Shown here one piece after another: positions 1 to 64,000 of a stretch of 64,000 nt of DNA. Positions within the stretch are counted from its first letter, which is position 1. Every line of letters begins with the position of its first letter. The stretch is from the NCBI GenBank assembly GCA_944387895.1, contig CALXGQ010000013.1, forward strand, positions 1 through 64,000, in the 5' to 3' direction. Source of the DNA: an uncultured Clostridia bacterium. Its GTDB lineage: Bacteria; Bacillota; Clostridia; Oscillospirales; QAKW01. The position numbers were made by a program, and so were the translations under genes. A model generated the notes under the pieces. That model was not told the origin of the DNA, ran no database searches, and saw nothing but the letters and a program-made list of their open reading frames with translations.

Positions 1-80
1 GTATGTTCCCGTATATCCGAGGGACGGCGTGGTTCAAATATCGGATAGACACGCAAAACGATTGATACAAAACAATACAG

Positions 81-117
81 CGGCCGTCTGCCCAAAACAC
101 GACAGGCGGCCGTTTTT
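81..117 (+). terminator. Rho-independent terminator at the window edge
   Basis: A hairpin (81-90 pairing with 103-112, one mismatch) is followed by five T residues. It probably ends a gene lying left of the window. Nothing else is recognisable in bases 1-80. Confidence 0.6.
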
Positions 118-140
118 ACTTAATATACGGAGGAACACAG

Positions 141-500
141 ATGAAACAGGTAAAACGCGGCGAGATATATTACGCCGATCTATCGCCTATTATTGGAAGC
201 GAGCAGGGTGGTTTCCGTCCCGTCCTTGTGCTGTAAAACGACAAGGGCAATCAATATAGCCCCACCACTATTGTGGCGGCCGTTACAAGTAAAAGAGAAA
301 AAGCGGGGCTCCCCACCCATGTTAAGATTACCATCGATGGACTGAAAACGCCGTCCATCGTCCTACTGGAACAACTTCGGACTATAGATAAAACAAGGCT
401 TGGCGATTATGCCGGTAAACTGAATAAGGATACAATGGGAAAAGTTGATCACGCTCTCATCACCAGCCTCGGTGTCAAATGCATGGAGGTGCTGTTATGA
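141..500 (+). pseudogene. PemK/MazF-type toxin, interrupted by an in-frame stop
   Basis: This is a type II toxin of the PemK/MazF endoribonuclease family, which normally cleaves mRNA. The ATG at 141 follows an AGGAA-type ribosome site. The frame begins with the family signature [19 protein letters not shown] and continues RPVLVL. A TAA at 234-236 interrupts it, and the same frame then resumes with a normal family continuation (NDKGNQYSPTTIVAAVTS) to the stop at 500. Family members usually have Gln at the interrupted position, so a single CAA to TAA change explains the break. No frameshift is seen, and the 119-codon length is normal, so decay is recent. The next reading frame starts at 497, overlapping the stop. 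Recoding cannot be excluded but nothing around the stop suggests it. Confidence 0.8.
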
Positions 501-595
501 TGAAAAATCTATCAGGCAAAGGCCACGCCTCACTTGCCTACGGGCTGAATATGCTTCGCCTTCTGCTGTCCATGAAGCTGATTAAACGTCAATGA
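497..595 (+). pseudogene. Truncated small partner gene following the toxin
   Basis: A 32-codon frame overlaps the toxin stop (ATGA). Its product contains GHASLAYGLNMLRLLLSMKL and stops four residues later. Small genes of about 50 codons with this start follow MazF-like toxin genes in Clostridia mobile elements; from memory they resemble SHOCT-type short proteins. Here the C-terminal half is missing and the sequence runs straight into the 3' end of the convergent AraC gene, so this appears to be a mobile-element end left by a deletion or insertion. The family assignment is tentative; the truncation is the firmer part. Confidence 0.45.
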
Positions 596-1381
596 TTCTC
601 TATATTTGCTGATGGATATTCCTGTGTGATATTTGAAAAATTTACAAAGCAATTCCGTAGAATAAAACCCCAATTTGTTTGCGATTTCCGATATCGATAT
701 GCTTTTGATCCGGCACATATCCTTTATTCTTTTTAGTCTGAATTGAACAATTTTGTCACTCAGGCATTCGCCGTCTATCGATTTGAAAATTCTGTTCAAA
801 TGCGCTCGTGAGCAATTCATTGCAATCGCCACGTCTTGTGCCGAGATTGCGCAGGAAGCGTGGGCTTCCACCCATGCACATGCACGGTTGTATAGCGAAA
901 GTTCTGTTGATGAAACAAGGATGTTTTTGTTAAAATCATTCAAAAAGTCAAGCAATATCGCTTCCTTGACGCCAACAACGGTTTTTTTACAGTTGCATAT
1001 TTGACAGAGCTTGTTTATTTGCGGATAATTTCCCGATAAGATCAGAGGGCCGCTTTGGCAGCCGTCCTTAAGAACAGGCACAATGGGAGAGGCAAAAAAG
1101 ACGATTTTAATCAATTCGGTGCCGCGCTCCATTTCCAAGTCCAGGCGCGCAAAACGGGGAGAGAGCAAAAGATGGTTCTTGTAGATTTTCTTATCCGTAT
1201 CTCGGATCTGTACGCTGCCTGATAAAACGTAAACAAGCGTATGCTTTTCGGAGGGAAGGATCTTCCATAAATATTTTTCATAAAATTGATGTTTGGTGCA
1301 AGAAACAAGCTCCAAAAACTGTCGTTCTGATCCACGTTCCAGGGTTTTGTATGAATTGGTTGAATGAAAGGCGTAAATCAT
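530..1381 (-). CDS. AraC-family transcriptional regulator
   Basis: This 283-residue protein has an AraC-type DNA-binding domain in its last third: a first helix-turn-helix (AQDVAIAMNCSRAHLNRIFK, about residues 183-202) and a second (ISEIANKLGFYSTELLCKFF), then the typical KYRE end. The N-terminal half looks like a sugar-sensing cupin region. It is divergent from the GH32 gene, with 109 bases between, so it probably controls the fructan genes. The last ~16 residues (from QLHGQQK on) are translated from the antisense strand of the decayed toxin partner at 530-580, so the native stop codon seems lost. Base composition is AT-rich, like the next two genes and unlike the rest of the window. Confidence 0.85.
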   Translation of the reverse strand: MIYAFHSTNSYKTLERGSERQFLELVSCTKHQFYEKYLWKILPSEKHTLVYVLSGSVQIRDTDKKIYKNHLLLSPRFARLDLEMERGTELIKIVFFASPIVPVLKDGCQSGPLILSGNYPQINKLCQICNCKKTVVGVKEAILLDFLNDFNKNILVSSTELSLYNRACAWVEAHASCAISAQDVAIAMNCSRAHLNRIFKSIDGECLSDKIVQFRLKRIKDMCRIKSISISEIANKLGFYSTELLCKFFKYHTGISISKYRESLTFNQLHGQQKAKHIQPVGK

Positions 1382-1416
1382 ATCACATTTTTTCCTTTAC
1401 AGCGTTGATTTTTCTA

Positions 1417-1445
1417 TGGACGCAACGACCAAAAAGTTTTATAAT
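1417..1445 (+). promoter_or_regulatory. Sigma-A promoter of the GH32 gene
   Basis: TGGACG (1417-1422), a 17-base spacer and a perfect TATAAT (1440-1445). The weak -35 box fits activation by the divergent AraC regulator. A GGGAGG ribosome site lies at 1477-1482. Confidence 0.6.
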
Positions 1446-1490
1446 TTATACCATGAAGAGATTTTTTTGTCAAGTTGGGAGGCATGATCC

Positions 1491-3047
1491 ATGAAAATTG
1501 AAATCAAACGAAAGTATCTGATTTTTCCTGTAAATACGCTTGCTTCTATCAAAAAAATCTCCATTTCGAGCAGGGAAGAGGACACCTATTGTTTGGATAT
1601 ACGTCTTGATAATATTGCGCCGGATTTTTTTGCTTATATTGACGTATCAAGATTTATTGGCAAAACCGTTTCCGTTTCGACTGACCCTCAAATGGATCTC
1701 TCGTATACGGAATCGGACATCATGGATATTCCGATGCTGTATCAGGAGCCGTATAGGCCGCAGGTGCATTTCAGCGCTAAAAACGGCTGGATCAACGATC
1801 CCAACGGTTTGATTTATTTTGATGGGAAATATCATATGTTTTATCAACACAACCCCTGTGAAAACAGATGGGGCAATATGCATTGGGGGCATGCCATAAG
1901 CACGGATCTGCTGCACTGGGAAGAAACCGATATCGCGCTCTTCCCCGATAAAACCGGCAAAATGTTTTCAGGAAGCGCCATCGTTGATGAAAAAAACCTT
2001 TTGGGCCTGCAAAAGGGCGATACGCCAACCGTTCTGTTATACTACACCGCAACCCATCCTTTCAGTCAATATATTGCATATTCTACGGATGCTCTTAAAA
2101 CCATCAGGAAATATGGTTCTTCCCCGGTTGTTCCCTGCGTCGTTGATGGAAACAGAGATCCGAAGGTCGTTTTTTGCGCGGAATGGGACGCTTACGCAAT
2201 GGCGCTATACTTGGAAGAAGATATTTATGGAATATTCAGATCCCATGATCTTGTTCATTGGGAACTTGTTCAGAGGATAGAACTGCCGGGGGACAATGAA
2301 TGCCCCGATTTATTCCCCATGATTGCAGATAACGGAAGCAGAAAATGGGTGTTGATCGGCGCGCATGACCGTTATATAATAGGGGAAATGCGCGGCGACG
2401 GATTTCATTCCGTTCAGGAAGTGCAGTCGCTGCATTACGGAAACAGCGCATATGCAGGACAAACTTTTTCAGGACTGCCAAATGGAAGAGTCATTCGCGT
2501 TGATTGGGATCGTTGGCACCTTCCCACGCCAAAGATATCCGGACAAATGAGCTTCCCTACGGAGCTTTCGCTCAGGGAAATGGACGGTATTTATTCCATT
2601 TGCGCGCTTCCCATAAAAGAAATTGAAAGCTTATACGATAAAAGTGTGTTACTGAAGGACCTCACGGTTTGCGCCGGGGTTCCCGAAAAAATCCCGCTTA
2701 TTCAGACGCCTTATCTGATCAAAATAAATATAGAGCCTGCCGCCCCGGCGCAGCTTACGATGAAAATTTTTGGCATCGATATTTTTATGAATATGGCGGA
2801 AAATCGTTTGAAAATCAGCGACATCTCCATGCCTGTTTCCCTGACCCCGGACAAGTGGGAAATGGTAATGCTTGTTGATCGGTGCAGCGTAGAGTTATAT
2901 CTCGACGGCGGAAAAATCTATTGCGGCACAGTAAATAAGGAAACCTGCTGCGATTATAATCTTGCCTATCTGGAAATGGCATCAACCGCCGATTGCACAA
3001 TAAAAGACCTGGAACTGCATGCTCTGAAATCCATTTGGGAGAGATGA
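1491..3047 (+). CDS. Glycoside hydrolase family 32 (beta-fructosidase)
   Basis: The enzyme hydrolyses beta-fructosides such as sucrose, sucrose-6-phosphate or fructo-oligosaccharides. The GH32 motifs are all present: WINDPNG at residues 100-106 with nucleophile Asp103, RDP at 222-224, and ECPDLF with the acid/base Glu near 270. A C-terminal beta-sandwich follows. The N-terminal ~95 residues before the catalytic propeller are an extra domain, giving 518 residues. No signal peptide is seen, so it likely acts in the cytoplasm. It is followed one base later by a PfkB sugar kinase, which fits release and phosphorylation of fructose. Substrate (sucrose versus short fructans) cannot be decided. No PTS or ABC importer is in the window. 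Confidence 0.93.
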   Translation: MKIEIKRKYLIFPVNTLASIKKISISSREEDTYCLDIRLDNIAPDFFAYIDVSRFIGKTVSVSTDPQMDLSYTESDIMDIPMLYQEPYRPQVHFSAKNGWINDPNGLIYFDGKYHMFYQHNPCENRWGNMHWGHAISTDLLHWEETDIALFPDKTGKMFSGSAIVDEKNLLGLQKGDTPTVLLYYTATHPFSQYIAYSTDALKTIRKYGSSPVVPCVVDGNRDPKVVFCAEWDAYAMALYLEEDIYGIFRSHDLVHWELVQRIELPGDNECPDLFPMIADNGSRKWVLIGAHDRYIIGEMRGDGFHSVQEVQSLHYGNSAYAGQTFSGLPNGRVIRVDWDRWHLPTPKISGQMSFPTELSLREMDGIYSICALPIKEIESLYDKSVLLKDLTVCAGVPEKIPLIQTPYLIKINIEPAAPAQLTMKIFGIDIFMNMAENRLKISDISMPVSLTPDKWEMVMLVDRCSVELYLDGGKIYCGTVNKETCCDYNLAYLEMASTADCTIKDLELHALKSIWER

Positions 3048-3048
3048 C

Positions 3049-3936
3049 ATGAAACTGCTTTCATACGGCGAGATCATTTGGGACATATACGGCGCAAATG
3101 AGCGGACGTTGGGGGGAGCGCCCCTTAATTTTGCGGCGTATACCGCACTATTTGACAATACGGTATGGCTGGCGTCGTCGGTCGGGGACGATGCATTAGG
3201 GATAAAAGCGCTCGAACAGATAAAAGCGTTGGGGATAAAAACCGAATATATTTCGACCATAAAGGGCAAAGCCACCGGTCAATGCTGCGTATCGCTGGAT
3301 AAAAACAGAGTGCCGACGTATAACATTCTTCAAGACGTGGCATATGACCGCATCCTTCTGCCGGAAAAGCTATCGGAGGATTTTGACGCAATCGCATTTG
3401 GGACCCTTGCGTTACGGGAGAAGCTGAACAGGAAAAATTTAAAAACCGTATTGGAGAACAACGATTTTTCCGATATATATGTCGATTTGAATCTCCGCCC
3501 TCCTTTTTATGGGAAAGAAACGGTGGACTTCTGCCTCTCATACGCCACGATCGTAAAAATCAGCGATGAAGAGTTGCCCTTGGTTACGCAGGTACTGTTC
3601 CATGCGGCTCCGGATTTGCAGGAAGCCGTCGCTTCGATTACTGAACAATATTCCCGGATAAAGTTGTTGTTGATTACCTGCGGCGCAAAAGGGGCTTTTT
3701 GTTATGATTGCCGAAACAAAAAAGTACATGACGTTCCCTCGGAACCGGCTGCGGTTCAATCAACAGTTGGCGCAGGAGATAGCTTTGGAGCGACCTTTTT
3801 GACGCTTTATGATAAAACAAAAGATATCCCGTACGCTCTTAAGCAAGCGGCAAAAATAAGCGCTTTTGTGGTGGCGCATAAGGAGGCTGTTCCTGCCAAT
3901 ATGGAAAACTTCATTAAAAATATCCCGCTTGCTTGA
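3049..3936 (+). CDS. PfkB-family carbohydrate kinase (probable fructokinase)
   Basis: This 295-residue ribokinase-family protein probably phosphorylates the fructose released by the upstream GH32 enzyme. It shows the N-terminal substrate-binding GGAPLNFA segment (residues 22-29) and the C-terminal PfkB signature with the catalytic Asp in GAGDSFGA (about residue 240). Its ATG comes one base after the GH32 stop, so the two genes are translationally coupled. A strong terminator follows at once. Fructokinase is inferred from context; other sugar specificities are possible within the family. Confidence 0.88.
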   Translation: MKLLSYGEIIWDIYGANERTLGGAPLNFAAYTALFDNTVWLASSVGDDALGIKALEQIKALGIKTEYISTIKGKATGQCCVSLDKNRVPTYNILQDVAYDRILLPEKLSEDFDAIAFGTLALREKLNRKNLKTVLENNDFSDIYVDLNLRPPFYGKETVDFCLSYATIVKISDEELPLVTQVLFHAAPDLQEAVASITEQYSRIKLLLITCGAKGAFCYDCRNKKVHDVPSEPAAVQSTVGAGDSFGATFLTLYDKTKDIPYALKQAAKISAFVVAHKEAVPANMENFIKNIPLA

Positions 3937-3941
3937 AAAGA

Positions 3942-3989
3942 CGAAAACACCCTTGAAAGCGGAATCCATCCGCTTTCAAGGGCGTTTTC
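3942..3989. terminator. Terminator after the fructokinase gene
   Basis: A 14-base-pair perfect stem (3950-3963 with 3969-3982) around a 5-base loop, with outer AAAAC/GTTTT pairing. A-rich and T-rich flanks allow function in both directions. Confidence 0.85.
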
Positions 3990-3990
3990 G

Positions 3991-4371
3991 TGATGAATGC
4001 AATATTTATGCGGACTGGCAGGATTTTCCTTAAGAGTGAAAAGTCTGCCGCCTGATCGGTACCTGAGCAGGGTCTGGCGCGGTCATTTGACCGCGCCAGA
4101 CTCTGCTTCTATTTTGGTGCAAATGCTTCGATCTGCCCGCATTTTTACGCAAAACGCTCCGATCCGCCCGCATTTTGCGCCGGAAAGAAACCGGGTTCCT
4201 TGCGGGCTGCAAATCAATGACCGGAGGATACAGGGGCATATACAAAAGGCGCCGAACAGCAGGGCGCGCCGGGATGATTACGGGTGTGATCAACCGCTTT
4301 TTCGCAGCGGGAGGGATTTTGATACGACCTCTCCTGATAAGCCTCGGGCGAAGAGCGCATGCGGCAAAACG
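3991..4371. other. Gene-free stretch with a perfect GC-rich palindrome
   Basis: No convincing gene is seen here. The main structure is a perfect 13-base-pair hairpin (4073-4085 with 4088-4100, 2-base loop), extended by near-complementary AGCAGGG and CTCTGCT flanks. A 17-base imperfect direct repeat (CGATCYGCCCGCATTTT) lies near 4134-4150 and 4160-4180. It may be the remains of a small repeat element. Confidence 0.5.
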
Positions 4372-4683
4372 CTATTTCCCTCTCAGCCCTTTTACAAGGT
4401 TTGCGATGGCGTCCAGCTGTTTATCGTCAAGATGCTTTAAGTCTTTGACAATGGCGTCGATTTTTGTTGGATTTCTGGATTCCAAATCAAAGAACTCGCT
4501 CGGGGTCATTTCCAAATACTCGCAGATATAAAAAAACCCGGATAAAGACGGGCGCGACTTGCCCGATTCGATGTTATTGATATATCCCGGATTTTGCCCT
4601 ATGGACAAGCTCATATCACGGGCAGATACCCCTTTTTTCTCTCGCAGCTGCGCAAGGCGCAGAGCAAAATCCTTTTCTTCCAC
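4372..4683 (-). CDS. XRE-family helix-turn-helix regulator
   Basis: This 103-residue protein has an N-terminal Cro/C1-type HTH domain (about residues 9-62), with ARDMSLSIGQNPGYINNIESG as helices 2 and 3 of the fold and SLSGFFYICEYLEMTPSEFF closing the domain. The short C-terminal part (about residues 70-100, KIDAIVKDLKHLDDKQLDAI) is helical and may form dimers. It stands alone between a repeat-like stretch and a divergent leader, so no target can be assigned. Proteins of this size occur both in mobile elements and as small chromosomal repressors. Confidence 0.85.
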   Translation of the reverse strand: MEEKDFALRLAQLREKKGVSARDMSLSIGQNPGYINNIESGKSRPSLSGFFYICEYLEMTPSEFFDLESRNPTKIDAIVKDLKHLDDKQLDAIANLVKGLRGK

Positions 4684-4763
4684 GTCGCATCACCACCTGT
4701 TCTTTATAGAATATTTTAACCCACATAATATGATTAGTTATTTGTTAACAGGCTGTATTTCTA

Positions 4764-4792
4764 TTGAAACATGGGCTGTTATATGTTATAAT
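4764..4792 (+). promoter_or_regulatory. Sigma-A promoter of the SLOG-type gene
   Basis: TTGAAA (4764-4769), a 17-base spacer and TATAAT (4787-4792). Transcription would start near 4800, giving a leader of about 210 bases before the start codon at 5012. Confidence 0.7.
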
Positions 4793-4799
4793 TAACTAC

Positions 4800-5011
4800 T
4801 ATAACGGAAATTATCCAATACGGGCTTGCGACCGTTCTACAGGGATTCCAGATAAGACTGCAATTGCTTGCAGAACATTCCGCCTTCAGAGGCTTGTGCA
4901 GGACGCTGCAATTTAAAGCGGCGCGATTGAAGCGGCCCGTTGGACAATGCGATGGATTTTTATTGGCAGGACAGTATCTCTTGGCTGATTGATTGCGGGA
5001 AAGGGATAAAG
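4800..5011 (+). other. Long, apparently structured 5' leader of unknown type
   Basis: Between the promoter and the start codon are several hairpins: AACGG pairing with CCGTT around 4802-4836, CTGCAA/TTGCAG around 4859-4875, and GCCT/AGGC near 4891-4902. I do not recognise a riboswitch class here; the aptamer cores of the common purine, TPP, SAM and ykkC families were looked for by eye and not found. There is no good internal open frame with a ribosome site. Confidence 0.35.
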
Positions 5012-5563
5012 ATGCAGATTTGTTGTTTTATCGGACACAGAAAAATCCAGGACGAGGCGGAGCTGCGGGAACGGCTGCACAAGACCGTGGTTTCGCTGAT
5101 CGAAGCGGGAGCGCGGGAATTTATTTTCGGGGATCACTCGCAATTTGACGATTTATGCCATGACGTGGTGACCGAGCTGAAAACAGAACATCCCGGCATC
5201 CGGCGGATCAAATACCGCAGCAACTATCCCGGGGAGCTGAGTGAATATGAAAAGCCGTTTTTCCTTGAAGGCTATGAAGAAAACATCTGTCCGGCGGGGG
5301 TGGCCGGCGCGGGCAGGATCTCCTATGTCAAGCGGAATCAGGCGATGGTCGTGGCAAGCGATGTTTGCATCTTTTATTATGATGAAGGCTATCAGCCGAG
5401 CCGCAGAAAGGCGTCCAAATGGCCGCCGGCCGGAGATCGGCCGAACAGCGGCACCCGGCTTGCCTTTGAATTTGCGGTGCGGAAGCATAAAGAGATCATC
5501 AATCTGTATGACGCTGCGGCGCAAAAGCAAAAACTTTATCATCAATTTGGAAAAAAATATTGA
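5012..5563 (+). CDS. SLOG-superfamily protein (DUF1273-like)
   Basis: The 183-residue product begins QICCFIGHRKI, and has a Rossmann-like nucleotide-binding pattern with GDHSQFDDLCHDVV near residue 45, as in the SLOG/DUF1273 (YpsA-like) group. These proteins are thought to bind nucleotide-derived ligands; their cellular role is poorly known. The ATG at 5012 is chosen because GGGAAAGGG lies just before it; an upstream in-frame ATG at 4940 has no ribosome site. It is a single gene behind a long structured leader. No enzymatic function can be assigned. Confidence 0.7.
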   Translation: MQICCFIGHRKIQDEAELRERLHKTVVSLIEAGAREFIFGDHSQFDDLCHDVVTELKTEHPGIRRIKYRSNYPGELSEYEKPFFLEGYEENICPAGVAGAGRISYVKRNQAMVVASDVCIFYYDEGYQPSRRKASKWPPAGDRPNSGTRLAFEFAVRKHKEIINLYDAAAQKQKLYHQFGKKY

Positions 5564-5696
5564 ACAGAACGCGATGGGTATAATGATCATGTAAAATAAT
5601 GACAAGAGAGATTAACCGGCATGACGATACAAGGCGGAATTTTTCAGGGGAACAGGCAGGAACCATCTGCTCCTTTTCGCATATCAGCATACCGCG
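5564..5696. other. Short intergenic stretch, nothing recognised
   Basis: No promoter of good quality, RNA or gene is seen. The sequence may include remains of the missing 5' part of the next gene. Confidence 0.3.
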
Positions 5697-6053
5697 ATGG
5701 AAAGGGGCGTCTTACTCGTTGCATCAGCAGGAGTGAGATGGCCCTTTGCGCATTTGCGAGAAAAAAGCCGCAGGCTTTATGAAGCAACGGCGGCGCAGAT
5801 TGAGCCGGATAAGCAGATCAGGGTTACGCTTGACGCGAGCGGTACGCTGAAAAATAAGACCGACGAAACCAAAACGCTCCCTTACACGGTGACCGACAGC
5901 GAGGGCAACACCTTTACTTCCGGCACCTATACGGCAAAGGGCAACAAGACCGAGCTTAAAATCAACATCACGCAGGAAAACTGGAACGCCGCTTATGCGG
6001 GCGAATATTCCGACACCGTAACCTTTACGGTATCCTATGAAAAGAAGGCCTAA
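5697..6053 (+). pseudogene. Remnant of a surface/WxL-like protein, 5' end probably lost
   Basis: Residues from about 32 onward (QIEPDKQIRVTLDASG, then PYTVTDSEGNTFTSGTY, ending AGEYSDTVTFTVSYEKKA) look like the C-terminal beta-sandwich of exported Firmicute surface proteins of the WxL/SpoU-coat-like kind. The first ~30 residues are arginine-rich and do not resemble a signal peptide or the expected upstream strands. The likely reading is a gene whose signal peptide and N-terminal half were deleted. It is 12 bases upstream of a second surface-protein gene and may once have been its operon partner. A short intact gene with an alternative start is less likely. Confidence 0.45.
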
Positions 6054-6065
6054 GGGGGTGGCGCA

Positions 6066-6920
6066 ATGAGGAAAACAGCAGCCCTGCTGCTCAGCCTCTG
6101 CCTGCTGTGTATGATCCCGGCGACCGCCCTTGCGGCGCCCGTGACCCCGGATGATACCGGCGGCAGCGCTGAAATATCGGTTACGGTGCCGGACAGCCAC
6201 ACGCTGACGGTTCAGGCGGAGCATGCGCAGGTTTTCATCGAAAGCAGGGAGGCGGACTCCGTTGAGGTAAGCCGTCTTTCCGCGCCGCGGCTTCTGATCC
6301 GTCCTGAAAACGGGTACCGGGTGACCAAAGGCACCTTAAACGGCGTGGACATCACAGCGCAGGTAAAGGCCGGGTATTATACGTTGGAACCGGTCTATGA
6401 GGAAAAGACGTTGATAGTGGAAACGGAAAAAGCGCCCACGGATCCGGACAGCGGCCGCGACATCGGCGGCACGGTCAGGGATGAGGACGGCAATCCCGTC
6501 CCCGGTGCGGAGGTGGATATCGGCGGCAAGACGGGAATCACCGACGAGGACGGCAATTTTAAGATCGAGGACGTGCCGGACGGCCGCCATCCCGTGACGA
6601 TAACGGATGGGGACGGCAATATCATCGGCTACACCGAGGTGGAGATTGGCGGGGGCGATTCTGCGGACGTTGCGGAGGATTCCGGCGGCGGCTATACGAT
6701 AACGGCGCCGGAGCATACCGGTCTCGACATGGTGCTGACGGTAACTGCCGACGGCAGAATAACGGCGGATCAGCTCACCGGGGTTCAGGCGCCGTCGGGC
6801 GGCGGCTCTGCGGAAACCGGCGACAGCAGCCAGATGGCGCTGTGGCTGACGCTGCTGCTCGCGTCCGGCGCAGCTCTGGCCGGAACGGCGGCTTTCCTGC
6901 GGCAAAAAAAGAGCCTGTAA
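6066..6920 (+). CDS. Exported, C-terminally anchored protein with a carboxypeptidase-regulatory-like domain
   Basis: A clear signal peptide (RKTAALLLSLCLLCMIPATALA) opens this 284-residue protein. Residues about 134-190 form a carboxypeptidase regulatory-like fold (GTVRDEDGNPVPGAEVDIGG, then GITDEDGNFKIEDVPDG). The C-terminus has ETGDSSQ, a hydrophobic stretch and the basic end RQKKSL. This is laid out like a sortase signal, but there is no Leu-Pro before x-T-G, so it may simply be a membrane anchor. It probably sits on the cell surface. The ribosome site is GGGGG before the ATG. The specific role is unknown. The upstream gene is a probable remnant. Confidence 0.75.
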   Translation: MRKTAALLLSLCLLCMIPATALAAPVTPDDTGGSAEISVTVPDSHTLTVQAEHAQVFIESREADSVEVSRLSAPRLLIRPENGYRVTKGTLNGVDITAQVKAGYYTLEPVYEEKTLIVETEKAPTDPDSGRDIGGTVRDEDGNPVPGAEVDIGGKTGITDEDGNFKIEDVPDGRHPVTITDGDGNIIGYTEVEIGGGDSADVAEDSGGGYTITAPEHTGLDMVLTVTADGRITADQLTGVQAPSGGGSAETGDSSQMALWLTLLLASGAALAGTAAFLRQKKSL

Positions 6921-7080
6921 GAAGGGATAAGGACATCCGGGGCGGCGGAAGCTTTTTCCGCGCCGCCCCCGGTTGACGTCGGCCGATTTGCGTACGCCCG
7001 GCGGAACCGCCCATACGGCTCTGGTTTCACAGCGCCGGGCAGAGCTTTTCTGCCGGGCGCGAAAATATGGAAATCACCGC
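6921..7080. other. Two GC-rich hairpins without T tracts
   Basis: One hairpin at about 6938-6972 and a second at about 7032-7062 (CGCCGGGCAGA pairing with TCTGCCGGGCG-like sequence) lie between the surface-protein gene and the bidirectional terminator. No gene is seen. Confidence 0.5.
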
Positions 7081-7120
7081 AAAAAAGGCGGCAAGACAAA
7101 AAGGTCTTGCCGCCTTTTTT
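7081..7120. terminator. Bidirectional terminator between convergent genes
   Basis: A perfect 17-base-pair stem (7081-7097 with 7104-7120) with six A on one side and six T on the other. It serves both the surface-protein gene and the minus-strand biotin unit. Confidence 0.95.
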
Positions 7121-7152
7121 GCAGCCGCCGCGCCGGGCTGCCGGATCGGCGC

Positions 7153-8043
7153 TCAATCGCGCAGGAAGGGTTCTTTTACCTCCGCGCTGAGCAGATCCGC
7201 GTAGGCGTGCGGCTTGCGGTATGCGTTGCCCCAGGTTTCGTTTTTTCTGTAGGCGCGGATTTTTTCCATGTCAAATTCCGCTATCAGGATCTCTTCGGCA
7301 ATATCGGAGGCTTTCACGAGGGTGTTGTCTACCGCCTTCCCTTCGCCGTCGAAAACGATGGGAGAAAAAGCGCAGGAGGTTCCCCAGCCTTCCCCGGGAT
7401 AATTTGCCATGGCGATGCCGGTCATGTTCTCAAAGGCTCTTGCGCTTAGCTGGTTGATTCTTGCCGGATTCATGTCGCAGGCGTTGGGAACAAGGATGAT
7501 CTCCGCCCCTTTTAGCATCAGCACCCTTGCGCTTTCGGGAAATTCCCGGTCGTAGCAGATCATAACGCCCAGCTGCACGCCGTCGAACCGACATACCTCA
7601 AAGCCGCTCCCGCAGGCCAGCAGCTTTTCCAGCGAGAAATCACAGGTATGGACTTTGGCATATTCCAGAAGGATTTCCCCGGTTCTGCCGATCACAATGG
7701 CCGTGTTCTGCGGCTTGGCGGCGGTTTTGGAAAGATAGGTGGCGCAAATGCCGATGCCCAGCTCTTTTGCGGCGGCGCGGAGCGTCAGCACATATTCGCT
7801 GTTCCGCTCTATCGCGTTTTGCAGCCATGCGGTTCTCTCCCGATCGAAGCCGGGGCGCAGCGGGTCGTCAAAGGCGCCGTCGAAGGGCGGCGCATAGGCG
7901 TTGGACCACATTTCGGGGAAAAGAACGAGATCCGCGCCCATGGCGCCGGCCTGCCGGGCATATCGGAGCGCCAGCTGTAAATTGGCCTCCTTGTCGAGGG
8001 GGATCGCTTTATGCTGAACCAGAGCAACTTTAAAGACAGACAT
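7153..8043 (-). CDS. Carbon-nitrogen hydrolase (nitrilase superfamily)
   Basis: This 296-residue enzyme cleaves non-peptide C-N bonds, usually of amides. The Glu-Lys-Cys triad is visible: Glu in LVLFPEMWS (near residue 44), Lys in YAKVHTC, and Cys in GVMICYDREFPE. The start is the second of two ATG codons at 8043, seven bases after GGAGG; the long upstream extension has no support. It is the last gene of the birA-bioY-DUF1284 unit, 62 bases after DUF1284, and a terminator follows. Substrate is unknown. Its place suggests, without proving, hydrolysis of a biotin-related amide such as biotinamide or biocytin. Confidence 0.88.
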   Translation of the reverse strand: MSVFKVALVQHKAIPLDKEANLQLALRYARQAGAMGADLVLFPEMWSNAYAPPFDGAFDDPLRPGFDRERTAWLQNAIERNSEYVLTLRAAAKELGIGICATYLSKTAAKPQNTAIVIGRTGEILLEYAKVHTCDFSLEKLLACGSGFEVCRFDGVQLGVMICYDREFPESARVLMLKGAEIILVPNACDMNPARINQLSARAFENMTGIAMANYPGEGWGTSCAFSPIVFDGEGKAVDNTLVKASDIAEEILIAEFDMEKIRAYRKNETWGNAYRKPHAYADLLSAEVKEPFLRD

Positions 8044-8105
8044 GATCATTCCTCCATGATCCGATGGATTTTTCGTGGTTGTTCGGGCGCTTTGGCGCTC
8101 CGGCT

Positions 8106-8492
8106 TTATCTTCCGCCGCAGAGATCGTTCCACTGGCAATCTCCGCAGATCTCCGCCCTCCGCCCGGGCAGCAGGATCCGGCGCCGGATCTGCTCCTCAA
8201 AGGTTTTGAACCGCAGGACGGTTCCCGCCGGGATCCCGCACCGGAGCAGCACCTGCCGGTCGTATGCCAGAACCTTTTCCGCAGAGCGGCAGCGTCCGTT
8301 TCGATTGTTTGGGCAGCAGCCGCAAAGAACGTCGGTATGGTCGATAACGCGCACAAGCGGGTTTGCTTCCGTCTGCTTTTTGATGGCGGCCATGTTTGTG
8401 GTAAAGGCGGTGCTGTAGCCGGCGCCCCGGAAATAGCAGAGGCACATCCCGTGATGGGCGCGCAGGGGGAGGATGGGTTCTTGGGGATCCAT
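8106..8492 (-). CDS. DUF1284 cysteine-rich protein
   Basis: The 128-residue product has the DUF1284 start LRAHHGMCLCYFRGAGYS near residue 9. Its cysteine groups are CGCCPN with a following C at about 65-75, and ICGDCQWNDLC near the C-terminus. The spacing suggests an Fe-S or other metal site; this is inference. The ATG at 8492 comes two bases after the bioY stop, so translation is coupled to the biotin transporter. A much longer open frame runs on upstream, but there it is only a shadow of bioY. The family has no established function; the link to bioY and birA is the best clue in this genome. Confidence 0.8.
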   Translation of the reverse strand: MDPQEPILPLRAHHGMCLCYFRGAGYSTAFTTNMAAIKKQTEANPLVRVIDHTDVLCGCCPNNRNGRCRSAEKVLAYDRQVLLRCGIPAGTVLRFKTFEEQIRRRILLPGRRAEICGDCQWNDLCGGR

Positions 8493-8494
8493 CT

Positions 8495-9052
8495 TCAGCT
8501 CAGCCTGCAAGCGGCGGCCAGCTTGTTGCGCATCAGAAAGGCCAGCGCAAGCTTTACGCCGTCGGGAAGGAGATAGGGGATAACGCACCAGGTGAGGGCG
8601 GTCCAGAATCCGATCGCTCCGGTGGTGCGGGTATATACGGCGACATACCAGAGGGTGCCAAAGAGATAGCAGACCGGCAGCCCCAGCACCATGGAGAGGA
8701 GCAGAACCGTTCTGCTCCGGCCAAACAGCCGCTCCGCCGCCCACATCAGCAGGGCGGCCAGAAGAAACCCGGCCATATAGCCGCCGGTGCTGCCGATGAT
8801 GCAGCCGATCCCGCCGGAAAAGCCCGCAAAAACCGGCAGGCCGGCAGCGCCCAAAAGCAGATAGACCAAAACGGCGAGGCTTCCTTTTTTTCCGCCCAGC
8901 ACGCCGACGGTCAGAAAAACGCCGAAGGTTTGCAGGGTGAAGGGAACGGCGGCGGGGATGGAGATCCAGGAGCAAACGGCCATAACGGCGGTAAAAAGCG
9001 CGATCCGCGCCAGATCGGCGGTGTTCAGTTTCTGTTTTATTGCGGTTTCCAT
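8495..9052 (-). CDS. bioY: BioY biotin transporter, substrate-binding subunit
   Basis: This 185-residue membrane protein is the S component of an ECF transporter (or acts alone) in biotin uptake. It shows the BioY pattern: FTLQTFGVFLTVGVLGGKKG near residue 38, then GLPVFAGFSGGIGCIIGSTGGY with the glycine-rich biotin-site region, and about six hydrophobic segments. It is 38 bases downstream of birA and directly upstream of DUF1284, so uptake, sensing and ligation of biotin are controlled together. No ecfA or ecfT genes are nearby. No biotin synthesis genes occur in the window, which fits a scavenging organism but does not prove it. Confidence 0.95.
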   Translation of the reverse strand: METAIKQKLNTADLARIALFTAVMAVCSWISIPAAVPFTLQTFGVFLTVGVLGGKKGSLAVLVYLLLGAAGLPVFAGFSGGIGCIIGSTGGYMAGFLLAALLMWAAERLFGRSRTVLLLSMVLGLPVCYLFGTLWYVAVYTRTTGAIGFWTALTWCVIPYLLPDGVKLALAFLMRNKLAAACRLS

Positions 9053-9090
9053 TTTGTTCTCCTATGGAATATTTTATGGTTCAGGGGGAT

Positions 9091-10068
9091 TCAGGAAAGA
9101 GCGGTGGAGATTTCGCCGGAAGAAAGCTTTTCCTGCCTGCCGTCGGGGTAGCGGACGATAAGGTGGCAGGCGTCGTCGATATCCAGGGCGACGGCTTTTT
9201 CGGCGCCGTCGGGGCGCAGGACGCGGATCTCCTTTCCGATAACAAGGCTGCGCCGCCGGTACTGATCGGCGATCCGCTCCGGCTGCGGCGCGGCATAGCT
9301 GGCCATGAACCGGTTGAGAAAGGCTGCGGCAAGCCGGTTTTTCCCGTCGCTGATCCGCTCGGGGAAAAGGGTGCCGGCTCGATCCTGCAGGGAATCGGGA
9401 AACCCTTCCTCCGGCGGAGCCATGTTGACGCCGATGCCCAGAACGGCGTATTCCAGCCCGCCGCTCTCCAGATCGTAGGCGGCTTCGGTGAGGATCCCGC
9501 AGACCTTTTTACCGCCGACATAAATATCGTTGACCCATTTGATCTGCGCCCTTTCGCTCCCGATGGATTCTATCGCTTCGCATACCGCAACGGCGGCCAT
9601 CGTCGTCAGCCCGACTGCCTGCTCCGCGGTAAACTGCGCGGGGCGAAGCAGAACGCTCAGGTAAAGCCCGGTATCCGGCGGAGAAAAGAAGCTGCGGCCG
9701 CGCCGCCCTTTTCCGCCGGTCTGTTCGTTCGCGGCGGCAATATAGCCCTCCGGTGCCTGCTGCGCCGCCTTTTCCCGCACCGCGTCGTTGGTGGAGGGAA
9801 GCACCGGGAACACTTCGATATCCAGCCCGCCCAGCTTCGGATCCAGATATTTCCGGATCCCCTGAGCGGATAAAATGTCGGTATTTTCAGGGAGGCAGTA
9901 GCCCCTGTTTGGGGTGGAGCGGATCGGAAACCCATCTTCCCGCAACCCGTTCACGGCCTTCCATACCGCCGTTCGGGAAACGGAAAGCCGGCCGGCCAGC
10001 TCCTGCCCGGAAAGATAAGCGCCCTTGTTGTCTTCAAAAAGCGCCAGCAGTTCCTCTTTTGTTCCCAT
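9091..10068 (-). CDS. birA: Bifunctional biotin-protein ligase / biotin repressor
   Basis: The enzyme attaches biotin to carboxylases and, as biotinyl-AMP complex, represses transcription. Residues 1-60 form the winged helix-turn-helix (LSGQELAGRLSVSRTAVWKA). The ligase domain has the adenylate loop GGKGRRGRS at 118-126 and KWVNDIYV near 180, where Lys contacts biotin. The length of 325 residues is normal for the two-domain type. A matching operator lies directly upstream at 10112-10149, so the gene represses itself and the following bioY. The ATG at 10068 has a GGAGG ribosome site. Confidence 0.96.
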   Translation of the reverse strand: MGTKEELLALFEDNKGAYLSGQELAGRLSVSRTAVWKAVNGLREDGFPIRSTPNRGYCLPENTDILSAQGIRKYLDPKLGGLDIEVFPVLPSTNDAVREKAAQQAPEGYIAAANEQTGGKGRRGRSFFSPPDTGLYLSVLLRPAQFTAEQAVGLTTMAAVAVCEAIESIGSERAQIKWVNDIYVGGKKVCGILTEAAYDLESGGLEYAVLGIGVNMAPPEEGFPDSLQDRAGTLFPERISDGKNRLAAAFLNRFMASYAAPQPERIADQYRRRSLVIGKEIRVLRPDGAEKAVALDIDDACHLIVRYPDGRQEKLSSGEISTALS

Positions 10069-10092
10069 CTCGTCACCTCCGTGCTGGTTATC

Positions 10093-10121
10093 AGTATAAA
10101 ACTCTGCTCTCTAATTGTCAA
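10093..10121 (-). promoter_or_regulatory. Promoter of the birA-bioY unit
   Basis: On the minus strand TTGACA (10121-10116), a 17-base spacer and TATACT (10098-10093). The -35 box lies inside one arm of the BirA operator. Confidence 0.85.
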
Positions 10122-10149
10122 CTGTTTTTTAAATTCAGGTTGACAATTA
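10112..10149. promoter_or_regulatory. BirA operator
   Basis: A perfect 11-base inverted repeat, TAATTGTCAAC (10112-10122) and GTTGACAATTA (10139-10149), is separated by 16 bases. This matches the known BirA site design TTGT-AACC-N15/16-GGTT-ACAA. It covers the -35 box of the birA promoter, so biotin-loaded BirA would block its own unit. Confidence 0.88.
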
Positions 10150-10177
10150 ACCCCCTGCGGCAGATCGAAACAAAACC

Positions 10178-10206
10178 TTGATTTTTTCAAAAATAAGTGA
10201 TAAACT
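10178..10206 (+). promoter_or_regulatory. Candidate promoter of the hyd maturation operon
   Basis: TTGATT (10178-10183), a 17-base spacer and TAAACT (10201-10206). Transcription would start near 10213, upstream of the hairpin at 10272-10306. Confidence 0.5.
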
Positions 10207-10271
10207 AATAACAATCTGACATTGAAATGCGATTGAGATGAAAGAGGCAGAAGAAAAAAGGTGAAAAACCG

Positions 10272-10306
10272 AAGCGCTGCATCTTTCGATGCGGCGCTTA
10301 TTTTTT
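10272..10306 (+). terminator. Terminator-like hairpin in the leader of the hyd operon (possible attenuator)
   Basis: A 12-base-pair stem with one G-U pair (10272-10283 with 10288-10299), a TTTC loop and a run of six T. It sits between the candidate promoter and the first start codon at 10324, so it would end or attenuate the transcript. Confidence 0.7.
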
Positions 10307-10323
10307 AGAAAGAAGGGAAGAAA

Positions 10324-10590
10324 ATGGAAACAAGAATAGCGGTCATCGCGATCGTTGTTGAAAATCTGGATGCGGTGGAGGAGCTCAACGGGCTGCTGCA
10401 TCAGTACGGCGGGTATATCATCGGCCGGATGGGGCTGCCCTATCGGAAGGGCAATATCAATATTCTCAGCGTTGCAGTCGACGCGCCGCAGGACGTCATC
10501 AGCACCCTTTCGGGCAAGATCGGCAAGCTCAGCGGCGTAAGCGCCAAAACCGCCTATTCCAATATCGTATATCAAACAGAGGATGAATAG
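10324..10590 (+). CDS. TM1266-type iron-only hydrogenase system putative regulator
   Basis: This 88-residue protein resembles the small ACT/NikR-C-like TM1266 family found beside [FeFe]-hydrogenase maturation genes. It starts TRIAVIAIVVENLDAVEELN, has a central GRMGLPYRKGNINILSVAVD strand pair, and ends with KTAYSN. The family is proposed to regulate the hydrogenase system but the mechanism is not established; it has no DNA-binding domain of its own. It overlaps hydE by eight bases, so the two are translationally coupled. It is the first gene after a terminator-like leader hairpin. Confidence 0.85.
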   Translation: METRIAVIAIVVENLDAVEELNGLLHQYGGYIIGRMGLPYRKGNINILSVAVDAPQDVISTLSGKIGKLSGVSAKTAYSNIVYQTEDE

Positions 10591-11668
10591 GTTTTTCCTG
10601 CTGGCCGACCGGCTGGAGAAGGAGCACCGCCTTGCCCCGGAGGAGTACCGGTATCTTCTGGATCACCGCACCGCCGAAACGGCGGAATACCTTGCCGGGA
10701 AGGCAAGGGCGGTGCGGGAACGGGTCTACGGCAGGGACGTTTATATCCGCGGCCTGATTGAGATCAGCAACATCTGTAAAAACGATTGCTTTTACTGCGG
10801 AATCCGCAGAAGCAATCATCGCTGCCGCCGCTACCGGCTGACGGAGGAGGAGATCCTCTCCTGCTGCGCGGAGGGCTATGCGCTGGGCTTTCGCACCTTT
10901 GTTTTGCAGGGGGGCGAGGATCCCTATTTTACCGACGCGGTGCTCTGCCCGCTTATCGGCAAGATCAAGGCGTCCTGCCCCGGATGCGCGGTCACCCTTT
11001 CGCTGGGCGAGCGGTCAAAAGCCAGCTATCAGGCGCTGCGCGACGCAGGGGCGGATCGGTATCTTCTGCGGCATGAAACGGCGGATCAGGCTCATTATGA
11101 ACGGCTGCATCCGGCGGAAATGTCCTATGAGAACCGGATGCGCTGCCTTGAGGATCTGCGGGCGGCCGGTTATCAGGTGGGCTGCGGCTTCATGGTCGGC
11201 TCTCCCGGCCAGACGCCGGAAAACATCGTGGCGGATCTGAAGTTTATCGAGGGCTTTGCGCCGGAAATGTGCGGCATCGGGCCTTTTATCCCGCATAACG
11301 CCACCCCCTTTGCCGATTTTCCCGCCGGCTCCTTCAGGCTGACGCTCTTTCTGCTCTCCCTCCTGCGGCTGATCCACCCCGGCCTGCTTCTGCCCGCCAC
11401 AACGGCGCTCGGCACCATTCATCCCCGGGGCAGGGAGCTGGGGATCCTGGCCGGCGCCAATGTGGTGATGCCGAATCTTTCGCCGGTTTCTGTCCGGAAA
11501 AAGTATGAGCTTTATAACAACAAGCTCTGCACCGGGGAAGAATCGGCGCAGAGTCTGGTGGATCTGGCGCGGCGCATGGAAGAGATCGGATACCGCGTTG
11601 TCACCGCCCGGGGCGACGCCGTCAAGTTCAATGAAAAAGTAGAGGTTGATCAACATGAAACATTATGA
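10583..11668 (+). CDS. hydE: [FeFe]-hydrogenase H-cluster radical SAM maturase HydE
   Basis: HydE is a radical SAM enzyme that takes part in building the 2Fe subcluster of [FeFe] hydrogenase. The radical SAM cluster motif CxxxCxxC is at Cys65, Cys69 and Cys72 (ICKNDCFYCGIR). The following GGEDPYF and ETADQAHYERLHP segments are typical of HydE/BioB-like barrels. At 361 residues it is full length. It overlaps the regulator upstream and hydG downstream. No hydrogenase structural gene is in the window. Confidence 0.95.
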   Translation: MNRFFLLADRLEKEHRLAPEEYRYLLDHRTAETAEYLAGKARAVRERVYGRDVYIRGLIEISNICKNDCFYCGIRRSNHRCRRYRLTEEEILSCCAEGYALGFRTFVLQGGEDPYFTDAVLCPLIGKIKASCPGCAVTLSLGERSKASYQALRDAGADRYLLRHETADQAHYERLHPAEMSYENRMRCLEDLRAAGYQVGCGFMVGSPGQTPENIVADLKFIEGFAPEMCGIGPFIPHNATPFADFPAGSFRLTLFLLSLLRLIHPGLLLPATTALGTIHPRGRELGILAGANVVMPNLSPVSVRKKYELYNNKLCTGEESAQSLVDLARRMEEIGYRVVTARGDAVKFNEKVEVDQHETL

Positions 11669-13103
11669 TGCCCGCTCGATGAAAGCGGAGGAATTTATTT
11701 CCCATGAGGAGATTTTGGAAACGATCCGGTATGCGGAGGAAAATAAGCATAATATCCCGCTGATCGATAGCCTTCTGGAAAAGGCGCGTCCGAAAAAAAC
11801 CGGAAACGGCGTGCGCTGCGCCGGCCTCAGCCACCGGGAAGCCTCGGTGCTGCTGGCCTGCGATCTGCCGGAGAAGGTACAGGAGATGTATAAGCTGGCG
11901 GAGGAGATCAAGCTGGCTTTTTACGGCAACCGCATCGTCATGTTTGCGCCGCTGTATCTGTCCAATTACTGCGTAAACGGGTGCGTATACTGCCCTTATC
12001 ATCTGAAAAACAAGCATATCGCGCGCAAAAAGCTGACCCAGGAAGAGGTGCGCCGCGAGGTGATCGCCCTGCAGGATATGGGTCATAAGCGGCTGGCGAT
12101 CGAGGCCGGGGAGGATCCGGTCCATAATCCGATCGAATACATCCTGGAATGCATCAAAACCATTTACAGCATTCACCATAAAAACGGCGCGATCCGTCGG
12201 GTGAACGTCAACATAGCGGCAACAACGGTGGAGAACTACCGCAAGCTGAAGGAAGCCGGGATCGGAACCTACATCCTGTTTCAGGAAACCTATAATAAAG
12301 AGAGCTATCTGGAGCTGCATCCCACCGGCCCGAAGCACGACTACGCCTATCATACCGAAGCAATGGATCGGGCGATGGAAGGCGGGATCGACGACGTGGG
12401 TCTGGGCGTTTTATTCGGGCTGGAGGGCTATCAGTATGAGTTTGCGGGGCTGCTGATGCACGCGGAGCATCTGGAAGCGGTGCACGGCGTTGGCCCCCAT
12501 ACCATCAGCGTGCCGCGGATCAAGCGGGCGGACGACATCGATCCCGGCGTTTTCGACAACGGCGTGCCGGACGATATTTTTGCCAAGATCATCGCCTGTA
12601 TCCGCATCGCCGTTCCCTATACCGGCATGATCATCTCGACCCGTGAAAGCGAGCAGGTGCGCGCGCGGGCGCTGGATCTGGGGATCTCCCAGATCAGCGG
12701 CGCTTCCCGGACGTCGGTGGGCGGATATGCCGAAGAGGAACGCCCTCACGATACGGAGCAGTTTGACGTTTCGGATCAACGCACGCTGGACGAAGTGGTG
12801 CAATGGCTGATGAAGACCGGCTATATCCCCTCCTTCTGCACCGCCTGCTATCGCGAGGGCAGAACCGGAGATCGATTCATGTCCCTTTGCAAAACCGGGC
12901 AGATCCTCAATTGCTGCCATCCCAACGCACTGATGACGCTGAGCGAGTATCTGGTCGACTATGCAAGCCCGGAAACGCAGAAAATCGGCTTTGCGCTGAT
13001 CGAGCGCGAGCTGGAGAAGATCCCCGGGGAAAAGGTGCGGAAAATAGCGCGGGAAAACGTGGCGGCGATCCAAAATTCCGACCGCCGGGATTTCCGGTTT
13101 TAA
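11655..13103 (+). CDS. hydG: [FeFe]-hydrogenase maturase HydG (tyrosine lyase)
   Basis: HydG cleaves tyrosine to give the CO and cyanide ligands of the H cluster. The radical SAM motif CxxxCxxC is at about Cys106, Cys110 and Cys113 (NYCVNGCVYCPYH). The C-terminal auxiliary cluster motif includes SFCTACYREGRTGD and a further Cys in CCHPNAL. The ATG at 11655 is preferred to an upstream TTG at 11646 because AGAGG lies nine bases before it. It overlaps hydE by 14 bases. At 482 residues it has normal length, and it is distinguished from ThiH by the C-terminal cysteines. Confidence 0.95.
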   Translation: MKHYDARSMKAEEFISHEEILETIRYAEENKHNIPLIDSLLEKARPKKTGNGVRCAGLSHREASVLLACDLPEKVQEMYKLAEEIKLAFYGNRIVMFAPLYLSNYCVNGCVYCPYHLKNKHIARKKLTQEEVRREVIALQDMGHKRLAIEAGEDPVHNPIEYILECIKTIYSIHHKNGAIRRVNVNIAATTVENYRKLKEAGIGTYILFQETYNKESYLELHPTGPKHDYAYHTEAMDRAMEGGIDDVGLGVLFGLEGYQYEFAGLLMHAEHLEAVHGVGPHTISVPRIKRADDIDPGVFDNGVPDDIFAKIIACIRIAVPYTGMIISTRESEQVRARALDLGISQISGASRTSVGGYAEEERPHDTEQFDVSDQRTLDEVVQWLMKTGYIPSFCTACYREGRTGDRFMSLCKTGQILNCCHPNALMTLSEYLVDYASPETQKIGFALIERELEKIPGEKVRKIARENVAAIQNSDRRDFRF

Positions 13104-13129
13104 CAGACCTTTCAGGGAGGTATTAAAGA

Positions 13130-14338
13130 ATGGATTTGAATCAAACGCCATCCGGCGAGCGGGTGCATATCGGCTTTTTCGGGCTGCGCAACGCCGGAAA
13201 GTCCAGCCTTGTCAACGCGGTTACTGGCCAGAAGCTTTCTCTGGTTTCCCAGGTCAAGGGAACCACGACCGATCCGGTGAAAAAGGCGATGGAGCTTTTG
13301 CCGGTGGGGCCGGTGGTGGTGATCGATACGCCGGGGATCGACGATACCGGCGCGCTGGGCGCCCAGCGGGCTGAGCGGGCGCGGCAGGTGCTGCGGCAGA
13401 CGGACGTGGCCGTCCTGGTGGTGGACGGCACCAAAGGTCTTTCGGAAATCGACCGGGCGCTGCTCGCTCTCTTTCAGGATAAAAAGATCCCCTATATCAT
13501 TGCCTACAACAAAGTGGATCTTCTCTCCGCCCTTCCTGCCGCGCAGGAAAACGAGATCTACGTCAGCGCGGAGCAGGGCACCCGGATCCATGAGCTGAAG
13601 GAAAGGATCGCGGCGCTGGCAAAATCGGCGGAGAGCGAGAAAAAGATCCTGGCGGATCTGGTGCAGCGCCATGACGTTGTTGTGCTGGTGATCCCCATCG
13701 ATTCCTCCGCGCCGAAGGGAAGGCTGATCCTGCCGCAGCAGCAGGTTATCCGCGAGCTTCTGGATATCGGCGCAACTGCGGTGGCGGTGCGGGAAAAAGA
13801 GCTGGAAAAAACGCTGGGGTCGCTGCGGGAGCCGCCCCGGCTTGTAATCACAGATTCCCAGGTGTTCGACGCGGTTTCCAAAATCGTGCCCCGGGAGGTT
13901 CCCCTTACCTCCTTTTCCATCCTGTTTGCCCGGTATAAAGGGGATCTTCCTGTTGTGGTGCGGGGCGCGGCGCAGCTGGATCGCCTGCAGGACGGCGACC
14001 GGATTCTGATCTCGGAAGGCTGCACGCACCATCGTCAGTGCCAGGATATCGGCACCGTGAAGCTGCCGCAATGGATTCGGGAATATACCGGGAAGAATCC
14101 GGTGTTCTCCTTCACCTCCGGCACCGAGTTCCCGGATCGCCCGGAGGGGTGCAGCCTGGTGATTCACTGCGGCGGCTGTATGCTTCATGAGAAAGAGATG
14201 AAGTCCCGGCTATCCCGCTGCGTGGAGAGCGGCGTTCCGGTTACCAACTACGGCATCGCCATCGCTCAGATGCACGGGATCCTAAGGCGCGCCGTTGAAC
14301 CCTTTCCGGCGATTTTGGAGCTATTAAACAATCCATGA
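13130..14338 (+). CDS. hydF: [FeFe]-hydrogenase maturation GTPase HydF
   Basis: HydF is the scaffold that receives the 2Fe subcluster and delivers it to the hydrogenase. The N-terminal GTPase domain shows GLRNAGKSS (about 18-26), DTPGIDD and NKVD; the C-terminal part has the Fe-S ligands CTHHRQC and HCGGCMLH. At 402 residues it is full length. It is 26 bases after hydG with a GGGAGG ribosome site, and a terminator follows. With hydE and hydG the complete maturation set is present, which implies an [FeFe] hydrogenase elsewhere in the genome. Confidence 0.95.
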   Translation: MDLNQTPSGERVHIGFFGLRNAGKSSLVNAVTGQKLSLVSQVKGTTTDPVKKAMELLPVGPVVVIDTPGIDDTGALGAQRAERARQVLRQTDVAVLVVDGTKGLSEIDRALLALFQDKKIPYIIAYNKVDLLSALPAAQENEIYVSAEQGTRIHELKERIAALAKSAESEKKILADLVQRHDVVVLVIPIDSSAPKGRLILPQQQVIRELLDIGATAVAVREKELEKTLGSLREPPRLVITDSQVFDAVSKIVPREVPLTSFSILFARYKGDLPVVVRGAAQLDRLQDGDRILISEGCTHHRQCQDIGTVKLPQWIREYTGKNPVFSFTSGTEFPDRPEGCSLVIHCGGCMLHEKEMKSRLSRCVESGVPVTNYGIAIAQMHGILRRAVEPFPAILELLNNP

Positions 14339-14346
14339 GCACAGCG

Positions 14347-14391
14347 ACCCGGAGCCGGTTGAATACGGTCCCGGGCCGTTTTCTTTTTTTC
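14347..14391 (+). terminator. Terminator after hydF
   Basis: An imperfect GC-rich hairpin (about 14347-14359 with 14367-14378) followed by a T-rich tract with seven consecutive T. Confidence 0.75.
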
Positions 14392-14414
14392 ATTATAAAA
14401 TGTTATTTTTATAG

Positions 14415-14443
14415 TTGACAATCCGGAAATGATGTGGTATAAT
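14415..14443 (+). promoter_or_regulatory. Consensus sigma-A promoter of the ilv-leu operon
   Basis: TTGACA (14415-14420), exactly 17 bases, TATAAT (14438-14443): a perfect consensus promoter. Transcription would start near 14450 and pass through the T-box leader. Confidence 0.95.
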
Positions 14444-14445
14444 CC

Positions 14446-14727
14446 TTAAAAACACTAAGAAATGGATCAGTAAGTATACTTAAGCCTCAGAGAGATGTCG
14501 GCCGGTGCGAGACATTGGAAGAGTATGCTGAAACTCACCATGGAGTGGCTGCATTCAAATCCTCGGAGAGTAAATGCAGACGGGTACTCCCGTAATCGAG
14601 TTGGGAGGTGTTGGCCTCTAAAGTGCATCCTGATCATCAGGGTGAAGAAGAGTGGTACCGCGGAAGGATTTGCCTCTTTCGTCTCTTTCGTTATCAAAGG
14701 ATAGCAGAGATGGAGGGGTTTTTTTGT
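14446..14727 (+). promoter_or_regulatory. T-box leader with leucine (CTC) specifier
   Basis: T-box leaders sense uncharged tRNA and switch between terminator and antiterminator. Visible elements are AGTA and the AGAGA bulge on the 5' side of stem I, the GGTGCGAG apical loop, the specifier side GAAACTCACC, and the T-box core AGTGGTACCGCGG at 14651-14663. A terminator hairpin with a T run ends near 14725. Reading the specifier by the usual layout gives CTC (Leu) at 14534-14536, flanked by lower-stem ATGG/CCAT pairing. A leucine specifier fits the ilv and leu genes that follow. The exact pairings were judged by eye. Confidence 0.92.
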
Positions 14728-14761
14728 TGTCCTTGCAAAGAACTAAGATCGGAGATTGAGC

Positions 14762-16459
14762 ATGGAAAAGAAAATGATGACTGGCGCGCAAATTTTGATT
14801 GAAACGCTGATTGAGCAGGGGGTGACCGATGTTTTCGGCTATCCCGGCGGTCAGGTCCTGAATATTTACGATGAGCTTTATAAGGCGCAGGACCGGATCA
14901 ATCATGTTCTGACCGCCCATGAGCAGGGCGCCGCCCACGCGGCGGACGGCTATTCCCGCGTGACCGGGAAGGTCGGCGTGGTGATTGCCACCTCCGGCCC
15001 GGGGGCGACCAATCTGGTCACCGGGATCGCGACCGCGATGCTGGATTCCATCCCCATGGTGGCGATTACCGGGAACGTGCCCTGTAACCTGATCGGGAAG
15101 GACAGTTTTCAGGAAATCAATATCACCGGCGTAACGCTGGCGATCACCAAGCATAATTATTTTGTCAACGACGTCCGCGATCTGGCCGATACCATCCGCG
15201 AGGCCTTTCAGATCGCCAAATCCGGCCGGCCCGGCCCGGTTCTGATCGATATTCCCAAGGATGTCCAGATGGCCGAAGCGCCCTTTGAGCTCAAGGGGTG
15301 CGTGGAGCCTTATCCACAGGCGATCGCGCCGGACAGCGATATCGACCGGGCGGTGGAGCTGATCAACGCCGCAGAGCGGCCGTATATCTATATCGGCGGC
15401 GGCGCGGCGGGAGCGGGCATGACCCGGGAGATCATGGCTCTGGCCGAAAAGATCGACGGTTATATCGGATGCTCTTTCATGGGTCTTTCCGCGCTGAAAA
15501 ACTCCTACGACCGTTTTCTGGGTATGGAAGGGATGCACGGCCGGTACGCTTCCTCCATGGCCAATAAGGAGGCGGATCTGGTGCTGGGGCTGGGCGTCCG
15601 CTTCAGCGACCGCGCCACCGGGAACGCGGAAAAATATGCCCAGGGCGCAAAAATCGTGCAGATCGACACCGATCTTTCGGAGATCAATAAAAACATCCGG
15701 GTAGACGTGGGTATCATCGGCGATATCGTATCCTCCTTCACCCGGATCCTGGAGCGCTGCGCGGAACGCAGCCATCCGGAATGGCGCGCCATGGTGGAGC
15801 AGCTCAAGGCAGAGGAAAAGAGGATTGCCGATGAGGCGGCGGCAAAGGCGACCGCGTCGCTGACGCCGAAGCAGGTTTTTGATATCATCAACGACGTTAA
15901 GGATGAAAATACGATCATCGCAACGGATGTGGGCCAGCATCAGATGTGGGCCGCCCAGTATGTGGACTTTGAGCGCACCCGGCGTTTCGCCTCCTCCGGC
16001 GGGCTTGGAACCATGGGCTACGGCCTGGGCGCGGCAATCGGCGCGCAGATCGCCAGCGGAGACCGGACGGTTCTGATCACTGGCGACGGGAGCTTTGGCA
16101 TGAATCTCAACGAGATGGCCACCGCCGTTACATATAAAACGCCCATAGCCATCGTTTTGATGAACAACGGCGTTCTGGGGATGGTGCGCCAGTGGCAGAC
16201 CCTTTTCTACGGGCAGCGCTATTCCAATTCCGAGCTGGAGCGGCAGACAGATTTTGTCAAGCTGGCCGAGGCCTTTGGGGCAAAGGGCGCCCGGGCGCGG
16301 ACGCCGGAGGAGTTCCGAGCCGCTTTTGAAGCGGCGATGCAGCACGACGGCCCCTATCTGATCGATACGCTGATCGATCAGGATGAGTTTGTTTTGCCGA
16401 TGCTGCCGCCGGGCGGTTCGATCGACGATATCATCACGTCCAAGGAACAGGGGGTATAA
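14762..16459 (+). CDS. ilvB: Acetolactate synthase, large (catalytic) subunit
   Basis: The enzyme condenses two pyruvates, or pyruvate and 2-oxobutyrate, in the first common step to valine, leucine and isoleucine. The catalytic Glu is in the AHEQGAAHAADGYSR segment near residue 50. The thiamine diphosphate-binding motif begins GDGSFGMN and ends NN about 27 residues later (near 440-470). At 565 residues it is full length. The ATG at 14762 is chosen over a TTG two codons upstream because CGGAG lies eight bases before it. The regulatory subunit ilvN starts two bases after the stop. It is the first gene of the leucine T-box operon. Confidence 0.97.
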   Translation: MEKKMMTGAQILIETLIEQGVTDVFGYPGGQVLNIYDELYKAQDRINHVLTAHEQGAAHAADGYSRVTGKVGVVIATSGPGATNLVTGIATAMLDSIPMVAITGNVPCNLIGKDSFQEINITGVTLAITKHNYFVNDVRDLADTIREAFQIAKSGRPGPVLIDIPKDVQMAEAPFELKGCVEPYPQAIAPDSDIDRAVELINAAERPYIYIGGGAAGAGMTREIMALAEKIDGYIGCSFMGLSALKNSYDRFLGMEGMHGRYASSMANKEADLVLGLGVRFSDRATGNAEKYAQGAKIVQIDTDLSEINKNIRVDVGIIGDIVSSFTRILERCAERSHPEWRAMVEQLKAEEKRIADEAAAKATASLTPKQVFDIINDVKDENTIIATDVGQHQMWAAQYVDFERTRRFASSGGLGTMGYGLGAAIGAQIASGDRTVLITGDGSFGMNLNEMATAVTYKTPIAIVLMNNGVLGMVRQWQTLFYGQRYSNSELERQTDFVKLAEAFGAKGARARTPEEFRAAFEAAMQHDGPYLIDTLIDQDEFVLPMLPPGGSIDDIITSKEQGV

Positions 16460-16461
16460 CA

Positions 16462-16953
16462 ATGAAACGCTATGTGATCGCAGTATATGTGGAGAATAAA
16501 TACGGCGTTTTGACCCGGGTGGCCGGGCTGTTTATGCGCCGGGGCTTCAATATCGATTCCCTCACGGTGGGGGAAACGGAAAATCCCGATTATTCCCGGA
16601 TCACCATTACGCTCCGGGGCGATGAATATGCCCGGGAGCAGCTGATTAACCAGTTGAAAAAGCTGCATAATGTGAAGAAGGTTAAGCTGCTGAACAGCGA
16701 TAATACGGTGGAGCGGGAGATGATGCTGATCAAGGTCATCAACACCCCGGAGAACCGCAGCGAGATCATGGATGCGTCGGAGATCTACCGGGCGAAGATC
16801 ATTGATTATAATACGTCCGTCATCTGCGTGGAGATTACCGGAGAGCCGGTCAAGATCAAGGCCTTTATTGAGGTGATGAAGCCGCTGGGGATTGTTGAAA
16901 TATGCAGAACCGGCGTAGTTGCCCTGGAGCGCGGCTCCAATATTCTGGAATGA
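16462..16953 (+). CDS. ilvN: Acetolactate synthase, small (regulatory) subunit
   Basis: This 163-residue subunit carries valine feedback control for IlvB. The N-terminal ACT domain is clear (YVIAVYVENKYGVLTRVAGL, with RRGFNIDSLTVG). The C-terminal regulatory half (about residues 85-160) includes VICVEITGEPVKIKAFIEVM and GIVEICRTGVVALERG. Its length is typical. It lies directly after ilvB and 36 bases before ilvC. Confidence 0.97.
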   Translation: MKRYVIAVYVENKYGVLTRVAGLFMRRGFNIDSLTVGETENPDYSRITITLRGDEYAREQLINQLKKLHNVKKVKLLNSDNTVEREMMLIKVINTPENRSEIMDASEIYRAKIIDYNTSVICVEITGEPVKIKAFIEVMKPLGIVEICRTGVVALERGSNILE

Positions 16954-16962
16954 TATTTATAA

Positions 16963-18006
<1,044 letters not shown>

Positions 18007-18016
18007 GGACGGAAAC

Positions 18017-19684
18017 ATGATAAAAGATACGATTGTCGATGGTTTTCAAAACGCGCCGCACCGCTCCCTTTATCATGCCCTTGGTCTGACGGCGGAGGAG
18101 CAGGCGCGGCCGCTGATCGGGGTAGTCAGCTCCTATAACGAGATTGTGCCGGGTCATATGAACCTGGATAAGATCGCGGAGGCGGTGAAGCTGGGGATCG
18201 CCATGGCCGGAGGAACCCCGGTTCTTTTCCCCGCCATCGCCGTATGCGATGGGATCGCCATGGGTCATACCGGAATGAAGTATTCGCTCATTACCCGCGA
18301 CCTTATCGCCGATTCTACCGAAGCCATGGTGATGGCGCACGGGTTCGACGGCCTGGTGATGATCCCGAACTGCGATAAAAACGTGCCCGGCCTGCTGATG
18401 GCCGCCGCCCGGCTGAATATTCCAACGATCTTTGTCAGCGGCGGGCCGATGCTTGCCGGGCGGGTCGACGGGAAAAAGACCAGCCTTTCCAGTATGTTTG
18501 AAGCGGTGGGCGCCTATACCGCCGGGAAGATCGATGAAAAACAGCTGCGCAAATGTGAGGAGAATACCTGCCCCAGCTGCGGATCCTGCTCCGGGATGTA
18601 TACCGCCAATTCCATGAATTGCCTGACCGAGGTTTTAGGGATGGGTCTGCGGGGCAACGGAACCATTCCCGCTGTTTATTCCGCCCGGATCGAGCTGGCC
18701 AAGCACGCCGGGATGCAGATCATGGAGCTGGTGAAAAAGAATATCCGCCCCCGCGATATCATGACGGCGGCGGCGATCCGCAACGCCCTGACCGCCGATA
18801 TGGCGCTGGGCTGCTCTACCAACAGTATGCTGCACCTTCCGGCAATCGCCAATGAGTGCGGGGTGGAATTTAATCTGGATATGGCCAATGCCGTCAGCGA
18901 GAAAACCCCCAATCTCTGTCATCTGGCTCCGGCGGGGCCGACCTATATGGAGGATCTCAACGAGGCCGGCGGCGTATATGCGGTGCTGAAGGAGCTTTCC
19001 GGTCTCGGCCTTTTGGATACCGGCGTCATGACCTGCACGGGCAAAACGCTGGGAGAGAATATCGCCGACGCGGAAAATAAAGATCCCCGGGTCATTCGTC
19101 CTGCCGCAGATCCCTATAGCAAAACCGGCGGGATCGCGGTTCTGCGCGGCAACCTGGCGCCCGACGGCTGCGTAGTCAAGCGCAGCGCGGTGGCGCCGGA
19201 GATGCTGGTGCATGAAGGCCCGGCCAGGGTCTTTGAAAGTGAAGAAGAGGCGATCGCAGCCATCTATGCCGGCAGGATTTCCAGCGGCGACGTGGTGGTG
19301 ATCCGCTATGAAGGTCCGGCGGGCGGCCCGGGTATGCGGGAGATGCTTTCTCCCACCTCCGCCATTGCCGGAATGGGGCTGGATAAGGAAGTGGCGCTGA
19401 TTACAGACGGCCGCTTCTCCGGCGCAACCCGCGGCGCGTCCATCGGCCATGTGTCGCCGGAGGCGGCGCGGGGCGGCCTGATCGCCTATGTGCAGGACGG
19501 CGATAGGATCTCCATCAATATCCCCGCCTATAAAATTGAGCTGAAGGTGAGCGAGGAAGAGATCGCCCGCCGCCGGGAAACTATGGAAATCAAAACCAGA
19601 ACCGGCGTCAAGGGTGCGCTGGCCCGCTATGCCGCGCAGGTCAGTTCGGCGGATCGGGGCGCGATCATCAATCGCTTTGAATGA
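18017..19684 (+). CDS. ilvD: Dihydroxy-acid dehydratase
   Basis: This Fe-S enzyme removes water from the dihydroxy acids made by IlvC to give 2-oxo acids. The cluster cysteines appear in [18 protein letters not shown] and [19 protein letters not shown] (about residues 115 and 180-195). The C-terminal [19 protein letters not shown] motif of the IlvD/Edd family is present. At 555 residues it is full length. Its stop overlaps the start of the next gene by four bases, so an AAA+ ATPase gene is coupled to it. Confidence 0.97.
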
Positions 19685-20877
19685 GTACGGCCATGACACG
19701 TCAGGAACTGAAAAATCTGGCGGCAGAGCTTTCCGCCTTATCGGTATTCCGGGGCATCCTGGAAAAAAAGGAAATGGCGGCGCTGCTGGACTACCTGCGC
19801 TGCGAGGGCGACCCCGCCGAGCAGATGGCGCGCTATGGCGCTTTTGTGGCTTCTCTGGCGGGAGAGGATTATTGTTTTTCCGCCTTTTTGAGCCGGGCGG
19901 TCTGTGAGGATGAAAACCGCTATGTGGTCACGGTGGCGCGGGGCAATACCGTTGCGCCGCCCACCGAGAAAAACGCGCTGGCGGAGCTGGAGCTTTTTTC
20001 CCGGCTGACCGGGCTGGACGCCGCGGCGCTGACCGCCTCGGTGGCATACGAGGGATACTGCCCGGTTTTTGAGAATCACCCCATCGATTTCCGGGCCCTT
20101 TATGCCCGGCGGCTGGCGGAGATCCATCGGGTGGGCTATGGGATCTTTGCTACTGCCGGAATGTTTCAGCTGACCGGCGGCGAGATCCAGCCGGTGGAGG
20201 CGCCGGATCCCATCAGTCTGGATCGGTTTGTGGGCTATGAGGAGGAGCGAAAGCAGATCCTGGAAAATACCCGGGCGCTGCTGGAAGGCCGCCCGGCCGC
20301 CAACGCCCTGCTCTGCGGCGATGCGGGAACCGGGAAATCCTCCACGGTCAAAGCCTGCGCCAACTATTTTTACCAGCAGGGGCTGCGGCTGATCGAGCTG
20401 CGCAAGGATCAGCTCTTCAGCCTGCCCGCCGTGATGGGGCGCATTGCCGGGAATCCCCTCAAGTTCATTATTTTTATCGACGATCTTTCTTTTAATAAAA
20501 ACGACGACTGCTTCAGTATGCTCAAGGCGGCGCTGGAGGGCTCCTCCTCCGCCCGGGCAGAAAATGCAGTGATATATGCCACCAGCAACCGGCGGCATAT
20601 TGTGAAGGAACAGTTCTCCGACCGGGCATCTTCCGATGATATTCATCATAATGATACGGTGCAGGAGCTGCTTTCCCTTTCGGATCGCTTTGGGCTGGTC
20701 GTGTATTTTTCCCGGCCGTCCAAGGCTCTATATCTGGAGATTATCCATGAGCTGGCCCGCCGCTGGGGGGTAAAGCTCCCGGAGGAAGAGCTGGAACGCC
20801 GTGCGGAAGTTTTTGCGCTGGCGAAGGGCAGCCGTTCCCCGCGGGCGGCGGAACAATTTATCAAAAGTCTGATATAA
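19681..20877 (+). CDS. DUF815-family AAA+ ATPase
   Basis: This 398-residue protein has an uncharacterised N-terminal half and a C-terminal ATPase domain: Walker [10 protein letters not shown] near residue 217, Walker B FIIFIDDL near 262, and a sensor-like ATSNRRH near 302. The DUF815 signature segment [20 protein letters not shown] is clear. The family has no settled function. Its ATG overlaps the ilvD stop by four bases and ilvA follows nine bases after its stop, so it is fully inside the branched-chain amino acid operon. It could help assemble or protect one of the operon enzymes, but this is only inference from position. Confidence 0.88.
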
Positions 20878-20886
20878 AGGATTCAT

Positions 20887-22092
20887 ATGAACGAAAAACT
20901 GACCTTAGATAATATTTATAAAGCAAGCTATGTGCTGAAAAAAGTGGTACGGAAAACCGACGTGCTGTATGCCCCCAAGCTGAAGCCCGGCGCGGAGCTC
21001 TATCTGAAAACCGAGAATCTTCAGGTGACGGGATCCTTTAAGGTGCGGGGCGCTTACTACAAAATGTCCCAGCTGACCGAAGAGGAAAAACGCCGGGGCG
21101 TAGTGGCCTGCTCGGCGGGCAACCATGCCCAGGGCGTGGCGCTGGCGGCGTGCGAAAACGGGATTAAGGCCGTGATCTGCCTGCCGGACGGCGCGCCCAT
21201 CTCCAAGGTGGAGGCGACCAAAAGCTACGGCGCGGAGATTTGCCTGGTAGAGGGCGTTTACGACGACGCCTATCAGAAGGCGCTTCAACTGCGGGACGAA
21301 GAGGGATACACCTTTATCCATCCCTTTAACGACGCCGACGTCATTGCCGGGCAGGGCACCATCGCGCTGGAGCTTTCGGAGCAGGTGCCGGATATGGAGG
21401 CGATCATCGTTCCGATCGGCGGCGGCGGCCTGATTTCCGGCATCGCCTATACGGTCAAGTCCCTGAATCCGCAGATCAGGGTGATCGGCGTTCAGGCTTC
21501 CGGCGCGCCGTCGATGCTCAATTCCATCCACGACGCCCATATCGAGCGCCTGGATAACGTGCTGACGATTGCCGATGGCATCGCCGTCAAGGAGCCGGGC
21601 TCCCTGACCTATGATCTTTGCACAAAATATGTGGACGAGATCGTAACGGTGACGGACGATGAGATCTCTGCTGCGATTCTGGCTCTGATGGAGCAGCATA
21701 AACTGGTAACGGAAGGCGCCGGAGCGGTGGCTGTTGCCGCGGCGATGTTTGATAAGGTGGATCTGAAGGGGAAGAAGACGGTATGCCTGCTTTCCGGCGG
21801 CAATATCGACGTAACCATCCTGTCCCGGGTGATCACCCGGGGTCTGCTGATGTCCGGAAGAAGCTGTCAGCTGACCATTGAGCTTTTGGATAAGCCGGGC
21901 CAGCTGCTGATGGTTTCCCGCATCATTGCAGAGCAGGGCGGGAATGTGACGGCGGTTCACCACGAGCATACCAACGAGGGCAGCGACGTAAACGGCTGCT
22001 ATCTCCGGATGGTGCTGGAAACCCGCAATCACGAACACATCAGAAGCATCAAAAAAGCCCTGACGGACGCAGGGCTGAAAATCGCAGAATAA
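20887..22092 (+). CDS. ilvA: Threonine ammonia-lyase (threonine dehydratase)
   Basis: The PLP enzyme converts threonine to 2-oxobutyrate, the first committed step to isoleucine. The PLP lysine lies in TGSFKVRGAYYKM (near residue 57) and the phosphate-binding glycine loop is IGGGGLISG near 180. A C-terminal ACT-like domain (about 328-400, CQLTIELLDKPGQLLMVSRI) indicates allosteric control. The ~400-residue single-ACT form is shared with catabolic enzymes, but the operon supports the biosynthetic role. The ribosome site is AAAGGA. Confidence 0.93.
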   Translation: MNEKLTLDNIYKASYVLKKVVRKTDVLYAPKLKPGAELYLKTENLQVTGSFKVRGAYYKMSQLTEEEKRRGVVACSAGNHAQGVALAACENGIKAVICLPDGAPISKVEATKSYGAEICLVEGVYDDAYQKALQLRDEEGYTFIHPFNDADVIAGQGTIALELSEQVPDMEAIIVPIGGGGLISGIAYTVKSLNPQIRVIGVQASGAPSMLNSIHDAHIERLDNVLTIADGIAVKEPGSLTYDLCTKYVDEIVTVTDDEISAAILALMEQHKLVTEGAGAVAVAAAMFDKVDLKGKKTVCLLSGGNIDVTILSRVITRGLLMSGRSCQLTIELLDKPGQLLMVSRIIAEQGGNVTAVHHEHTNEGSDVNGCYLRMVLETRNHEHIRSIKKALTDAGLKIAE

Positions 22093-22102
22093 GGAGCGCA
22101 TT

Positions 22103-22480
22103 ATGATTTCAAAAATTTCCACGCCCGACGCGCCGAAAGCGATCGGGCCCTATTCCCAGGCGGCGGTCGCCGGAGGGATGGTCTATACCTCCGGGCAGAT
22201 TGCCCTGGATCCGGATTCCGGCGCTCTGGTGGGCGCCGACATCACCGCCCAGACCGAGCAGATCATGAAGAATCTGCAGGCGGTTCTGGCGGCGGCCGGT
22301 TCTTCTTTTGAAAAGGTCGTCAAAACGACCTGCTATTTGGCCGATATCGCCGATTTTTCCCTGTTCAACGAAGTTTACGGGAAATATATCACCGGCGCCC
22401 CCGCCCGCAGCTGCGTGGCGGTAAAGGATCTGCCCCGGGGCGCGCTGGCCGAAGTAGAGGTTATCGCCGTAATAGAATAA
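22103..22480 (+). CDS. ridA: RidA family 2-iminobutanoate/2-iminopropanoate deaminase
   Basis: RidA hydrolyses the reactive enamine/imine intermediates released by PLP enzymes such as IlvA. The 125-residue product has the family start TPDAPKAIGPYSQA and the catalytic-site arginine segment APARSCVAVKDLPRGALAEVEVIAV near the C-terminus. It lies ten bases after ilvA, which matches its known partner function, and 27 bases before leuA. Confidence 0.97.
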   Translation: MISKISTPDAPKAIGPYSQAAVAGGMVYTSGQIALDPDSGALVGADITAQTEQIMKNLQAVLAAAGSSFEKVVKTTCYLADIADFSLFNEVYGKYITGAPARSCVAVKDLPRGALAEVEVIAVIE

Positions 22481-22507
22481 ATCATTTTTGTTAAGGAGAG
22501 CAAAACC

Positions 22508-24169
22508 GTGATCAATACATCCAAGTATACCCGACAATTCTTTCCGGTAAAAAATCCCGGAATGAAATGGGCTCAGAAAACCTATATTGAAAAAGCGCCT
22601 TCCTGGTGTTCGGTGGATCTGCGGGACGGCAATCAGTCGCTGATCATTCCCATGAGCCTGGAGGAGAAGCTGGATTTTTTCCGGCTGCTGGTCAAGATCG
22701 GTTTTAAGGAAATCGAGGTGGGCTTTCCGGCGGCTTCGGAAACGGAATATACGTTTTTGCGCACGCTGATCGATCAGGATATGATCCCGGAGGACGTCAC
22801 CGTGCAGGTGCTGACCCAAAGCCGGGAGCATATCATCCGCAAGACCTTTGACGCGCTCAAGGGCTGTAAAAACGCGATTGTGCACCTGTATAATTCCACT
22901 TCTCTGGCGCAGCGCGAGCAGGTGTTCCGCAAATCCCGGGCAGAGATCGTCGGGATCGCCGTTGAGGGAGCGAAGCTGTTTGAGCAGATCGCCGCCGAAA
23001 CCGGCGCCCGGTACCGCTATGAATATTCGCCGGAATCCTTTACCGGCACCGAGCCGGAATTTGCGCTGGAGATCTGCAATGCGGTTCTGGACGTCTGGAA
23101 ACCCACGCCCGACCGCAAGGCGATCATCAACCTTCCGGTCACGGTGGAGCTTTCCTCTCCGCACGTTTACGCCAATCAGGTGGAATATATGTGCGAGAAC
23201 CTGAAGTATCGGGACGCTGTTGAGGTATCCCTCCATCCCCATAACGACCGCGGCTGCGCCGTGGCCGATTCCGAGCTGGGGCTTCTGGCCGGCGCCGACC
23301 GGATTGAGGGAACGCTTTTTGGCAACGGAGAGCGGACGGGGAACGTGGATATCGTGACCCTGGCGCTCAATATGTATGCCCAGGGCGTGGAGCCGGGTTT
23401 GGATTTCACCAATATGCCGGAGATCACGGAGCTTTATGAGCGCGTGACCCGGATGCATGTATACGAGCGTCAGCCCTATTCCGGCAAGCTGGTTTTTGCC
23501 GCCTTCTCCGGATCCCATCAGGACGCCATCGCCAAAGGCATGAAGTGGCGTCAGGAGCAGAACTGCGCAACGTGGACGGTGCCGTATCTGCCGATCGATC
23601 CTGGCGACGTGGGACGGGAATACGAAACCGACGTCATCCGGATCAATTCTCAGTCCGGCAAGGGCGGGATCGGCTATCTGCTGGAGCATAATTACGGCTA
23701 TGTTCTGCCCGCCAAAATGCGGGAGGATGTGGGCTATACGGTCAAGAGCGTGTCCGACCATGCCCATGCCGAGCTTTCGCCGGCGGAAGTGCTGCGGGTT
23801 TTCACCGATACATATGTCAATGTCAACGACCATATCAAGCTGGTGGACTATCATTTTGTCCGCACGCCCGATATCAAGGTCATGCTGACCGTTGAGATCA
23901 ACGGGGAAACCAAGGAACTGACCGCCGCCGGAAACGGGCGGCTCGACGCAGTCAGCAATGCGGTGAAAAAACAGCTCGGAATCGAATTTTCGGAGCTTAC
24001 CTATGAAGAGCACGCGTTGACCAAAGGCTCCGCCGCGCAGGCGATCACCTATGTGAGCATCACCCTGCCGGACGGCCAGAAGGTGTGGGGCGCCGGGATC
24101 CACGACGATATCATTGCGTCGTCGATCAACGCGCTTTTCTCCGCGGTGAACCGGAGCATCAAAAAGTAA
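22508..24169 (+). CDS. leuA: 2-isopropylmalate synthase
   Basis: LeuA condenses acetyl-CoA with 2-oxoisovalerate, the first step of leucine synthesis. The DRE-TIM barrel start [13 protein letters not shown] and metal site HPHNDRGCA (near 245) are present. The C-terminal 130 residues form the LeuA allosteric dimer domain for leucine feedback. At 553 residues it is of the longer LeuA2 type. The start is GTG at 22508 with AAGGAGAG ten bases upstream. Confidence 0.96.
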
Positions 24170-24182
24170 AGGAGAATGCAAA

Positions 24183-25442
24183 ATGGGAATGACAATGAGC
24201 CAAAAGATCCTGGCCGCTCATGCCGGGCTGGAGGAAGTGACCGCCGGGCAGCTGATCAGCGCAAAGCTGGATCTGGTTCTGGGCAACGACATCACGACCC
24301 CGGTGGCGATCAACGAATTTCAAAAAGCCGGATTCCATCAGGTGTTTGACCGGGATCGTATCGCAATCGTGCTGGATCACTTCGTGCCGAATAAGGATAT
24401 CAAGGCGGCGGAGCAGTCCAAGCAATGCAGGGAATTTGCCTGCGCGCATTGCGTCAGCCATTTTTACGACGTGGGCAAGATGGGGATCGAGCACGCCCTT
24501 CTTCCGGAGCAGGGCGTTGTCACGGCCGGCGACTGCATCATCGGCGCCGATAGCCATACCTGTACATACGGCGCTCTCGGCGCCTTTTCCACCGGAGTGG
24601 GATCGACCGATATGGCCGCCGGTATGGCGACCGGAACGGCATGGTTCAAGGTGCCTTCGGCGCTCCGCTTCCATCTTACCGGCCGCCTTCCCGCCAATTG
24701 CAGCGGCAAGGACGTTATCCTGATGATCATCGGCATGATCGGCGTGGACGGCGCCCTTTACAAGAGCATGGAATTTACCGGCCCCGGCGTGGCCGCGCTG
24801 TCGATGGACGATCGGCTTTGCATCTGCAATATGGCGATCGAAGCCGGCGCAAAGAACGGGATTTTCCCGGTGGACGCGGTAACGGAGGCGTATCTGGCCG
24901 GGCGGTGCGAGCGCCCGCCGGTCGTTTTTGAAGCGGATCCCGATGCGGAATATGAAAAGACGATCGAAATCGATCTTTCGGCGATAGAGCCGACGGTAGC
25001 CTGCCCCCACCTGCCGGAAAACACCCGTCCCGCCCGGACGCTGGGCGAGATCAAAATCGATCAGGTGGTGATCGGAAGCTGCACCAACGGGCGGATGGAG
25101 GATATGGAGGCCGCATATCGGACGCTCCGGGGCCGCAAGGTGGCGCAGGGCGTGCGCTGCATCATCATCCCCGGAACGATGCAGGTCTACCGCGATTGCG
25201 TTGAAAAGGGATATGTCACCGCATTTATCGACGCGGGAGCCGTTGTATCCACCCCCACCTGTGGGCCCTGCCTGGGCGGCTACATGGGGATCCTTGCCGC
25301 CGGCGAGCGGTGCATTGCCACCACCAACCGGAATTTTGTGGGGCGGATGGGTCATGTTGAGAGCGAGGTCTATCTTGCAAGCCCGGCCACGGCTGCCGCC
25401 AGCGCGCTGACCGGATATATCACCGCGCCGGAGGAGGTTTGA
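24183..25442 (+). CDS. leuC: 3-isopropylmalate dehydratase, large subunit
   Basis: With LeuD it isomerises 2- to 3-isopropylmalate using a [4Fe-4S] cluster. The aconitase-type cysteines are in VIGSCTNGR (near 300) and [13 protein letters not shown] (near 360), with [20 protein letters not shown] in the N-terminal part. The length of 419 residues is that of the shorter HacA/LeuC type found in Clostridia and archaea. leuD follows three bases later. Confidence 0.96.
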
Positions 25443-25445
25443 AGA

Positions 25446-25931
25446 ATGAATACCAAAGGAACCGTATTTAAATATCAGGATAACGTGGATACCGACGTCA
25501 TCATCCCGGCCCGTTATCTCAATACCACCGACGCCCGGGAGCTGGCGCAGCACTGCATGGAGGATATCGACGCCTCCTTTGTCCGGAAGGTTCAGCCTGG
25601 CGATGTGATCGTGGCTGGCTGGAATTTCGGCTGCGGATCTTCCCGGGAGCACGCGCCGCTGGTGATCAAGACCTGCGGGGTCGGCTGCATCATCGCCAAA
25701 AGCTACGCGCGGATTTTCTACCGCAACGCCATCAACATCGGCATGCCGATCCTGGAATGCCCGGAAGCGGTGGATGCGATCAACGCCGGGGATGTTGTGG
25801 GCGTCGATTTTGATACCGGCGTCATCACCGATGAAACGACCGGGAAAACCTTTCAGGCTCAGCCCTTTCCGCAGTTCATTCAGAATATCATTTCCAGGGG
25901 CGGCTTGCTGGCGTCTTTGAAGGAGGATTGA
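25446..25931 (+). CDS. leuD: 3-isopropylmalate dehydratase, small subunit
   Basis: This 161-residue subunit is the swivel domain that completes the active site of Leu[15 protein letters not shown] lies near residue 12 and the signature [14 protein letters not shown] near 60; [13 protein letters not shown] follows. Its length matches the small subunit paired with a ~420-residue LeuC. It lies three bases after leuC, and its end carries the ribosome site (AGGAGG) for leuB. Confidence 0.97.
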
Positions 25932-25933
25932 CC

Positions 25934-27004
25934 GTGGAAAAGAAGATCACCGTTCTGCCGGGCGATGGGATCGGCCCGGAAATCGTGGCGGAAGCCGTCA
26001 AGGTGATGGACCGGGTCGCCGCCCGGTTCGGCCACCATTTCAGCTATACTTATGTGGATATCGGCGGCTGTTCCATCGACCGGCACGGCGTGCCCATCAC
26101 CGAAGAGGGCATGGCGCTCTGCAAAGGGGCGGACAGCGTTTTGCTGGGCGCTGTCGGCGGCCCGAAATGGGATAGCTGCCCGGCGGAGATTCGGCCGGAG
26201 AAAGCGCTGCTTGCCGTGCGGAAGGAGCTGGGGCTTTTTGCCAATCTGCGCCCCACCCGTCTTTTCCCGCAGCTGGCGTCCGCCTCCCCCCTGAAGCAGG
26301 AGATCGTGGGTCAGGGGATCGATCTGATGATCGTCCGGGAGCTGACCGGCGGCGTGTATTTCGGCGCCCGCAAAACCGAGGAGGTCAACGGCGAGCTGGT
26401 CGCCACCGATCTGATGCCCTATTCCGAGCACGAGATCGAGCGGATCGGCCGGGTGGCCTTTGAAACGGCCATGAAGCGCGGCAAAAAGCTGGCCTCTGTG
26501 GATAAGGCCAACGTGCTGGAAACGTCGCGTCTCTGGCGCAAAACCATGCACCGCCTGGCGGAGGAATACCCGGAGGTGGAATACAGCGATATCCTGGTGG
26601 ATAATACCGCCATGCAGCTGATTAAAAATCCGGTTCAGTTCGACGTTCTGGTAACGGAGAATATGTTTGGCGACATTCTCTCGGATGAAGCCTCCATGCT
26701 GACCGGCTCGATCGGCATGATGCCCTCCGCGTCCCTTTCCTCCGGAACATTGGGGATGTATGAACCGATCCACGGCTCCGCGCCGGACATTGCCGGGCAG
26801 AATAGGGCCAATCCCATCGGCACCATCCTCTCTGCCGCCATGATGCTGCGGTATTCTTTTGACCTGGCGCAGGAAGCCGATGCGATCGAAGAGGCTGTGA
26901 ATCGGGTTTTGAACGAAGGCTGGCGCACCGGCGATATCATGCAGGAGGGTTGCAAAAAGGCGTCTTGCTCTGAAATGGGCGATCTTATCGCGGGTAAAAT
27001 TTGA
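25934..27004 (+). CDS. leuB: 3-isopropylmalate dehydrogenase
   Basis: The enzyme oxidises and decarboxylates 3-isopropylmalate with NAD. It begins [19 protein letters not shown] and has the family signature around [20 protein letters not shown] (near 245). The substrate loop includes [10 protein letters not shown]. The start is GTG at 25934, seven bases after AGGAGG; an in-frame TTG at 25928 is only one base from that site. The product is 356 residues. It closes the operon and a strong terminator follows. Confidence 0.96.
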
Positions 27005-27010
27005 ATAGAG

Positions 27011-27036
27011 GCCGCCCTTTTCAGGGCGGCTTTTTT
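27011..27036 (+). terminator. Terminator of the ilv-leu operon
   Basis: Perfect 8-base-pair stem (27011-27018 with 27023-27030), four-base loop, six T residues. Confidence 0.95.
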
Positions 27037-27112
27037 AGCCTGGCGGGCGGCTTTCCGGGGATGGACAAGGTCGCTTTCTGTCATAAAATATGAGGAATAT
27101 TCTAAAAATATA

Positions 27113-27141
27113 TTGACTTGTTCGAATAAAATTGATATAAT
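27113..27141 (+). promoter_or_regulatory. Sigma-A promoter of the TM2-DUF2752 pair
   Basis: TTGACT (27113-27118), 17 bases, TATAAT (27136-27141). The ribosome site AGGAGG precedes the ATG at 27176. Confidence 0.85.
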
Positions 27142-27175
27142 GTAAACAGATTTTTTTAAATAGGAGGAGTTTGTC

Positions 27176-27511
27176 ATGGATCAGCAAAAGGTAGATATGT
27201 TTATCATGACCAATCAGAAGTATTTCCCGGCGGAGAAGATCCTGTTTCTCAAGGAGAAGCTTCTTTCTCTCGACGAGGATAAGTTTACGCTGGTTTCGGC
27301 GCTGGATCTGAAGGAGCCGACCACGCTTCTGATCATCTCTCTGTTTTTGGGTTATCTGGGCGTAGACCGCTTTATGATCGGTGATACCGGTATGGGCGTG
27401 CTGAAGCTGCTGACCGGCGGATGCTGCGGGATCCTGACCATCATCGACTGGTTTACCATTATGAACAAGACCAAAGAGCTCAATTTCAATAAGGTGATGA
27501 CGTTGATCTGA
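27176..27511 (+). CDS. TM2 domain membrane protein
   Basis: The 111-residue protein has a soluble helical N-terminus of about 45 residues (MFIMTNQKYFPAEKILFLKE) and then a TM2 domain: two membrane segments with LFLGYLGVDRFMIGDTGMGV between them, followed by GGCCGILTIIDWFTI. TM2 proteins are widespread and mostly of unknown function; the conserved Asp-Arg-Phe turn is present. It is the first gene of a two-gene unit with a DUF2752 protein four bases downstream, a pairing common in Firmicutes. Confidence 0.88.
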   Translation: MDQQKVDMFIMTNQKYFPAEKILFLKEKLLSLDEDKFTLVSALDLKEPTTLLIISLFLGYLGVDRFMIGDTGMGVLKLLTGGCCGILTIIDWFTIMNKTKELNFNKVMTLI

Positions 27512-27515
27512 CCGT

Positions 27516-27845
27516 GTGAAAAGGTTCATCGCGAAGCATTGGATCCCTTTTGTGGTCATCGGAATATTTCTGGCCGTGTTTTTTGCAACCGGCTTTACCT
27601 GCCCGATATTATATTTTTTTAAAATCCCCTGTCCGACCTGCGGCGTAACAAGAGCGCTGCTGGCGCTGCTGCGGCTGGATTTTAAGGCATATTTGCAGTA
27701 TAATTTCATGGCGGTGTTTCTGGTGTCCGCCGTATGGCTTCTCATTCATGCGCGGCTGTTTCGGCGCCGGAAAATCATCTACGGCTATTGTGCGGCGGTT
27801 CTGCTGGCCAATACGGCTGTCTACATATTCCGCATGATTCTTTGA
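27516..27845 (+). CDS. DUF2752 membrane protein
   Basis: This 109-residue protein has three hydrophobic segments and the family motif PCPTCGVTRALLALLRLDF near residue 36, where the two cysteines and the Thr-Arg pair are conserved. The role is unknown. The start is GTG at 27516, four bases after the TM2 gene, and a terminator follows directly. The second gene of the unit therefore probably works with the TM2 protein in the membrane. Confidence 0.85.
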   Translation: MKRFIAKHWIPFVVIGIFLAVFFATGFTCPILYFFKIPCPTCGVTRALLALLRLDFKAYLQYNFMAVFLVSAVWLLIHARLFRRRKIIYGYCAAVLLANTAVYIFRMIL

Positions 27846-27847
27846 AC

Positions 27848-27884
27848 AAAAATAAAAGCGCCTTTTTAAGGCGCTTTTATTTTT
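27848..27884. terminator. Terminator after DUF2752
   Basis: Long palindrome (AAAAATAAAAGCGCCTT against its complement, 27848-27864 with 27868-27884), A- and T-rich on either side. Confidence 0.9.
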
Positions 27885-28008
27885 GCGCAGATTGTTCAGA
27901 TCGGAAGGAACGGAACGCCCGGCGGGACGGCATAGCGCCGGGTTTCTGTATTTTTGCGATGCACCCCAGCGCCCTTTGGCAGATATAATGGGTAATAGGG
28001 GGTGTACC

Positions 28009-28809
28009 ATGAATACGATTGTTTTGATGGCGCTGGCGGCGACGCTCGGCACCTGGCTGGTAACGGCTCTGGGCGCGGCAACGGTGGTATTTTTCAAATC
28101 GCCCGATCCCAAGATCCTGAATCTGATGCTGGGTTTTGCCTCCGGCGTGATGATCGCCGCCAGCTTCTGGTCGCTTTTGCAGCCGGCGATCGAGCGCGCG
28201 GAAGCGGCGGGCAATCCGGCCTGGCTGGTGGCAACGGCGGGCTTTCTCAGCGGCGCGGCGTTTATGTGGATATCTGATAAGGTGGTCAGCCTGGCGCGGG
28301 GCCGGGCGAACGACGCCCGGGGCGGCCCCGGCGAACGGCTTGGCCGCATCATAATGCTGGTTTTGTCCATTACCCTGCATAACATACCGGAAGGGCTGGC
28401 GGTGGGCGTCGCCTTCGGCGCCCTGCGCAACGAGCCCTTTTCTGCCGAAGCGTTGATGGGGGCTTTTACCATTGCCGTGGGGATCGGGCTGCAGAACTTT
28501 CCGGAGGGGGCGGCCGTATCCCTGCCGCTGCGGCGGGAAGGCTATTCCCGCCGGAAATGCTTTCTTCTGGGGCAGGCGTCGGGGATGGTAGAACCGGCGG
28601 CCGGCGTGATCGGCGCGCTGCTGGTGGTCTATATCGAAGCGATTCTGCCTTTTGCCCTATCCTTTGCGGCAGGCGCTATGATCCTGGTGGCGGTGCATGA
28701 GCTGATCCCGGAATGCCAGCGCAACCAGAAAGGGCAGTCTTATTTTGCAACGACCGGGATCGTTGCCGGATTTGCCGTCATGATGCTGCTGGACGTGATG
28801 CTCGGTTGA
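28009..28809 (+). CDS. ZIP-family metal transporter
   Basis: The 266-residue membrane protein belongs to the ZIP family that imports zinc or other divalent metals. The metal-binding helix segments are LSITLHNIPEGLAVGVAFG and GIGLQNFPEGAAVSLPLRRE (near 120-175), with HELIPE near 225. About eight membrane segments are visible. The ATG at 28009 is chosen because AGGGGGTG lies just before it; the open frame upstream (from 27883) has no hydrophobic pattern and covers a terminator. It stands alone, with a terminator after it. Confidence 0.93.
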   Translation: MNTIVLMALAATLGTWLVTALGAATVVFFKSPDPKILNLMLGFASGVMIAASFWSLLQPAIERAEAAGNPAWLVATAGFLSGAAFMWISDKVVSLARGRANDARGGPGERLGRIIMLVLSITLHNIPEGLAVGVAFGALRNEPFSAEALMGAFTIAVGIGLQNFPEGAAVSLPLRREGYSRRKCFLLGQASGMVEPAAGVIGALLVVYIEAILPFALSFAAGAMILVAVHELIPECQRNQKGQSYFATTGIVAGFAVMMLLDVMLG

Positions 28810-28816
28810 ACGAAAT

Positions 28817-28856
28817 AAGCGGAACGGCTCCCGGGGAGCCGTTCCGCTTGTTTTTT
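28817..28856. terminator. Terminator between the ZIP gene and the nucleoside hydrolase gene
   Basis: 15-base-pair perfect stem (28817-28831 with 28835-28849) and a T run. It lies between convergent genes. Confidence 0.92.
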
Positions 28857-29772
28857 AATGATCAAAGGCCTGCAGCCGGGTGAAAAGATCTTCAAAAATC
28901 CGGTCCCGGTTGATTTGATAAACATAGGCGATGGGGTGCCGCCGGGAATCGAAGGCATAGCGGCAATCGTATTCCGGGATCGGCGCGGGGCGCTGATCCC
29001 AGCTCATCAGATGTTTTTCTCCGGTGAGCAGCCAGGCTACGGCGGTGACGTCCCAGATGACCCGCGTCCAGGGCTTTCCGGCCGCATATTCTTCCGCCTC
29101 GGCCACCGTGTTTTCCAGCAGATAATCGCAAAGGGCGTTTTTGCCCTTCAGCCAATGCTCCAGCTCATAGCGTGAAGTGGAAAAATGATCCACCACGCCG
29201 CCGCAGGGCAGCTGCACCACCGGGACGCCGCTGTCGAAGAGGACGCGGGCGGCGGCAATGTCCTGCTCCATGTTGAATTCTCTGGTGTCGGGGAGATGGT
29301 GCCCGTGCCCGCCCAGCCAGACGACAACGGTGCTTTCCTTCATGGCGGGATTGAGCAGCAGCGCCGATGCAATGTTGGTAGCGGCGCCGATGGCAACGAT
29401 ATAAAGAGGATTTTCCGGCTGGTATTGGCTGGCCAGCCGGGCAAGATAGGAAGCCGCGTCGGATTCCGCCGGGGTGTTTTCGTCCGGCAGATAGGAGGCC
29501 GCCCCCTTATGGACCGGAAGCTCCCGGCCGGTCAGCTTCAGCAGCTTTTGAATCTCCCGGTAGCTCTTTTTCATGCCGTCCCCCGGCGAAATGGATCTGC
29601 TGTTGAAGAAGGGCGCGGCGCAGATCCCTTTTACCCGAAGCTTCTCCGGGGCGCTGAGCAGATAGGCGATGGCGAACTGATCGTCGATTTCGTTATAGGC
29701 GTCCGTATCCAGCACCACATCCACAGGCTGCCGGGGCGGCGTCAGGCTTTTTATGTATTGCGCGTAGTCCAT
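28855..29772 (-). CDS. Nucleoside hydrolase-like protein
   Basis: This 305-residue protein belongs to the inosine-uridine nucleoside N-ribohydrolase superfamily, which splits ribonucleosides. The calcium-binding N-terminal motif reads VVLDTDAYNEIDDQFAIAYL, an altered form of the usual DTDxGxDDA, found in a distinct subgroup. NIASALLL and LGGHGHHLP correspond to later active-site regions, and DVTAVAWLL near the C-terminus carries the last calcium-site Asp. It may act on nucleosides or on another N-glycoside. GAGGTG precedes the ATG. The gene stands between the ZIP and thioesterase genes. Confidence 0.85.
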   Translation of the reverse strand: MDYAQYIKSLTPPRQPVDVVLDTDAYNEIDDQFAIAYLLSAPEKLRVKGICAAPFFNSRSISPGDGMKKSYREIQKLLKLTGRELPVHKGAASYLPDENTPAESDAASYLARLASQYQPENPLYIVAIGAATNIASALLLNPAMKESTVVVWLGGHGHHLPDTREFNMEQDIAAARVLFDSGVPVVQLPCGGVVDHFSTSRYELEHWLKGKNALCDYLLENTVAEAEEYAAGKPWTRVIWDVTAVAWLLTGEKHLMSWDQRPAPIPEYDCRYAFDSRRHPIAYVYQINRDRIFEDLFTRLQAFDH

Positions 29773-29856
29773 AAAAAAGTCACCTCGTTATGTAAGCGAT
29801 TTCATAAAGGGCGGGGCAGGAAGGCGGGTGGTTTGTCGGCTGGTTCCTGCGGCGGA

Positions 29857-30579
29857 TCAGGCGGTATGTTGGAAAAAGGAAACGGCGCAGGCAAACATCC
29901 GCTTGCCTTCTGCAGATTCGCCCTTGATCTGCACGCCGCCGTCCTCTTCCTCCGTGAAAAGAGTGAGCGGCTGGCCGGCCAGAACTTCGTGGAGAAAATC
30001 GATCTGAAAAGTCTGGATCTTCCCCGGGAATCCGCCCAGCGCCTGCTCGGCGTAGGCGGCGTAAAAGGTGTTGTTGACATGGCCGTTTCGATCGATGGCT
30101 TCCGCCCCGGGAACGATGCGGCAGGCCGGCGGCGCTTCAAAGTCCTTCAGCCGCCGAATCCGTTCGTCGAACGTGTGTTCAGGGTAGTACTCCTTCCCGG
30201 AATAGAGGTCCTGAACCGGAGCAAGGCGGCGGCTTGCGGCGTCGATGATGGCCCAGTTGGAGGTGCCGCGGATGAGGGGGGAACCGTCCGCGCCGGAGAT
30301 CAGATAATCCCGGCCGTAGCCTGCGCGGTTCGGCGGATGCGGCCAGGTGACGGCGGTGAGCGGTTCTTCCGGGGCGGGATCGCCGCAGACCTGATAACGG
30401 ATCCGGGTCACGACCCAGAGCAAACGGCGCGCCAGCAGCTCCTCATATCCGCAGCCCAGCTCCTTTGCGTGTTCGCCGGCGATATCCTGAAAGATTTTCA
30501 GCACCGTCTGCGGATGGAGATTCCCTTTTGCATCAGTACTGCCGCCGGGCAGGCGCAGCACGGAAACATATTTCATCAT
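29857..30579 (-). CDS. Acyl-ACP thioesterase
   Basis: The enzyme releases fatty acids from acyl carrier protein. The 240-residue product has two hot-dog folds: the first around TVLKIFQDIAGEHAKELG, the second with the FatA-like active-site segment IDRNGHVNNTFYAAYAEQAL (Asn and His conserved). The start is one of two tandem ATG codons (30579 or 30576) after AAGGAG; the longer open frame has no ribosome site. No fatty acid synthesis genes are adjacent. Confidence 0.9.
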   Translation of the reverse strand: MMKYVSVLRLPGGSTDAKGNLHPQTVLKIFQDIAGEHAKELGCGYEELLARRLLWVVTRIRYQVCGDPAPEEPLTAVTWPHPPNRAGYGRDYLISGADGSPLIRGTSNWAIIDAASRRLAPVQDLYSGKEYYPEHTFDERIRRLKDFEAPPACRIVPGAEAIDRNGHVNNTFYAAYAEQALGGFPGKIQTFQIDFLHEVLAGQPLTLFTEEEDGGVQIKGESAEGKRMFACAVSFFQHTA

Positions 30580-30662
30580 TAAAACTCCTTGCTTTGAAAA
30601 GTGTCTCCATTTTAGCATGCATTTTTCTGGAAATCAAGCGCCGCCGGAAAATTTAACAATCG

Positions 30663-31097
30663 TTAAAGGAATTTAGCGATCCAATAGAGAAGGCCGTAGA
30701 CGATGCTGGCCGCCGTGCCGTAGGCAATGACCGGGCCGGCAATGGTAAAGAGTTTGGCGCCAAGCCCGAGAATAAAGCCTTCATGGCGAAATTCCATGGC
30801 GGAGCTGGTGATGGAATTGGAAAACCCGGTGATGGGAATGATGGATCCGCCGCCGGCGAATTTTCCCAGCTTGTCGTAAACGCCGATTGCGGTAAGAAAA
30901 GCGCCGATGAAAACCATGCAGATCGGCACCCACAGCCGCACTTCTTCCGCATGGAGCCAGATTTTCAGAAGGTCGCCGATTCCTTCACCGATGCAGCAGA
31001 TCCCGCCTCCCGTCAGAAAGGCGCGCAGACAGTTTTTCATGATCGGGGAGTTGGGGGTTTTTTCCTGTAGATAAGCGCAGTATTCCTGCTTGTTCAT
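30663..31097 (-). CDS. spoVAC: SpoVAC-like forespore membrane protein
   Basis: SpoVAC is part of the channel that moves dipicolinic acid into the forespore and out at germination. The 144-residue product has about four membrane segments and the family pattern FLTGGGICCIGEGIGDLL and GGGSIIPITGFSNSITSSAMEF. The ATG at 31097 follows GAGGTG. It stands alone here; spoVAD and spoVAEB, which usually follow, are not present. A candidate sigma-G promoter precedes it at 31115-31144, though the implied leader is very short. Confidence 0.88.
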   Translation of the reverse strand: MNKQEYCAYLQEKTPNSPIMKNCLRAFLTGGGICCIGEGIGDLLKIWLHAEEVRLWVPICMVFIGAFLTAIGVYDKLGKFAGGGSIIPITGFSNSITSSAMEFRHEGFILGLGAKLFTIAGPVIAYGTAASIVYGLLYWIAKFL

Positions 31098-31402
31098 ATT
31101 TTTCACCTCACCGGAAGTATGTCCGAAAAAAGCAGGATTCATGCGCGTTGTGCAGCCCGACGGAAAAAGGTGGAATTTATCTATAAAATATAATCGGTTT
31201 ATTGGATGAAATCATTGACGAAAGCGTTCTTTTATGCTATAATATACACAATTGATCCCGCATATCGAAAAATATAGGAACGCTTTTAAAAAACATACTT
31301 CCAAAATTTGATGAATCTGCAAACCGGAGCTATTTTCAGGGCGCCGGAGCGGTGTGGGACGTGCGTTCTTTTGGTTACCGCCGCATCTCTTGGGGAGGCA
31401 TC
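31098..31402. other. Divergent intergenic region between spoVAC and the VanZ-like gene
   Basis: It holds a candidate sigma-G site for spoVAC (minus strand), a sigma-A promoter for the plus-strand genes at 31215-31243, and a leader of about 150 bases without a recognised structure. Confidence 0.5.
31215..31243 (+). promoter_or_regulatory. Sigma-A promoter of the VanZ-capD unit
   Basis: TTGACG (31215-31220), 17 bases, TATAAT (31238-31243). Confidence 0.85.
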
Positions 31403-31909
31403 ATGCTGAAGAAAAAGAACAGAAAAATCTTGATCCTGGCATTTTTTGTAATGCTGACGACGGTATTGATCTTTTCCAATTCTCTGAAAAACAGTTCGCA
31501 GTCTTATGAGGACAGCGGTTTTTTTCTTGCCCTTTTGGAGCCTTTGGCGGAGCGGCTGTTTGGAACGAACCCGGAATTTTTGCACTTTCTGGTGCGCAAG
31601 GGCGCGCATTTTTTTGAGTTTGCCGTTCTGGGGGCGTTGACCGCCGCGCTGCTTTCCGCCCTGCATGAGCAGTATGGCAGGAGATGGAGCGGATATGGAT
31701 GGTTTTACCTTCTCAGCATAGCGGTGATCGATGAATTTATTCAGTGCTTCACCGGGCGTACCAGCGCGGTAGAGGATGTGGTTCTTGATTTTGCGGGCGC
31801 CTTTTTGGGGTGCGGAGCCATGATGCTGCTGTCCGCAGCGGCAGAGCGTCGGAAAATGCGGCGGCAAACGGGTGGCCTGAGGAAAAAAGATCAGGATCAG
31901 ATAATATGA
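31403..31909 (+). CDS. VanZ-like membrane protein
   Basis: This 168-residue protein has four hydrophobic segments with the VanZ-family pattern: FSNSLKNSSQSYEDSG near residue 25, FLVRKGAHFFEFAVLGALTA in the middle, and AVIDEFIQCFTGRTSAVEDV with DFAGAFLG near the C-terminus. VanZ raises teicoplanin resistance in enterococci, but most homologues have unknown roles. The ATG at 31403 has GGGGAGG four bases upstream; earlier in-frame codons have none. It is 28 bases upstream of a CapD-like gene and shares its promoter. Confidence 0.88.
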   Translation: MLKKKNRKILILAFFVMLTTVLIFSNSLKNSSQSYEDSGFFLALLEPLAERLFGTNPEFLHFLVRKGAHFFEFAVLGALTAALLSALHEQYGRRWSGYGWFYLLSIAVIDEFIQCFTGRTSAVEDVVLDFAGAFLGCGAMMLLSAAAERRKMRRQTGGLRKKDQDQII

Positions 31910-31937
31910 AGAAGTAGGGGAGAAAGAAGATGTTTCG

Positions 31938-33878
31938 ATGGTAAAAAAGATATTCTTCAATCGTCAACTGATTGTGCGTCAGTTGTTTTTGATTATATGC
32001 GATATATTCGTCTTTGCCGCGTCCTCCTTTATGGCGCTCTGGCTGCGGCTGGAAGGCGGTCTTTTCGGGGTGCTGGAGTCGGATTATGCCCATAATGTCT
32101 TAACGGTTCTGCCCCTCTCGACGCTGGTTGCCATTATCGTTTACGCCTTGTTTGGGCTTTACAACAGTCTTTGGCGTTTTGCGGGCGAGCGGGAAAGTCT
32201 GCGGATTGTGGCGGCTTCTTTTTGCGTTTCGGTGCTGCATATCCTGCTGCTGTTTCTTTTTGATCTCAGCATCCCCCGCAGCTTTGTTTTTATCCAGTTT
32301 TTTCTGCTGGTATTCATGATGATGATCCTTCGCTTTTCCTACCGCTTTCTGCGTTATGAGAAAAAGAAGAAAATAGCCAGAGACAATGTTTCGGAACGGC
32401 CGCGCCGGACGATGATCATCGGCGCCGGGGACGCAGGGGCGATGGTGCTGAAGGAATTGCAGCAGAGCGCGTTCAGCCATAACCGGGTCGTCTGTATCGT
32501 CGATGACGATTCCAAAAAACAGGGAAACTATTTGCTTGGGGTGCCCATTGCCGGGGGCGTCGAGGATATCCCCGCGCTGGTGAAATGGTACCGCGTGGAA
32601 GAAATCATCGTGGCGATTCCCAGCGTCGGGGCAAAGGACCGCAGCAGGATCCTGGAGATCTGCGGTCAAACGAATTGCCGCCTGCGGATCCTGCCGGGCA
32701 TTTATCAGCTGGTAAACGGGGAGATCGGCGTGCAACACATTCGCGATGTGCAGATCGAGGATCTGCTGTCCCGGGAATCGGTGCGTTTGGATAATCAGGA
32801 AGAGCGGCGGTATTATGCCGGAAAAACGATCCTGGTCACCGGGGGAGGCGGTTCGATCGGCAGCGAGCTTTGCCGGCAGATCGCCGCCTGCAAGCCCAGG
32901 CAGTTGATCATATTTGATATTTATGAAAATAACGCATACGATACCCAGCAGGAGCTGGAGTATCAGTATGGCGGCAAGCTGAACCTTGCGGTGGAGATCG
33001 GATCGGTGCGCGACCGGGAGCGGGTGGAAGCCGTTTTTTCCCAATGGCGTCCGGAAATCGTATTCCATGCCGCGGCGCATAAGCATGTTCCCCTGATGGA
33101 GCGCAGCTCCTGCGAGGCCATCAAAAACAATGTATTCGGAACCTGCAATGTTGCGGATATGGCCGAAAAATACGGCGCGGAAAAGTTTGTGTTGATCTCC
33201 ACTGATAAGGCGGTCAACCCCACGAATATCATGGGCGCTTCCAAACGGCTCTGCGAAATGGTGGTTCAATGCCGGACCGGCGGAAAAACCAGCTTCGCGG
33301 CTGTCCGCTTCGGCAATGTGCTGGGCTCCAACGGCAGCGTGATCCCGCTTTTCAAGCGGCAGATCGCCGTGGGAGGCCCCATCACGATCACGGATAAACG
33401 GATCATTCGTTATTTTATGACCATCGCCGAAGCCAGCCAGCTTGTCATGGAGGCGGGCGCCATGGCAAAGAACGGCGAGCTGTTTGTTTTGGATATGGGA
33501 AAGCCGGTTCGGATCTATGATCTGGCGGTGAATATGATCAAGCTTTCGGGCATGAAGCCGCACGACGACATTGAAATCAAAGAAGTCGGCCTGCGTCCCG
33601 GCGAAAAGCTTTATGAGGAGCTGCTGATCCATACGGAAAACCTGGAAAAAACAAAGAACGATCTCATTTTCATCGAACGCGATACGCCTCTTGCCCGTTC
33701 TGAGGTGGCAGAGAAATTGCAGGTTCTGGCCGAAGCGCTGGAAAAGGCCAAAAGCGCTTCTGCGGTACCGTTCATCAAGGAAGCGATCCGCAGAACCGTT
33801 CCCTCTTTCCATGAGCCGGACGAGGTGAATCACAGAGCGGAAGAAGCGGAAGAGATGAAGGCTGCGCTCTGCCGTTAG
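31938..33878 (+). CDS. CapD/EpsC-like nucleoside-diphosphate-sugar 4,6-dehydratase
   Basis: The enzyme makes a modified UDP-sugar, probably from UDP-GlcNAc, for surface polysaccharide. Residues 1-140 hold four membrane segments; residues 150-270 form a CoA-binding-like Rossmann domain (MIIGAGDAGAMVLKEL). The catalytic domain starts at TGGGGSIGSELCRQI near 298 and includes FHAAAHKHVPLME and ISTDKAVNPTNIMGASKR. The 646-residue length fits the WbpM/CapD membrane type. It lies next to the chain-length and phosphatase genes of the same pathway. Confidence 0.93.
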   Translation: MVKKIFFNRQLIVRQLFLIICDIFVFAASSFMALWLRLEGGLFGVLESDYAHNVLTVLPLSTLVAIIVYALFGLYNSLWRFAGERESLRIVAASFCVSVLHILLLFLFDLSIPRSFVFIQFFLLVFMMMILRFSYRFLRYEKKKKIARDNVSERPRRTMIIGAGDAGAMVLKELQQSAFSHNRVVCIVDDDSKKQGNYLLGVPIAGGVEDIPALVKWYRVEEIIVAIPSVGAKDRSRILEICGQTNCRLRILPGIYQLVNGEIGVQHIRDVQIEDLLSRESVRLDNQEERRYYAGKTILVTGGGGSIGSELCRQIAACKPRQLIIFDIYENNAYDTQQELEYQYGGKLNLAVEIGSVRDRERVEAVFSQWRPEIVFHAAAHKHVPLMERSSCEAIKNNVFGTCNVADMAEKYGAEKFVLISTDKAVNPTNIMGASKRLCEMVVQCRTGGKTSFAAVRFGNVLGSNGSVIPLFKRQIAVGGPITITDKRIIRYFMTIAEASQLVMEAGAMAKNGELFVLDMGKPVRIYDLAVNMIKLSGMKPHDDIEIKEVGLRPGEKLYEELLIHTENLEKTKNDLIFIERDTPLARSEVAEKLQVLAEALEKAKSASAVPFIKEAIRRTVPSFHEPDEVNHRAEEAEEMKAALCR

Positions 33879-33891
33879 GCATGAAAACGGA

Positions 33892-33920
33892 TTGACAGGC
33901 GGAAGCCTTGATGATATAAT
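33892..33920 (+). promoter_or_regulatory. Consensus sigma-A promoter of the Wzz-kinase gene
   Basis: TTGACA (33892-33897), 17 bases, TATAAT (33915-33920): perfect consensus. Confidence 0.93.
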
Positions 33921-33972
33921 GAATTAGATAGATATACTGGGCTATTTTGCGATACGAAGACAAGGAGCATAG

Positions 33973-35490
33973 ATGAAAGAAAATACCAATCAAAATAATG
34001 AAATGGCGCAGATCGATTTGATGCGGATCGGGAAAGCGGTGTGGAAGCGTGCCTGGCTGATCTGCCTTTCCGCGGTGGCAGGCGCGGTGGCCGCCCTGCT
34101 CATCACGATCTATATGATCACGCCGATGTATAATTCCAGCGCGCTTTTTTACGTCAACAACGGATCGGTATCTGTGGGCGACGCGGCGCTGAGCATCAGT
34201 TCCAGCTCTCTTTCCGCCGCGCAGAAGCTGGTGGATACTTATATCGTGATATTAAAGAGCCGGGCCTGTCTGAATGACGTTATCGATTATGCCGGCCTGG
34301 ATCGGAGCTATGACGAGCTGGTCGGAATGATTTCCGCCGAATCGGTGAATTCAACGGAAGTGTTCAAGGTAGTGGTGACCAGCCCTGATCCGGCGGAGGC
34401 CAAAACCATTGCCAACGCCGTTGCCTATATTCTCCCCAAGCAGATCTCTACCATTATTGAAGGGTCTTCGGCCAAAATCGTAGATTATGCGGTCGTTCCT
34501 TCTTCTCCCAGCTCCCCGAACGTCCGGCGGAATGCCGTGCTGGGCTTTCTGGCCGGCGCCCTGCTGATGGGCGCGATCGTTGTCGTCTGGGAAATTTTCA
34601 ATACAACGGTACGCAGCGAAGAGGATATCACGCAATGCAGCGCTTATCCGGTGCTTGCCGCGGTGCCGAATATGAATGCCCATTCCGGCGGCGCTCGCAC
34701 GGCGCGTTCCCGCAGCAGGGGCGCTCATGCGAAAAAGAAAGGGAACAGTAGCGAAGAGGGCTTGCTCCTTGGCAATGTGAGCTTTGCCGCCTCGGAAGCC
34801 TATAAGCTTCTGCGGACGAAGCTGCAATTTTCCTTTGTGGACGAAATCACCTGCCCGGTGATCGGCGTTTCCAGCGCCCTGGCCGGGGAAGGAAAGAGCC
34901 TCTCCTCTGTCAACCTGGCCTTTTCGCTGGCTCAGTTGGATAAAAAGGTTCTGCTGGTCGAATGCGATCTGCGGCAGCCGACCATCGCGGAAAAACTGTC
35001 TGTGCGGAAAACGCCCGGCCTTTCCGACTATCTTACCGGCCAGAGCGAGCTGGAGGATATCTTCCAGCTTGGTAAAATCGGCGAGGAAAATCCGGTTCAT
35101 GTGATCACCTCCGGCCGGGTCCCGCCGAACCCCATCGAGCTGCTCAGCGCCACCAAAATGAGCAAAATGATCGGCGCTCTGCGCGAAGCCTACGACTATA
35201 TCATTCTGGATCTCCCTCCCGTTGGCGAGGTGAGCGACGCGATCGTGGCCTCCAAGATGACGGACGGCGTTTTGCTGGTGGTGCGTCAGGACTACTGCAA
35301 TACCGTTGCCCTGCGCAACGCCATTGGGCAGTTTGAGTTTGTGGGATCCAAGATTCTCGGTACGGTCTTCAACTTCTCCCGGGAGCAGAAAAACGCGTAT
35401 GGCTATTACAGCAAGCGCTATCGTTATAAGTATGCTTATCCGCATCCCCAGGAGAGGGCCGGGGATCAGGATCCTTCGGATCAGAGCTGA
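33973..35490 (+). CDS. Chain-length determinant fused to bacterial tyrosine kinase (Wzz-BY-kinase)
   Basis: The 505-residue protein controls polysaccharide chain length and export. The N-terminal Wzz domain is bounded by membrane segments near residues 25-50 and 185-205. The cytoplasmic kinase has Walker A in SALAGEGKSLSS (near 298), Walker A' LLVECDLRQP and Walker B IILDLPPVG. The C-terminus carries a cluster of seven tyrosines (YGYYSKRYRYKYAYPHP), the autophosphorylation tail. In many Firmicutes this is split into two proteins (CpsC and CpsD); here they are fused. The phosphatase gene follows ten bases after the stop. Confidence 0.93.
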   Translation: MKENTNQNNEMAQIDLMRIGKAVWKRAWLICLSAVAGAVAALLITIYMITPMYNSSALFYVNNGSVSVGDAALSISSSSLSAAQKLVDTYIVILKSRACLNDVIDYAGLDRSYDELVGMISAESVNSTEVFKVVVTSPDPAEAKTIANAVAYILPKQISTIIEGSSAKIVDYAVVPSSPSSPNVRRNAVLGFLAGALLMGAIVVVWEIFNTTVRSEEDITQCSAYPVLAAVPNMNAHSGGARTARSRSRGAHAKKKGNSSEEGLLLGNVSFAASEAYKLLRTKLQFSFVDEITCPVIGVSSALAGEGKSLSSVNLAFSLAQLDKKVLLVECDLRQPTIAEKLSVRKTPGLSDYLTGQSELEDIFQLGKIGEENPVHVITSGRVPPNPIELLSATKMSKMIGALREAYDYIILDLPPVGEVSDAIVASKMTDGVLLVVRQDYCNTVALRNAIGQFEFVGSKILGTVFNFSREQKNAYGYYSKRYRYKYAYPHPQERAGDQDPSDQS

Positions 35491-35500
35491 GGAAGGCACG

Positions 35501-36217
35501 TTGCATATCGCGGTCGATTTTCATACCCACGTTCTGCCGGGGATCGACGATGGAAGCCAATCTGTCGCCGAATCCCTTCAGATGCTGCGTAAAGAGGCGG
35601 AGCAGGGCGTGCATACTGTTGTGGCGACGCCGCATTTCTATGCCCATCGAACCGCTCCTCGGCAGTTTCTGCAAGAGCGGCAGGAGGCGGAGGTGCGTCT
35701 GCGGGCCGCCCTGGCCGGAGACCCGGGTCTGCCTGCGGTTGTGATGGGCGCTGAGGTTCATTTTTATGAAGGGATCAGCGATTCCGAATGCCTGCGCGAT
35801 CTTTCGATCGCCGGAACGGAATATATCCTGATCGAGATGCCGGATCCTCCCTGGCCGGAGCGCAGGCTCCGGGAGCTGGCGGATATCAGGCAAAAGCAGG
35901 ATCTGACGCCGATTGTTGCCCATCTCGATCGTTATGTTCGTTTTCCATTCTACAGTCGTTTGTTTGAGGCGCTTGCGCCGCTGCCGGTTCTGATCCAGAC
36001 CAACGCCGGCTTTTTTACCGGCTGGAAAACGCGGCAGGCGGCTCTGCGGTTGCTGCGCCGGGGGCAGATCCATCTGATCGGATCCGATTGCCATAATCTG
36101 ACGAGTAGGCCTCCCGATATGGGTTTGGCCGCCCGGGTGATCGAAAATGGGGCTGGAATGGCGGCGATAGAAAAAATAAACGCCCGAAGTCTTGACATTT
36201 TAAAGAAAATAGGTTAA
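35501..36217 (+). CDS. PHP-type tyrosine-protein phosphatase (CpsB/YwqE family)
   Basis: This manganese-dependent phosphatase would dephosphorylate the tyrosine tail of the upstream kinase. The metal ligands are visible in DFHTHVLPGIDDGSQS (residues 6-21), VVATPHFYAHR, GAEVHF, PIVAHLDRY and LIGSDCHNL. The product is 238 residues, as usual. The start is TTG at 35501 with AGGAAGG just before it; no ATG or GTG fits, and the open frame further upstream lies inside the kinase gene. A promoter for the next gene lies inside its 3' end. Confidence 0.9.
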   Translation: MHIAVDFHTHVLPGIDDGSQSVAESLQMLRKEAEQGVHTVVATPHFYAHRTAPRQFLQERQEAEVRLRAALAGDPGLPAVVMGAEVHFYEGISDSECLRDLSIAGTEYILIEMPDPPWPERRLRELADIRQKQDLTPIVAHLDRYVRFPFYSRLFEALAPLPVLIQTNAGFFTGWKTRQAALRLLRRGQIHLIGSDCHNLTSRPPDMGLAARVIENGAGMAAIEKINARSLDILKKIG

Positions 36218-36220
36218 ATT
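36192..36220 (+). promoter_or_regulatory. Promoter inside the 3' end of the phosphatase gene
   Basis: TTGACA (36192-36197), 17 bases, TAAATT (36215-36220). It would drive the exported-protein and LCP genes. Confidence 0.6.
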
Positions 36221-36264
36221 TAAATATAGTGAATAATATATATTCGATAGAGGAGATGAGTATA

Positions 36265-37020
36265 ATGAAAAAAGTAATTTCATGTGTACTGTTGCTGGTG
36301 ATGCTTTTGTCGTTCACGCTGACTGCGGTGGCGGACGACGTGGATTTTGTAAGCTCCATTGCGAATAAAGGCGCGCCCGATCTGGTGGAATTTACCGCCG
36401 AGAGCGGTGAGGTTGCGGTAGGCTATGTCCGCGATCAGAACGACCAGATCGTTGAGGTCATCACGGCGGATGAAGTGATGATCACCGCCGTTGGAGAAGC
36501 GGAAACTTCCGGCGATATTTCCGCCGAAGCCAAAGAGGTTCTGCTGCGCGTTTATGAGGAACTTTGCGAGCCGGGCGCCAGCCTTGCCAAGCTCTGCGCT
36601 GCATTGAATGATGACGTTGCTGCTGCCCTTGGCGCCGGTAATAACGCGGATAATCTGGTGGTTAAGGATCTCTTTGATCTCACCCTGCTGGGCGATGCGG
36701 CCGCCGCGATGACGGAGGATCGTTATGCAGAGCTGACCTTTGATATTTCTCTGTCCAAGGATAGCTATGTGGCAGCGATGGTATATGCCAACGATGGGTG
36801 GCTGGCTTCTTCCATCGTCAACAACGGCGACGGGACTGTGACCTGCAAGCTGGATGCTACGGGTCCGGTGGCCTTTATGGTTCCCGGTGCAACAAGTGGT
36901 GCCGATACCGGTGATGAAAGCGGCGCCAGCCTGATTTTCTGGGGCTGCACAATGGCGGTGTCGTTGGCTGCGATCGTTGTTCTGGCCGTTGTGATCTATC
37001 GCAGAAAGAAATCCATGTAA
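36265..37020 (+). CDS. Exported, membrane-anchored protein of unknown function
   Basis: The 251-residue product has a signal peptide (KKVISCVLLLVMLLSFTLTAVA) and a C-terminal anchor: DTGDESG, a hydrophobic helix and the basic end YRRKKSM. The body is acidic and contains no motif I recognise. The ATG at 36265 follows AGGAG at 36251; the upstream ATG at 36256 touches the ribosome site. It has its own promoter inside the phosphatase gene and lies 31 bases before an LCP gene. Its place suggests a part in surface polysaccharide assembly or attachment, but no function should be assumed. Confidence 0.7.
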   Translation: MKKVISCVLLLVMLLSFTLTAVADDVDFVSSIANKGAPDLVEFTAESGEVAVGYVRDQNDQIVEVITADEVMITAVGEAETSGDISAEAKEVLLRVYEELCEPGASLAKLCAALNDDVAAALGAGNNADNLVVKDLFDLTLLGDAAAAMTEDRYAELTFDISLSKDSYVAAMVYANDGWLASSIVNNGDGTVTCKLDATGPVAFMVPGATSGADTGDESGASLIFWGCTMAVSLAAIVVLAVVIYRRKKSM

Positions 37021-37051
37021 GCATCTGCGGACATCAGAATCGGACGGTTGA

Positions 37052-38044
37052 ATGATGAACAAACAGTCACGTGGCAGAAATCCTGCGATAGCGCTCATCT
37101 TCCTGCTTCTGGTGCTTGCATTGATATTCAGCAGCTTTAAGTTTATTGAAATCGCCTTTCATTCCGAAAAAACCGGCGAAGCGGAACCTGTTTCAACCAA
37201 AACGATCGAGCGGGACGGTCTTTCCTATTTCCCCCGGCAGGACATTACGGTCGTGATGCTGCTGGGCATCGATCAGACCGGTCCGGTTGAGGCAAGCGCT
37301 TCCTACAATAATACCGGAGAGGCGGATATGGTTGCTCTGTTGATCTTTGACGAGAGCAATGAAACCTATAGCATCCTGATGCTGAATCGGGATACCATGC
37401 TGGATATGCCGGTTCTCGGCGTCGGCGGGAAGCGCGCCGGCACAGCCTATGGGCAGCTTGCCCTGGCGCATACCTATGGCAGCGGCCTGGCGGATAGCTG
37501 CGAAAATATCCGCGAAGCAGTTTCGGAATTTCTCTGTGGCTTGAAAATTGATTATTACGCCTCCCTCAATATGGACGCCATCTCGATTCTGACGGATCAG
37601 GTGGGCGGCGTTCCCGTTACGGTGACGGACGATTTTTCCGAGGTGGATCCCTCTATCCCGATGGGGGAAACGACCCTCAGCGGCGAGCAGGCGCTTTCCT
37701 TTGTGCAGGCGCGGCGCGGCGTTGGGAATCAGATGAACGTATCCCGTATGGAGCGGCAGCAGGCGTATGTGGAAGGTCTGCTGGAAGCGTTTTTTGCCAA
37801 GGGGGAGCAGAGCGAAAGCTTTGCGGTGCAAACCTATGACGCCCTGAACGACTATATGGTAACGGACTGTACGGCGACGACGATGAGTACCATGATGACC
37901 CGCTATGCCGATTATACGCTTTCCGAAATCCTTTCTCCTGAGGGCGAAAATGTCCAGGGGGAAGAATATATGGAATTTTATGCGGATGAAGAGGAGCTGG
38001 ACGATTTGATCCTCCGTCTTTTCTACGCGGAAAAAGAACTGTAA
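37052..38044 (+). CDS. LytR-CpsA-Psr (LCP) family transferase
   Basis: LCP proteins attach wall polysaccharides or teichoic acids from lipid carriers to peptidoglycan. This 330-residue protein has an N-terminal membrane anchor (AIALIFLLLVLALIFSSF) and the LCP domain: VVMLLGIDQ, GEADMVALLIFD, SILMLNRDTMLDM and the C-terminal SFVQARRGVGNQMNVSRMERQ with the conserved Arg residues. It is the last gene of the polysaccharide locus, and a strong terminator follows. It probably links the polymer controlled by the upstream kinase and phosphatase to the wall. Confidence 0.92.
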   Translation: MMNKQSRGRNPAIALIFLLLVLALIFSSFKFIEIAFHSEKTGEAEPVSTKTIERDGLSYFPRQDITVVMLLGIDQTGPVEASASYNNTGEADMVALLIFDESNETYSILMLNRDTMLDMPVLGVGGKRAGTAYGQLALAHTYGSGLADSCENIREAVSEFLCGLKIDYYASLNMDAISILTDQVGGVPVTVTDDFSEVDPSIPMGETTLSGEQALSFVQARRGVGNQMNVSRMERQQAYVEGLLEAFFAKGEQSESFAVQTYDALNDYMVTDCTATTMSTMMTRYADYTLSEILSPEGENVQGEEYMEFYADEEELDDLILRLFYAEKEL

Positions 38045-38052
38045 GTACGCTG

Positions 38053-38083
38053 AAAAGCGCCGGGCTTTTGCCCGGCGCTTTTT
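38053..38083. terminator. Terminator after the LCP gene
   Basis: Perfect stem AAAAGCGCCGGGC with its complement around a TTTT loop, then T residues. Confidence 0.93.
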
Positions 38084-38146
38084 GCCTGTATGGGTCTGTA
38101 AATTGTTTGGAGGACTCGTTGACCGTTTTTGAAAACCTGCCGGGCG

Positions 38147-39013
38147 TTACGCCTTTTGGTCAGCGCCGGCGGTCTGCTTTGCCATCCACTGCCGAAGGGC
38201 GGGGAGCGCTTTTTCCGCGTCGCTTCTGCCCAGTTGATACTGCGCCTCCAGCCGTGCAACGTCCTTTTCCGTCCGTTTGATGCCGAGGTTTTTGCTGGGA
38301 CGAATCACAAAAATCTCTCCGTTCTGCTCCAGCTCCCCGATGCGGAGCAGCGTGTCGTTATAGACGGTATGGCGCCGCAGCAGCGCCGCGGTAAATTGGG
38401 GGTATTTTCTGTAAATCAGCTTGGCGAGCCCGGGCTTTTGGGGGCTTTTCCTGTAGCCGTCGTACTGGGTCAGCACAACGATGTTGCGCTCGTATCCCAT
38501 CTTCCGGGCGGCTTCGATGGGGATGCTGTCGGCAACGCCGCCGTCCAGAAGCTTTTTGCCGTCCACCTGCACAATTTTGGAAACAAAAGGCATGGAGGCG
38601 GAGGCAAGCAGATAATCCATTTCCCTGCGCAGATCGGTGCAGCGCCGGTAGAGCGGCGCGCCGGTTTCAAGATCGGTGCAGACGGCATAGTAGGCGGCGG
38701 GGGAGGCGGCAAAGGTATCATAATCAAAGGGATCCAGACGATCCGGGATATCATGATAGCAAAATTGCTCTCCGACGATGCTGCCGGTGGTGAGGAGGGA
38801 AAAGAAGCTCATAAAGCGCTTGTCGCCGCGGTATTTTTTGTAATATCGGATGGTTCTCCCGGGCTGGTTGCTCAAATAAACGCTGCCGTGGATGGCGCCG
38901 GCCGATACGCCGAAGACGGCGTCGGTCCGGAGCTCGTTTTCCATAAAGACATCCAAAACTCCTGCGGTGTAAATGGCGCGCATGGCGCCGCCTTCCAGCA
39001 CTAATCCCAACAT
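38147..39013 (-). CDS. Patatin-like phospholipase
   Basis: This 288-residue serine hydrolase probably cleaves acyl groups from lipids. The oxyanion segment LEGGAMRAIYTAGVLD is at residues 6-21, the nucleophile Ser in FGVSAGAIHGS near 41, and the catalytic Asp in LLDGGVADSIP near 157. The ATG at 39013 follows AGGAAAGGA; the longer open frame begins within sequence that lacks the family pattern. It stands alone. Substrate and purpose are unknown. Confidence 0.92.
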   Translation of the reverse strand: MLGLVLEGGAMRAIYTAGVLDVFMENELRTDAVFGVSAGAIHGSVYLSNQPGRTIRYYKKYRGDKRFMSFFSLLTTGSIVGEQFCYHDIPDRLDPFDYDTFAASPAAYYAVCTDLETGAPLYRRCTDLRREMDYLLASASMPFVSKIVQVDGKKLLDGGVADSIPIEAARKMGYERNIVVLTQYDGYRKSPQKPGLAKLIYRKYPQFTAALLRRHTVYNDTLLRIGELEQNGEIFVIRPSKNLGIKRTEKDVARLEAQYQLGRSDAEKALPALRQWMAKQTAGADQKA

Positions 39014-39251
39014 GATGTAAATCCTTTCCTGAAAACGATGAAAAAATGTATTCCCGCCCGGCAAAACCGTCGCTGCGGAAAGCAAAGCCCGCATTGCATC
39101 AACCGCCGCGCGCAGCGGCGGCGGGGCACGGCGGAGCGCCGCGCATCCCGCTTGATACGGTTGTTTTTAGCCGCGAGCGAAAAGGGAAAAGCCCTCCGGC
39201 TGCTCCAGAGGACTTTTATGAAAATAAGCCTGCCGGATCTTCCGGATACGC
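39014..39251. other. Intergenic stretch with a weak minus-strand terminator
   Basis: GC-rich inverted sequences (39105-39146) and a bulged hairpin at about 39187-39217, which on the minus strand ends in CTTTT and may terminate the DUF1858 gene. No gene is seen. Confidence 0.4.
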
Positions 39252-39449
39252 TTAGCCGCTGATCGCCTGATTGATTTTTTCGATCAGGTCGTCGGGGTTC
39301 ACGCCGTGAACGGCACAGGCCTGCTCAATGGTTTCGCCGCGGGAGGAAGGGCAATGCAGGCAGTGCATACCGATCTCCGTAAAAAAATGGGCGGTATCCG
39401 GATACTGATCCAGAACGTCGGCAATAATGGTGTCTTTGGTTATCATCAT
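39252..39449 (-). CDS. DUF1858 domain protein
   Basis: This 65-residue protein is a single DUF1858 domain: TIIADVLDQYPDTAHFFTEI followed by CLHCPSS and then ETIEQACAVHGVNPDDLIEK. The domain resembles the N-terminus of ScdA/RIC iron-sulfur repair proteins and of hybrid-cluster-associated proteins; the two cysteines may bind a metal or disulfide. The exact role is not established. AGGAGG precedes two tandem ATG codons. It is divergent from the FemX gene. Confidence 0.9.
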   Translation of the reverse strand: MMITKDTIIADVLDQYPDTAHFFTEIGMHCLHCPSSRGETIEQACAVHGVNPDDLIEKINQAISG

Positions 39450-39525
39450 TTGGACCTCCTTTGTTAGAATCTAACTATAGTATACACAAAATCTGCCAAA
39501 AAGCAAAGGTATTTTTTATTTTCGG

Positions 39526-39554
39526 TTTACATTTATTTTGAAAAGTGTTATACT
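39526..39554 (+). promoter_or_regulatory. Sigma-A promoter of the femX-racemase-holB-ricT operon
   Basis: TTTACA (39526-39531), 17 bases, TATACT (39549-39554). Transcription would start near 39561, giving a short leader. Confidence 0.8.
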
Positions 39555-39587
39555 AATTTAATAAAAACCGGATGTAAGGAGAAGGAA

Positions 39588-40646
39588 ATGGAACGATTGG
39601 ATCTCAACGACAGCGCCAAAGTAGCGGAATACGAGGCATTTTTGCAGCGCCATCCGAAGGGACATTTTGCGCAGTCGGTAAGATGGGCGAAGCTGAAGAC
39701 GGCGTGGCGCTTTGAAGCGGTGATCGAGCGGGATGAAACCGGCGCGATCGCCGGAACCATGGGGCTTCTGATCCGTCATGTTCCGGGAACGTCGATCATG
39801 TATTCCTGCCGCGGGCCGGTCTGCGATCTGCATGATGAAGAAATGGTCACGCGGCTGGTGCAGGCGGCGGGCGAGATCGGCAAGCAATATCACGCCTGCT
39901 CCCTCAAGATCGATACCGACGTCAAGGCGGAGGATGAAGTTTTCTGGGGAATCTGCCGCAAGCTGGGATTCAACGAACCCAATCATTCCAAAAATTTCGA
40001 GGGGATTCAGCCCCGCTTTGTTTTCCGGCTGTATTTAAACGGCCGCAGCGAGGAGGAGCTTCTGGCCTCTTTTCAGCAGAAAACCCGCTACAATATTCGG
40101 GTGGCGGTCAAAAAAGGGGTGGAAGTGCGGCAGTGCGGCGAAGAGGCGCTGCACGACTTTCACCGGATCATGGTCACAACCGGAGCCCGGGATCATTTTG
40201 TTGTGCGGACGGAGGAATATTTCCGCCGGATGATGGAAACGATGGGGGAACATATGCGCCTATATATGGCCTATCTGGACGGTAAGGCCATAGCCGGAAC
40301 GCTGGCGATCGGCTACGGCGACAAAGTCTGGTATCTCTACGGCGCTTCCGCCAATGAATACCGCAACGTCATGCCGAATTATCTGCTGCAATGGGAAATG
40401 ATCAAGTGGGCGGTTGAACGCAAGGCGGCCGTTTATGATTTCCGGGGCGTATCCGGCGATCTGAGCGAGGATAATCCGTTATACGGGCTTTATCGGTTCA
40501 AGCGCGGGTTCAACGGCGAGTTTACAGAATTTATCGGGGAAATGGATCTGATCTACAACCGGTGGATGCTGGCCTGGTCCAAGTGGGGCAGCAAGCTTTA
40601 CCGGCGTTTGAATATGCTTCTTTTCAGATTGAGGCACCGGGGTTGA
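39588..40646 (+). CDS. FemX/FemAB-family peptidyltransferase
   Basis: Enzymes of this family add amino acids from aminoacyl-tRNA to the stem peptide of lipid II to make peptidoglycan cross-bridges. The 352-residue product shows the tandem GNAT folds: GHFAQSVRWAKLK near residue 24, QKTRYNIRVAVKKGVEVR near 165, and the C-terminal YDFRGVSGDLSEDNPLYGLY with KRGFNGEFTEFIGE. The helical tRNA-binding hairpin of FemA is short or absent, as in FemX/MurM-like members. A racemase-like gene starts one base after its stop. Confidence 0.93.
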   Translation: MERLDLNDSAKVAEYEAFLQRHPKGHFAQSVRWAKLKTAWRFEAVIERDETGAIAGTMGLLIRHVPGTSIMYSCRGPVCDLHDEEMVTRLVQAAGEIGKQYHACSLKIDTDVKAEDEVFWGICRKLGFNEPNHSKNFEGIQPRFVFRLYLNGRSEEELLASFQQKTRYNIRVAVKKGVEVRQCGEEALHDFHRIMVTTGARDHFVVRTEEYFRRMMETMGEHMRLYMAYLDGKAIAGTLAIGYGDKVWYLYGASANEYRNVMPNYLLQWEMIKWAVERKAAVYDFRGVSGDLSEDNPLYGLYRFKRGFNGEFTEFIGEMDLIYNRWMLAWSKWGSKLYRRLNMLLFRLRHRG

Positions 40647-40647
40647 A

Positions 40648-41724
40648 ATGGCAAGATTGATTGTTAAAAAAGAAGACGTTTTGTATAATTACCGGCTGAT
40701 TGCGGAGCGGATGGACGTTCCGGTGATCCCGGTGCTCAAGGGAAACGGCTACGGGCTGGGCGCGGAGGCGCTGTTTACGCTGTTTCAGGCCGAGGGGGTG
40801 CCGCTGATTGCCGTCAGTTGTTTGGAGGAAGCCCTTCCCCTCAGCGGTCGGGGCGTGGAAATTCTGGTGCTCTCCTGCTATGAAACGCCGGAATTTGCCG
40901 AGATCGCTCTGGAAAAAGGGCTGACGGCGTCGGTGGGCAGCCCGGCTTTTGCCGCCCTGCTTTCGGAAAAAGCGCTGGCGGCCGGGAAAACCGCGCGGGT
41001 TCATCTCAAGATCGATACCGGCATGGGGCGGTTTGGCTTTTTTCCTGGGCAAACCGAGGAGATCGTCGCAGTCTTTGCCCTGCCCGGGCTGGAGGTTACC
41101 GGTATTTTCAGTCATTGCTATGCCGCTTTTGCCGCGGATGGCTCGGCCGAAAAGCAGCTGGAGCTGTTCAACGGCGTAACGGCGGCCCTTGAGGCGCGGG
41201 GGATCGCCGTTCCGATGCGGCATCTGGCCAATTCCAGCGCCGCCTGCAGGCCGGGCTTTGCGCTGGACGCCGTTCGGATCGGGTCGGCGCTGACCGGCCG
41301 GCTTGCCCGTAAAACCGATCTGCCTCTGAAGAAGGTCGGGCGGCTGGAGGCGGAGGTGCTTGCGGTGCGGAATCTTCCCGCCGGGAGCAACGTGGGCTAT
41401 GGCGGCGTATGCCGGTTGAAGAAGGATACGACGGTTGCCGTAGTCGCCGCCGGAACGGCAGAGGGCTTTTCCCCCGGGGAAACCCGCAATCTTTTCCGGA
41501 TGCGGGACATCTGCCGGTATTTGTATCATGATTGCAGGCTGTTTTTTAAGAGGCCCGTTGTATACGGAATCGTAGGCGGAAAGCGCGCGGCCATGCTGAG
41601 CCGCCCCGCGATCACCCATAGCTTTTTTGACGTGACCGGGCTGGACTGTAAGCCGGGCGACGTCATGGTGCTGGAGGCGATCCCCTTCAAGGTGGATTCC
41701 GCCGTGGAGCGGGTATATGAGTAA
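40648..41724 (+). CDS. Alanine racemase-like PLP enzyme, C-terminal motif atypical
   Basis: The 358-residue protein has the fold-type III barrel of alanine racemases: PLP lysine in VIPVLKGNGYGLGAEAL (near 31) and the second catalytic Tyr in NVGYGGVCRL near residue 250. IDTGMGRFGFFP matches the family. The C-terminal domain has HSFFDVTGL where alanine racemases usually carry a MDQ-VDVT motif, so the residues that line the substrate entrance differ. Alanine is therefore uncertain; another amino acid such as serine is possible. It is coupled to femX upstream and overlaps holB by eight bases. Confidence 0.82.
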   Translation: MARLIVKKEDVLYNYRLIAERMDVPVIPVLKGNGYGLGAEALFTLFQAEGVPLIAVSCLEEALPLSGRGVEILVLSCYETPEFAEIALEKGLTASVGSPAFAALLSEKALAAGKTARVHLKIDTGMGRFGFFPGQTEEIVAVFALPGLEVTGIFSHCYAAFAADGSAEKQLELFNGVTAALEARGIAVPMRHLANSSAACRPGFALDAVRIGSALTGRLARKTDLPLKKVGRLEAEVLAVRNLPAGSNVGYGGVCRLKKDTTVAVVAAGTAEGFSPGETRNLFRMRDICRYLYHDCRLFFKRPVVYGIVGGKRAAMLSRPAITHSFFDVTGLDCKPGDVMVLEAIPFKVDSAVERVYE

Positions 41725-42649
41725 GCTGATCGGGAATCCTGAGATCCGGCATGAAATGGAGCGCGGACATTTTGCTCATGCCTATCTGATCGCCGGCGAA
41801 AAGGGGATGGGCAAGAAAACGCTGGCCCGTCTGCTGGCCGCCCGCCTGACCGAGGATCGGCGCGGGCTGGCGGAGCGGGACGAGCATCCCGACGTTTTGT
41901 GGCTGGCGCCGAAGGAGCCGGGGCGGCAGATCCCGGTCGAGGAGGTGCGGGCTTTTCGCAGGGAAGCGTATGTTCTGCCGAATCAGGCGCCGCGCAAGGT
42001 ATTGATCATCGATCGGTGCGAGCAGCTCAACGCAAGCGGCCAGAACGCGATCCTGAAGATTCTGGAGGAACCCCCGGAGCAGACGGTATTTATACTGTTG
42101 GCGTCCGGCCGGGAGGCGGTTCTGCCAACCATCCGTTCCCGGTGCGTGATCTGGGAAATGCAGCCGGTTTCCGAGGCGGAAGGGGTCGCTTATCTGCGCG
42201 AGCGCTATCCGGACGAAGAGCGGGCGCTGACGCTTTTGCGCGCTGCGGGCGGCAATCTGGGGCGGGCCATGGAATATCTGGAAGGCGGAACCCTGCTGTC
42301 CTATGGAGAGCTTGGCGTTCGCTTTCTGGGCAAGCTTTGCCGCAGTAAAATGCAGGAGGCGGATCGTCTGCTGGCGGGAGTGCCCAAAGGGGAGTTCCAT
42401 GCCTTTTTAGACAGCTTTTCCCGCTTGTGCCAGGATTTTATGCGCTATAAAACCGGCTGCGGGGAAGAAACGCTGGTTTTTTCGGAAAGCATCTTGCAAA
42501 TCAAAGGATTTTTAGGTAGAATGAAACTGGAGCAGCTGTATCGAATGGCGTCGCTGACGCTGGAGAGTCAAACGGCGCTCCGGGAAAATGGCAATGAGAA
42601 TCTGATCCGGATTTGTTTCATTGCAGAAATGGGAGAATTATTACGTTGA
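41717..42649 (+). CDS. holB: DNA polymerase III delta' subunit
   Basis: The delta' subunit is part of the clamp loader that puts the sliding clamp on DNA. The 310-residue product starts with the usual IRHEMERGHFAHAYLIAGEKG, has a Walker A-like GEKGMGKKT, and IDRCEQLNASGQNAILKILEEPPE with the SRC motif (IRSRC) after it. The four-cysteine zinc module normally found between the first helix and HPD is missing; the region reads RLTEDRRGLAERDEHPDV. The gene overlaps the racemase-like gene and ricT, so the operon joins wall and DNA functions. Confidence 0.88.
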   Translation: MSKLIGNPEIRHEMERGHFAHAYLIAGEKGMGKKTLARLLAARLTEDRRGLAERDEHPDVLWLAPKEPGRQIPVEEVRAFRREAYVLPNQAPRKVLIIDRCEQLNASGQNAILKILEEPPEQTVFILLASGREAVLPTIRSRCVIWEMQPVSEAEGVAYLRERYPDEERALTLLRAAGGNLGRAMEYLEGGTLLSYGELGVRFLGKLCRSKMQEADRLLAGVPKGEFHAFLDSFSRLCQDFMRYKTGCGEETLVFSESILQIKGFLGRMKLEQLYRMASLTLESQTALRENGNENLIRICFIAEMGELLR

Positions 42650-43530
42650 CAAATATCGTTGGAGTCCGTTTTAAGGGCAACGGCAAGATTTATTATTTTG
42701 ACCCCTGCGGCCTGGAACTGAAGCTGGGGGATTACTGCGTGGTGGAAACCGCCCGCGGCATGGAATGCGGGGAGGTGGCGCTGGCGTCCCGAGCGGTGGA
42801 GGACGGCGATGTGGTTCAGCCGCTGAAGCCTGTTCTGCGCATCGCCGACGCGGCGGATCACCGCCAGATGGAGCGAAATCGCGCCCGGGAAAAAAGAGCG
42901 GCGGAGGTATTCGCCGAGAAAGCCAAAAAGCACAAGTTGGAAATGTCGCTGGTGGACGTGGAGTATACCTTCGACGGCAGCAAGATCCTCTTCTTTTTCA
43001 CAGCGGAGGGGCGGGTCGATTTCCGGGATCTGGTTAAGGATCTGGCGGCGGTCTTTAAAACCCGGATCGAGCTGCGCCAGATCGGTGTTCGGGACGAATG
43101 CAAGATGATGGGCGGCATCGGGATGTGCGGCCGGCCGTTTTGCTGCAATCAGTTTCTGAGCGATTTCAGCAGGGTGACGATCAAAAGCGCCAAAGACCAG
43201 GGTCTTTCGCTGAATCCGGTAAAAATCAGCGGCGTCTGCGGGATCCTGATGTGCTGCCTGAACTATGAGCAGGCAACCTATGAGGAGCTGAGCAAAAAGC
43301 TGCCAAAGACCGGCACTCAGGTGGAAACACCCGGCGGAAAAGGCACGGTGGCGGAGCTTTCGGTGCTGACCGGGAAGGTGAAGGTGCGCTTTACTTCCGA
43401 GGATGGAACGGTGACCTTTGAAACCTACGACGCCCAGGACGTCCGCTCCCTGCGGGCTCCCCGATCTGAAGGCGGGGAACGCAAGTCCAAAGCGGCGAAA
43501 GGACCCAAGCCGGCCAAGGCGGAAAAGTGA
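42646..43530 (+). CDS. ricT: PSP1-domain regulatory protein RicT (YaaT)
   Basis: In Bacillus RicT (YaaT) works with RicA and RicF in RNA processing by RNase Y and in sporulation phosphorelay control. The 294-residue product has the PSP1 core GVRFKGNGKIYYFDP and the cysteine groups CGRPFCCNQFL and GILMCCLNYE that bind Fe-S clusters. A Lys/Ala-rich tail (KSKAAKGPKPAKAEK) ends it. The start is TTG at 42646, overlapping the holB stop, with GGGAGA nine bases upstream. The holB-ricT order is conserved in Firmicutes. Confidence 0.92.
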   Translation: MTNIVGVRFKGNGKIYYFDPCGLELKLGDYCVVETARGMECGEVALASRAVEDGDVVQPLKPVLRIADAADHRQMERNRAREKRAAEVFAEKAKKHKLEMSLVDVEYTFDGSKILFFFTAEGRVDFRDLVKDLAAVFKTRIELRQIGVRDECKMMGGIGMCGRPFCCNQFLSDFSRVTIKSAKDQGLSLNPVKISGVCGILMCCLNYEQATYEELSKKLPKTGTQVETPGGKGTVAELSVLTGKVKVRFTSEDGTVTFETYDAQDVRSLRAPRSEGGERKSKAAKGPKPAKAEK

Positions 43531-43575
43531 TAAAATTATTTATATGAATTATTTTTAAAAGTGCATGAAAAGTAC

Positions 43576-43802
<227 letters not shown>

Positions 43803-43817
43803 TCGAAAATATTAAAG

Positions 43818-43849
43818 GCGGCCGCTCTTCTGAGCGGCTGCTTTTTTTT
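43818..43849 (+). terminator. Terminator of the ferredoxin gene
   Basis: Ten-base-pair stem with one G-U pair (43818-43827 with 43832-43841), TTCT loop, eight T residues. Confidence 0.93.
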
Positions 43850-43915
43850 ATTTGTGTTCCGGTTCTAACCCTCCGGGCTTGTTCATAAAATGGTGATAAA
43901 AAAGGAGGGAGCGAG

Positions 43916-44194
43916 ATGGAAGGCGAGCATTTGAGCGGAGGCGCTCATCTGATGACGGTGGAAAACCGCCAGAAGCTCAACGCAACAGGCGTTCTGGACG
44001 TGGATAGCTTTGATGAAAAGACGGTGGTGATCCTCACCAATATGGGGGTTTTGACCGTGGAGGGGGAGGATCTGCACATCAACAGCCTGAATGTGGAAAA
44101 CGGCAGTATCGCCATAGAGGGCAGGATCGATCAGTTCCGGTATAACGATCTGAAGGAGAAGGGCGGCGGAATGTTCAAGGGGCTGTTTCGCTGA
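43916..44194 (+). CDS. yabP: Spore coat/cortex protein YabP
   Basis: YabP is a mother-cell protein needed for spore cortex or coat formation in Bacillus. The 92-residue product has the family pattern MTVENRQKLNATGVLDVDSF, TNMGVLTVEGEDLHI and the C-terminal GRIDQFRYND. AAAAGGAGGGAG precedes the ATG. A CATAAAAT sequence at 43884-43891 resembles a sigma-E -10 box, as expected for this gene. The stop overlaps the ATG of yabQ. Confidence 0.93.
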   Translation: MEGEHLSGGAHLMTVENRQKLNATGVLDVDSFDEKTVVILTNMGVLTVEGEDLHINSLNVENGSIAIEGRIDQFRYNDLKEKGGGMFKGLFR

Positions 44195-44721
44195 TGGAAA
44201 CGCATCTTTCCGATCAGGCGGTCGCCTTTTTATGGTCGGTGGCGCTGGGCGCGGGTCTGGGCGCGGTCTACGATTGGTTCCGCATCGGGCGGATTCTTTG
44301 GAAAAAACGAACGCTGACGGTTTTTTTTGAAGATCTTCTTTTCGCTCTTTGCGCCGGATTTGCCACCTCCTATTGCCTTGTCCAAACCAATTACGGACAG
44401 GTTCGGATGTTCCTTCTGGCGGGAGAAGCGTTTGGATTTATTCTTTATTTTAATACGATAGGCGTTTTTGTTGCCTGGCAGGCGCGGCTGCTGCGCCGGT
44501 TTTTGCATCTGATTTGTATGCTTTTGAAGCGATTGGGAGGGCGTTTTTGGCTATTTATACGAAAAATTGTAAAATTTTTTAAAAAACCCTTTCTTTTTTT
44601 TGCATATAGGTGTAGAATAATATTAAATCAGCCTTGGAGGAGGAAGCAGCAGCTTGAGAAGCAAGGCCGTCGTAAAAGGAGCAAAGGTAAGAAGGGCAAG
44701 GAAAATGAACCCCGTGGTTAA
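44194..44721 (+). CDS. yabQ: Spore cortex biosynthesis protein YabQ
   Basis: YabQ is a membrane protein of the mother cell needed for cortex formation. The 175-residue product has about four N-terminal hydrophobic segments, with AVAFLWSVALGAGLGAVYDWFRIGR typical of the family split across the first helix and loop, and a strongly basic C-terminal tail (LEKQGRRKRSKGKKGKEN). Its start overlaps the yabP stop. The 3' end overlaps divIC by 68 bases in another frame. Confidence 0.9.
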   Translation: METHLSDQAVAFLWSVALGAGLGAVYDWFRIGRILWKKRTLTVFFEDLLFALCAGFATSYCLVQTNYGQVRMFLLAGEAFGFILYFNTIGVFVAWQARLLRRFLHLICMLLKRLGGRFWLFIRKIVKFFKKPFLFFAYRCRIILNQPWRRKQQLEKQGRRKRSKGKKGKENEPRG

Positions 44722-44980
44722 GGGGCTTCTGATCGTTGCTCTGATTTATGTTGCCGGGAATATGATCGCCACCTGCGTGAAGCTGCAGCTTCAGCGCAGC
44801 GAGAAAAAAAGCGCTCTGGATGAAGAGCAGCAGAAAATCTCCATGCAGACCGTTTATAATGAAGAGCTCACCGACGTCCTGAACGGCAAGACTGATATCG
44901 AATATGTCGAAAAAATCGCCCGGGAGAAGGGGTATGTATCCCAGGGCGAACGCGTCTATGAGAATATAACCGACGAATAA
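44654..44980 (+). CDS. divIC: Septum formation initiator DivIC/FtsB-like
   Basis: DivIC is a bitopic protein of the division machinery. The 108-residue product has a basic cytoplasmic start, one membrane segment (PVVKGLLIVALIYVAGNMIA), a coiled-coil region (LQRSEKKSALDEEQQKISMQ) and the closing DIEYVEKIAREKGYVSQGER typical of the family. The TTG at 44654 lies nine bases after GGAGGAGGAAG; an ATG at 44705 is an alternative start. The order yabP-yabQ-divIC is conserved in spore formers. Confidence 0.9.
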   Translation: MRSKAVVKGAKVRRARKMNPVVKGLLIVALIYVAGNMIATCVKLQLQRSEKKSALDEEQQKISMQTVYNEELTDVLNGKTDIEYVEKIAREKGYVSQGERVYENITDE

Positions 44981-44988
44981 GTTTTTTT

Positions 44989-45025
44989 GGGCTGCGCACC
45001 CTGCCGGTGCGCGCCCTGTTTTTTT
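44989..45025 (+). terminator. Terminator after divIC
   Basis: GC-rich stem (GGGC-GCGCACC with GGTGCGC-GCCC, 44989-45015) followed by TGTTTTTTT. Confidence 0.9.
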
Positions 45026-45074
45026 ACCGGCGCGGGTGTTTCTGCCGGAGGGTAGCGCTGCCGGAATGTTTTGG

Positions 45075-45103
45075 TTGACTTTTCAGAAATCCGGTAGTAT
45101 AAT
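45075..45103 (+). promoter_or_regulatory. Sigma-A promoter of the pyrimidine operon
   Basis: TTGACT (45075-45080), 17 bases, TATAAT (45098-45103). It leads into a 140-base leader. Confidence 0.9.
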
Positions 45104-45246
45104 GATAAAAACAAAACAATCTTTAAGACGATACCGTGATATCGGCAAGATTTTCATAAAGGGAAGCGCTCCGCGCTTTCGCTTTGCTGTGTAGCTTTGG
45201 AGCCTTGCCGGTGCGGCAGGGCTGATTTTTTTGAAAGGGAGATACG
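45104..45246 (+). promoter_or_regulatory. pyr operon leader with mutually exclusive hairpins (attenuator)
   Basis: A terminator hairpin, AGCCTTGCCG with CGGCAGGGCT (45201-45223), is followed by seven T at 45226-45232 just before the pyrC ribosome site. GGAGC at 45199-45203 overlaps its 5' arm and can instead pair with GCTCC at 45168-45172, giving an antiterminator. A further small hairpin lies near 45129-45145. The PyrR-binding loop consensus known from Bacillus (CCAGAGAGGCT) is not seen, so the control factor is not clear. Confidence 0.6.
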
Positions 45247-46452
45247 ATGCCGAAGATTCAAAACGTAATTCTCTATAAAGACGGGCGGCTTCAGCGCGGG
45301 GATTTTGAGCATCCTCTGGCGGAAGCATTTTCTTTTTTGCCCGCTTCTCATCAGTTGGCTGTTTTTCCCGGCTTTTGCGATGTGCATGTGCATTTGCGAG
45401 AGCCGGGTTTTTCTTATAAAGAAACGATCGCCAGCGGAACCCGTGCCGCCGCCCGGGGCGGGTATACCGACGTTTGCACCATGCCGAATTTGAATCCCGT
45501 TCCGGATAACGCGCAGCATTTGGCGGAGCAGCTGGAGCTGATCCGTAAAGACGCGGTTGTCGGCGTTCATCCCTATGGCGCGATCACCGTGGGGGAGGCG
45601 GGAAAGGAGCTGGCGGATCTGGAAGGGCTGGCGTCCGGCGTCGTGGCGTTTTCCGACGATGGCCGCGGCGTGCAGTCGGAGCAGCGAATGCGGGAAGCGA
45701 TGCTCCGCGCCAAGGCGCTGGGAAAGATGATCGTAGCCCATTGCGAGGACGATACCCTGCTGAAGGGGGGATATATCCACGCCGGCGCCTATGCGCGCGC
45801 CCACGGGCACCGGGGGATCTGCTCCGAGAGCGAGTGGAAGCCCATCGAGCGGGATCTGAAGCTGGCCGAGGAAACCGGGTGCGCCTATCATGTCTGCCAT
45901 GTTTCGGCGAAGGAAAGCGTGGCGCTGATCCGGGCGGCCAAGGCGCGGGGCGTGGATGTGACCTGCGAAACGGCGCCTCATTATCTGCTGCTCAGCGACG
46001 CTGATTTGCAGGAGGACGGCCGCTTTAAAATGAATCCTCCGCTGCGGGGGGAGGAGGATCGGCTGGCGCTGATCGAAGGGATCCGGGACGGAACCATCGA
46101 TATGATCGCCACCGATCATGCGCCCCATTCCGCGGCGGAAAAGGCCAGGGGACTGGCCGGAAGCCTGATGGGGGTGGTGGGGCTGGAAACGGCTTTTCCG
46201 GTTCTTTACGCCGGCCTTGTCCAAAAGCAGATATTGCCTTTGGAAAAGCTGATCCGCCTGCTGAGCGAAAATCCGCGCCGCCGGTTCGGATTGCCGGAAA
46301 ACGGCTTTTCGGTCTGGGATCTTGCGGCGGATGATACGGTCGATCCGGCGAAGTTTTTGTCTATGGGCCGCGCTACGCCTTTTGCGGGCAGGCAGGTTCG
46401 CGGCAGGTGCCTTATGACCGTCTGCGGCGACCGGGTAGTTTATTTTATGTAA
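45247..46452 (+). CDS. pyrC: Dihydroorotase
   Basis: The enzyme closes carbamoyl-aspartate to dihydroorotate. The zinc ligands HVHLREPG (near residue 46) and the downstream His residues in HCEDD, CHVSAKES and the Asp in ATDHAPHS (near 293) are visible. At 401 residues it is the class I form typical of Firmicutes. GAAAGGGAG precedes the ATG. It is the first gene of the operon, followed by carB 32 bases later. Confidence 0.96.
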   Translation: MPKIQNVILYKDGRLQRGDFEHPLAEAFSFLPASHQLAVFPGFCDVHVHLREPGFSYKETIASGTRAAARGGYTDVCTMPNLNPVPDNAQHLAEQLELIRKDAVVGVHPYGAITVGEAGKELADLEGLASGVVAFSDDGRGVQSEQRMREAMLRAKALGKMIVAHCEDDTLLKGGYIHAGAYARAHGHRGICSESEWKPIERDLKLAEETGCAYHVCHVSAKESVALIRAAKARGVDVTCETAPHYLLLSDADLQEDGRFKMNPPLRGEEDRLALIEGIRDGTIDMIATDHAPHSAAEKARGLAGSLMGVVGLETAFPVLYAGLVQKQILPLEKLIRLLSENPRRRFGLPENGFSVWDLAADDTVDPAKFLSMGRATPFAGRQVRGRCLMTVCGDRVVYFM

Positions 46453-46483
46453 ATAATTTTAGGAAATAAAGAGAGGAAAAACC

Positions 46484-49400
46484 ATGGCTAAAAGAACAGA
46501 CATCAAAAAGATTTTGATCATTGGCTCCGGACCGATCGTTATCGGTCAGGCGGCGGAATTTGACTATTCCGGAACGCCGGCCTGCCTTGCGCCGACGGAA
46601 GAGGGCTATGAGGTGGTGCTTTGCAACTCCAACCCCGCAACGATCATGACGGATACCACCATCGCCGATAAGGTCTATATGGAACCGCTGACGCTGGAAT
46701 ATATCGCTAAGATCCTGCGCTATGAACGCCCGGACGCCATTGTGCCGGGGATCGGCGGACAGATCGGGCTGAATCTGGCGATGCAGCTGGAGAAAAAAGG
46801 CATATTGAAGGAATGCGGCGTAGAGCTGCTGGGCACCGGCAGCGAGAGCATCCGGCGGGCGGAGGATCGGGAGCTGTTCAAGGAGCTGTGCATGGAAATC
46901 GGAGAGCCGGTCATTCCTTCCGAGATCACCTACAGCGTGGAGGAAGCTCTGGCTGCGGCCGCGCGTATCGGGTATCCGGTGGTGCTGCGCCCCGCTTTTA
47001 CGCTGGGCGGAACCGGAGGCGGCTTTGCCCATAACGAAGAGGAGCTGGCAGAGCTGGGCGTCAACGCCTTCAAGCTGTCGCCGGTGCATCAGGTTCTGAT
47101 TGAAAAGAGCGTCAAGGGCTATAAGGAAATAGAATTTGAGGTTATGCGGGATTCCAATGATCATGCCATCACGATCTGCGGCATGGAGAATATCGACCCC
47201 GTAGGCGTGCATACCGGAGATTCCATCGTCGTCGCGCCGATCATGACCCTCAGCGACCATGATCTGAAGATGCTCAACGATAGCGCGATCAAAATCATCC
47301 GCGCCCTGAAAATTGAAGGCGGCTGCAACGTGCAGTTTGCGCTGAATCCAACGAGCAGCGAATATTATCTGATTGAGGTCAATCCCCGGGTCTCCCGGTC
47401 CTCTGCGCTGGCTTCCAAGGCCAGCGGCTATCCGATCGCCCGGGTAACGGCCAAAATTGCCGTCGGGATGGCGCTGGAGGATATCGCGATCGCCAATACC
47501 AACGCGGCCTTCGAGCCGGTTCTCGACTATGTGGTGGCCAAGCTGCCCCGGTTCCCCTTTGATAAGTTTGCCGCCGCGCCCAATACGCTGGGCACGCAGA
47601 TGAAGGCGACCGGGGAAGTCATGGGGATCGGTTCCACGCTGGAGGAATGTCTGCTGAAATCGGTGCGGTCGCTGGAGATCGGCGCCTGCCACTATTATCT
47701 GCCGAAGTTCGATGGCAAGACCGAGGAAGAGCTGCTGCACTATATTTCCGAATTTCGCGACGATAACATATTCGCCATAACAGAGCTTCTGCGCCGGGGG
47801 GTATCCGTTGAGCGGCTCAGCGCCGTCACCGGGATAACGGCCTATTTTCTGGAGGCTTTTGCCCGGATTGTGGCAATGGAAAAGAAGGTGGCGGCCGCCA
47901 GAGGAGATCTGGCGGTGCTGAAGCAGGCAAAGGAGATGGGCTTCAGCGATTCCTTTATTGCCCGGCTTTGGGGCATGAAGGAAACGGAAGTATACCGCAT
48001 GAGAAAGGAGCAGGGTCTGATGCCGGTCTACCGGATGGTGGATACCTGCCATACCAACGCATATATCCCGTATTTCTATTCCTCCTACCAGGGCGCAAAC
48101 GCCTCGGTTCTGACAGAACGTAAAAAAATCGTGGTACTGGGCGCAGGCCCGATCCGGATCGGGCAGGGCGTGGAGTTTGATTATTCCACGGTTCATGCGG
48201 TGTCGACCATCAAGAACGCCGGCTATGAGGCGATCATCATCAACAACAATCCGGAAACGGTTTCAACGGACTATACCTGTTCGGATAAGCTGTATTTCGA
48301 GCCGCTGACCGCCGAGGATGTGATGAACATCATCGAGTTTGAAAAGCCAATCGGCGTCATCGCCTCTCTGGGCGGGCAGACCGCGATCAATCTGGCGGCG
48401 CCCCTGCGCGACCGGGGCGTAAAAATAATCGGAACGGACTGCGATGCCATTGAGCGGGCGGAGAACCGGGAAAGCTTTGAAAAGATCCTGAACGAGCTGG
48501 AGATCCCGCAGCCCAAGGGGCGCGCGGTAACGCGGATCGAGGACGGCGTTTCCGCTGCGGCGGAGATCGGGTACCCGGTTCTGGTGCGGCCCTCCTTTGT
48601 GCTGGGCGGCAGAGCCATGCAGATCGTGGCCGATGAGCAGCAGCTGCGCCATTATCTCAAAACAGCGGTGGAAATCGATGAGGACAAGCCGGTTCTGGTG
48701 GATAAATATATCTACGGCAAGGAGGTCGAGGTCGACGCCATCTGCGATGGCCAGGACGTTTTTGTGCCCGGGATCATGGAGCTGGTCGAGCGCACCGGAA
48801 TCCATTCCGGCGATTCCATCAGCGTTTATCCCACCTTCAGCATTTCTCCCCGGGTGAAGGGCATCATTTTGCAGTATGCCAAAAAGCTGGGGCTGGGGAT
48901 CGGGATTGTCGGGCTGTATAACATTCAGTTTATTGTGGATCGGGATGAAAACGTCTTTATCATCGAGGTCAATCCCCGCTCCTCCCGCACGGTGCCCTTC
49001 CTTTCCAAGGCGACCGGATTCAGCCTTGCGGATATCGCAACGGAGGTGATTCTCGGCAAGAGCCTGAAAGAGCAGGGGATCTTCGCCCTTTATCCGGAGG
49101 AAAAGAAACGCTATTATGTGAAGGTTCCGGTATTTTCCTTTAATAAGATCCGCGGACTGGACGCCTATCTTTCGCCGGAAATGAAATCCACCGGCGAGGC
49201 CATCGGATACGACGATAAGCTCAACCGCGCGCTTTATAAAGCGCTTCAGGCCTCCGGCATGAAGCTGCAAAACTACGGTACCGTTCTGGCCACGATCGCC
49301 GACCGGGATAAGGACGAAGCGCTGCCGCTGATCCGGCGGTTCTACAATCTGGGCTTCAATATCCAGGCGACGGCAGGAACGGCGGCGTTTCTGAAGCAAA

Positions 49401-49657
49401 ACGGCATCCGCACCCACGTCTTGCAGAAGATCAGCGACGGGAGCAGCGAGATACTGGACGCGCTCCGGCAGGGTCATATCGCCTACGTCATCAATACCCG
49501 GGATATCAATTCTGCGGACCAGGAGAGCGACGGCCGCAAAATCCGGCGCGCCGCCACGGAGAACAACGTGACCATCTTCACTTCGCTGGATACGGTAAGA
49601 GTTCTTCTGGACGTGCTGGAAGAAACGACGCTTTGCATCTCGACCATTGATTCGTGA
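46484..49657 (+). CDS. carB: Carbamoyl-phosphate synthase, large subunit
   Basis: The enzyme makes carbamoyl phosphate for pyrimidine and arginine synthesis. The 1057-residue product shows two homologous ATP-grasp halves: KILIIGSGPIVIGQAAEFDY at residue 7 and KIVVLGAGPIRIGQGVEFDY near 548. The metal-binding EVNPRVSRSSALASK and EVNPRSSRTVPFLSKATG occur in the first and second half. A C-terminal MGS-like allosteric domain (about 940-1057) is present. The small glutaminase subunit gene carA, usually directly upstream, is absent here: only 32 bases separate pyrC and carB. Confidence 0.97.
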   Translation: MAKRTDIKKILIIGSGPIVIGQAAEFDYSGTPACLAPTEEGYEVVLCNSNPATIMTDTTIADKVYMEPLTLEYIAKILRYERPDAIVPGIGGQIGLNLAMQLEKKGILKECGVELLGTGSESIRRAEDRELFKELCMEIGEPVIPSEITYSVEEALAAAARIGYPVVLRPAFTLGGTGGGFAHNEEELAELGVNAFKLSPVHQVLIEKSVKGYKEIEFEVMRDSNDHAITICGMENIDPVGVHTGDSIVVAPIMTLSDHDLKMLNDSAIKIIRALKIEGGCNVQFALNPTSSEYYLIEVNPRVSRSSALASKASGYPIARVTAKIAVGMALEDIAIANTNAAFEPVLDYVVAKLPRFPFDKFAAAPNTLGTQMKATGEVMGIGSTLEECLLKSVRSLEIGACHYYLPKFDGKTEEELLHYISEFRDDNIFAITELLRRGVSVERLSAVTGITAYFLEAFARIVAMEKKVAAARGDLAVLKQAKEMGFSDSFIARLWGMKETEVYRMRKEQGLMPVYRMVDTCHTNAYIPYFYSSYQGANASVLTERKKIVVLGAGPIRIGQGVEFDYSTVHAVSTIKNAGYEAIIINNNPETVSTDYTCSDKLYFEPLTAEDVMNIIEFEKPIGVIASLGGQTAINLAAPLRDRGVKIIGTDCDAIERAENRESFEKILNELEIPQPKGRAVTRIEDGVSAAAEIGYPVLVRPSFVLGGRAMQIVADEQQLRHYLKTAVEIDEDKPVLVDKYIYGKEVEVDAICDGQDVFVPGIMELVERTGIHSGDSISVYPTFSISPRVKGIILQYAKKLGLGIGIVGLYNIQFIVDRDENVFIIEVNPRSSRTVPFLSKATGFSLADIATEVILGKSLKEQGIFALYPEEKKRYYVKVPVFSFNKIRGLDAYLSPEMKSTGEAIGYDDKLNRALYKALQASGMKLQNYGTVLATIADRDKDEALPLIRRFYNLGFNIQATAGTAAFLKQNGIRTHVLQKISDGSSEILDALRQGHIAYVINTRDINSADQESDGRKIRRAATENNVTIFTSLDTVRVLLDVLEETTLCISTIDS

Positions 49658-49665
49658 GGTGCACC

Positions 49666-50397
49666 ATGAAGCAGGGAATCTATACCATTTTGCGGCAGGA
49701 GCCCATCGCCGAAAAGGTATTCAGAATGGTTTTGGAGGGCGATACCTCCGCCATCACCGCGCCCGGGCAGTTTGTCAATATTCTGCTGGAGGGAAAATAT
49801 CTGCGGCGCCCCATCTCCATCTGCGACTGGAACGATAGGGAGCTTACCCTGATTTATAAAGTCGTGGGCGGAGGAACAGAGCAGATGAGCCGGATGCAGC
49901 CGGGCGCCTGCCTGGATCTGCTGGTCGGGCTGGGGAATGGCTATCGCACGGAGGGCTGCGGCGCCCGCCCGCTGCTGATCGGCGGCGGCGTTGGCGTTCC
50001 GCCCCTTTACGGGCTTTGCAAAAAGCTGATCTCCGAGGGAAAGAAGCCCCGGGTGATCCTGGGTTTCAACAGCGCGCAGGAAGTATTTTTAATGGAGGAA
50101 TTTGCGGCGCTGGGCGCGGCGGTCGCGGTGACAACGGCCGATGGAAGCGTCGGGCTCAAGGGCTTTGTTACCGACGCCATGAAGGGCATGGACTACGATT
50201 ATTTTTATACCTGCGGGCCGGAAGGGATGTTCCGGGCCATTGAAAAGATCGCCGTCACCTCCGGGCAGTTCAGCTTTGAAGAACGGATGGGCTGCGGCTT
50301 TGGCGCCTGCATGGGCTGCTCCTGCAAGACCAAATATGGCTATAAACGGATCTGTAAGGAAGGGCCCGTGCTGGAGAGGGAGGAGATCATATGGTAA
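49666..50397 (+). CDS. pyrK: Dihydroorotate dehydrogenase electron-transfer subunit
   Basis: PyrK carries FAD and a [2Fe-2S] cluster and links PyrD to NAD. The FAD-binding region has YLRRPISICDW and the NAD region IGGGVGVPPLYGL. The cluster cysteines are in GCGFGACMGCSCKT with a last Cys in KRICKEGPV. The ATG at 49666 has GAGGTG five bases upstream; a GTG at 49654 is less likely. It overlaps pyrD by seven bases, as expected for the PyrD1B heterotetramer. Confidence 0.95.
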   Translation: MKQGIYTILRQEPIAEKVFRMVLEGDTSAITAPGQFVNILLEGKYLRRPISICDWNDRELTLIYKVVGGGTEQMSRMQPGACLDLLVGLGNGYRTEGCGARPLLIGGGVGVPPLYGLCKKLISEGKKPRVILGFNSAQEVFLMEEFAALGAAVAVTTADGSVGLKGFVTDAMKGMDYDYFYTCGPEGMFRAIEKIAVTSGQFSFEERMGCGFGACMGCSCKTKYGYKRICKEGPVLEREEIIW

Positions 50398-51302
50398 CGA
50401 CAAAGGTGCGCCTTTGCGGCGTTGAGATGAAAAACCCCGTCATTCCGGCCAGCGGCACCTTTGGGTACGGATATGAGTTCGCCGCGCTTTATGATATCAA
50501 TATACTGGGCTCCCTTTCCTTCAAGGGGACGACGCTGGAGCCGCGGTTCGGCAATCCCACGCCCCGGATCGCCGAATGTCCCGCCGGGCTGCTCAACGCC
50601 GTGGGGCTGCAAAATCCCGGCGTGGAGCAGGTGATCGCCGAAGAGCTGCCGAAGCTGAAGAGCTGTTTTAGCGGCCCGGTGATGGCCAATGTCAGCGGTT
50701 TTTCGGTGGAGGACTATCGCGCAACCGTTGCCCGGCTGGACGCCGAAGAAGAAATCGCCTGGTTCGAGGTGAATATCTCCTGCCCGAACGTCCATGGCGG
50801 AGGCATGAGCTTCGGCACCGATCCAAAAGCCGCCGCGGCCGTAACGGCGGCGGTGCGGGCGGTGACCCGAAAGCCCGTTATCATGAAGCTGACGCCGAAC
50901 GTCGCCGATATTGCGGAGATCGCAAAAGCCTGTGCCGGAGCCGGCGCCGATGGGCTCAGCCTCATCAATACCCTTCTGGGGATGCGGATCGATCTGAGAA
51001 CCGGGAAACCGGTTCTGGCAAATAAAATGGGCGGATTTTCCGGGCCCGCCGTTTTCCCGGTGGCGCTGCGGATGGTGTATCAGGTATATGAGGCGGTGGA
51101 TCTGCCCATTGTCGGGATGGGGGGCGTATCCAGCGCAGAGGACGTCATCGAAATGATGCTGGCCGGGGCTACTGCCGTTGAGGTGGGCGCCGCCAATCTC
51201 CGGGACCCCTTTGCGGCGAAAAAAATCGTGGAATTGCTGCCGGCCGCCATGGAAAAATACGGGATCACCGATCTGAATAAAATCATAGGAGGAGCGCACT
51301 GA
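50391..51302 (+). CDS. pyrD: Dihydroorotate dehydrogenase B, catalytic subunit
   Basis: This class 1B enzyme oxidises dihydroorotate to orotate and passes electrons through PyrK. The 303-residue FMN barrel has MKNPVIPASGTFGYG, WFEVNISCPNVHGGGMSFG with the catalytic Cys (near 130), KLTPNVADI and the FMN phosphate site MGGVSSAEDVIEMMLAGATA. It overlaps pyrK upstream, and pyrF starts one base after its stop. Confidence 0.96.
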   Translation: MVTTKVRLCGVEMKNPVIPASGTFGYGYEFAALYDINILGSLSFKGTTLEPRFGNPTPRIAECPAGLLNAVGLQNPGVEQVIAEELPKLKSCFSGPVMANVSGFSVEDYRATVARLDAEEEIAWFEVNISCPNVHGGGMSFGTDPKAAAAVTAAVRAVTRKPVIMKLTPNVADIAEIAKACAGAGADGLSLINTLLGMRIDLRTGKPVLANKMGGFSGPAVFPVALRMVYQVYEAVDLPIVGMGGVSSAEDVIEMMLAGATAVEVGAANLRDPFAAKKIVELLPAAMEKYGITDLNKIIGGAH

Positions 51303-51303
51303 A

Positions 51304-52008
51304 ATGGGAAAGGATGTCATTATCGCCTGCGATTTTGCAGGCAGGGAAGAAACGCTGCGTTTTCTGGATCTTTTTGAAAAGGAGCAGCGCAAGCCGTTTT
51401 TGAAGATCGGCATGGAGCTTTTTTATGCAGAGGGGCCGTCGATCGTGCGGGAGCTGAAGGCGCGGGGACATAAGATTTTTCTGGATCTGAAGCTTCACGA
51501 TATTCCCAATACCGTCAAAAAAGCCATGGCGGTTCTCTCCCGGCTGGATGTTGATATGACCAATCTCCATGCCGCCGGAACCGTTTCGATGATGGAAGCT
51601 GCGCTGGCCGGCCTGACCCGGCCGGACGGGAGCCGCCCTCTCCTGATCGCGGTGACGCAGCTCACCTCCACCGATCAGGAACGGATGGAGCGGGAGCTTT
51701 TGATTCGGGAACCCATCGACCGGGTGGTGATGCATTATGCCTCCAATGCGGCGAAAGCCGGGCTGGACGGCGTTGTGTGCTCGCCGCTGGAGGCGGGAAA
51801 GGTGCATGAAACCTGCGGCCGGAGCTTTCTGACGGTAACGCCCGGAGTGCGTTTTGCCGATGGGGACGCCGGGGACCAGAAGCGGATCATGACCCCCGCC
51901 GAGGCCAAAAGGATTGGGAGCGATTATATTGTTGTGGGTCGCCCCATCACGGCGGCGGAGGATCCGGTGGCGGCATACCGCCGCTGCGTGGCGGAGTTTT
52001 GCGATTGA
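51304..52008 (+). CDS. pyrF: Orotidine 5'-phosphate decarboxylase
   Basis: The enzyme makes UMP from OMP. The catalytic Lys-Asp-Lys-Asp set is in FLDLKLHDIPNTV (near residue 60), with the phosphate-binding DYIVVGRPITAAEDP near 205. The length of 234 residues is that of the short Bacillus-type enzyme. It follows pyrD by one base and precedes pyrE by 15 bases. Confidence 0.96.
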   Translation: MGKDVIIACDFAGREETLRFLDLFEKEQRKPFLKIGMELFYAEGPSIVRELKARGHKIFLDLKLHDIPNTVKKAMAVLSRLDVDMTNLHAAGTVSMMEAALAGLTRPDGSRPLLIAVTQLTSTDQERMERELLIREPIDRVVMHYASNAAKAGLDGVVCSPLEAGKVHETCGRSFLTVTPGVRFADGDAGDQKRIMTPAEAKRIGSDYIVVGRPITAAEDPVAAYRRCVAEFCD

Positions 52009-52023
52009 GAAGGGAGCGTAATC

Positions 52024-52680
52024 ATGGAGGCTTATAAAAGAGAGTTTATTCAGTTCCTGCAGGCTGCCGGGGTGTTGAAATTCGGCGATTTCACAGCCAA
52101 GAGCGGGCGGAAGATCCCATATTTCATCAATGCCGGCGATATTAAAACCGGAGCGCAGATCGCCAGGCTGGGCGAATTTTACGCCAGGGCCTATCTGGAA
52201 AAGCTGGGGAAAAAGAGGGCGGTATTGTATGGGCCGGCCTATAAGGGGATCTCCATCGCCGTATCGGCATCGATCGCTCTGGCGGGCAACGGGCTGGACG
52301 TTCCGTTCTTTTTCAACCGCAAAGAGGCGAAGGACCATGGCGAGGGCGGAATCTTCGTGGGATATCTGCCGCAGGCGGGAGAAGAGATCGTGATCGTGGA
52401 GGACGTCATTACCGCCGGAACCGCCATCCGCGAAAGCATGGCCAATCTGAGCACGCTGGAGGGCGCGGCGGTGTCGGCGGTTTTCGTGATGGTAGACCGC
52501 AAGGAAAAGGGCCGCGGCGCCCGATCCGCCATGGCGGAAATCGAGGAGGAATATGGCTTCCCGGTTTATTCGGTGGTGGATGTCTACGACATTATTGCGT
52601 ATCTGGAAGAAGATCCGGCAAATGAGGAAAACGTCGCCCGGATCCGGAATTATCTGGCGGTAAATGGAGCGGAAGAATGA
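52024..52680 (+). CDS. pyrE: Orotate phosphoribosyltransferase
   Basis: The enzyme joins orotate and PRPP to OMP. The PRPP-binding motif is [15 protein letters not shown] (about residues 124-138). The N-terminal [19 protein letters not shown] and the flexible loop with [11 protein letters not shown] are typical. At 218 residues it is full length. The stop overlaps the pyrB ATG by four bases. Confidence 0.96.
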
Positions 52681-53594
52681 AAAATCTGATTGACATTTTG
52701 GAGCTGTCTACCGAAGAACTGGACGAATTGATCGCATTGGCGGAGGATATCATTGCCCGGCCGGAGAAATACCGAGAGAGCTGTCGATATAAAAAGCTTG
52801 CCACCCTCTTTTTTGAGCCGTCCACCCGAACGCGGCTGAGCTTTGAGGCGGCGATGTATGAGCTGGGCGGGCAGGTTCTTTCCGTTTCCAGCGGAAGCAG
52901 CTCTTCGGCCGCCAAGGGCGAAAGCGTAGCCGATACCGCCAAAACGGTTAGCTGCTATGCGGATATCATCGCCATGCGGCATCCGAAGGAAGGGGCGCCG
53001 CTGGTGGCGGCGATGAACGCCACCGTGCCGGTGATCAACGCCGGGGACGGCGGACATAATCATCCCACCCAGACGCTGGCGGATCTGCTGACGATCTGGC
53101 GGGAAAAAGGGCGCATTACCGGGCTGACGATCGGGCTGTGCGGCGATCTGAAATTCGGGCGCACGGTTCATTCGCTGATCGCGGCGATGGCGCGGTATCC
53201 CGGGAACCGGTTTGTGCTGATCTCCCCGGAGGAGCTGAAGCTTCCCAGCTATGTCAAAAAGGACGTGCTGAAAAACAGAAATATCCCCTATACCCAGACC
53301 ACCGATCTGGAGGGCGCGCTGCCGGAGCTGGATATTCTCTACATGACCCGGGTTCAGCGGGAGCGGTTTTTCAACGAGGAGGACTATCTGCGCCTGAAAG
53401 ACAGCTATATCCTGACGCCGGAAAAGCTGGAAAAGGCCTCCAAAACCCTTTCAATCCTGCATCCGCTGCCGCGTGTCAATGAAATCAGCGTGGGGGTGGA
53501 CGCCGATCCCAGAGCCGTTTATTTCAAGCAGGTGCTGAACGGAAAATATATGCGGATGGCGCTGATCTTGAAGATGCTGGAGGTAGAAGTATGA
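52677..53594 (+). CDS. pyrB: Aspartate carbamoyltransferase, catalytic subunit
   Basis: The enzyme joins carbamoyl phosphate and aspartate. The carbamoyl phosphate site [13 protein letters not shown] is near residue 46, with [14 protein letters not shown] near 125 and HPLPRVNEI near 260 for aspartate. The 305-residue length is normal. It overlaps pyrE by four bases and pyrI by four bases, so catalytic and regulatory chains are produced together. Confidence 0.97.
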
Positions 53595-54010
53595 AAATCG
53601 ACTCAATTAAAAATGGGATCGTGATCGATCACATCACGGCCGGGCGCGGTCTGGAGCTGTATCAATTGCTGAAGCTGGATCGACTGGACTGTTCGGTGGC
53701 GATCATCCAGAATGTCCATAGCAATAAGATGGGGCGCAAGGATATCATCAAGATCGACGCGGATATCGATTTGGATATGGATATCCTGGGCTATGCGGAT
53801 CCGGACGTCACGGTGGATATCATCAAAGACAGCGCGCTGGTGGAGAAGCGGTCCATTGATCTGCCCCCGCAGCTGACGAACGTGATTTTCTGCAAGAACC
53901 CCCGTTGTATCACCGCAACGGAGCAGGAGCTTCCCCACGTTTTCCGGCTGACCGATCTTGAAAACCGGATCTATCGCTGCATTTACTGCGAAACCAAAGC
54001 CAATAAATAG
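53591..54010 (+). CDS. pyrI: Aspartate carbamoyltransferase, regulatory subunit
   Basis: PyrI binds CTP/ATP and gives allosteric control to PyrB. The 139-residue product has the nucleotide-binding N-terminal half ([20 protein letters not shown]) and a zinc domain with four cysteines in FCKNPRC and CIYCE. Its presence shows an enteric-type regulated ATCase, unlike Bacillus subtilis, which lacks PyrI. It closes the operon; a terminator follows. Confidence 0.96.
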
Positions 54011-54011
54011 C

Positions 54012-54048
54012 AAAAAAGCAATCTCCCGGCGGGGAGATTGCTTTTTTT
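54012..54048. terminator. Terminator of the pyrimidine operon
   Basis: Perfect 16-base-pair palindrome (AAAAAAGCAATCTCCC with its complement, loop GGCG) ending in seven T. Confidence 0.96.
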
Positions 54049-54089
54049 GAGGGCGGAGAAAAACCGCCGGCGGATTGAGGATTTTTTAA

Positions 54090-54118
54090 TAGACTTTTCA
54101 TAAAGAGTATGTTATACT
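54090..54118 (+). promoter_or_regulatory. Sigma-A promoter of lepB
   Basis: TAGACT (54090-54095), 17 bases, TATACT (54113-54118). Confidence 0.75.
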
Positions 54119-54174
54119 GATATATTATTAGGCAAAGCCGATCAATCCGAACTGGCGTAAAGGGGAGAGCTTTG

Positions 54175-54687
54175 ATGAAAAAAATAACGAAAATACTGAT
54201 GGAGCTGGCCGATTCCATCGTGGTCGCTCTGGTGGCGGTCATGGTGATTTTTACGCTGATCTGCCGCGTATATGTGGTGGACGGCGCGTCGATGCATTCA
54301 ACCCTGGCCGACGGCGACCGGCTTTTGGTTTCCAATCTGTTTTATACGCCTGAGCAGGGGGATATCGTCTGCTTTATGGCGGTAAACAACGATGAAAAGG
54401 TGCTGGTCAAGCGGGTCATTGCCACCGCCGGCCAGACGATCGATATCACCGAGGATTATCGGGTGGAGGTCGACGGCGTTGTGCTGCAGGAGGACTATCT
54501 GGACGAGGGGATCTATACTTCGGCTAAGGATTTTGATTTTCCCTATACGGTCCAGGAGGGCGAGGTTTTCTGCATGGGAGATAACCGGGTCAATTCCAAG
54601 GACAGCCGCGATCTTGGCCCCATTGAAACGAAATATATTCTGGGTCGGCTGGTGATCCGGCTGTTCCCGCACTTCGGCCGCGTATAA
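54175..54687 (+). CDS. lepB: Type I signal peptidase
   Basis: The enzyme removes signal peptides from exported proteins. The 170-residue product has one N-terminal membrane anchor (ADSIVVALVAVMVIFTLI), the catalytic Ser in VDGASMHSTL (near 40) and catalytic Lys in VLVKRVIATAGQ (near 80); box E is GDNRVNSKDSRDLGPI. This is the short Gram-positive form. The ATG at 54175 is preferred to the preceding TTG. The first of its substrates in this window would include the two anchored surface proteins. Confidence 0.95.
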   Translation: MKKITKILMELADSIVVALVAVMVIFTLICRVYVVDGASMHSTLADGDRLLVSNLFYTPEQGDIVCFMAVNNDEKVLVKRVIATAGQTIDITEDYRVEVDGVVLQEDYLDEGIYTSAKDFDFPYTVQEGEVFCMGDNRVNSKDSRDLGPIETKYILGRLVIRLFPHFGRV

Positions 54688-54888
54688 GCGCCGTGCCGGA
54701 GCGGGCGGTGAGGAAGGCGGCGCGTTGTTTTCAGTCCCGGGAGGGCGTACTTGCGCCCTGAAAGGGCGGCGCAAAGCCTCCGGCCGATGCGGGAAAACGG
54801 TTGATTATAAAGCCGCATGGAAGAGTAAATCGCCGAGATTTGCTCTTTTTATGTTATAGTCCGTATTAGGGAAGGGAAGTGAAAAAGG
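54688..54888. other. lepB-ylqF intergenic region with terminator
   Basis: It holds a GC-rich hairpin (about 54736-54752, nested in a TTTCAG/CTGAAA pair) and a good terminator, AAGAGTAAATC with GATTTGCTCTT at 54821-54850, followed by TTT. No gene is seen. Confidence 0.6.
54821..54850 (+). terminator. Terminator upstream of ylqF
   Basis: Eleven-base-pair stem with one G-U pair and five T residues at its end. It probably ends the lepB transcript. Confidence 0.8.
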
Positions 54889-55773
54889 ATGGATCATTCC
54901 GAAAAAGAGGCTCCGAAAACAATTGTCAACTGGTATCCGGGACATATGACCAAAACCCGGCGTTATATCGAAAAAAATATCGGTCTGGTCGATCTGGCCA
55001 TTGAGGTCGCCGACGCGCGGATCGTAAAAAGCAGCCGCAATCCGGATCTGGATCGCCTGCTGGGCGGAAAAAAGCGGCTGGTGGTGCTGGCCAAGCGGGA
55101 TCTGGCCGATGAAGAGGTCAATCGGGCCTGGGAGTCCTATTTCCGAGCGACCGGCCAGCCGGTTCTGTTTTTGAACACCCTTTCCGGGCAGGGCGTTTCG
55201 GAAATATTGCCGACGGTGCGCCGCCTTCTGGCCGATCAGCTGGAGCGGGCGAAGGCCAAAGGGATCCGTAAAACCATCCGGCTGATGATCTGCGGCGTCC
55301 CCAATTCCGGCAAAAGCACGCTAATCAACGCTCTTTGCCGGCGGCGGGCGGCGGAGGCGCAGGATCGGCCGGGCGTCACCCGCGGCGGGCAGTGGTATAC
55401 CCTGCAAAAGGACGTGGAGCTGCTGGATACGCCGGGGCTTTTATGGAATAAATTTGAAGATATGCAGGTGGGGATCTACCTTGCCCTCACCGGAGCGGTG
55501 CGCGACGAAGTGGTCGATCGCGAGGCTCTGGCGCTGGAATTGATTCGGATTTTGCAGGCGCGGTATCCGCAGGAGCTGGAAGCGCGGTATAAGCTCTCCG
55601 CCACGGAAGGCCGGGAGCCGCTGGACGTTTATGAGGAGATCTGCCGCAAACGCGGGTTTTTGCTGCGCGGGAACGACTTTGACTATACCCGGTGCGCCGC
55701 CGTTTTGCTGGATGAGTTCCGCAGCGGCAAGATCGGCAGGATCTCTTTGGAGGTGCCTGATGCTGGAGCGTGA
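54889..55773 (+). CDS. ylqF: Ribosome biogenesis GTPase YlqF/RbgA
   Basis: This circularly permuted GTPase helps the late assembly of the 50S ribosomal subunit. The 294-residue product starts with NWYPGHMTKTRRYIEK; the G4 motif LAKRDLAD comes before G1 (CGVPNSGKSTLINAL, near 138) and G3 (LLDTPGLLW), the order that defines the family. GGGAAGTG precedes the ATG. The gene is followed by rnhB with 14 bases overlap, a conserved order in Firmicutes. Confidence 0.96.
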   Translation: MDHSEKEAPKTIVNWYPGHMTKTRRYIEKNIGLVDLAIEVADARIVKSSRNPDLDRLLGGKKRLVVLAKRDLADEEVNRAWESYFRATGQPVLFLNTLSGQGVSEILPTVRRLLADQLERAKAKGIRKTIRLMICGVPNSGKSTLINALCRRRAAEAQDRPGVTRGGQWYTLQKDVELLDTPGLLWNKFEDMQVGIYLALTGAVRDEVVDREALALELIRILQARYPQELEARYKLSATEGREPLDVYEEICRKRGFLLRGNDFDYTRCAAVLLDEFRSGKIGRISLEVPDAGA

Positions 55774-56365
55774 ATGGGAGGAACGGTGCCGCCGGGAGGG
55801 CTATCATGCCGTTTGCGGCGTGGATGAAGCGGGGCGCGGCTGCCTTTGCGGCCCGGTCTGCGCCGCGGCGGTGATCTTGCCGGAAAACTGGAATCACCCG
55901 ATGCTGAATGATTCCAAAAAGCTCTCGCCGAAGAAGCGGGAGGCGCTTTATGACGATATCACCGGTCATGCTCTGGCGTGGGCGGTTGGCTGGGGCAGCG
56001 TGGAGGAAATCGATCGGCTGAATATTCTGAACGCCGCCATGCTGGCGATGCGGCGGGCGATCGAGGCGCTTCCGATCAGCGCCGATTATGCGCTGGTCGA
56101 CGGCAATATCGCCCGGGATTTTCCCATCCCCGCCCGGCCGATCGTGGGGGGCGACGGCATTTCCCCTTCCATCGCCGCGGCGTCGATCCTTGCCAAGGTT
56201 TCCCGCGACCGGCTGTGCATGGAGCTGGATCGCGCCTATCCCGGCTATGGGATCGCCGGGCATAAGGGCTATTGCACCCGCGCCCACCGGGAGGCGCTTC
56301 TGGCGCTGGGGCCTTCGCCGATCCATCGAAAAACCTTTATGAAAAAGATTGGGTGCATAAAATGA
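55760..56365 (+). CDS. rnhB: Ribonuclease HII
   Basis: The enzyme cuts RNA in RNA-DNA hybrids and removes single ribonucleotides. The active-site acids lie in GVDEAGRGCLCGP (Asp and Glu near residues 21-22) and LVDGN (near 115); NDSKKLSPKKRE follows the family. The start is the ATG at 55760 with GGAGGT before it; the longer open frame begins in ylqF. The 201-residue product ends at a TGA that overlaps the yraN start. Confidence 0.95.
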   Translation: MLEREWEERCRREGYHAVCGVDEAGRGCLCGPVCAAAVILPENWNHPMLNDSKKLSPKKREALYDDITGHALAWAVGWGSVEEIDRLNILNAAMLAMRRAIEALPISADYALVDGNIARDFPIPARPIVGGDGISPSIAAASILAKVSRDRLCMELDRAYPGYGIAGHKGYCTRAHREALLALGPSPIHRKTFMKKIGCIK

Positions 56366-56718
56366 AGGTCTACGGATTAGGATTAAAGGGAGAGCGCGCT
56401 GCGCTGCGCTATCTGAAGAAAAAAGGATGGAAAATACTGGAGCGCAATTTTCAGTGCCGGTTCGGAGAGCTGGATCTGATTGCCGAGGATCAAAACTGCC
56501 TGGTATTTTGCGAGGTCAAAACCCGCAGCGGCGGCATGATTGCCCTGCCGCAGGAGAGCGTGACCTTTGCCAAGCGGCAAAAAATGATCAAAACAGCGCA
56601 GTTTTGGCTGCAATCCCATCCGTCGGATCAGCCGATGCGCTTTGATGTCATTGCTCTGACCGCCGGCGCCGCCGGGCGCTTTACGGTGGAGCATCTGGAG
56701 AATGCCTTTGACTTATGA
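56362..56718 (+). CDS. UPF0102/YraN endonuclease-like protein
   Basis: The 118-residue protein has the YraN fold related to Holliday-junction resolvase-type nucleases: GERAALRYLKKKGWKILERN at the start, then the putative catalytic FGELDLIAED and CEVKTRSGG (Asp, Glu, Lys). Its function is not proven. The ATG at 56362 overlaps the rnhB stop by four bases; the longer open frame runs within rnhB. The dipeptidase gene overlaps its end by 17 bases. Confidence 0.92.
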   Translation: MKVYGLGLKGERAALRYLKKKGWKILERNFQCRFGELDLIAEDQNCLVFCEVKTRSGGMIALPQESVTFAKRQKMIKTAQFWLQSHPSDQPMRFDVIALTAGAAGRFTVEHLENAFDL

Positions 56719-57643
56719 AATGAGATTTTATGGCGATCTGCATTGCGATACGCTATGGCGCTGCTATGAGAACCGCACCGATCTGGAGGCGCCCGGCCTT
56801 CAGGTGCGGCGCGGGCTGCCTTTTCGCCATCTGCAAACCTATGCGATCTATATCCCGGATACCGAGCCGGATCCTTACCGCTATTTCCGGGCGGTCTATG
56901 CCTATGCCCGGGAAATGCTGCGCAAATATCCGGAGATGAAGCTCTGCCGGAATGCCCGCGAGATCGATGAATCCTTTGCAGCCGGGCAGACCCCCTATCT
57001 TTTCAGCGTGGAGGGCGGGGGCTTTTTCGGCACGAACAGTCATAAAAACCAGCGGACGGCCGCCGAGCTGCGGGAAAAGGGCGTCGCCTTTTTGAGTCTC
57101 TGCTATAACCGCGGCAATCATTTGGCCGGGGGCGTCCATTCGGAACAGGGGCTGACCGCCGCCGGCCGGGAAGCCGCGCTGATGCTGCGGGAAGAAGGGA
57201 TCACGCTGGATCTTTCACATTTGAACCGTCCTTCGGCGGACGCGCTTCTGGCGCTGCTTCCGGATCACGTTGCGGCCACGCATTCCAATTGCTTTTCTCT
57301 GACCCCCCATCCCCGGAACCTGTCCGATGAACAGATCCGGGCGATCGGCGCCCGCAGCGGCCTGATCGGCGTAAATTTTTATCCACCTTTTCTGACTGGG
57401 AAAAATACCGCAGGCATCGCCGATATTCTGGCTCATGTCCGCCGGATAACCGCGCTGGCCGGCGGGGAAACCGCGGCGTTTGGCAGCGATTTCGACGGCA
57501 TCTCCCGCACGCCGGAGGATTTGCCGGATACCGGGGCGCTGCCCCAGCTGGCGCAGCGGCTTTTTGCGAAATGGGGCGCGGAGCAGACGGACGCTTTTTT
57601 ATACGGGAACATGAGGCGCTACCTGGAGAGGAGCCTGCGCTGA
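56702..57643 (+). CDS. Membrane dipeptidase-type peptidase M19
   Basis: Enzymes of this family hydrolyse dipeptides, often with a D-amino acid at the second position. The 313-residue product shows the zinc ligands HCDT in FYGDLHCDTLW (near residue 13), SVEGGG with the bridging Glu (near 103), and ATHSN near 200, and a final Asp in FGSDFDGIS. No signal peptide is present, so it is likely cytoplasmic. The ATG at 56702 has a weak GGAG site; an alternative ATG at 56720 is possible. A terminator follows. Confidence 0.92.
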   Translation: MPLTYEMRFYGDLHCDTLWRCYENRTDLEAPGLQVRRGLPFRHLQTYAIYIPDTEPDPYRYFRAVYAYAREMLRKYPEMKLCRNAREIDESFAAGQTPYLFSVEGGGFFGTNSHKNQRTAAELREKGVAFLSLCYNRGNHLAGGVHSEQGLTAAGREAALMLREEGITLDLSHLNRPSADALLALLPDHVAATHSNCFSLTPHPRNLSDEQIRAIGARSGLIGVNFYPPFLTGKNTAGIADILAHVRRITALAGGETAAFGSDFDGISRTPEDLPDTGALPQLAQRLFAKWGAEQTDAFLYGNMRRYLERSLR

Positions 57644-57653
57644 CCCAAAAAAG

Positions 57654-57678
57654 AAAGCGCCGGTGTTCCGGCGCTTTT
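57654..57678. terminator. Terminator between dipeptidase and DUF1540 genes
   Basis: Ten-base-pair stem AAAGCGCCGG with its complement and T residues; usable by both convergent genes. Confidence 0.88.
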
Positions 57679-57686
57679 GAGATGGC

Positions 57687-57848
57687 TTATTTTTCCTTAA
57701 AGGTTTTGCAGAAAGTATCGGCGCTGCAGGTGCAGTTTGCGCAGTCGCACACCTCAATTTTTTCGGCGGTGCATTTGTTTTCGCTGGTGTGGTAAGCGCA
57801 GTTGTTTACTTTGCAGTCGACGCCCATATTCACAGGATGATTATTCAT
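57687..57848 (-). CDS. DUF1540 cysteine-rich small protein
   Basis: The 53-residue protein carries eight cysteines in the DUF1540 pattern: VDCKVNNCAYH, NKCTAEKIEVCDCANCTC and DTFCKTF. The spacing suggests a metal-binding or disulfide-stabilised fold; its role is not known, and homologues are common in spore-forming Clostridia. The ATG at 57848 follows AAGGAGAG. A longer open frame upstream has no support. Confidence 0.9.
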   Translation of the reverse strand: MNNHPVNMGVDCKVNNCAYHTSENKCTAEKIEVCDCANCTCSADTFCKTFKEK

Positions 57849-57922
57849 GATTTCATCTCTCCTTTCAAAGGGTAGTATGGCTGTCGCAACAAAAAATATG
57901 CAGAATACCGGAGGTGATTTTT

Positions 57923-58696
57923 TTGGCAATTTTTGTATTGGGCGATCCGCATCTTTCTCTTTCCGCCGATAAGCCGATGGATGTATTCGGTTCCTGCTGG
58001 AAAAATCATGATGAAAAAATCAAAAAAGCATGGCTGGAGCAGGTGAGCGATTCTGATACGGTGGTGCTTGCGGGAGATCTTTCCTGGGCGATGACGTTAA
58101 AAGAAGCGGAAGCAGATCTGCGTTTTTTTCATCAGCTCCCCGGCAGAAAGATCCTGCTGAAGGGCAATCATGATTACTGGTGGGAAACGACGGCTAAAAT
58201 GAACCGTTTTTTTGCGGAACGGGGCTGGAAGGACTTTGCCGTTTTGCATAATAATGCCGTTTTTGCGGAGGGGATTTGCCTTTGCGGAACCCGGGGCTGG
58301 GATCCGGAGAGCAGCGAGGAGCAGGACCGGCGGATCCTGAACCGGGAGGTTCAGCGGCTGGCGCTTTCGCTGAAGGCGGCGCCGGCGGAGGCGGAAAAGA
58401 TCGTTTTCTTCCATTATCCGCCCTTTGGCGGCAGGCAGGCGCCCTTTGCGCCGCTTCTGAAGGAATCCGGCGTGCGGCGCTGTTATTACGGTCATATCCA
58501 CGGCCCGGGCGTGCGGAGGGCGGAGCCTGTTGAGCAGGATGGGATCGTATACAGGCTGATCTCCGCCGACGCGCTGGACTTTTCACCGTTGAAAATCTGG
58601 CCGGAACAGGAGATAAATCCGAAAAATAAACAAAATGACCAAAAAAATCACGGTTTTTGGGCGAAACTTCTCTCTCATTTCCGGCGTAAGTGTTGA
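57923..58696 (+). CDS. Calcineurin-like metallophosphoesterase
   Basis: This 257-residue enzyme uses two metals to cleave phosphoester bonds. The metal-ligand motifs occur in order: VLGDPHLS (residues 5-12), LAGDLSW, LKGNHDYWW, FHYPPF and YGHIHG. The start is TTG at 57923, eight bases after GGAGG; the GTG at 57914 lies inside the ribosome site. The C-terminal tail is basic. Substrate is unknown; it stands alone between DUF1540 and tig. Confidence 0.88.
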   Translation: MAIFVLGDPHLSLSADKPMDVFGSCWKNHDEKIKKAWLEQVSDSDTVVLAGDLSWAMTLKEAEADLRFFHQLPGRKILLKGNHDYWWETTAKMNRFFAERGWKDFAVLHNNAVFAEGICLCGTRGWDPESSEEQDRRILNREVQRLALSLKAAPAEAEKIVFFHYPPFGGRQAPFAPLLKESGVRRCYYGHIHGPGVRRAEPVEQDGIVYRLISADALDFSPLKIWPEQEINPKNKQNDQKNHGFWAKLLSHFRRKC

Positions 58697-58721
58697 CTTT
58701 TTACGCCGTTGATTATAAAAT
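58693..58721 (+). promoter_or_regulatory. Sigma-A promoter of tig
   Basis: TTGACT (58693-58698), 17 bases, TAAAAT (58716-58721). The -35 box overlaps the end of the metallophosphoesterase gene. Confidence 0.75.
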
Positions 58722-58762
58722 ATTAGAGTTATGAAGCGAATTCATATGGAGGTAAAAATAGG

Positions 58763-60139
58763 ATGACTGTAAAAGAAGTGAAGAATCTGGGAAAAAGCGC
58801 TGTGGAGCTGACCGTTGAAGTAAAGGGCGAGGCCTTTAAAGCGGCGGTGGACGATGCGTTCAAAAAGAATCTTTCCAAGATCACGGTGCCCGGATTCCGT
58901 AAGGGGAAAGCGCCCCGGAAGATCGTTGAGAGAATGTATGGCGAGGGCGTGTTTTTTGAAGACGCAGTAAATGCGCTTTATCCGAAAGCATACGACGACG
59001 CGGTCGCGGAGGCCGGTCTTAAAGTGGTTTCCCGTCCGGAGATCGAAATCACCGAGGTGGACGCCGAAGGCTTTACCTTCAAGGCGGTAGTAACGGTAAA
59101 ACCCGAAGTGACGGTGAAGCAGTATAAAGGTTTAAAGGCGACCAAAACCGTCTATAATGTAGCTGAATCCGAAGTGAAGGCGGAGCTGGAGCGGCTCCAG
59201 AAGCAGAACGAGCGCACCGTTACGGTGGAGCGTGCGTCCAAAGACGGCGATACGGTCAACATCAATTTTGAAGGCTCTGTCGACGGCGTTCCCTTTGATG
59301 GCGGAAAGGGCGAGAACTATGATCTGGTTCTCGGCTCCGGCAGCTTTATTCCCGGCTTTGAGCCTCAGTTGGTGGGCAAAAAGGCCGGCGAGGACGTGGC
59401 GGTTGAGGTGACCTTCCCCGAAGATTATCACGCAGAAGACCTGAAGGGGAAAGCGGCTGTTTTTGCCTGCCATGTGAACGAGGTCAAGGAAATCGAGGCT
59501 CCCGCTCTGGACGATGAGTTTGCCAAGGACGTCAGCGAATTTGATACCCTTGCCGATCTGAAGAAGGATATCAAAAAGAAGCTGAAGGAGCAAAAGGAAA
59601 AGCAGTCCGCCAACGAGCTGGACAACGCGCTGATCGACGCGCTTCTGGAAAACACCGAGCTTGAGGTTCCCGACGTTATGATCCAGCAGAAGGTCGATGG
59701 TATGTGCGGCGAATTTGAGCAGCGGCTTGCCGGTTCCGGCCTGAATCTCAAGACCTACCTGCAGTATACCGGCATGGATAACGAGGCGTTCCGCAAGGGC
59801 TTTGAGGCCGACGCCGAAAAGCAGGTCAAGGTGCGGCTGGCGCTGGAAAAGGTTGTGGAGATGGAAGGCGTTGTGGTATCCGATGAAGAGATCGAGAAGG
59901 AATACAAGGATATCGCCGACGCTTACGGAATGCCGGCCGATCAGGTCAAAATGTATCTGCCCAAGGACGACGTGACCATGGATTGCGCCGTTGCCAAGGC
60001 TGTGGAGCTGATTCGGAGCAACGCTGAAATTACTGAGGAGAAGGCGGCTGCCAAAAAGCCTGCCGCGAAAAAGCCCGCCGCGAAAAAAACGGCTGCAAAA
60101 GCGGAAAAGGAGCCTGCGGAGGAGCCTGAGGCGAAATAA
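58763..60139 (+). CDS. tig: Trigger factor, ribosome-bound chaperone and prolyl isomerase
   Basis: Trigger factor binds at the ribosome exit and helps nascent chains fold. The ribosome-binding signature [19 protein letters not shown] lies near residue 40, the FKBP-type isomerase domain covers about 150-240 ([20 protein letters not shown]), and the substrate-binding C-terminal helices follow. A Lys/Ala/Pro-rich tail of about 30 residues (from [12 protein letters not shown]) is longer than usual. It begins a tig-clpP-clpX cluster. Confidence 0.96.
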
Positions 60140-60168
60140 TTCTGATTGAGTATCGGAGGAGTTTATCT

Positions 60169-60750
60169 ATGAGTTTAGTACCGACCGTGGTGGAGCAGAC
60201 AGGTCATGGCGAGCGCGCGTATGACATTTATTCCCGCCTGCTGAACGACCGGATCATCATGCTGAGCGAGGAAGTGAACGACACGACTGCCAGCCTGATC
60301 ATTGCCCAGCTTTTATATCTGGAGGGGCAGGATCCCGATAAGGACATCAGCTTCTATATCAATTCCCCCGGCGGTTCGGTGACTGCGGGACTGGCAATTT
60401 TTGATACGATGCAGTATATCAAGTGCGATGTTTCGACCATCTGTATCGGAATGGCGGCGAGCATGGGCGCATTTCTGCTGGCGGCCGGCGCCAAAGGCAA
60501 GCGCTTTTGCCTGCCAAACAGCGAAGTGATGATCCATCAGCCGCTGGGCGGCATTATGGGCAGCGCGACAGAAGTGGAGATCCGCGCCAAAAACCTCCGG
60601 AAAACCAAGGATAAACTCAACCGGATGCTGGCGGAGTTCACCGGGCGCAGCCTGGAGGAGATCGTTCGGGATACCGACCGTGATAACTTTCTCTCGGCGG
60701 AAGAGGCGAAGGAGTATGGCCTGGTAGACGCAGTAATTGCGCATAGATGA
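60169..60750 (+). CDS. clpP: ATP-dependent Clp protease proteolytic subunit
   Basis: ClpP forms the proteolytic barrel. The 193-residue product has the catalytic Ser in [12 protein letters not shown] (near 98), His in MIHQPLGG (near 123) and Asp in the DTDRDNF region near 172. The mature start [20 protein letters not shown] is typical. GGAGG precedes the ATG. It follows tig by 29 bases; a terminator-like hairpin separates it from clpX. Confidence 0.97.
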
Positions 60751-60756
60751 CAATAT

Positions 60757-60787
60757 ACAGGAAGGGCAAAGTTCCCTTCCTGTTTTT
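60757..60787 (+). terminator. Terminator-like hairpin between clpP and clpX
   Basis: Ten-base-pair perfect stem (ACAGGAAGGG with CCCTTCCTGT), seven-base loop, run of T. With no promoter of note between the genes it probably lets only part of the transcripts continue into clpX. Confidence 0.75.
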
Positions 60788-60801
60788 GAAAGGATAGGAT
60801 T

Positions 60802-62058
60802 ATGGCTGATCAGAATAAGAGAATCTGTTCCTTCTGCGGCAGACCGGCGCAGGATTTGAATGTAATAGAGGGTCTGGACGCTTTGATCTGCGCCGATTGC
60901 GTCGAGCTCTGCATGAAAATTCTGGTGGAAAACGGATATCGTCCCCAGCAGCTCCCGGAAAAGCGCAGGAGCAAAAAAGCGGAGGAGATCCACGTTTATA
61001 AGCCCCAGGAGATCAAGCGTTTTCTGGATGAATACATCATCGGGCAGGAGCGGGCGAAGATCGCCCTTTCCGTGGCCGTATACAATCACTATAAGCGCAT
61101 CCTGAACGATACCGGCGCCGACGACGTGGAGCTGCAAAAGAGCAACATCCTGCTGGTGGGTCCCACGGGAAGCGGAAAAACGTATCTGGCCAAAACGCTG
61201 GCGAAAATCCTCAATGTTCCTTTTGCGATAGCCGACGCAACGACCCTGACCGAGGCCGGCTATGTGGGCGAGGATGTGGAGAACATTCTGCTCAAGCTGC
61301 TCCAGGCCGCGGATTTCGATGTGGAACGGGCGCAAAAGGGGATCATCTATATCGACGAAATCGATAAAATCGCCCGAAAAAGCGAAAATGTATCCATCAC
61401 CCGCGACGTCAGCGGCGAGGGGGTGCAGCAGGCGCTGCTGAAAATCGTGGAGGGCACGGTATCCAACGTGCCGCCCCAGGGCGGCCGCAAGCATCCCAAT
61501 CAGGAGTTTATCCAGGTGGATACCACCAATATTCTTTTTATCTGCGGCGGTTCCTTTGATGGGATCCAGAATGTGGTTTCAAAAAGGATCGGAAAATCGG
61601 CTCTGGGCTTCGGCACGGAGCTCAAGGAAAAGAGCGGCTCCGGGCTGACCGATATTTACCGGCAGATCGAAAGTCATGATATCGCGAAATACGGTGTGAT
61701 TCCCGAGCTGGTGGGGCGGCTGCCGGTGCTGGTTTCGCTGGATGAGCTGGATGAAGCAGCGATGCTGCGGATTTTAACCGAGCCGAAGAATGCGATTGTG
61801 AAGCAGTATAAAAAGCTTTTTGCGCTGGACGGCGTGGAGCTGACCTTTACCGATGAAGCGTTGTCGGCCATTGCGGAAAAGACGATCCGGAATAAGACCG
61901 GCGCCCGCGGGCTGCGCGCCATCATTGAAAACGTCATGATGGACGTGATGTATCGCGTGCCTTCTTTGGAGGGCGTGGAAGCGGTGGAAATCGACCGTGA
62001 TTTTGTTTTGGGCAAGGGAGAGGCGAAGATGTCCTACCGTAAAAAACTGGGAGCATAA
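60802..62058 (+). CDS. clpX: ATP-dependent Clp protease ATP-binding subunit ClpX
   Basis: ClpX unfolds substrates and feeds them into ClpP. The 418-residue product has the N-terminal zinc-binding domain ([11 protein letters not shown] and CADCVELC), Walker [17 protein letters not shown] near 117, Walker [15 protein letters not shown] near 182, the IGF-type loop ([15 protein letters not shown]) that docks onto ClpP, and the sensor region [12 protein letters not shown]. It follows clpP by 51 bases. Confidence 0.97.
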
Positions 62059-62061
62059 GAG

Positions 62062-62637
62062 ATGAGCAGTAATTTTTTTTCCATGCTTTTTCGGATGAAA
62101 TATATCGACCGCTGGGCGCTGATGCGCAATTCCCGCCAGGAAACGCTGGCGGAGCATACGATGGAAACGGCGGTGCTGGCGCATGCGCTGGCAACCATCG
62201 GAAACCGGCGCTGCGGCCGGAATTATCCGGTGGACCGGGTGGCGACGCTGGGGCTTTTTCACGACGCCCATGAAATCCTCACCGGGGATATGCCCACGCC
62301 GGTGAAGTACCAGAACACGTTTATTGAAACGGCCTTTAAAGGCGTGGAGGAAGCGGCCAATCAAAAGCTGCTCTCTATGCTGCCGGAGGATCTGAAGGAG
62401 GTCTACGCGCCTCTTTTAGCGGATCCTGAGCCGGAGCTGAAGCGGCTGATCAAAGCGGCGGATAAGCTCTCGGCGCTCATCAAGTGCATGGAGGAGCGCA
62501 AAGCGGGGAATATGGAGTTCCGCATGGCGGAGCAGTCGATCCGGGAGAGCCTTTCCGCCATGGCAATGCCGGAGGTGGAGATCTTTCTGCAGGAATTTCT
62601 GTCCGCCTTTGAACTGACGTTGGACGAAATGCGCTGA
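62062..62637 (+). CDS. HD-domain 5'-nucleotidase (YfbR-like)
   Basis: The 191-residue protein belongs to the HD superfamily group that dephosphorylates deoxynucleoside monophosphates. The metal-binding residues are in RQETLAEHTMETAVLAHAL (His near 33) and LFHDAHEILTGDMPTPVKY (HD near 69-70), and a later Asp in IKAADKLSALIKCMEE. It begins three bases after clpX and so is cotranscribed with it. Exact substrate is unproven. A terminator follows. Confidence 0.88.
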   Translation: MSSNFFSMLFRMKYIDRWALMRNSRQETLAEHTMETAVLAHALATIGNRRCGRNYPVDRVATLGLFHDAHEILTGDMPTPVKYQNTFIETAFKGVEEAANQKLLSMLPEDLKEVYAPLLADPEPELKRLIKAADKLSALIKCMEERKAGNMEFRMAEQSIRESLSAMAMPEVEIFLQEFLSAFELTLDEMR

Positions 62638-62660
62638 GCGGAACAAAGCTTTTAACAGAT

Positions 62661-62694
62661 AAAATCCGGGCGCCAAAAAGGCACCCGGATTTTT
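62661..62694 (+). terminator. Terminator after the HD hydrolase gene
   Basis: Twelve-base-pair stem with one mismatch (AATCCGGGCGCC with GGCACCCGGATT) and TTTTT. Confidence 0.85.
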
Positions 62695-62716
62695 CGCGCG
62701 GAAAAAGAAGAAAAAT

Positions 62717-62748
62717 GCAAAAAAGAGCCAGCTGATCGGCTGGCTCTT
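62717..62748 (-). terminator. Terminator of the tRNA operon
   Basis: On the minus strand, AAGAGCCAGC pairs with GCTGGCTCTT (62748-62723), followed by a run of T to 62717. Confidence 0.85.
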
Positions 62749-62775
62749 CCATTTCTGGTGGAGCAGAATAAGCAA

Positions 62776-62800
62776 AATCCGAACCCAAAGGGTTCGGATT
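62776..62800 (-). terminator. Hairpin downstream of tRNA-Val, possible first terminator
   Basis: Perfect 11-base-pair stem (AATCCGAACCC with its complement, three-base loop); on the minus strand it is followed by TTTT with a short T run. Confidence 0.55.
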
Positions 62801-62809
62801 ATCTTGCAT

Positions 62810-62885
62810 TGGTGGAAGTTAACGGGCTCGAACCGCTGACCCTCTGCTTGTAAGGCAGATGCTCTCCCAGCTGAGCTAAACTTCC
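62810..62885 (-). tRNA. tRNA-Val (anticodon TAC)
   Basis: The 76-base gene folds as a cloverleaf: acceptor GGAAGTT with AACTTCC, D arm with GCTCAGCTGGGAGAGC, anticodon loop CTTACAA, T arm GGTTCGAGCC. CCA is encoded. It is the last of three tRNA genes on this strand. Confidence 0.96.
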
Positions 62886-62888
62886 GGA

Positions 62889-62963
62889 TGGTGACCCGAA
62901 CGGGAATCGAACCCGTGATACCGCCGTGAAAGGGCGGTGTCTTAACCTCTTGACCATCGGGCC
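62889..62963 (-). tRNA. tRNA-Glu (anticodon TTC)
   Basis: The 75-base gene has acceptor GGCCCGA with TCGGGTC, anticodon loop CTTTCAC, T arm GGGTTCGATTCCC, and encoded CCA. The first base pair is G-C as usual for this isotype with the 5' neighbour shown. Confidence 0.95.
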
Positions 62964-62970
62964 GTAAAAA

Positions 62971-63047
62971 TGGTGGCGCTAATTGGATTCGAACCAATGA
63001 CACTGCGGGTATGAACCGCATGCTCTAGCCAACTGAGCTATAGCGCC
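62971..63047 (-). tRNA. tRNA with CAT anticodon, elongator Met type
   Basis: The 77-base gene has acceptor GGCGCTA with TAGCGCC, D arm GCTCAGTTGGCTAGAGC, anticodon loop TTCATAC, T arm TTGGTTCGAATCC and encoded CCA. It lacks the initiator features and looks like elongator Met; a lysidine-modified Ile(CAU) tRNA is less likely but cannot be excluded by eye. Confidence 0.9.
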
Positions 63048-63064
63048 AAACGAGAACGCTCTAT

Positions 63065-63093
63065 ATTTTACACTAAAGCGGCATTTTTGTCAA
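63065..63093 (-). promoter_or_regulatory. Promoter of the tRNA operon
   Basis: On the minus strand TTGACA (63093-63088), 17 bases, TAAAAT (63070-63065), just upstream of the CAT tRNA gene. Confidence 0.88.
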
Positions 63094-63177
63094 CATCTTT
63101 TTCAAAAAAATTGATTTTTTTTCTATTTTTAGAAACTATAAATAGTGATTACCGAATGACGATAGGAGTATGCGCGC

Positions 63178-63864
63178 ATGAGTGAAATGGAAAAGAATTT
63201 TCAAAGCGAGGAGCTGGAACGGTTGGTGGAGATCGGCGCCGCGGAAACGGACGGCGGGATCCGTGTTCTAACGGTGATCGGGCAGATCGAGGGGCATTTT
63301 ATTGCGCCGGAACAGAATAAAACGACAAAATATGAGCACCTTCTGCCGATCCTTGTTACCATGGAGGAAAGCCGGGAGGTTCAGGGCGTGCTGATCCTGC
63401 TCAACACTATGGGGGGCGACGTGGAAGCGGGGCTGGCCATCGCGGAGCTGATCGCCTCCATGAAAAAGCCGACGGTTTCTCTTGTTTTGGGCGGCGGCCA
63501 TTCTATCGGCGTACCTCTGGCCTGCGCGGCGCGGCGGTCTTTTATTGTCCCTACGGCAACAATGACTCTGCACCCCGTGCGGGCGACCGGCACGATTATC
63601 GGCGTGCCCCAAAGCCTCAGAACGCTGGAGGAAATGCAAAACCGGGTCTGTGATTTCATTGTGAAAAATTCCAAGATCACGCCGGAACGGCTGCGGGCGC
63701 TGATGACGGAGGTCGGCAATATGGTTACCGACGTGGGAACGATTCTAGGCGGCGAACAGGCGGTGGAGGAAGGGTTGATCGACGGCGTCGGCGGGCTGAA
63801 GGAGGCGCTGGCCGCCCTGAAAGAAATGATTGAAAAAGAGAAGGAAAGCGGTTATAATAAATGA
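63178..63864 (+). CDS. ClpP-class serine protease, TepA/YmfB-like
   Basis: The 228-residue protein belongs to the crotonase/ClpP fold group known as TepA (translocation-enhancing protein), which in Bacillus affects protein secretion and spore-related processing. The oxyanion and nucleophile segments are LLNTMGGDVEAGLAIAE (near 78) and GGGHSIGVPLACAA with Ser near 108; His is in MTLHPVRATG near 131. It has no ATPase partner gene next to it and stands apart from clpP itself. No signal peptide is seen. Confidence 0.9.
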   Translation: MSEMEKNFQSEELERLVEIGAAETDGGIRVLTVIGQIEGHFIAPEQNKTTKYEHLLPILVTMEESREVQGVLILLNTMGGDVEAGLAIAELIASMKKPTVSLVLGGGHSIGVPLACAARRSFIVPTATMTLHPVRATGTIIGVPQSLRTLEEMQNRVCDFIVKNSKITPERLRALMTEVGNMVTDVGTILGGEQAVEEGLIDGVGGLKEALAALKEMIEKEKESGYNK

Positions 63865-63865
63865 T

Positions 63866-64000
63866 ATGGAAATAATGGAAGCAAGACAACAGGATATGGA
63901 CGCCCTTGCGGCGCTTTTTGCCGAAGGCTTTCAGCGGGATCCGCTTTTCTGCCACTATATTCCCTATGAACAGGAGCGGGAGGGTATTTTGAAGCAGATC
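63866..64000 (+). CDS. GNAT-family N-acetyltransferase, N-terminal fragment
   Basis: Forty-five codons are visible before the window ends. The start EIMEARQQDMDALAALFAEG is typical of the first strand and helices of GNAT acetyltransferases, and RDPLFCHYIP resembles acceptor-site loops of that family. The ATG at 63866 is one base after the TepA stop codon, so the genes are probably cotranscribed. The catalytic CoA-binding part lies outside the window, so the assignment is tentative. Confidence 0.55.
   Translation, partial: MEIMEARQQDMDALAALFAEGFQRDPLFCHYIPYEQEREGILKQI

Follow-up and report, generated by a model that had tools for sequence, protein, structure and literature searches.

The window analysed in this study is a stretch of 64,000 nucleotides of DNA from an uncultured Clostridia bacterium. 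It contains a gene cluster in which birA is followed by bioY, a gene for a DUF1284 protein and a nitrilase gene (table 1). This order, proposed in an earlier note, was confirmed by Pfam, and all four genes lie on the minus strand. The birA product is a biotin protein ligase (TIGR00121 score 146.8 bits, cut-off 83.1), and the N-terminal HTH and ligase domains assigned by Pfam identify it as a group II repressor-ligase. BioY scored 129.9 bits against PF02632 and the DUF1284 protein 90.9 bits against PF06935 (gathering cut-off 25 for each); the latter match extended over profile positions 1–102 of 102.

Table 1. Genes and regulatory features of the birA-bioY-DUF1284-nitrilase unit.
Feature	Position	Strand	Evidence and remarks
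birA	9091-10068	-	Pfam: PF08279 (HTH_11), PF03099 (BPL_LplA_LipB), PF02237 (BPL_C)
bioY, ECF biotin-transporter S component	8495-9052	-	PF02632, E 8.5e-38
DUF1284 gene	8106-8492	-	PF06935, E 7.3e-26; product 128 aa, 10 Cys
Carbon-nitrogen hydrolase (nitrilase superfamily)	7153-8043	-	PF00795, E 1.2e-38
BirA-type operator, 8+8 inverted repeat, 16-nt spacer	10115-10146	.	0 mismatches
Sigma-70-type promoter TTGACA-17-TATACT	10093-10121	-	11/12 matches
Bidirectional intrinsic terminator closing the unit	about 7076-7125	.	fold -38.9 kcal/mol, z -7.69

The operator has the sequence TTGTCAAC-N16-GTTGACAA. It was the only BirA-type match with up to 3 mismatches in the window (0.08 expected), and TTGTNAAC-N12-18-GTTNACAA occurred a single time across the whole 1.69 Mb genome. 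From the positions of the two sites it follows that the operator encloses the -35 box, so that the perfect operator over the -35 box that the earlier note had described is indeed present and is the sole match of the genome. With a BirA-type inverted repeat placed over its promoter, the unit is predicted to belong to the BirA regulon.

The gap between birA and bioY is 38 nt, that between bioY and the DUF1284 gene is 2 nt (TGA-AG-ATG), and the 62 nt between the DUF1284 and nitrilase genes include a GGAGG site. A pattern scan detected no promoter-like site from birA to the nitrilase start, including the interval between bioY and the nitrilase gene, where the earlier note had named a promoter as evidence against its proposal. 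One weak site (9/12) was located within the nitrilase gene, giving a total of two sites against 1.3 expected. Terminator-like matches inside the genes were no more than noise (8, with 5.5 expected), which agrees with the claim that the unit has no internal terminator; the strong hairpin 3' of the nitrilase gene was found by folding, and was missed by the pattern scan. We infer that the four genes are co-transcribed.

Fourteen positions were invariant among 69 DUF1284 sequences (R11, H13, H14, C17, G23, G25, Y26, D54, C57, C68, D78, C116, C119 and W121), including an R-x-H-H-x-x-C motif and five cysteines, and the protein is predicted to bind a metal or an Fe-S cluster. The AlphaFold model was confident (pLDDT 90.3). 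It had no clear PDB match in searches for solved structures and folds, which does not in itself make the fold new. Matches in distant family searches were scattered and weak and were read as chance, and no fold or distant family match pointed to a chemistry. In one locus (L179) DUF1284 was fused to a C-terminal part judged by eye to be NusB-like; this was seen once, and may be a sequencing or assembly effect.

The earlier note had suggested a survey of how often DUF1284 lies beside bioY or birA, and the neighbourhood was found to recur in many phyla of bacteria and archaea. In groups sampled separately, BioY or BirA adjoined DUF1284 in 13 of 23 matches from the host's class (12 with BioY and one with birA only, counting G465, whose bioY was lost by the simple open-frame picker), in 19 of 41 from the host's phylum (leaving out the truncated matches G033, G098 and G260), in 10 of 17 from Alphaproteobacteria, in 29 of 30 Methanobacteriota loci (the 30 top-scoring of 103 positive genomes) and in 3/3 plasmid matches. 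BioY was by far the commonest neighbour (72 loci, 53 of them with BioY directly upstream on the same strand), followed by BirA (26), ECF T-type proteins (23), ECF ATPases (12) and the next family (11), in a tally of 1061 neighbour proteins from loci that are partly redundant, as short and long copies of some were included. Among 88 non-redundant bioY-DUF1284 pairs, the end of BioY lay at most 30 nt from the R-x-H-H codon in 57. DUF1284 was also found beside birA without bioY (G587, L026/L028/L030/L084, L111, L118 and L174), which points to biotin itself, not the transporter, as the common factor.

No local biotin link was seen for 10/23 class matches, 22/41 phylum matches and 33/80 named-genome loci, the last being the top-ranked among 267 relatives retrieved by patterns from one sub-group, and thus not a random sample. 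Since about half of the phylum's DUF1284 genes lack such a link, the tie is not taken as exclusive. Biotin linkage was scattered over the DUF1284 tree, with 23 label changes (bootstrap range 22–25).

Regulatory signals accompany the pairing at other loci. A BirA-type operator motif was found upstream of bioY, birA or DUF1284 in 56 fetched loci, a partly redundant count that includes duplicates and for which a single-base shuffle served as the control. In G499 a DUF1284 gene located away from bioY is served by a perfect BirA operator of its own. The bioY-DUF1284 pairs of two alphaproteobacterial loci, L031 and L223, are preceded by BioR-type boxes (2 found, 0.04 expected), and a Rhodovulum plasmid has the order GntR-bioY-DUF1284 with a BioR-type box. 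Judged from gene order and predicted regulatory sites, DUF1284 is clearly tied to biotin, and is probably a missing part of microbial biotin uptake or recycling. Its proposed part in biotin uptake or salvage is well supported, though not proven, by the recurrent bioY/birA linkage together with the BirA operators and BioR-type boxes.

BirA-controlled bioY units are known in Bacillota, among them yuiG and yhfUTS of Bacillus subtilis and bioY of Staphylococcus aureus, and as described there they share with the present unit a group II BirA with HTH, an inverted-repeat operator of the GTTAACAA type and bioY as target (PMC4016012, PMC6391492). Unlike those units, the one studied here contains birA within its own regulated unit, and has DUF1284 and a nitrilase gene after bioY. 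In the BioR system of Alphaproteobacteria, as in Paracoccus denitrificans bioYB2, bioY is under a biotin regulator of the GntR family (PMC4554459), a likeness seen in the Rhodovulum plasmid. Compared by its description alone, bioYB2 has bioB, not DUF1284, beside bioY (PMC4554459). Relative to the bioMNY and other ECF biotin transporters, several loci in our set have bioY and genes for A- and T-type ECF components adjoining DUF1284. To our knowledge, no described ECF transporter includes DUF1284. The names DUF1284, COG3543 and PF06935 were absent from 5.39 million open-access papers, and RegPrecise or subscription sources may already include it among the hypothetical targets of BirA or BioR. 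Pfam describes PF06935, of which the present protein is a member, solely as a family of unknown function, and the link to biotin is new content for it.

We tentatively favour a reading in which the cluster is a biotin-supply operon, DUF1284 processes vitamers imported by BioY, and the nitrilase is a passenger. When biotinyl-AMP is plentiful, BirA would repress the operon. BioY would bring in biotin or related compounds, and the nearly overlapping start would allow DUF1284 to be made in step with it. DUF1284, putatively a small cytoplasmic protein with a bound metal or Fe-S cluster and an enzymatic role, would most likely turn an unusable imported vitamer into free biotin; biocytin, another biotin amide or biotin sulfoxide are guesses at its substrate. 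The freed biotin would then be loaded on carboxylases by BirA, with the nitrilase being made as a co-transcribed passenger. The wider proposal, that DUF1284 is a dedicated salvage enzyme for biotin vitamers with a fold lacking a clear PDB match, serving bacteria and methanogens, auxotrophs and prototrophs, is possible and somewhat more doubtful.

Gut and anaerobic communities are shaped by biotin exchange. In a 2019 vitamin catalogue, vitamins B1, B3 and B6 have named salvage enzymes, and the B7 table gives only the transporters BioY and YigM, plus biosynthesis enzymes and BirA (PMC6593275). Conserved and apparently biotin-regulated, the DUF1284 gene adjoins bioY in both bacteria and archaea; it is a direct candidate to fill this gap and, if the salvage role is true, would add a step absent from current vitamin B7 salvage maps.

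A non-catalytic role is possible at a similarly doubtful level: DUF1284 might carry, store or sense biotin between BioY and BirA, or serve the ECF transporter as an accessory regulator. Its position beside bioY and/or birA, and also ECF genes, and the tight bioY-DUF1284 junctions are consistent with this, as is the BioY tree, in which DUF1284-linked and unlinked BioYs were intermixed (12 changes), so that nothing points to a BioY class with a special substrate. A single clade of unlinked BioYs was rejected (p-AU 0.0001), and, the labels being mixed, no distinct BioY clade that pairs with DUF1284 was found. However, the conserved His-His-Cys and six further conserved Cys would seem to exceed the needs of a simple carrier, and the DUF1284 searches gave no known binding fold.

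BioY was present in 72/80 genomes of the host's phylum, namely 36/39 with DUF1284 (a set picked to favour unlinked members) and 36/41 without, and being nearly universal it is uninformative as a test of dependence. DUF1284 was missing from 11/11 other genomes of the host's family, with bioY in 6/6 of those checked, suggesting that DUF1284 is dispensable for ordinary biotin uptake.

It is unlikely that DUF1284 serves a general purpose (redox or metal) unrelated to biotin, with operon hitchhiking alone placing it near bioY. About half of the phylum's members have no biotin neighbour and one clade of 17 rows in a quick tree has no biotin-linked member, as hitchhiking would allow, but the bioY pairing recurs over bacteria and archaea in different surroundings, and is accompanied by both BirA and BioR-type signals.

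The nitrilase product matched PF00795 with 133.3 bits and has a candidate triad Glu44-Lys130-Cys163; members of the carbon-nitrogen hydrolase superfamily have a Glu-Lys-Cys triad, and domain and triad together place the protein there. The earlier note had proposed that it frees biotin from an amide, and with DUF1284 as a helper it would be a bacterial biotinidase. Mammalian biotinidase is a nitrilase-superfamily enzyme, and the gene is co-directional, 62 nt downstream, with no promoter found in between. This reading is nevertheless very unlikely, and the proposed role found no support, as the nitrilase gene was present in no other fetched DUF1284 or bioY unit, and homologues from the same family (47–51% identity) lie elsewhere, among unrelated genes. 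The idea of the nitrilase as a recurring biotin gene was thus rejected for lack of a conserved neighbourhood. Judged by its matches, the nitrilase resembles enzymes of the N-carbamoylputrescine amidase and Nit2 types. Its score against TIGR03381 (N-carbamoylputrescine amidase) stayed below the equivalog cut-off (96.5 bits, cut-off 410.25). The best PDB relatives were general nitrilases/amidases and N-carbamoylputrescine amidohydrolase, and none of the 26 PDB sequences matching at E 1e-10 was named biotinidase or pantetheinase. The nitrilase is probably an incidental co-transcribed passenger of the biotin unit.

That the Cys-rich DUF1284, placed beside biotin genes, supplies sulfur or Fe-S to biotin synthase, or replaces BioB on imported dethiobiotin, is highly improbable and is disfavoured by the BioB distribution, since BioB exceeded the cut-off in only 22/80 genomes (76 that carry DUF1284 and four from the host's family that do not, with some species counted twice) and in 4/35 without DUF1284 (a set not taxon-matched), indicating no tight coupling, and since DUF1284 has no conserved CxxxCxxC motif of the radical SAM kind. 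A profile search found no BioB in the host genome, which is 100% complete; its best match (73.9 bits) was a radical SAM gene at 10637-11470.

A BirA-type inverted repeat overlaps the -35 box of the promoter of birA-bioY-DUF1284-nitrilase, as the earlier note had claimed, and the four genes are separated by gaps of 38, 2 and 62 nt, in that order. The looser operator motif occurs once in the entire 1.69 Mb genome. From birA to the nitrilase start, the signal scan detected no terminator above noise, in agreement with the same note, and no promoter above noise either, including between bioY and the nitrilase gene. The natural reading would be a single transcript from birA through the nitrilase.

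Features of the biotin unit, and nitrilase-family frames at other DUF1284 loci
Feature	Position	Strand	Remark
birA, bioY, DUF1284, carbon-nitrogen hydrolase	7153-10068	minus	all four by Pfam
Inverted repeat TTGTCAAC-N16-GTTGACAA	10115-10146		perfect; BirA-type operator; overlaps -35 box
Near-consensus promoter	10121-10093	minus	-35 box overlapped by inverted repeat
Very stable hairpin	about 7076-7125		A and T runs on flanks; closes unit
Nitrilase-family frame, locus L077			three genes from an unlinked DUF1284
Nitrilase-family frame, locus L114		opposite	581 aa

B. subtilis BirA is described in an excerpt of PMC4016012 as binding inverted repeats 5' of its own biotin genes and bioY-like genes, and the half-site primer given there contains GGTTAACAA. 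A scan of every fetched locus (1.87 Mb in total, with some redundancy) that allowed at most one mismatch found 57 sites in 56 loci, compared with 1 in shuffled sequence. Relative to a called bioY, birA or DUF1284 frame, each printed site lay either no more than about 320 nt upstream or just a few bases inside. On these comparisons, the predicted BirA operator is a strong assignment. In genome G499 the DUF1284 gene, away from bioY, has a perfect operator directly 5', and a nearby bioY has its own. In Rhodovulum a GntR-family regulator gene precedes bioY-DUF1284. Boxes matching the BioR consensus were found 5' of bioY there and in locus L223 (2 in 15 upstream regions, 0.04 expected). With both operator types present, the pair appears to be under two unrelated biotin regulators.

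A survey of other genomes, as the note had advised, showed that the neighbourhood recurs. In the class draw, 24 of 391 genomes had DUF1284, the window genome among them; of the 23 other matches, 12 had BioY directly upstream of DUF1284, one had birA alone and ten had no local biotin link. The phylum draw, which shares one genome with the class draw, covered 299 genomes, 45 with DUF1284; of the 41 of 44 others examined, 11 had BioY directly upstream, 4 had it close by in the same orientation, 4 had birA alone and 22 had neither. DUF1284 occurred in 17/337 Alphaproteobacteria (10 after BioY, 7 without local link), 3/301 Chloroflexota (one after BioY) and 103/151 Methanobacteriota (29 of 30 examined loci after BioY). 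A pattern-based scan supplied 80 named loci, of which 44 had BioY and 3 birA alone (link within 3 kb, same strand). The three plasmid matches, all Rhodobacterales, were bioY-DUF1284. Among the named loci, record titles with BioY directly 5' included Chloroflexota, Actinomycetota, Planctomycetota, Omnitrophota, Armatimonadota, Acidobacteriota, Bacteroidales, Clostridia and Methanobrevibacter relatives. One DUF1284 clade of 17 had no local biotin link at all.

The commonest neighbour families were BioY (72 loci), BirA (26), ECF T-type (23) and ECF A-type (12), the ECF families being named by size, order and eye (by annotation in L032), followed by a pyruvate:ferredoxin oxidoreductase-like gene (11 loci, by eye, Thermoanaerobacter included). 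Gene orders were bioY-DUF1284, birA-bioY-DUF1284, birA-DUF1284-bioY, DUF1284-birA and bioY-ECF-ECF-DUF1284. In Thermoanaerobacter-type genomes (L064, L065, L120-L132) DUF1284 directly follows the oxidoreductase-like gene, not bioY. In Methanobacteriota (L229-L258) a gene for an ATP-grasp or Fe-S aldo/keto reductase-like protein (by eye, few cases) often comes after bioY-DUF1284 and may specify a third partner. A type III pantothenate kinase-like gene (by eye) follows birA-bioY-DUF1284 in L089-L095, L106 and L133, and in one Bacillota MAG (L179:5974-6804) DUF1284 is apparently fused to a C-terminal part resembling NusB by eye.

The suggested part of DUF1284 in biotin salvage is supported by the recurring bioY/birA linkage and the operators, and limited by the matches without local link (22/41 in the phylum draw). 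The birA-only neighbourhoods argue for biotin, not the transporter, as the probable common factor. Biotin synthase was absent from the window genome and most DUF1284 genomes scanned, making a role in biotin synthesis unlikely. The favoured reading is therefore a vitamer-processing enzyme, and a non-catalytic handling protein ranks only slightly lower. The predicted structure of window DUF1284 was confident (pLDDT 90.3, pTM 0.83); no PDB chain gave a clear match (Foldseek E 1.1 and VIA Z 2.4 at best), and the sequence search no convincing one. The alignment of 69 sequences has 14 invariant positions, with C60 and C125 conserved in at least 90%. Two Rhodobacterales sequences have an altered CxxCP motif with further Cys/His residues near it, which would fit, and does not prove, a shifting metal site.

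The proposal that the nitrilase releases biotin from an amide within the unit found no recurrent neighbourhood behind it. Homologues occur in 6/12 family genomes (window genome counted). Those in the other genomes share 47-51% identity across the main matches and have neighbours such as prolyl-tRNA synthetase-like, acetyltransferase-like and rubrerythrin-like frames (by eye). These unrelated neighbours, and just two other nitrilase-family frames besides the window unit among 242 fetched DUF1284 loci (partly redundant), speak against a recurring biotin-unit gene. The protein scores far under the cut-offs of named amidases and is best read as a probable ordinary amidase carried along.

The unit probably arrived, or was replaced, by horizontal transfer. 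DUF1284 was found in none of 11 other family genomes, and BioY in all 6 checked. Four congeners (L197-L200) have birA-bioY with no operator match and no DUF1284, and their birA frames as read (one cut by the slice edge) lack the HTH part, unlike window BirA (9091-10068); this contrast suggests xenologous replacement of the biotin unit. In the tree, window DUF1284 pairs with its 50% identical counterpart from G491, a genome in a different family (support 100/80), and window BioY groups near G491, away from the congeners.

DUF1284, COG3543 and PF06935 were unmentioned in the open-access literature searched; regulon databases and subscription papers, outside that scope, may already list the gene as a hypothetical member of a regulon. 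Just beyond the biotin promoter begins a divergent [FeFe]-hydrogenase maturation cluster (10324-13103, plus strand), with a TM1266-type regulator followed by two radical SAM genes, presumably HydE- and HydG-like. The frame at 6066-6920 (plus strand) is possibly a surface protein, since its N-terminus is signal-like and its C-terminal end has a membrane anchor.
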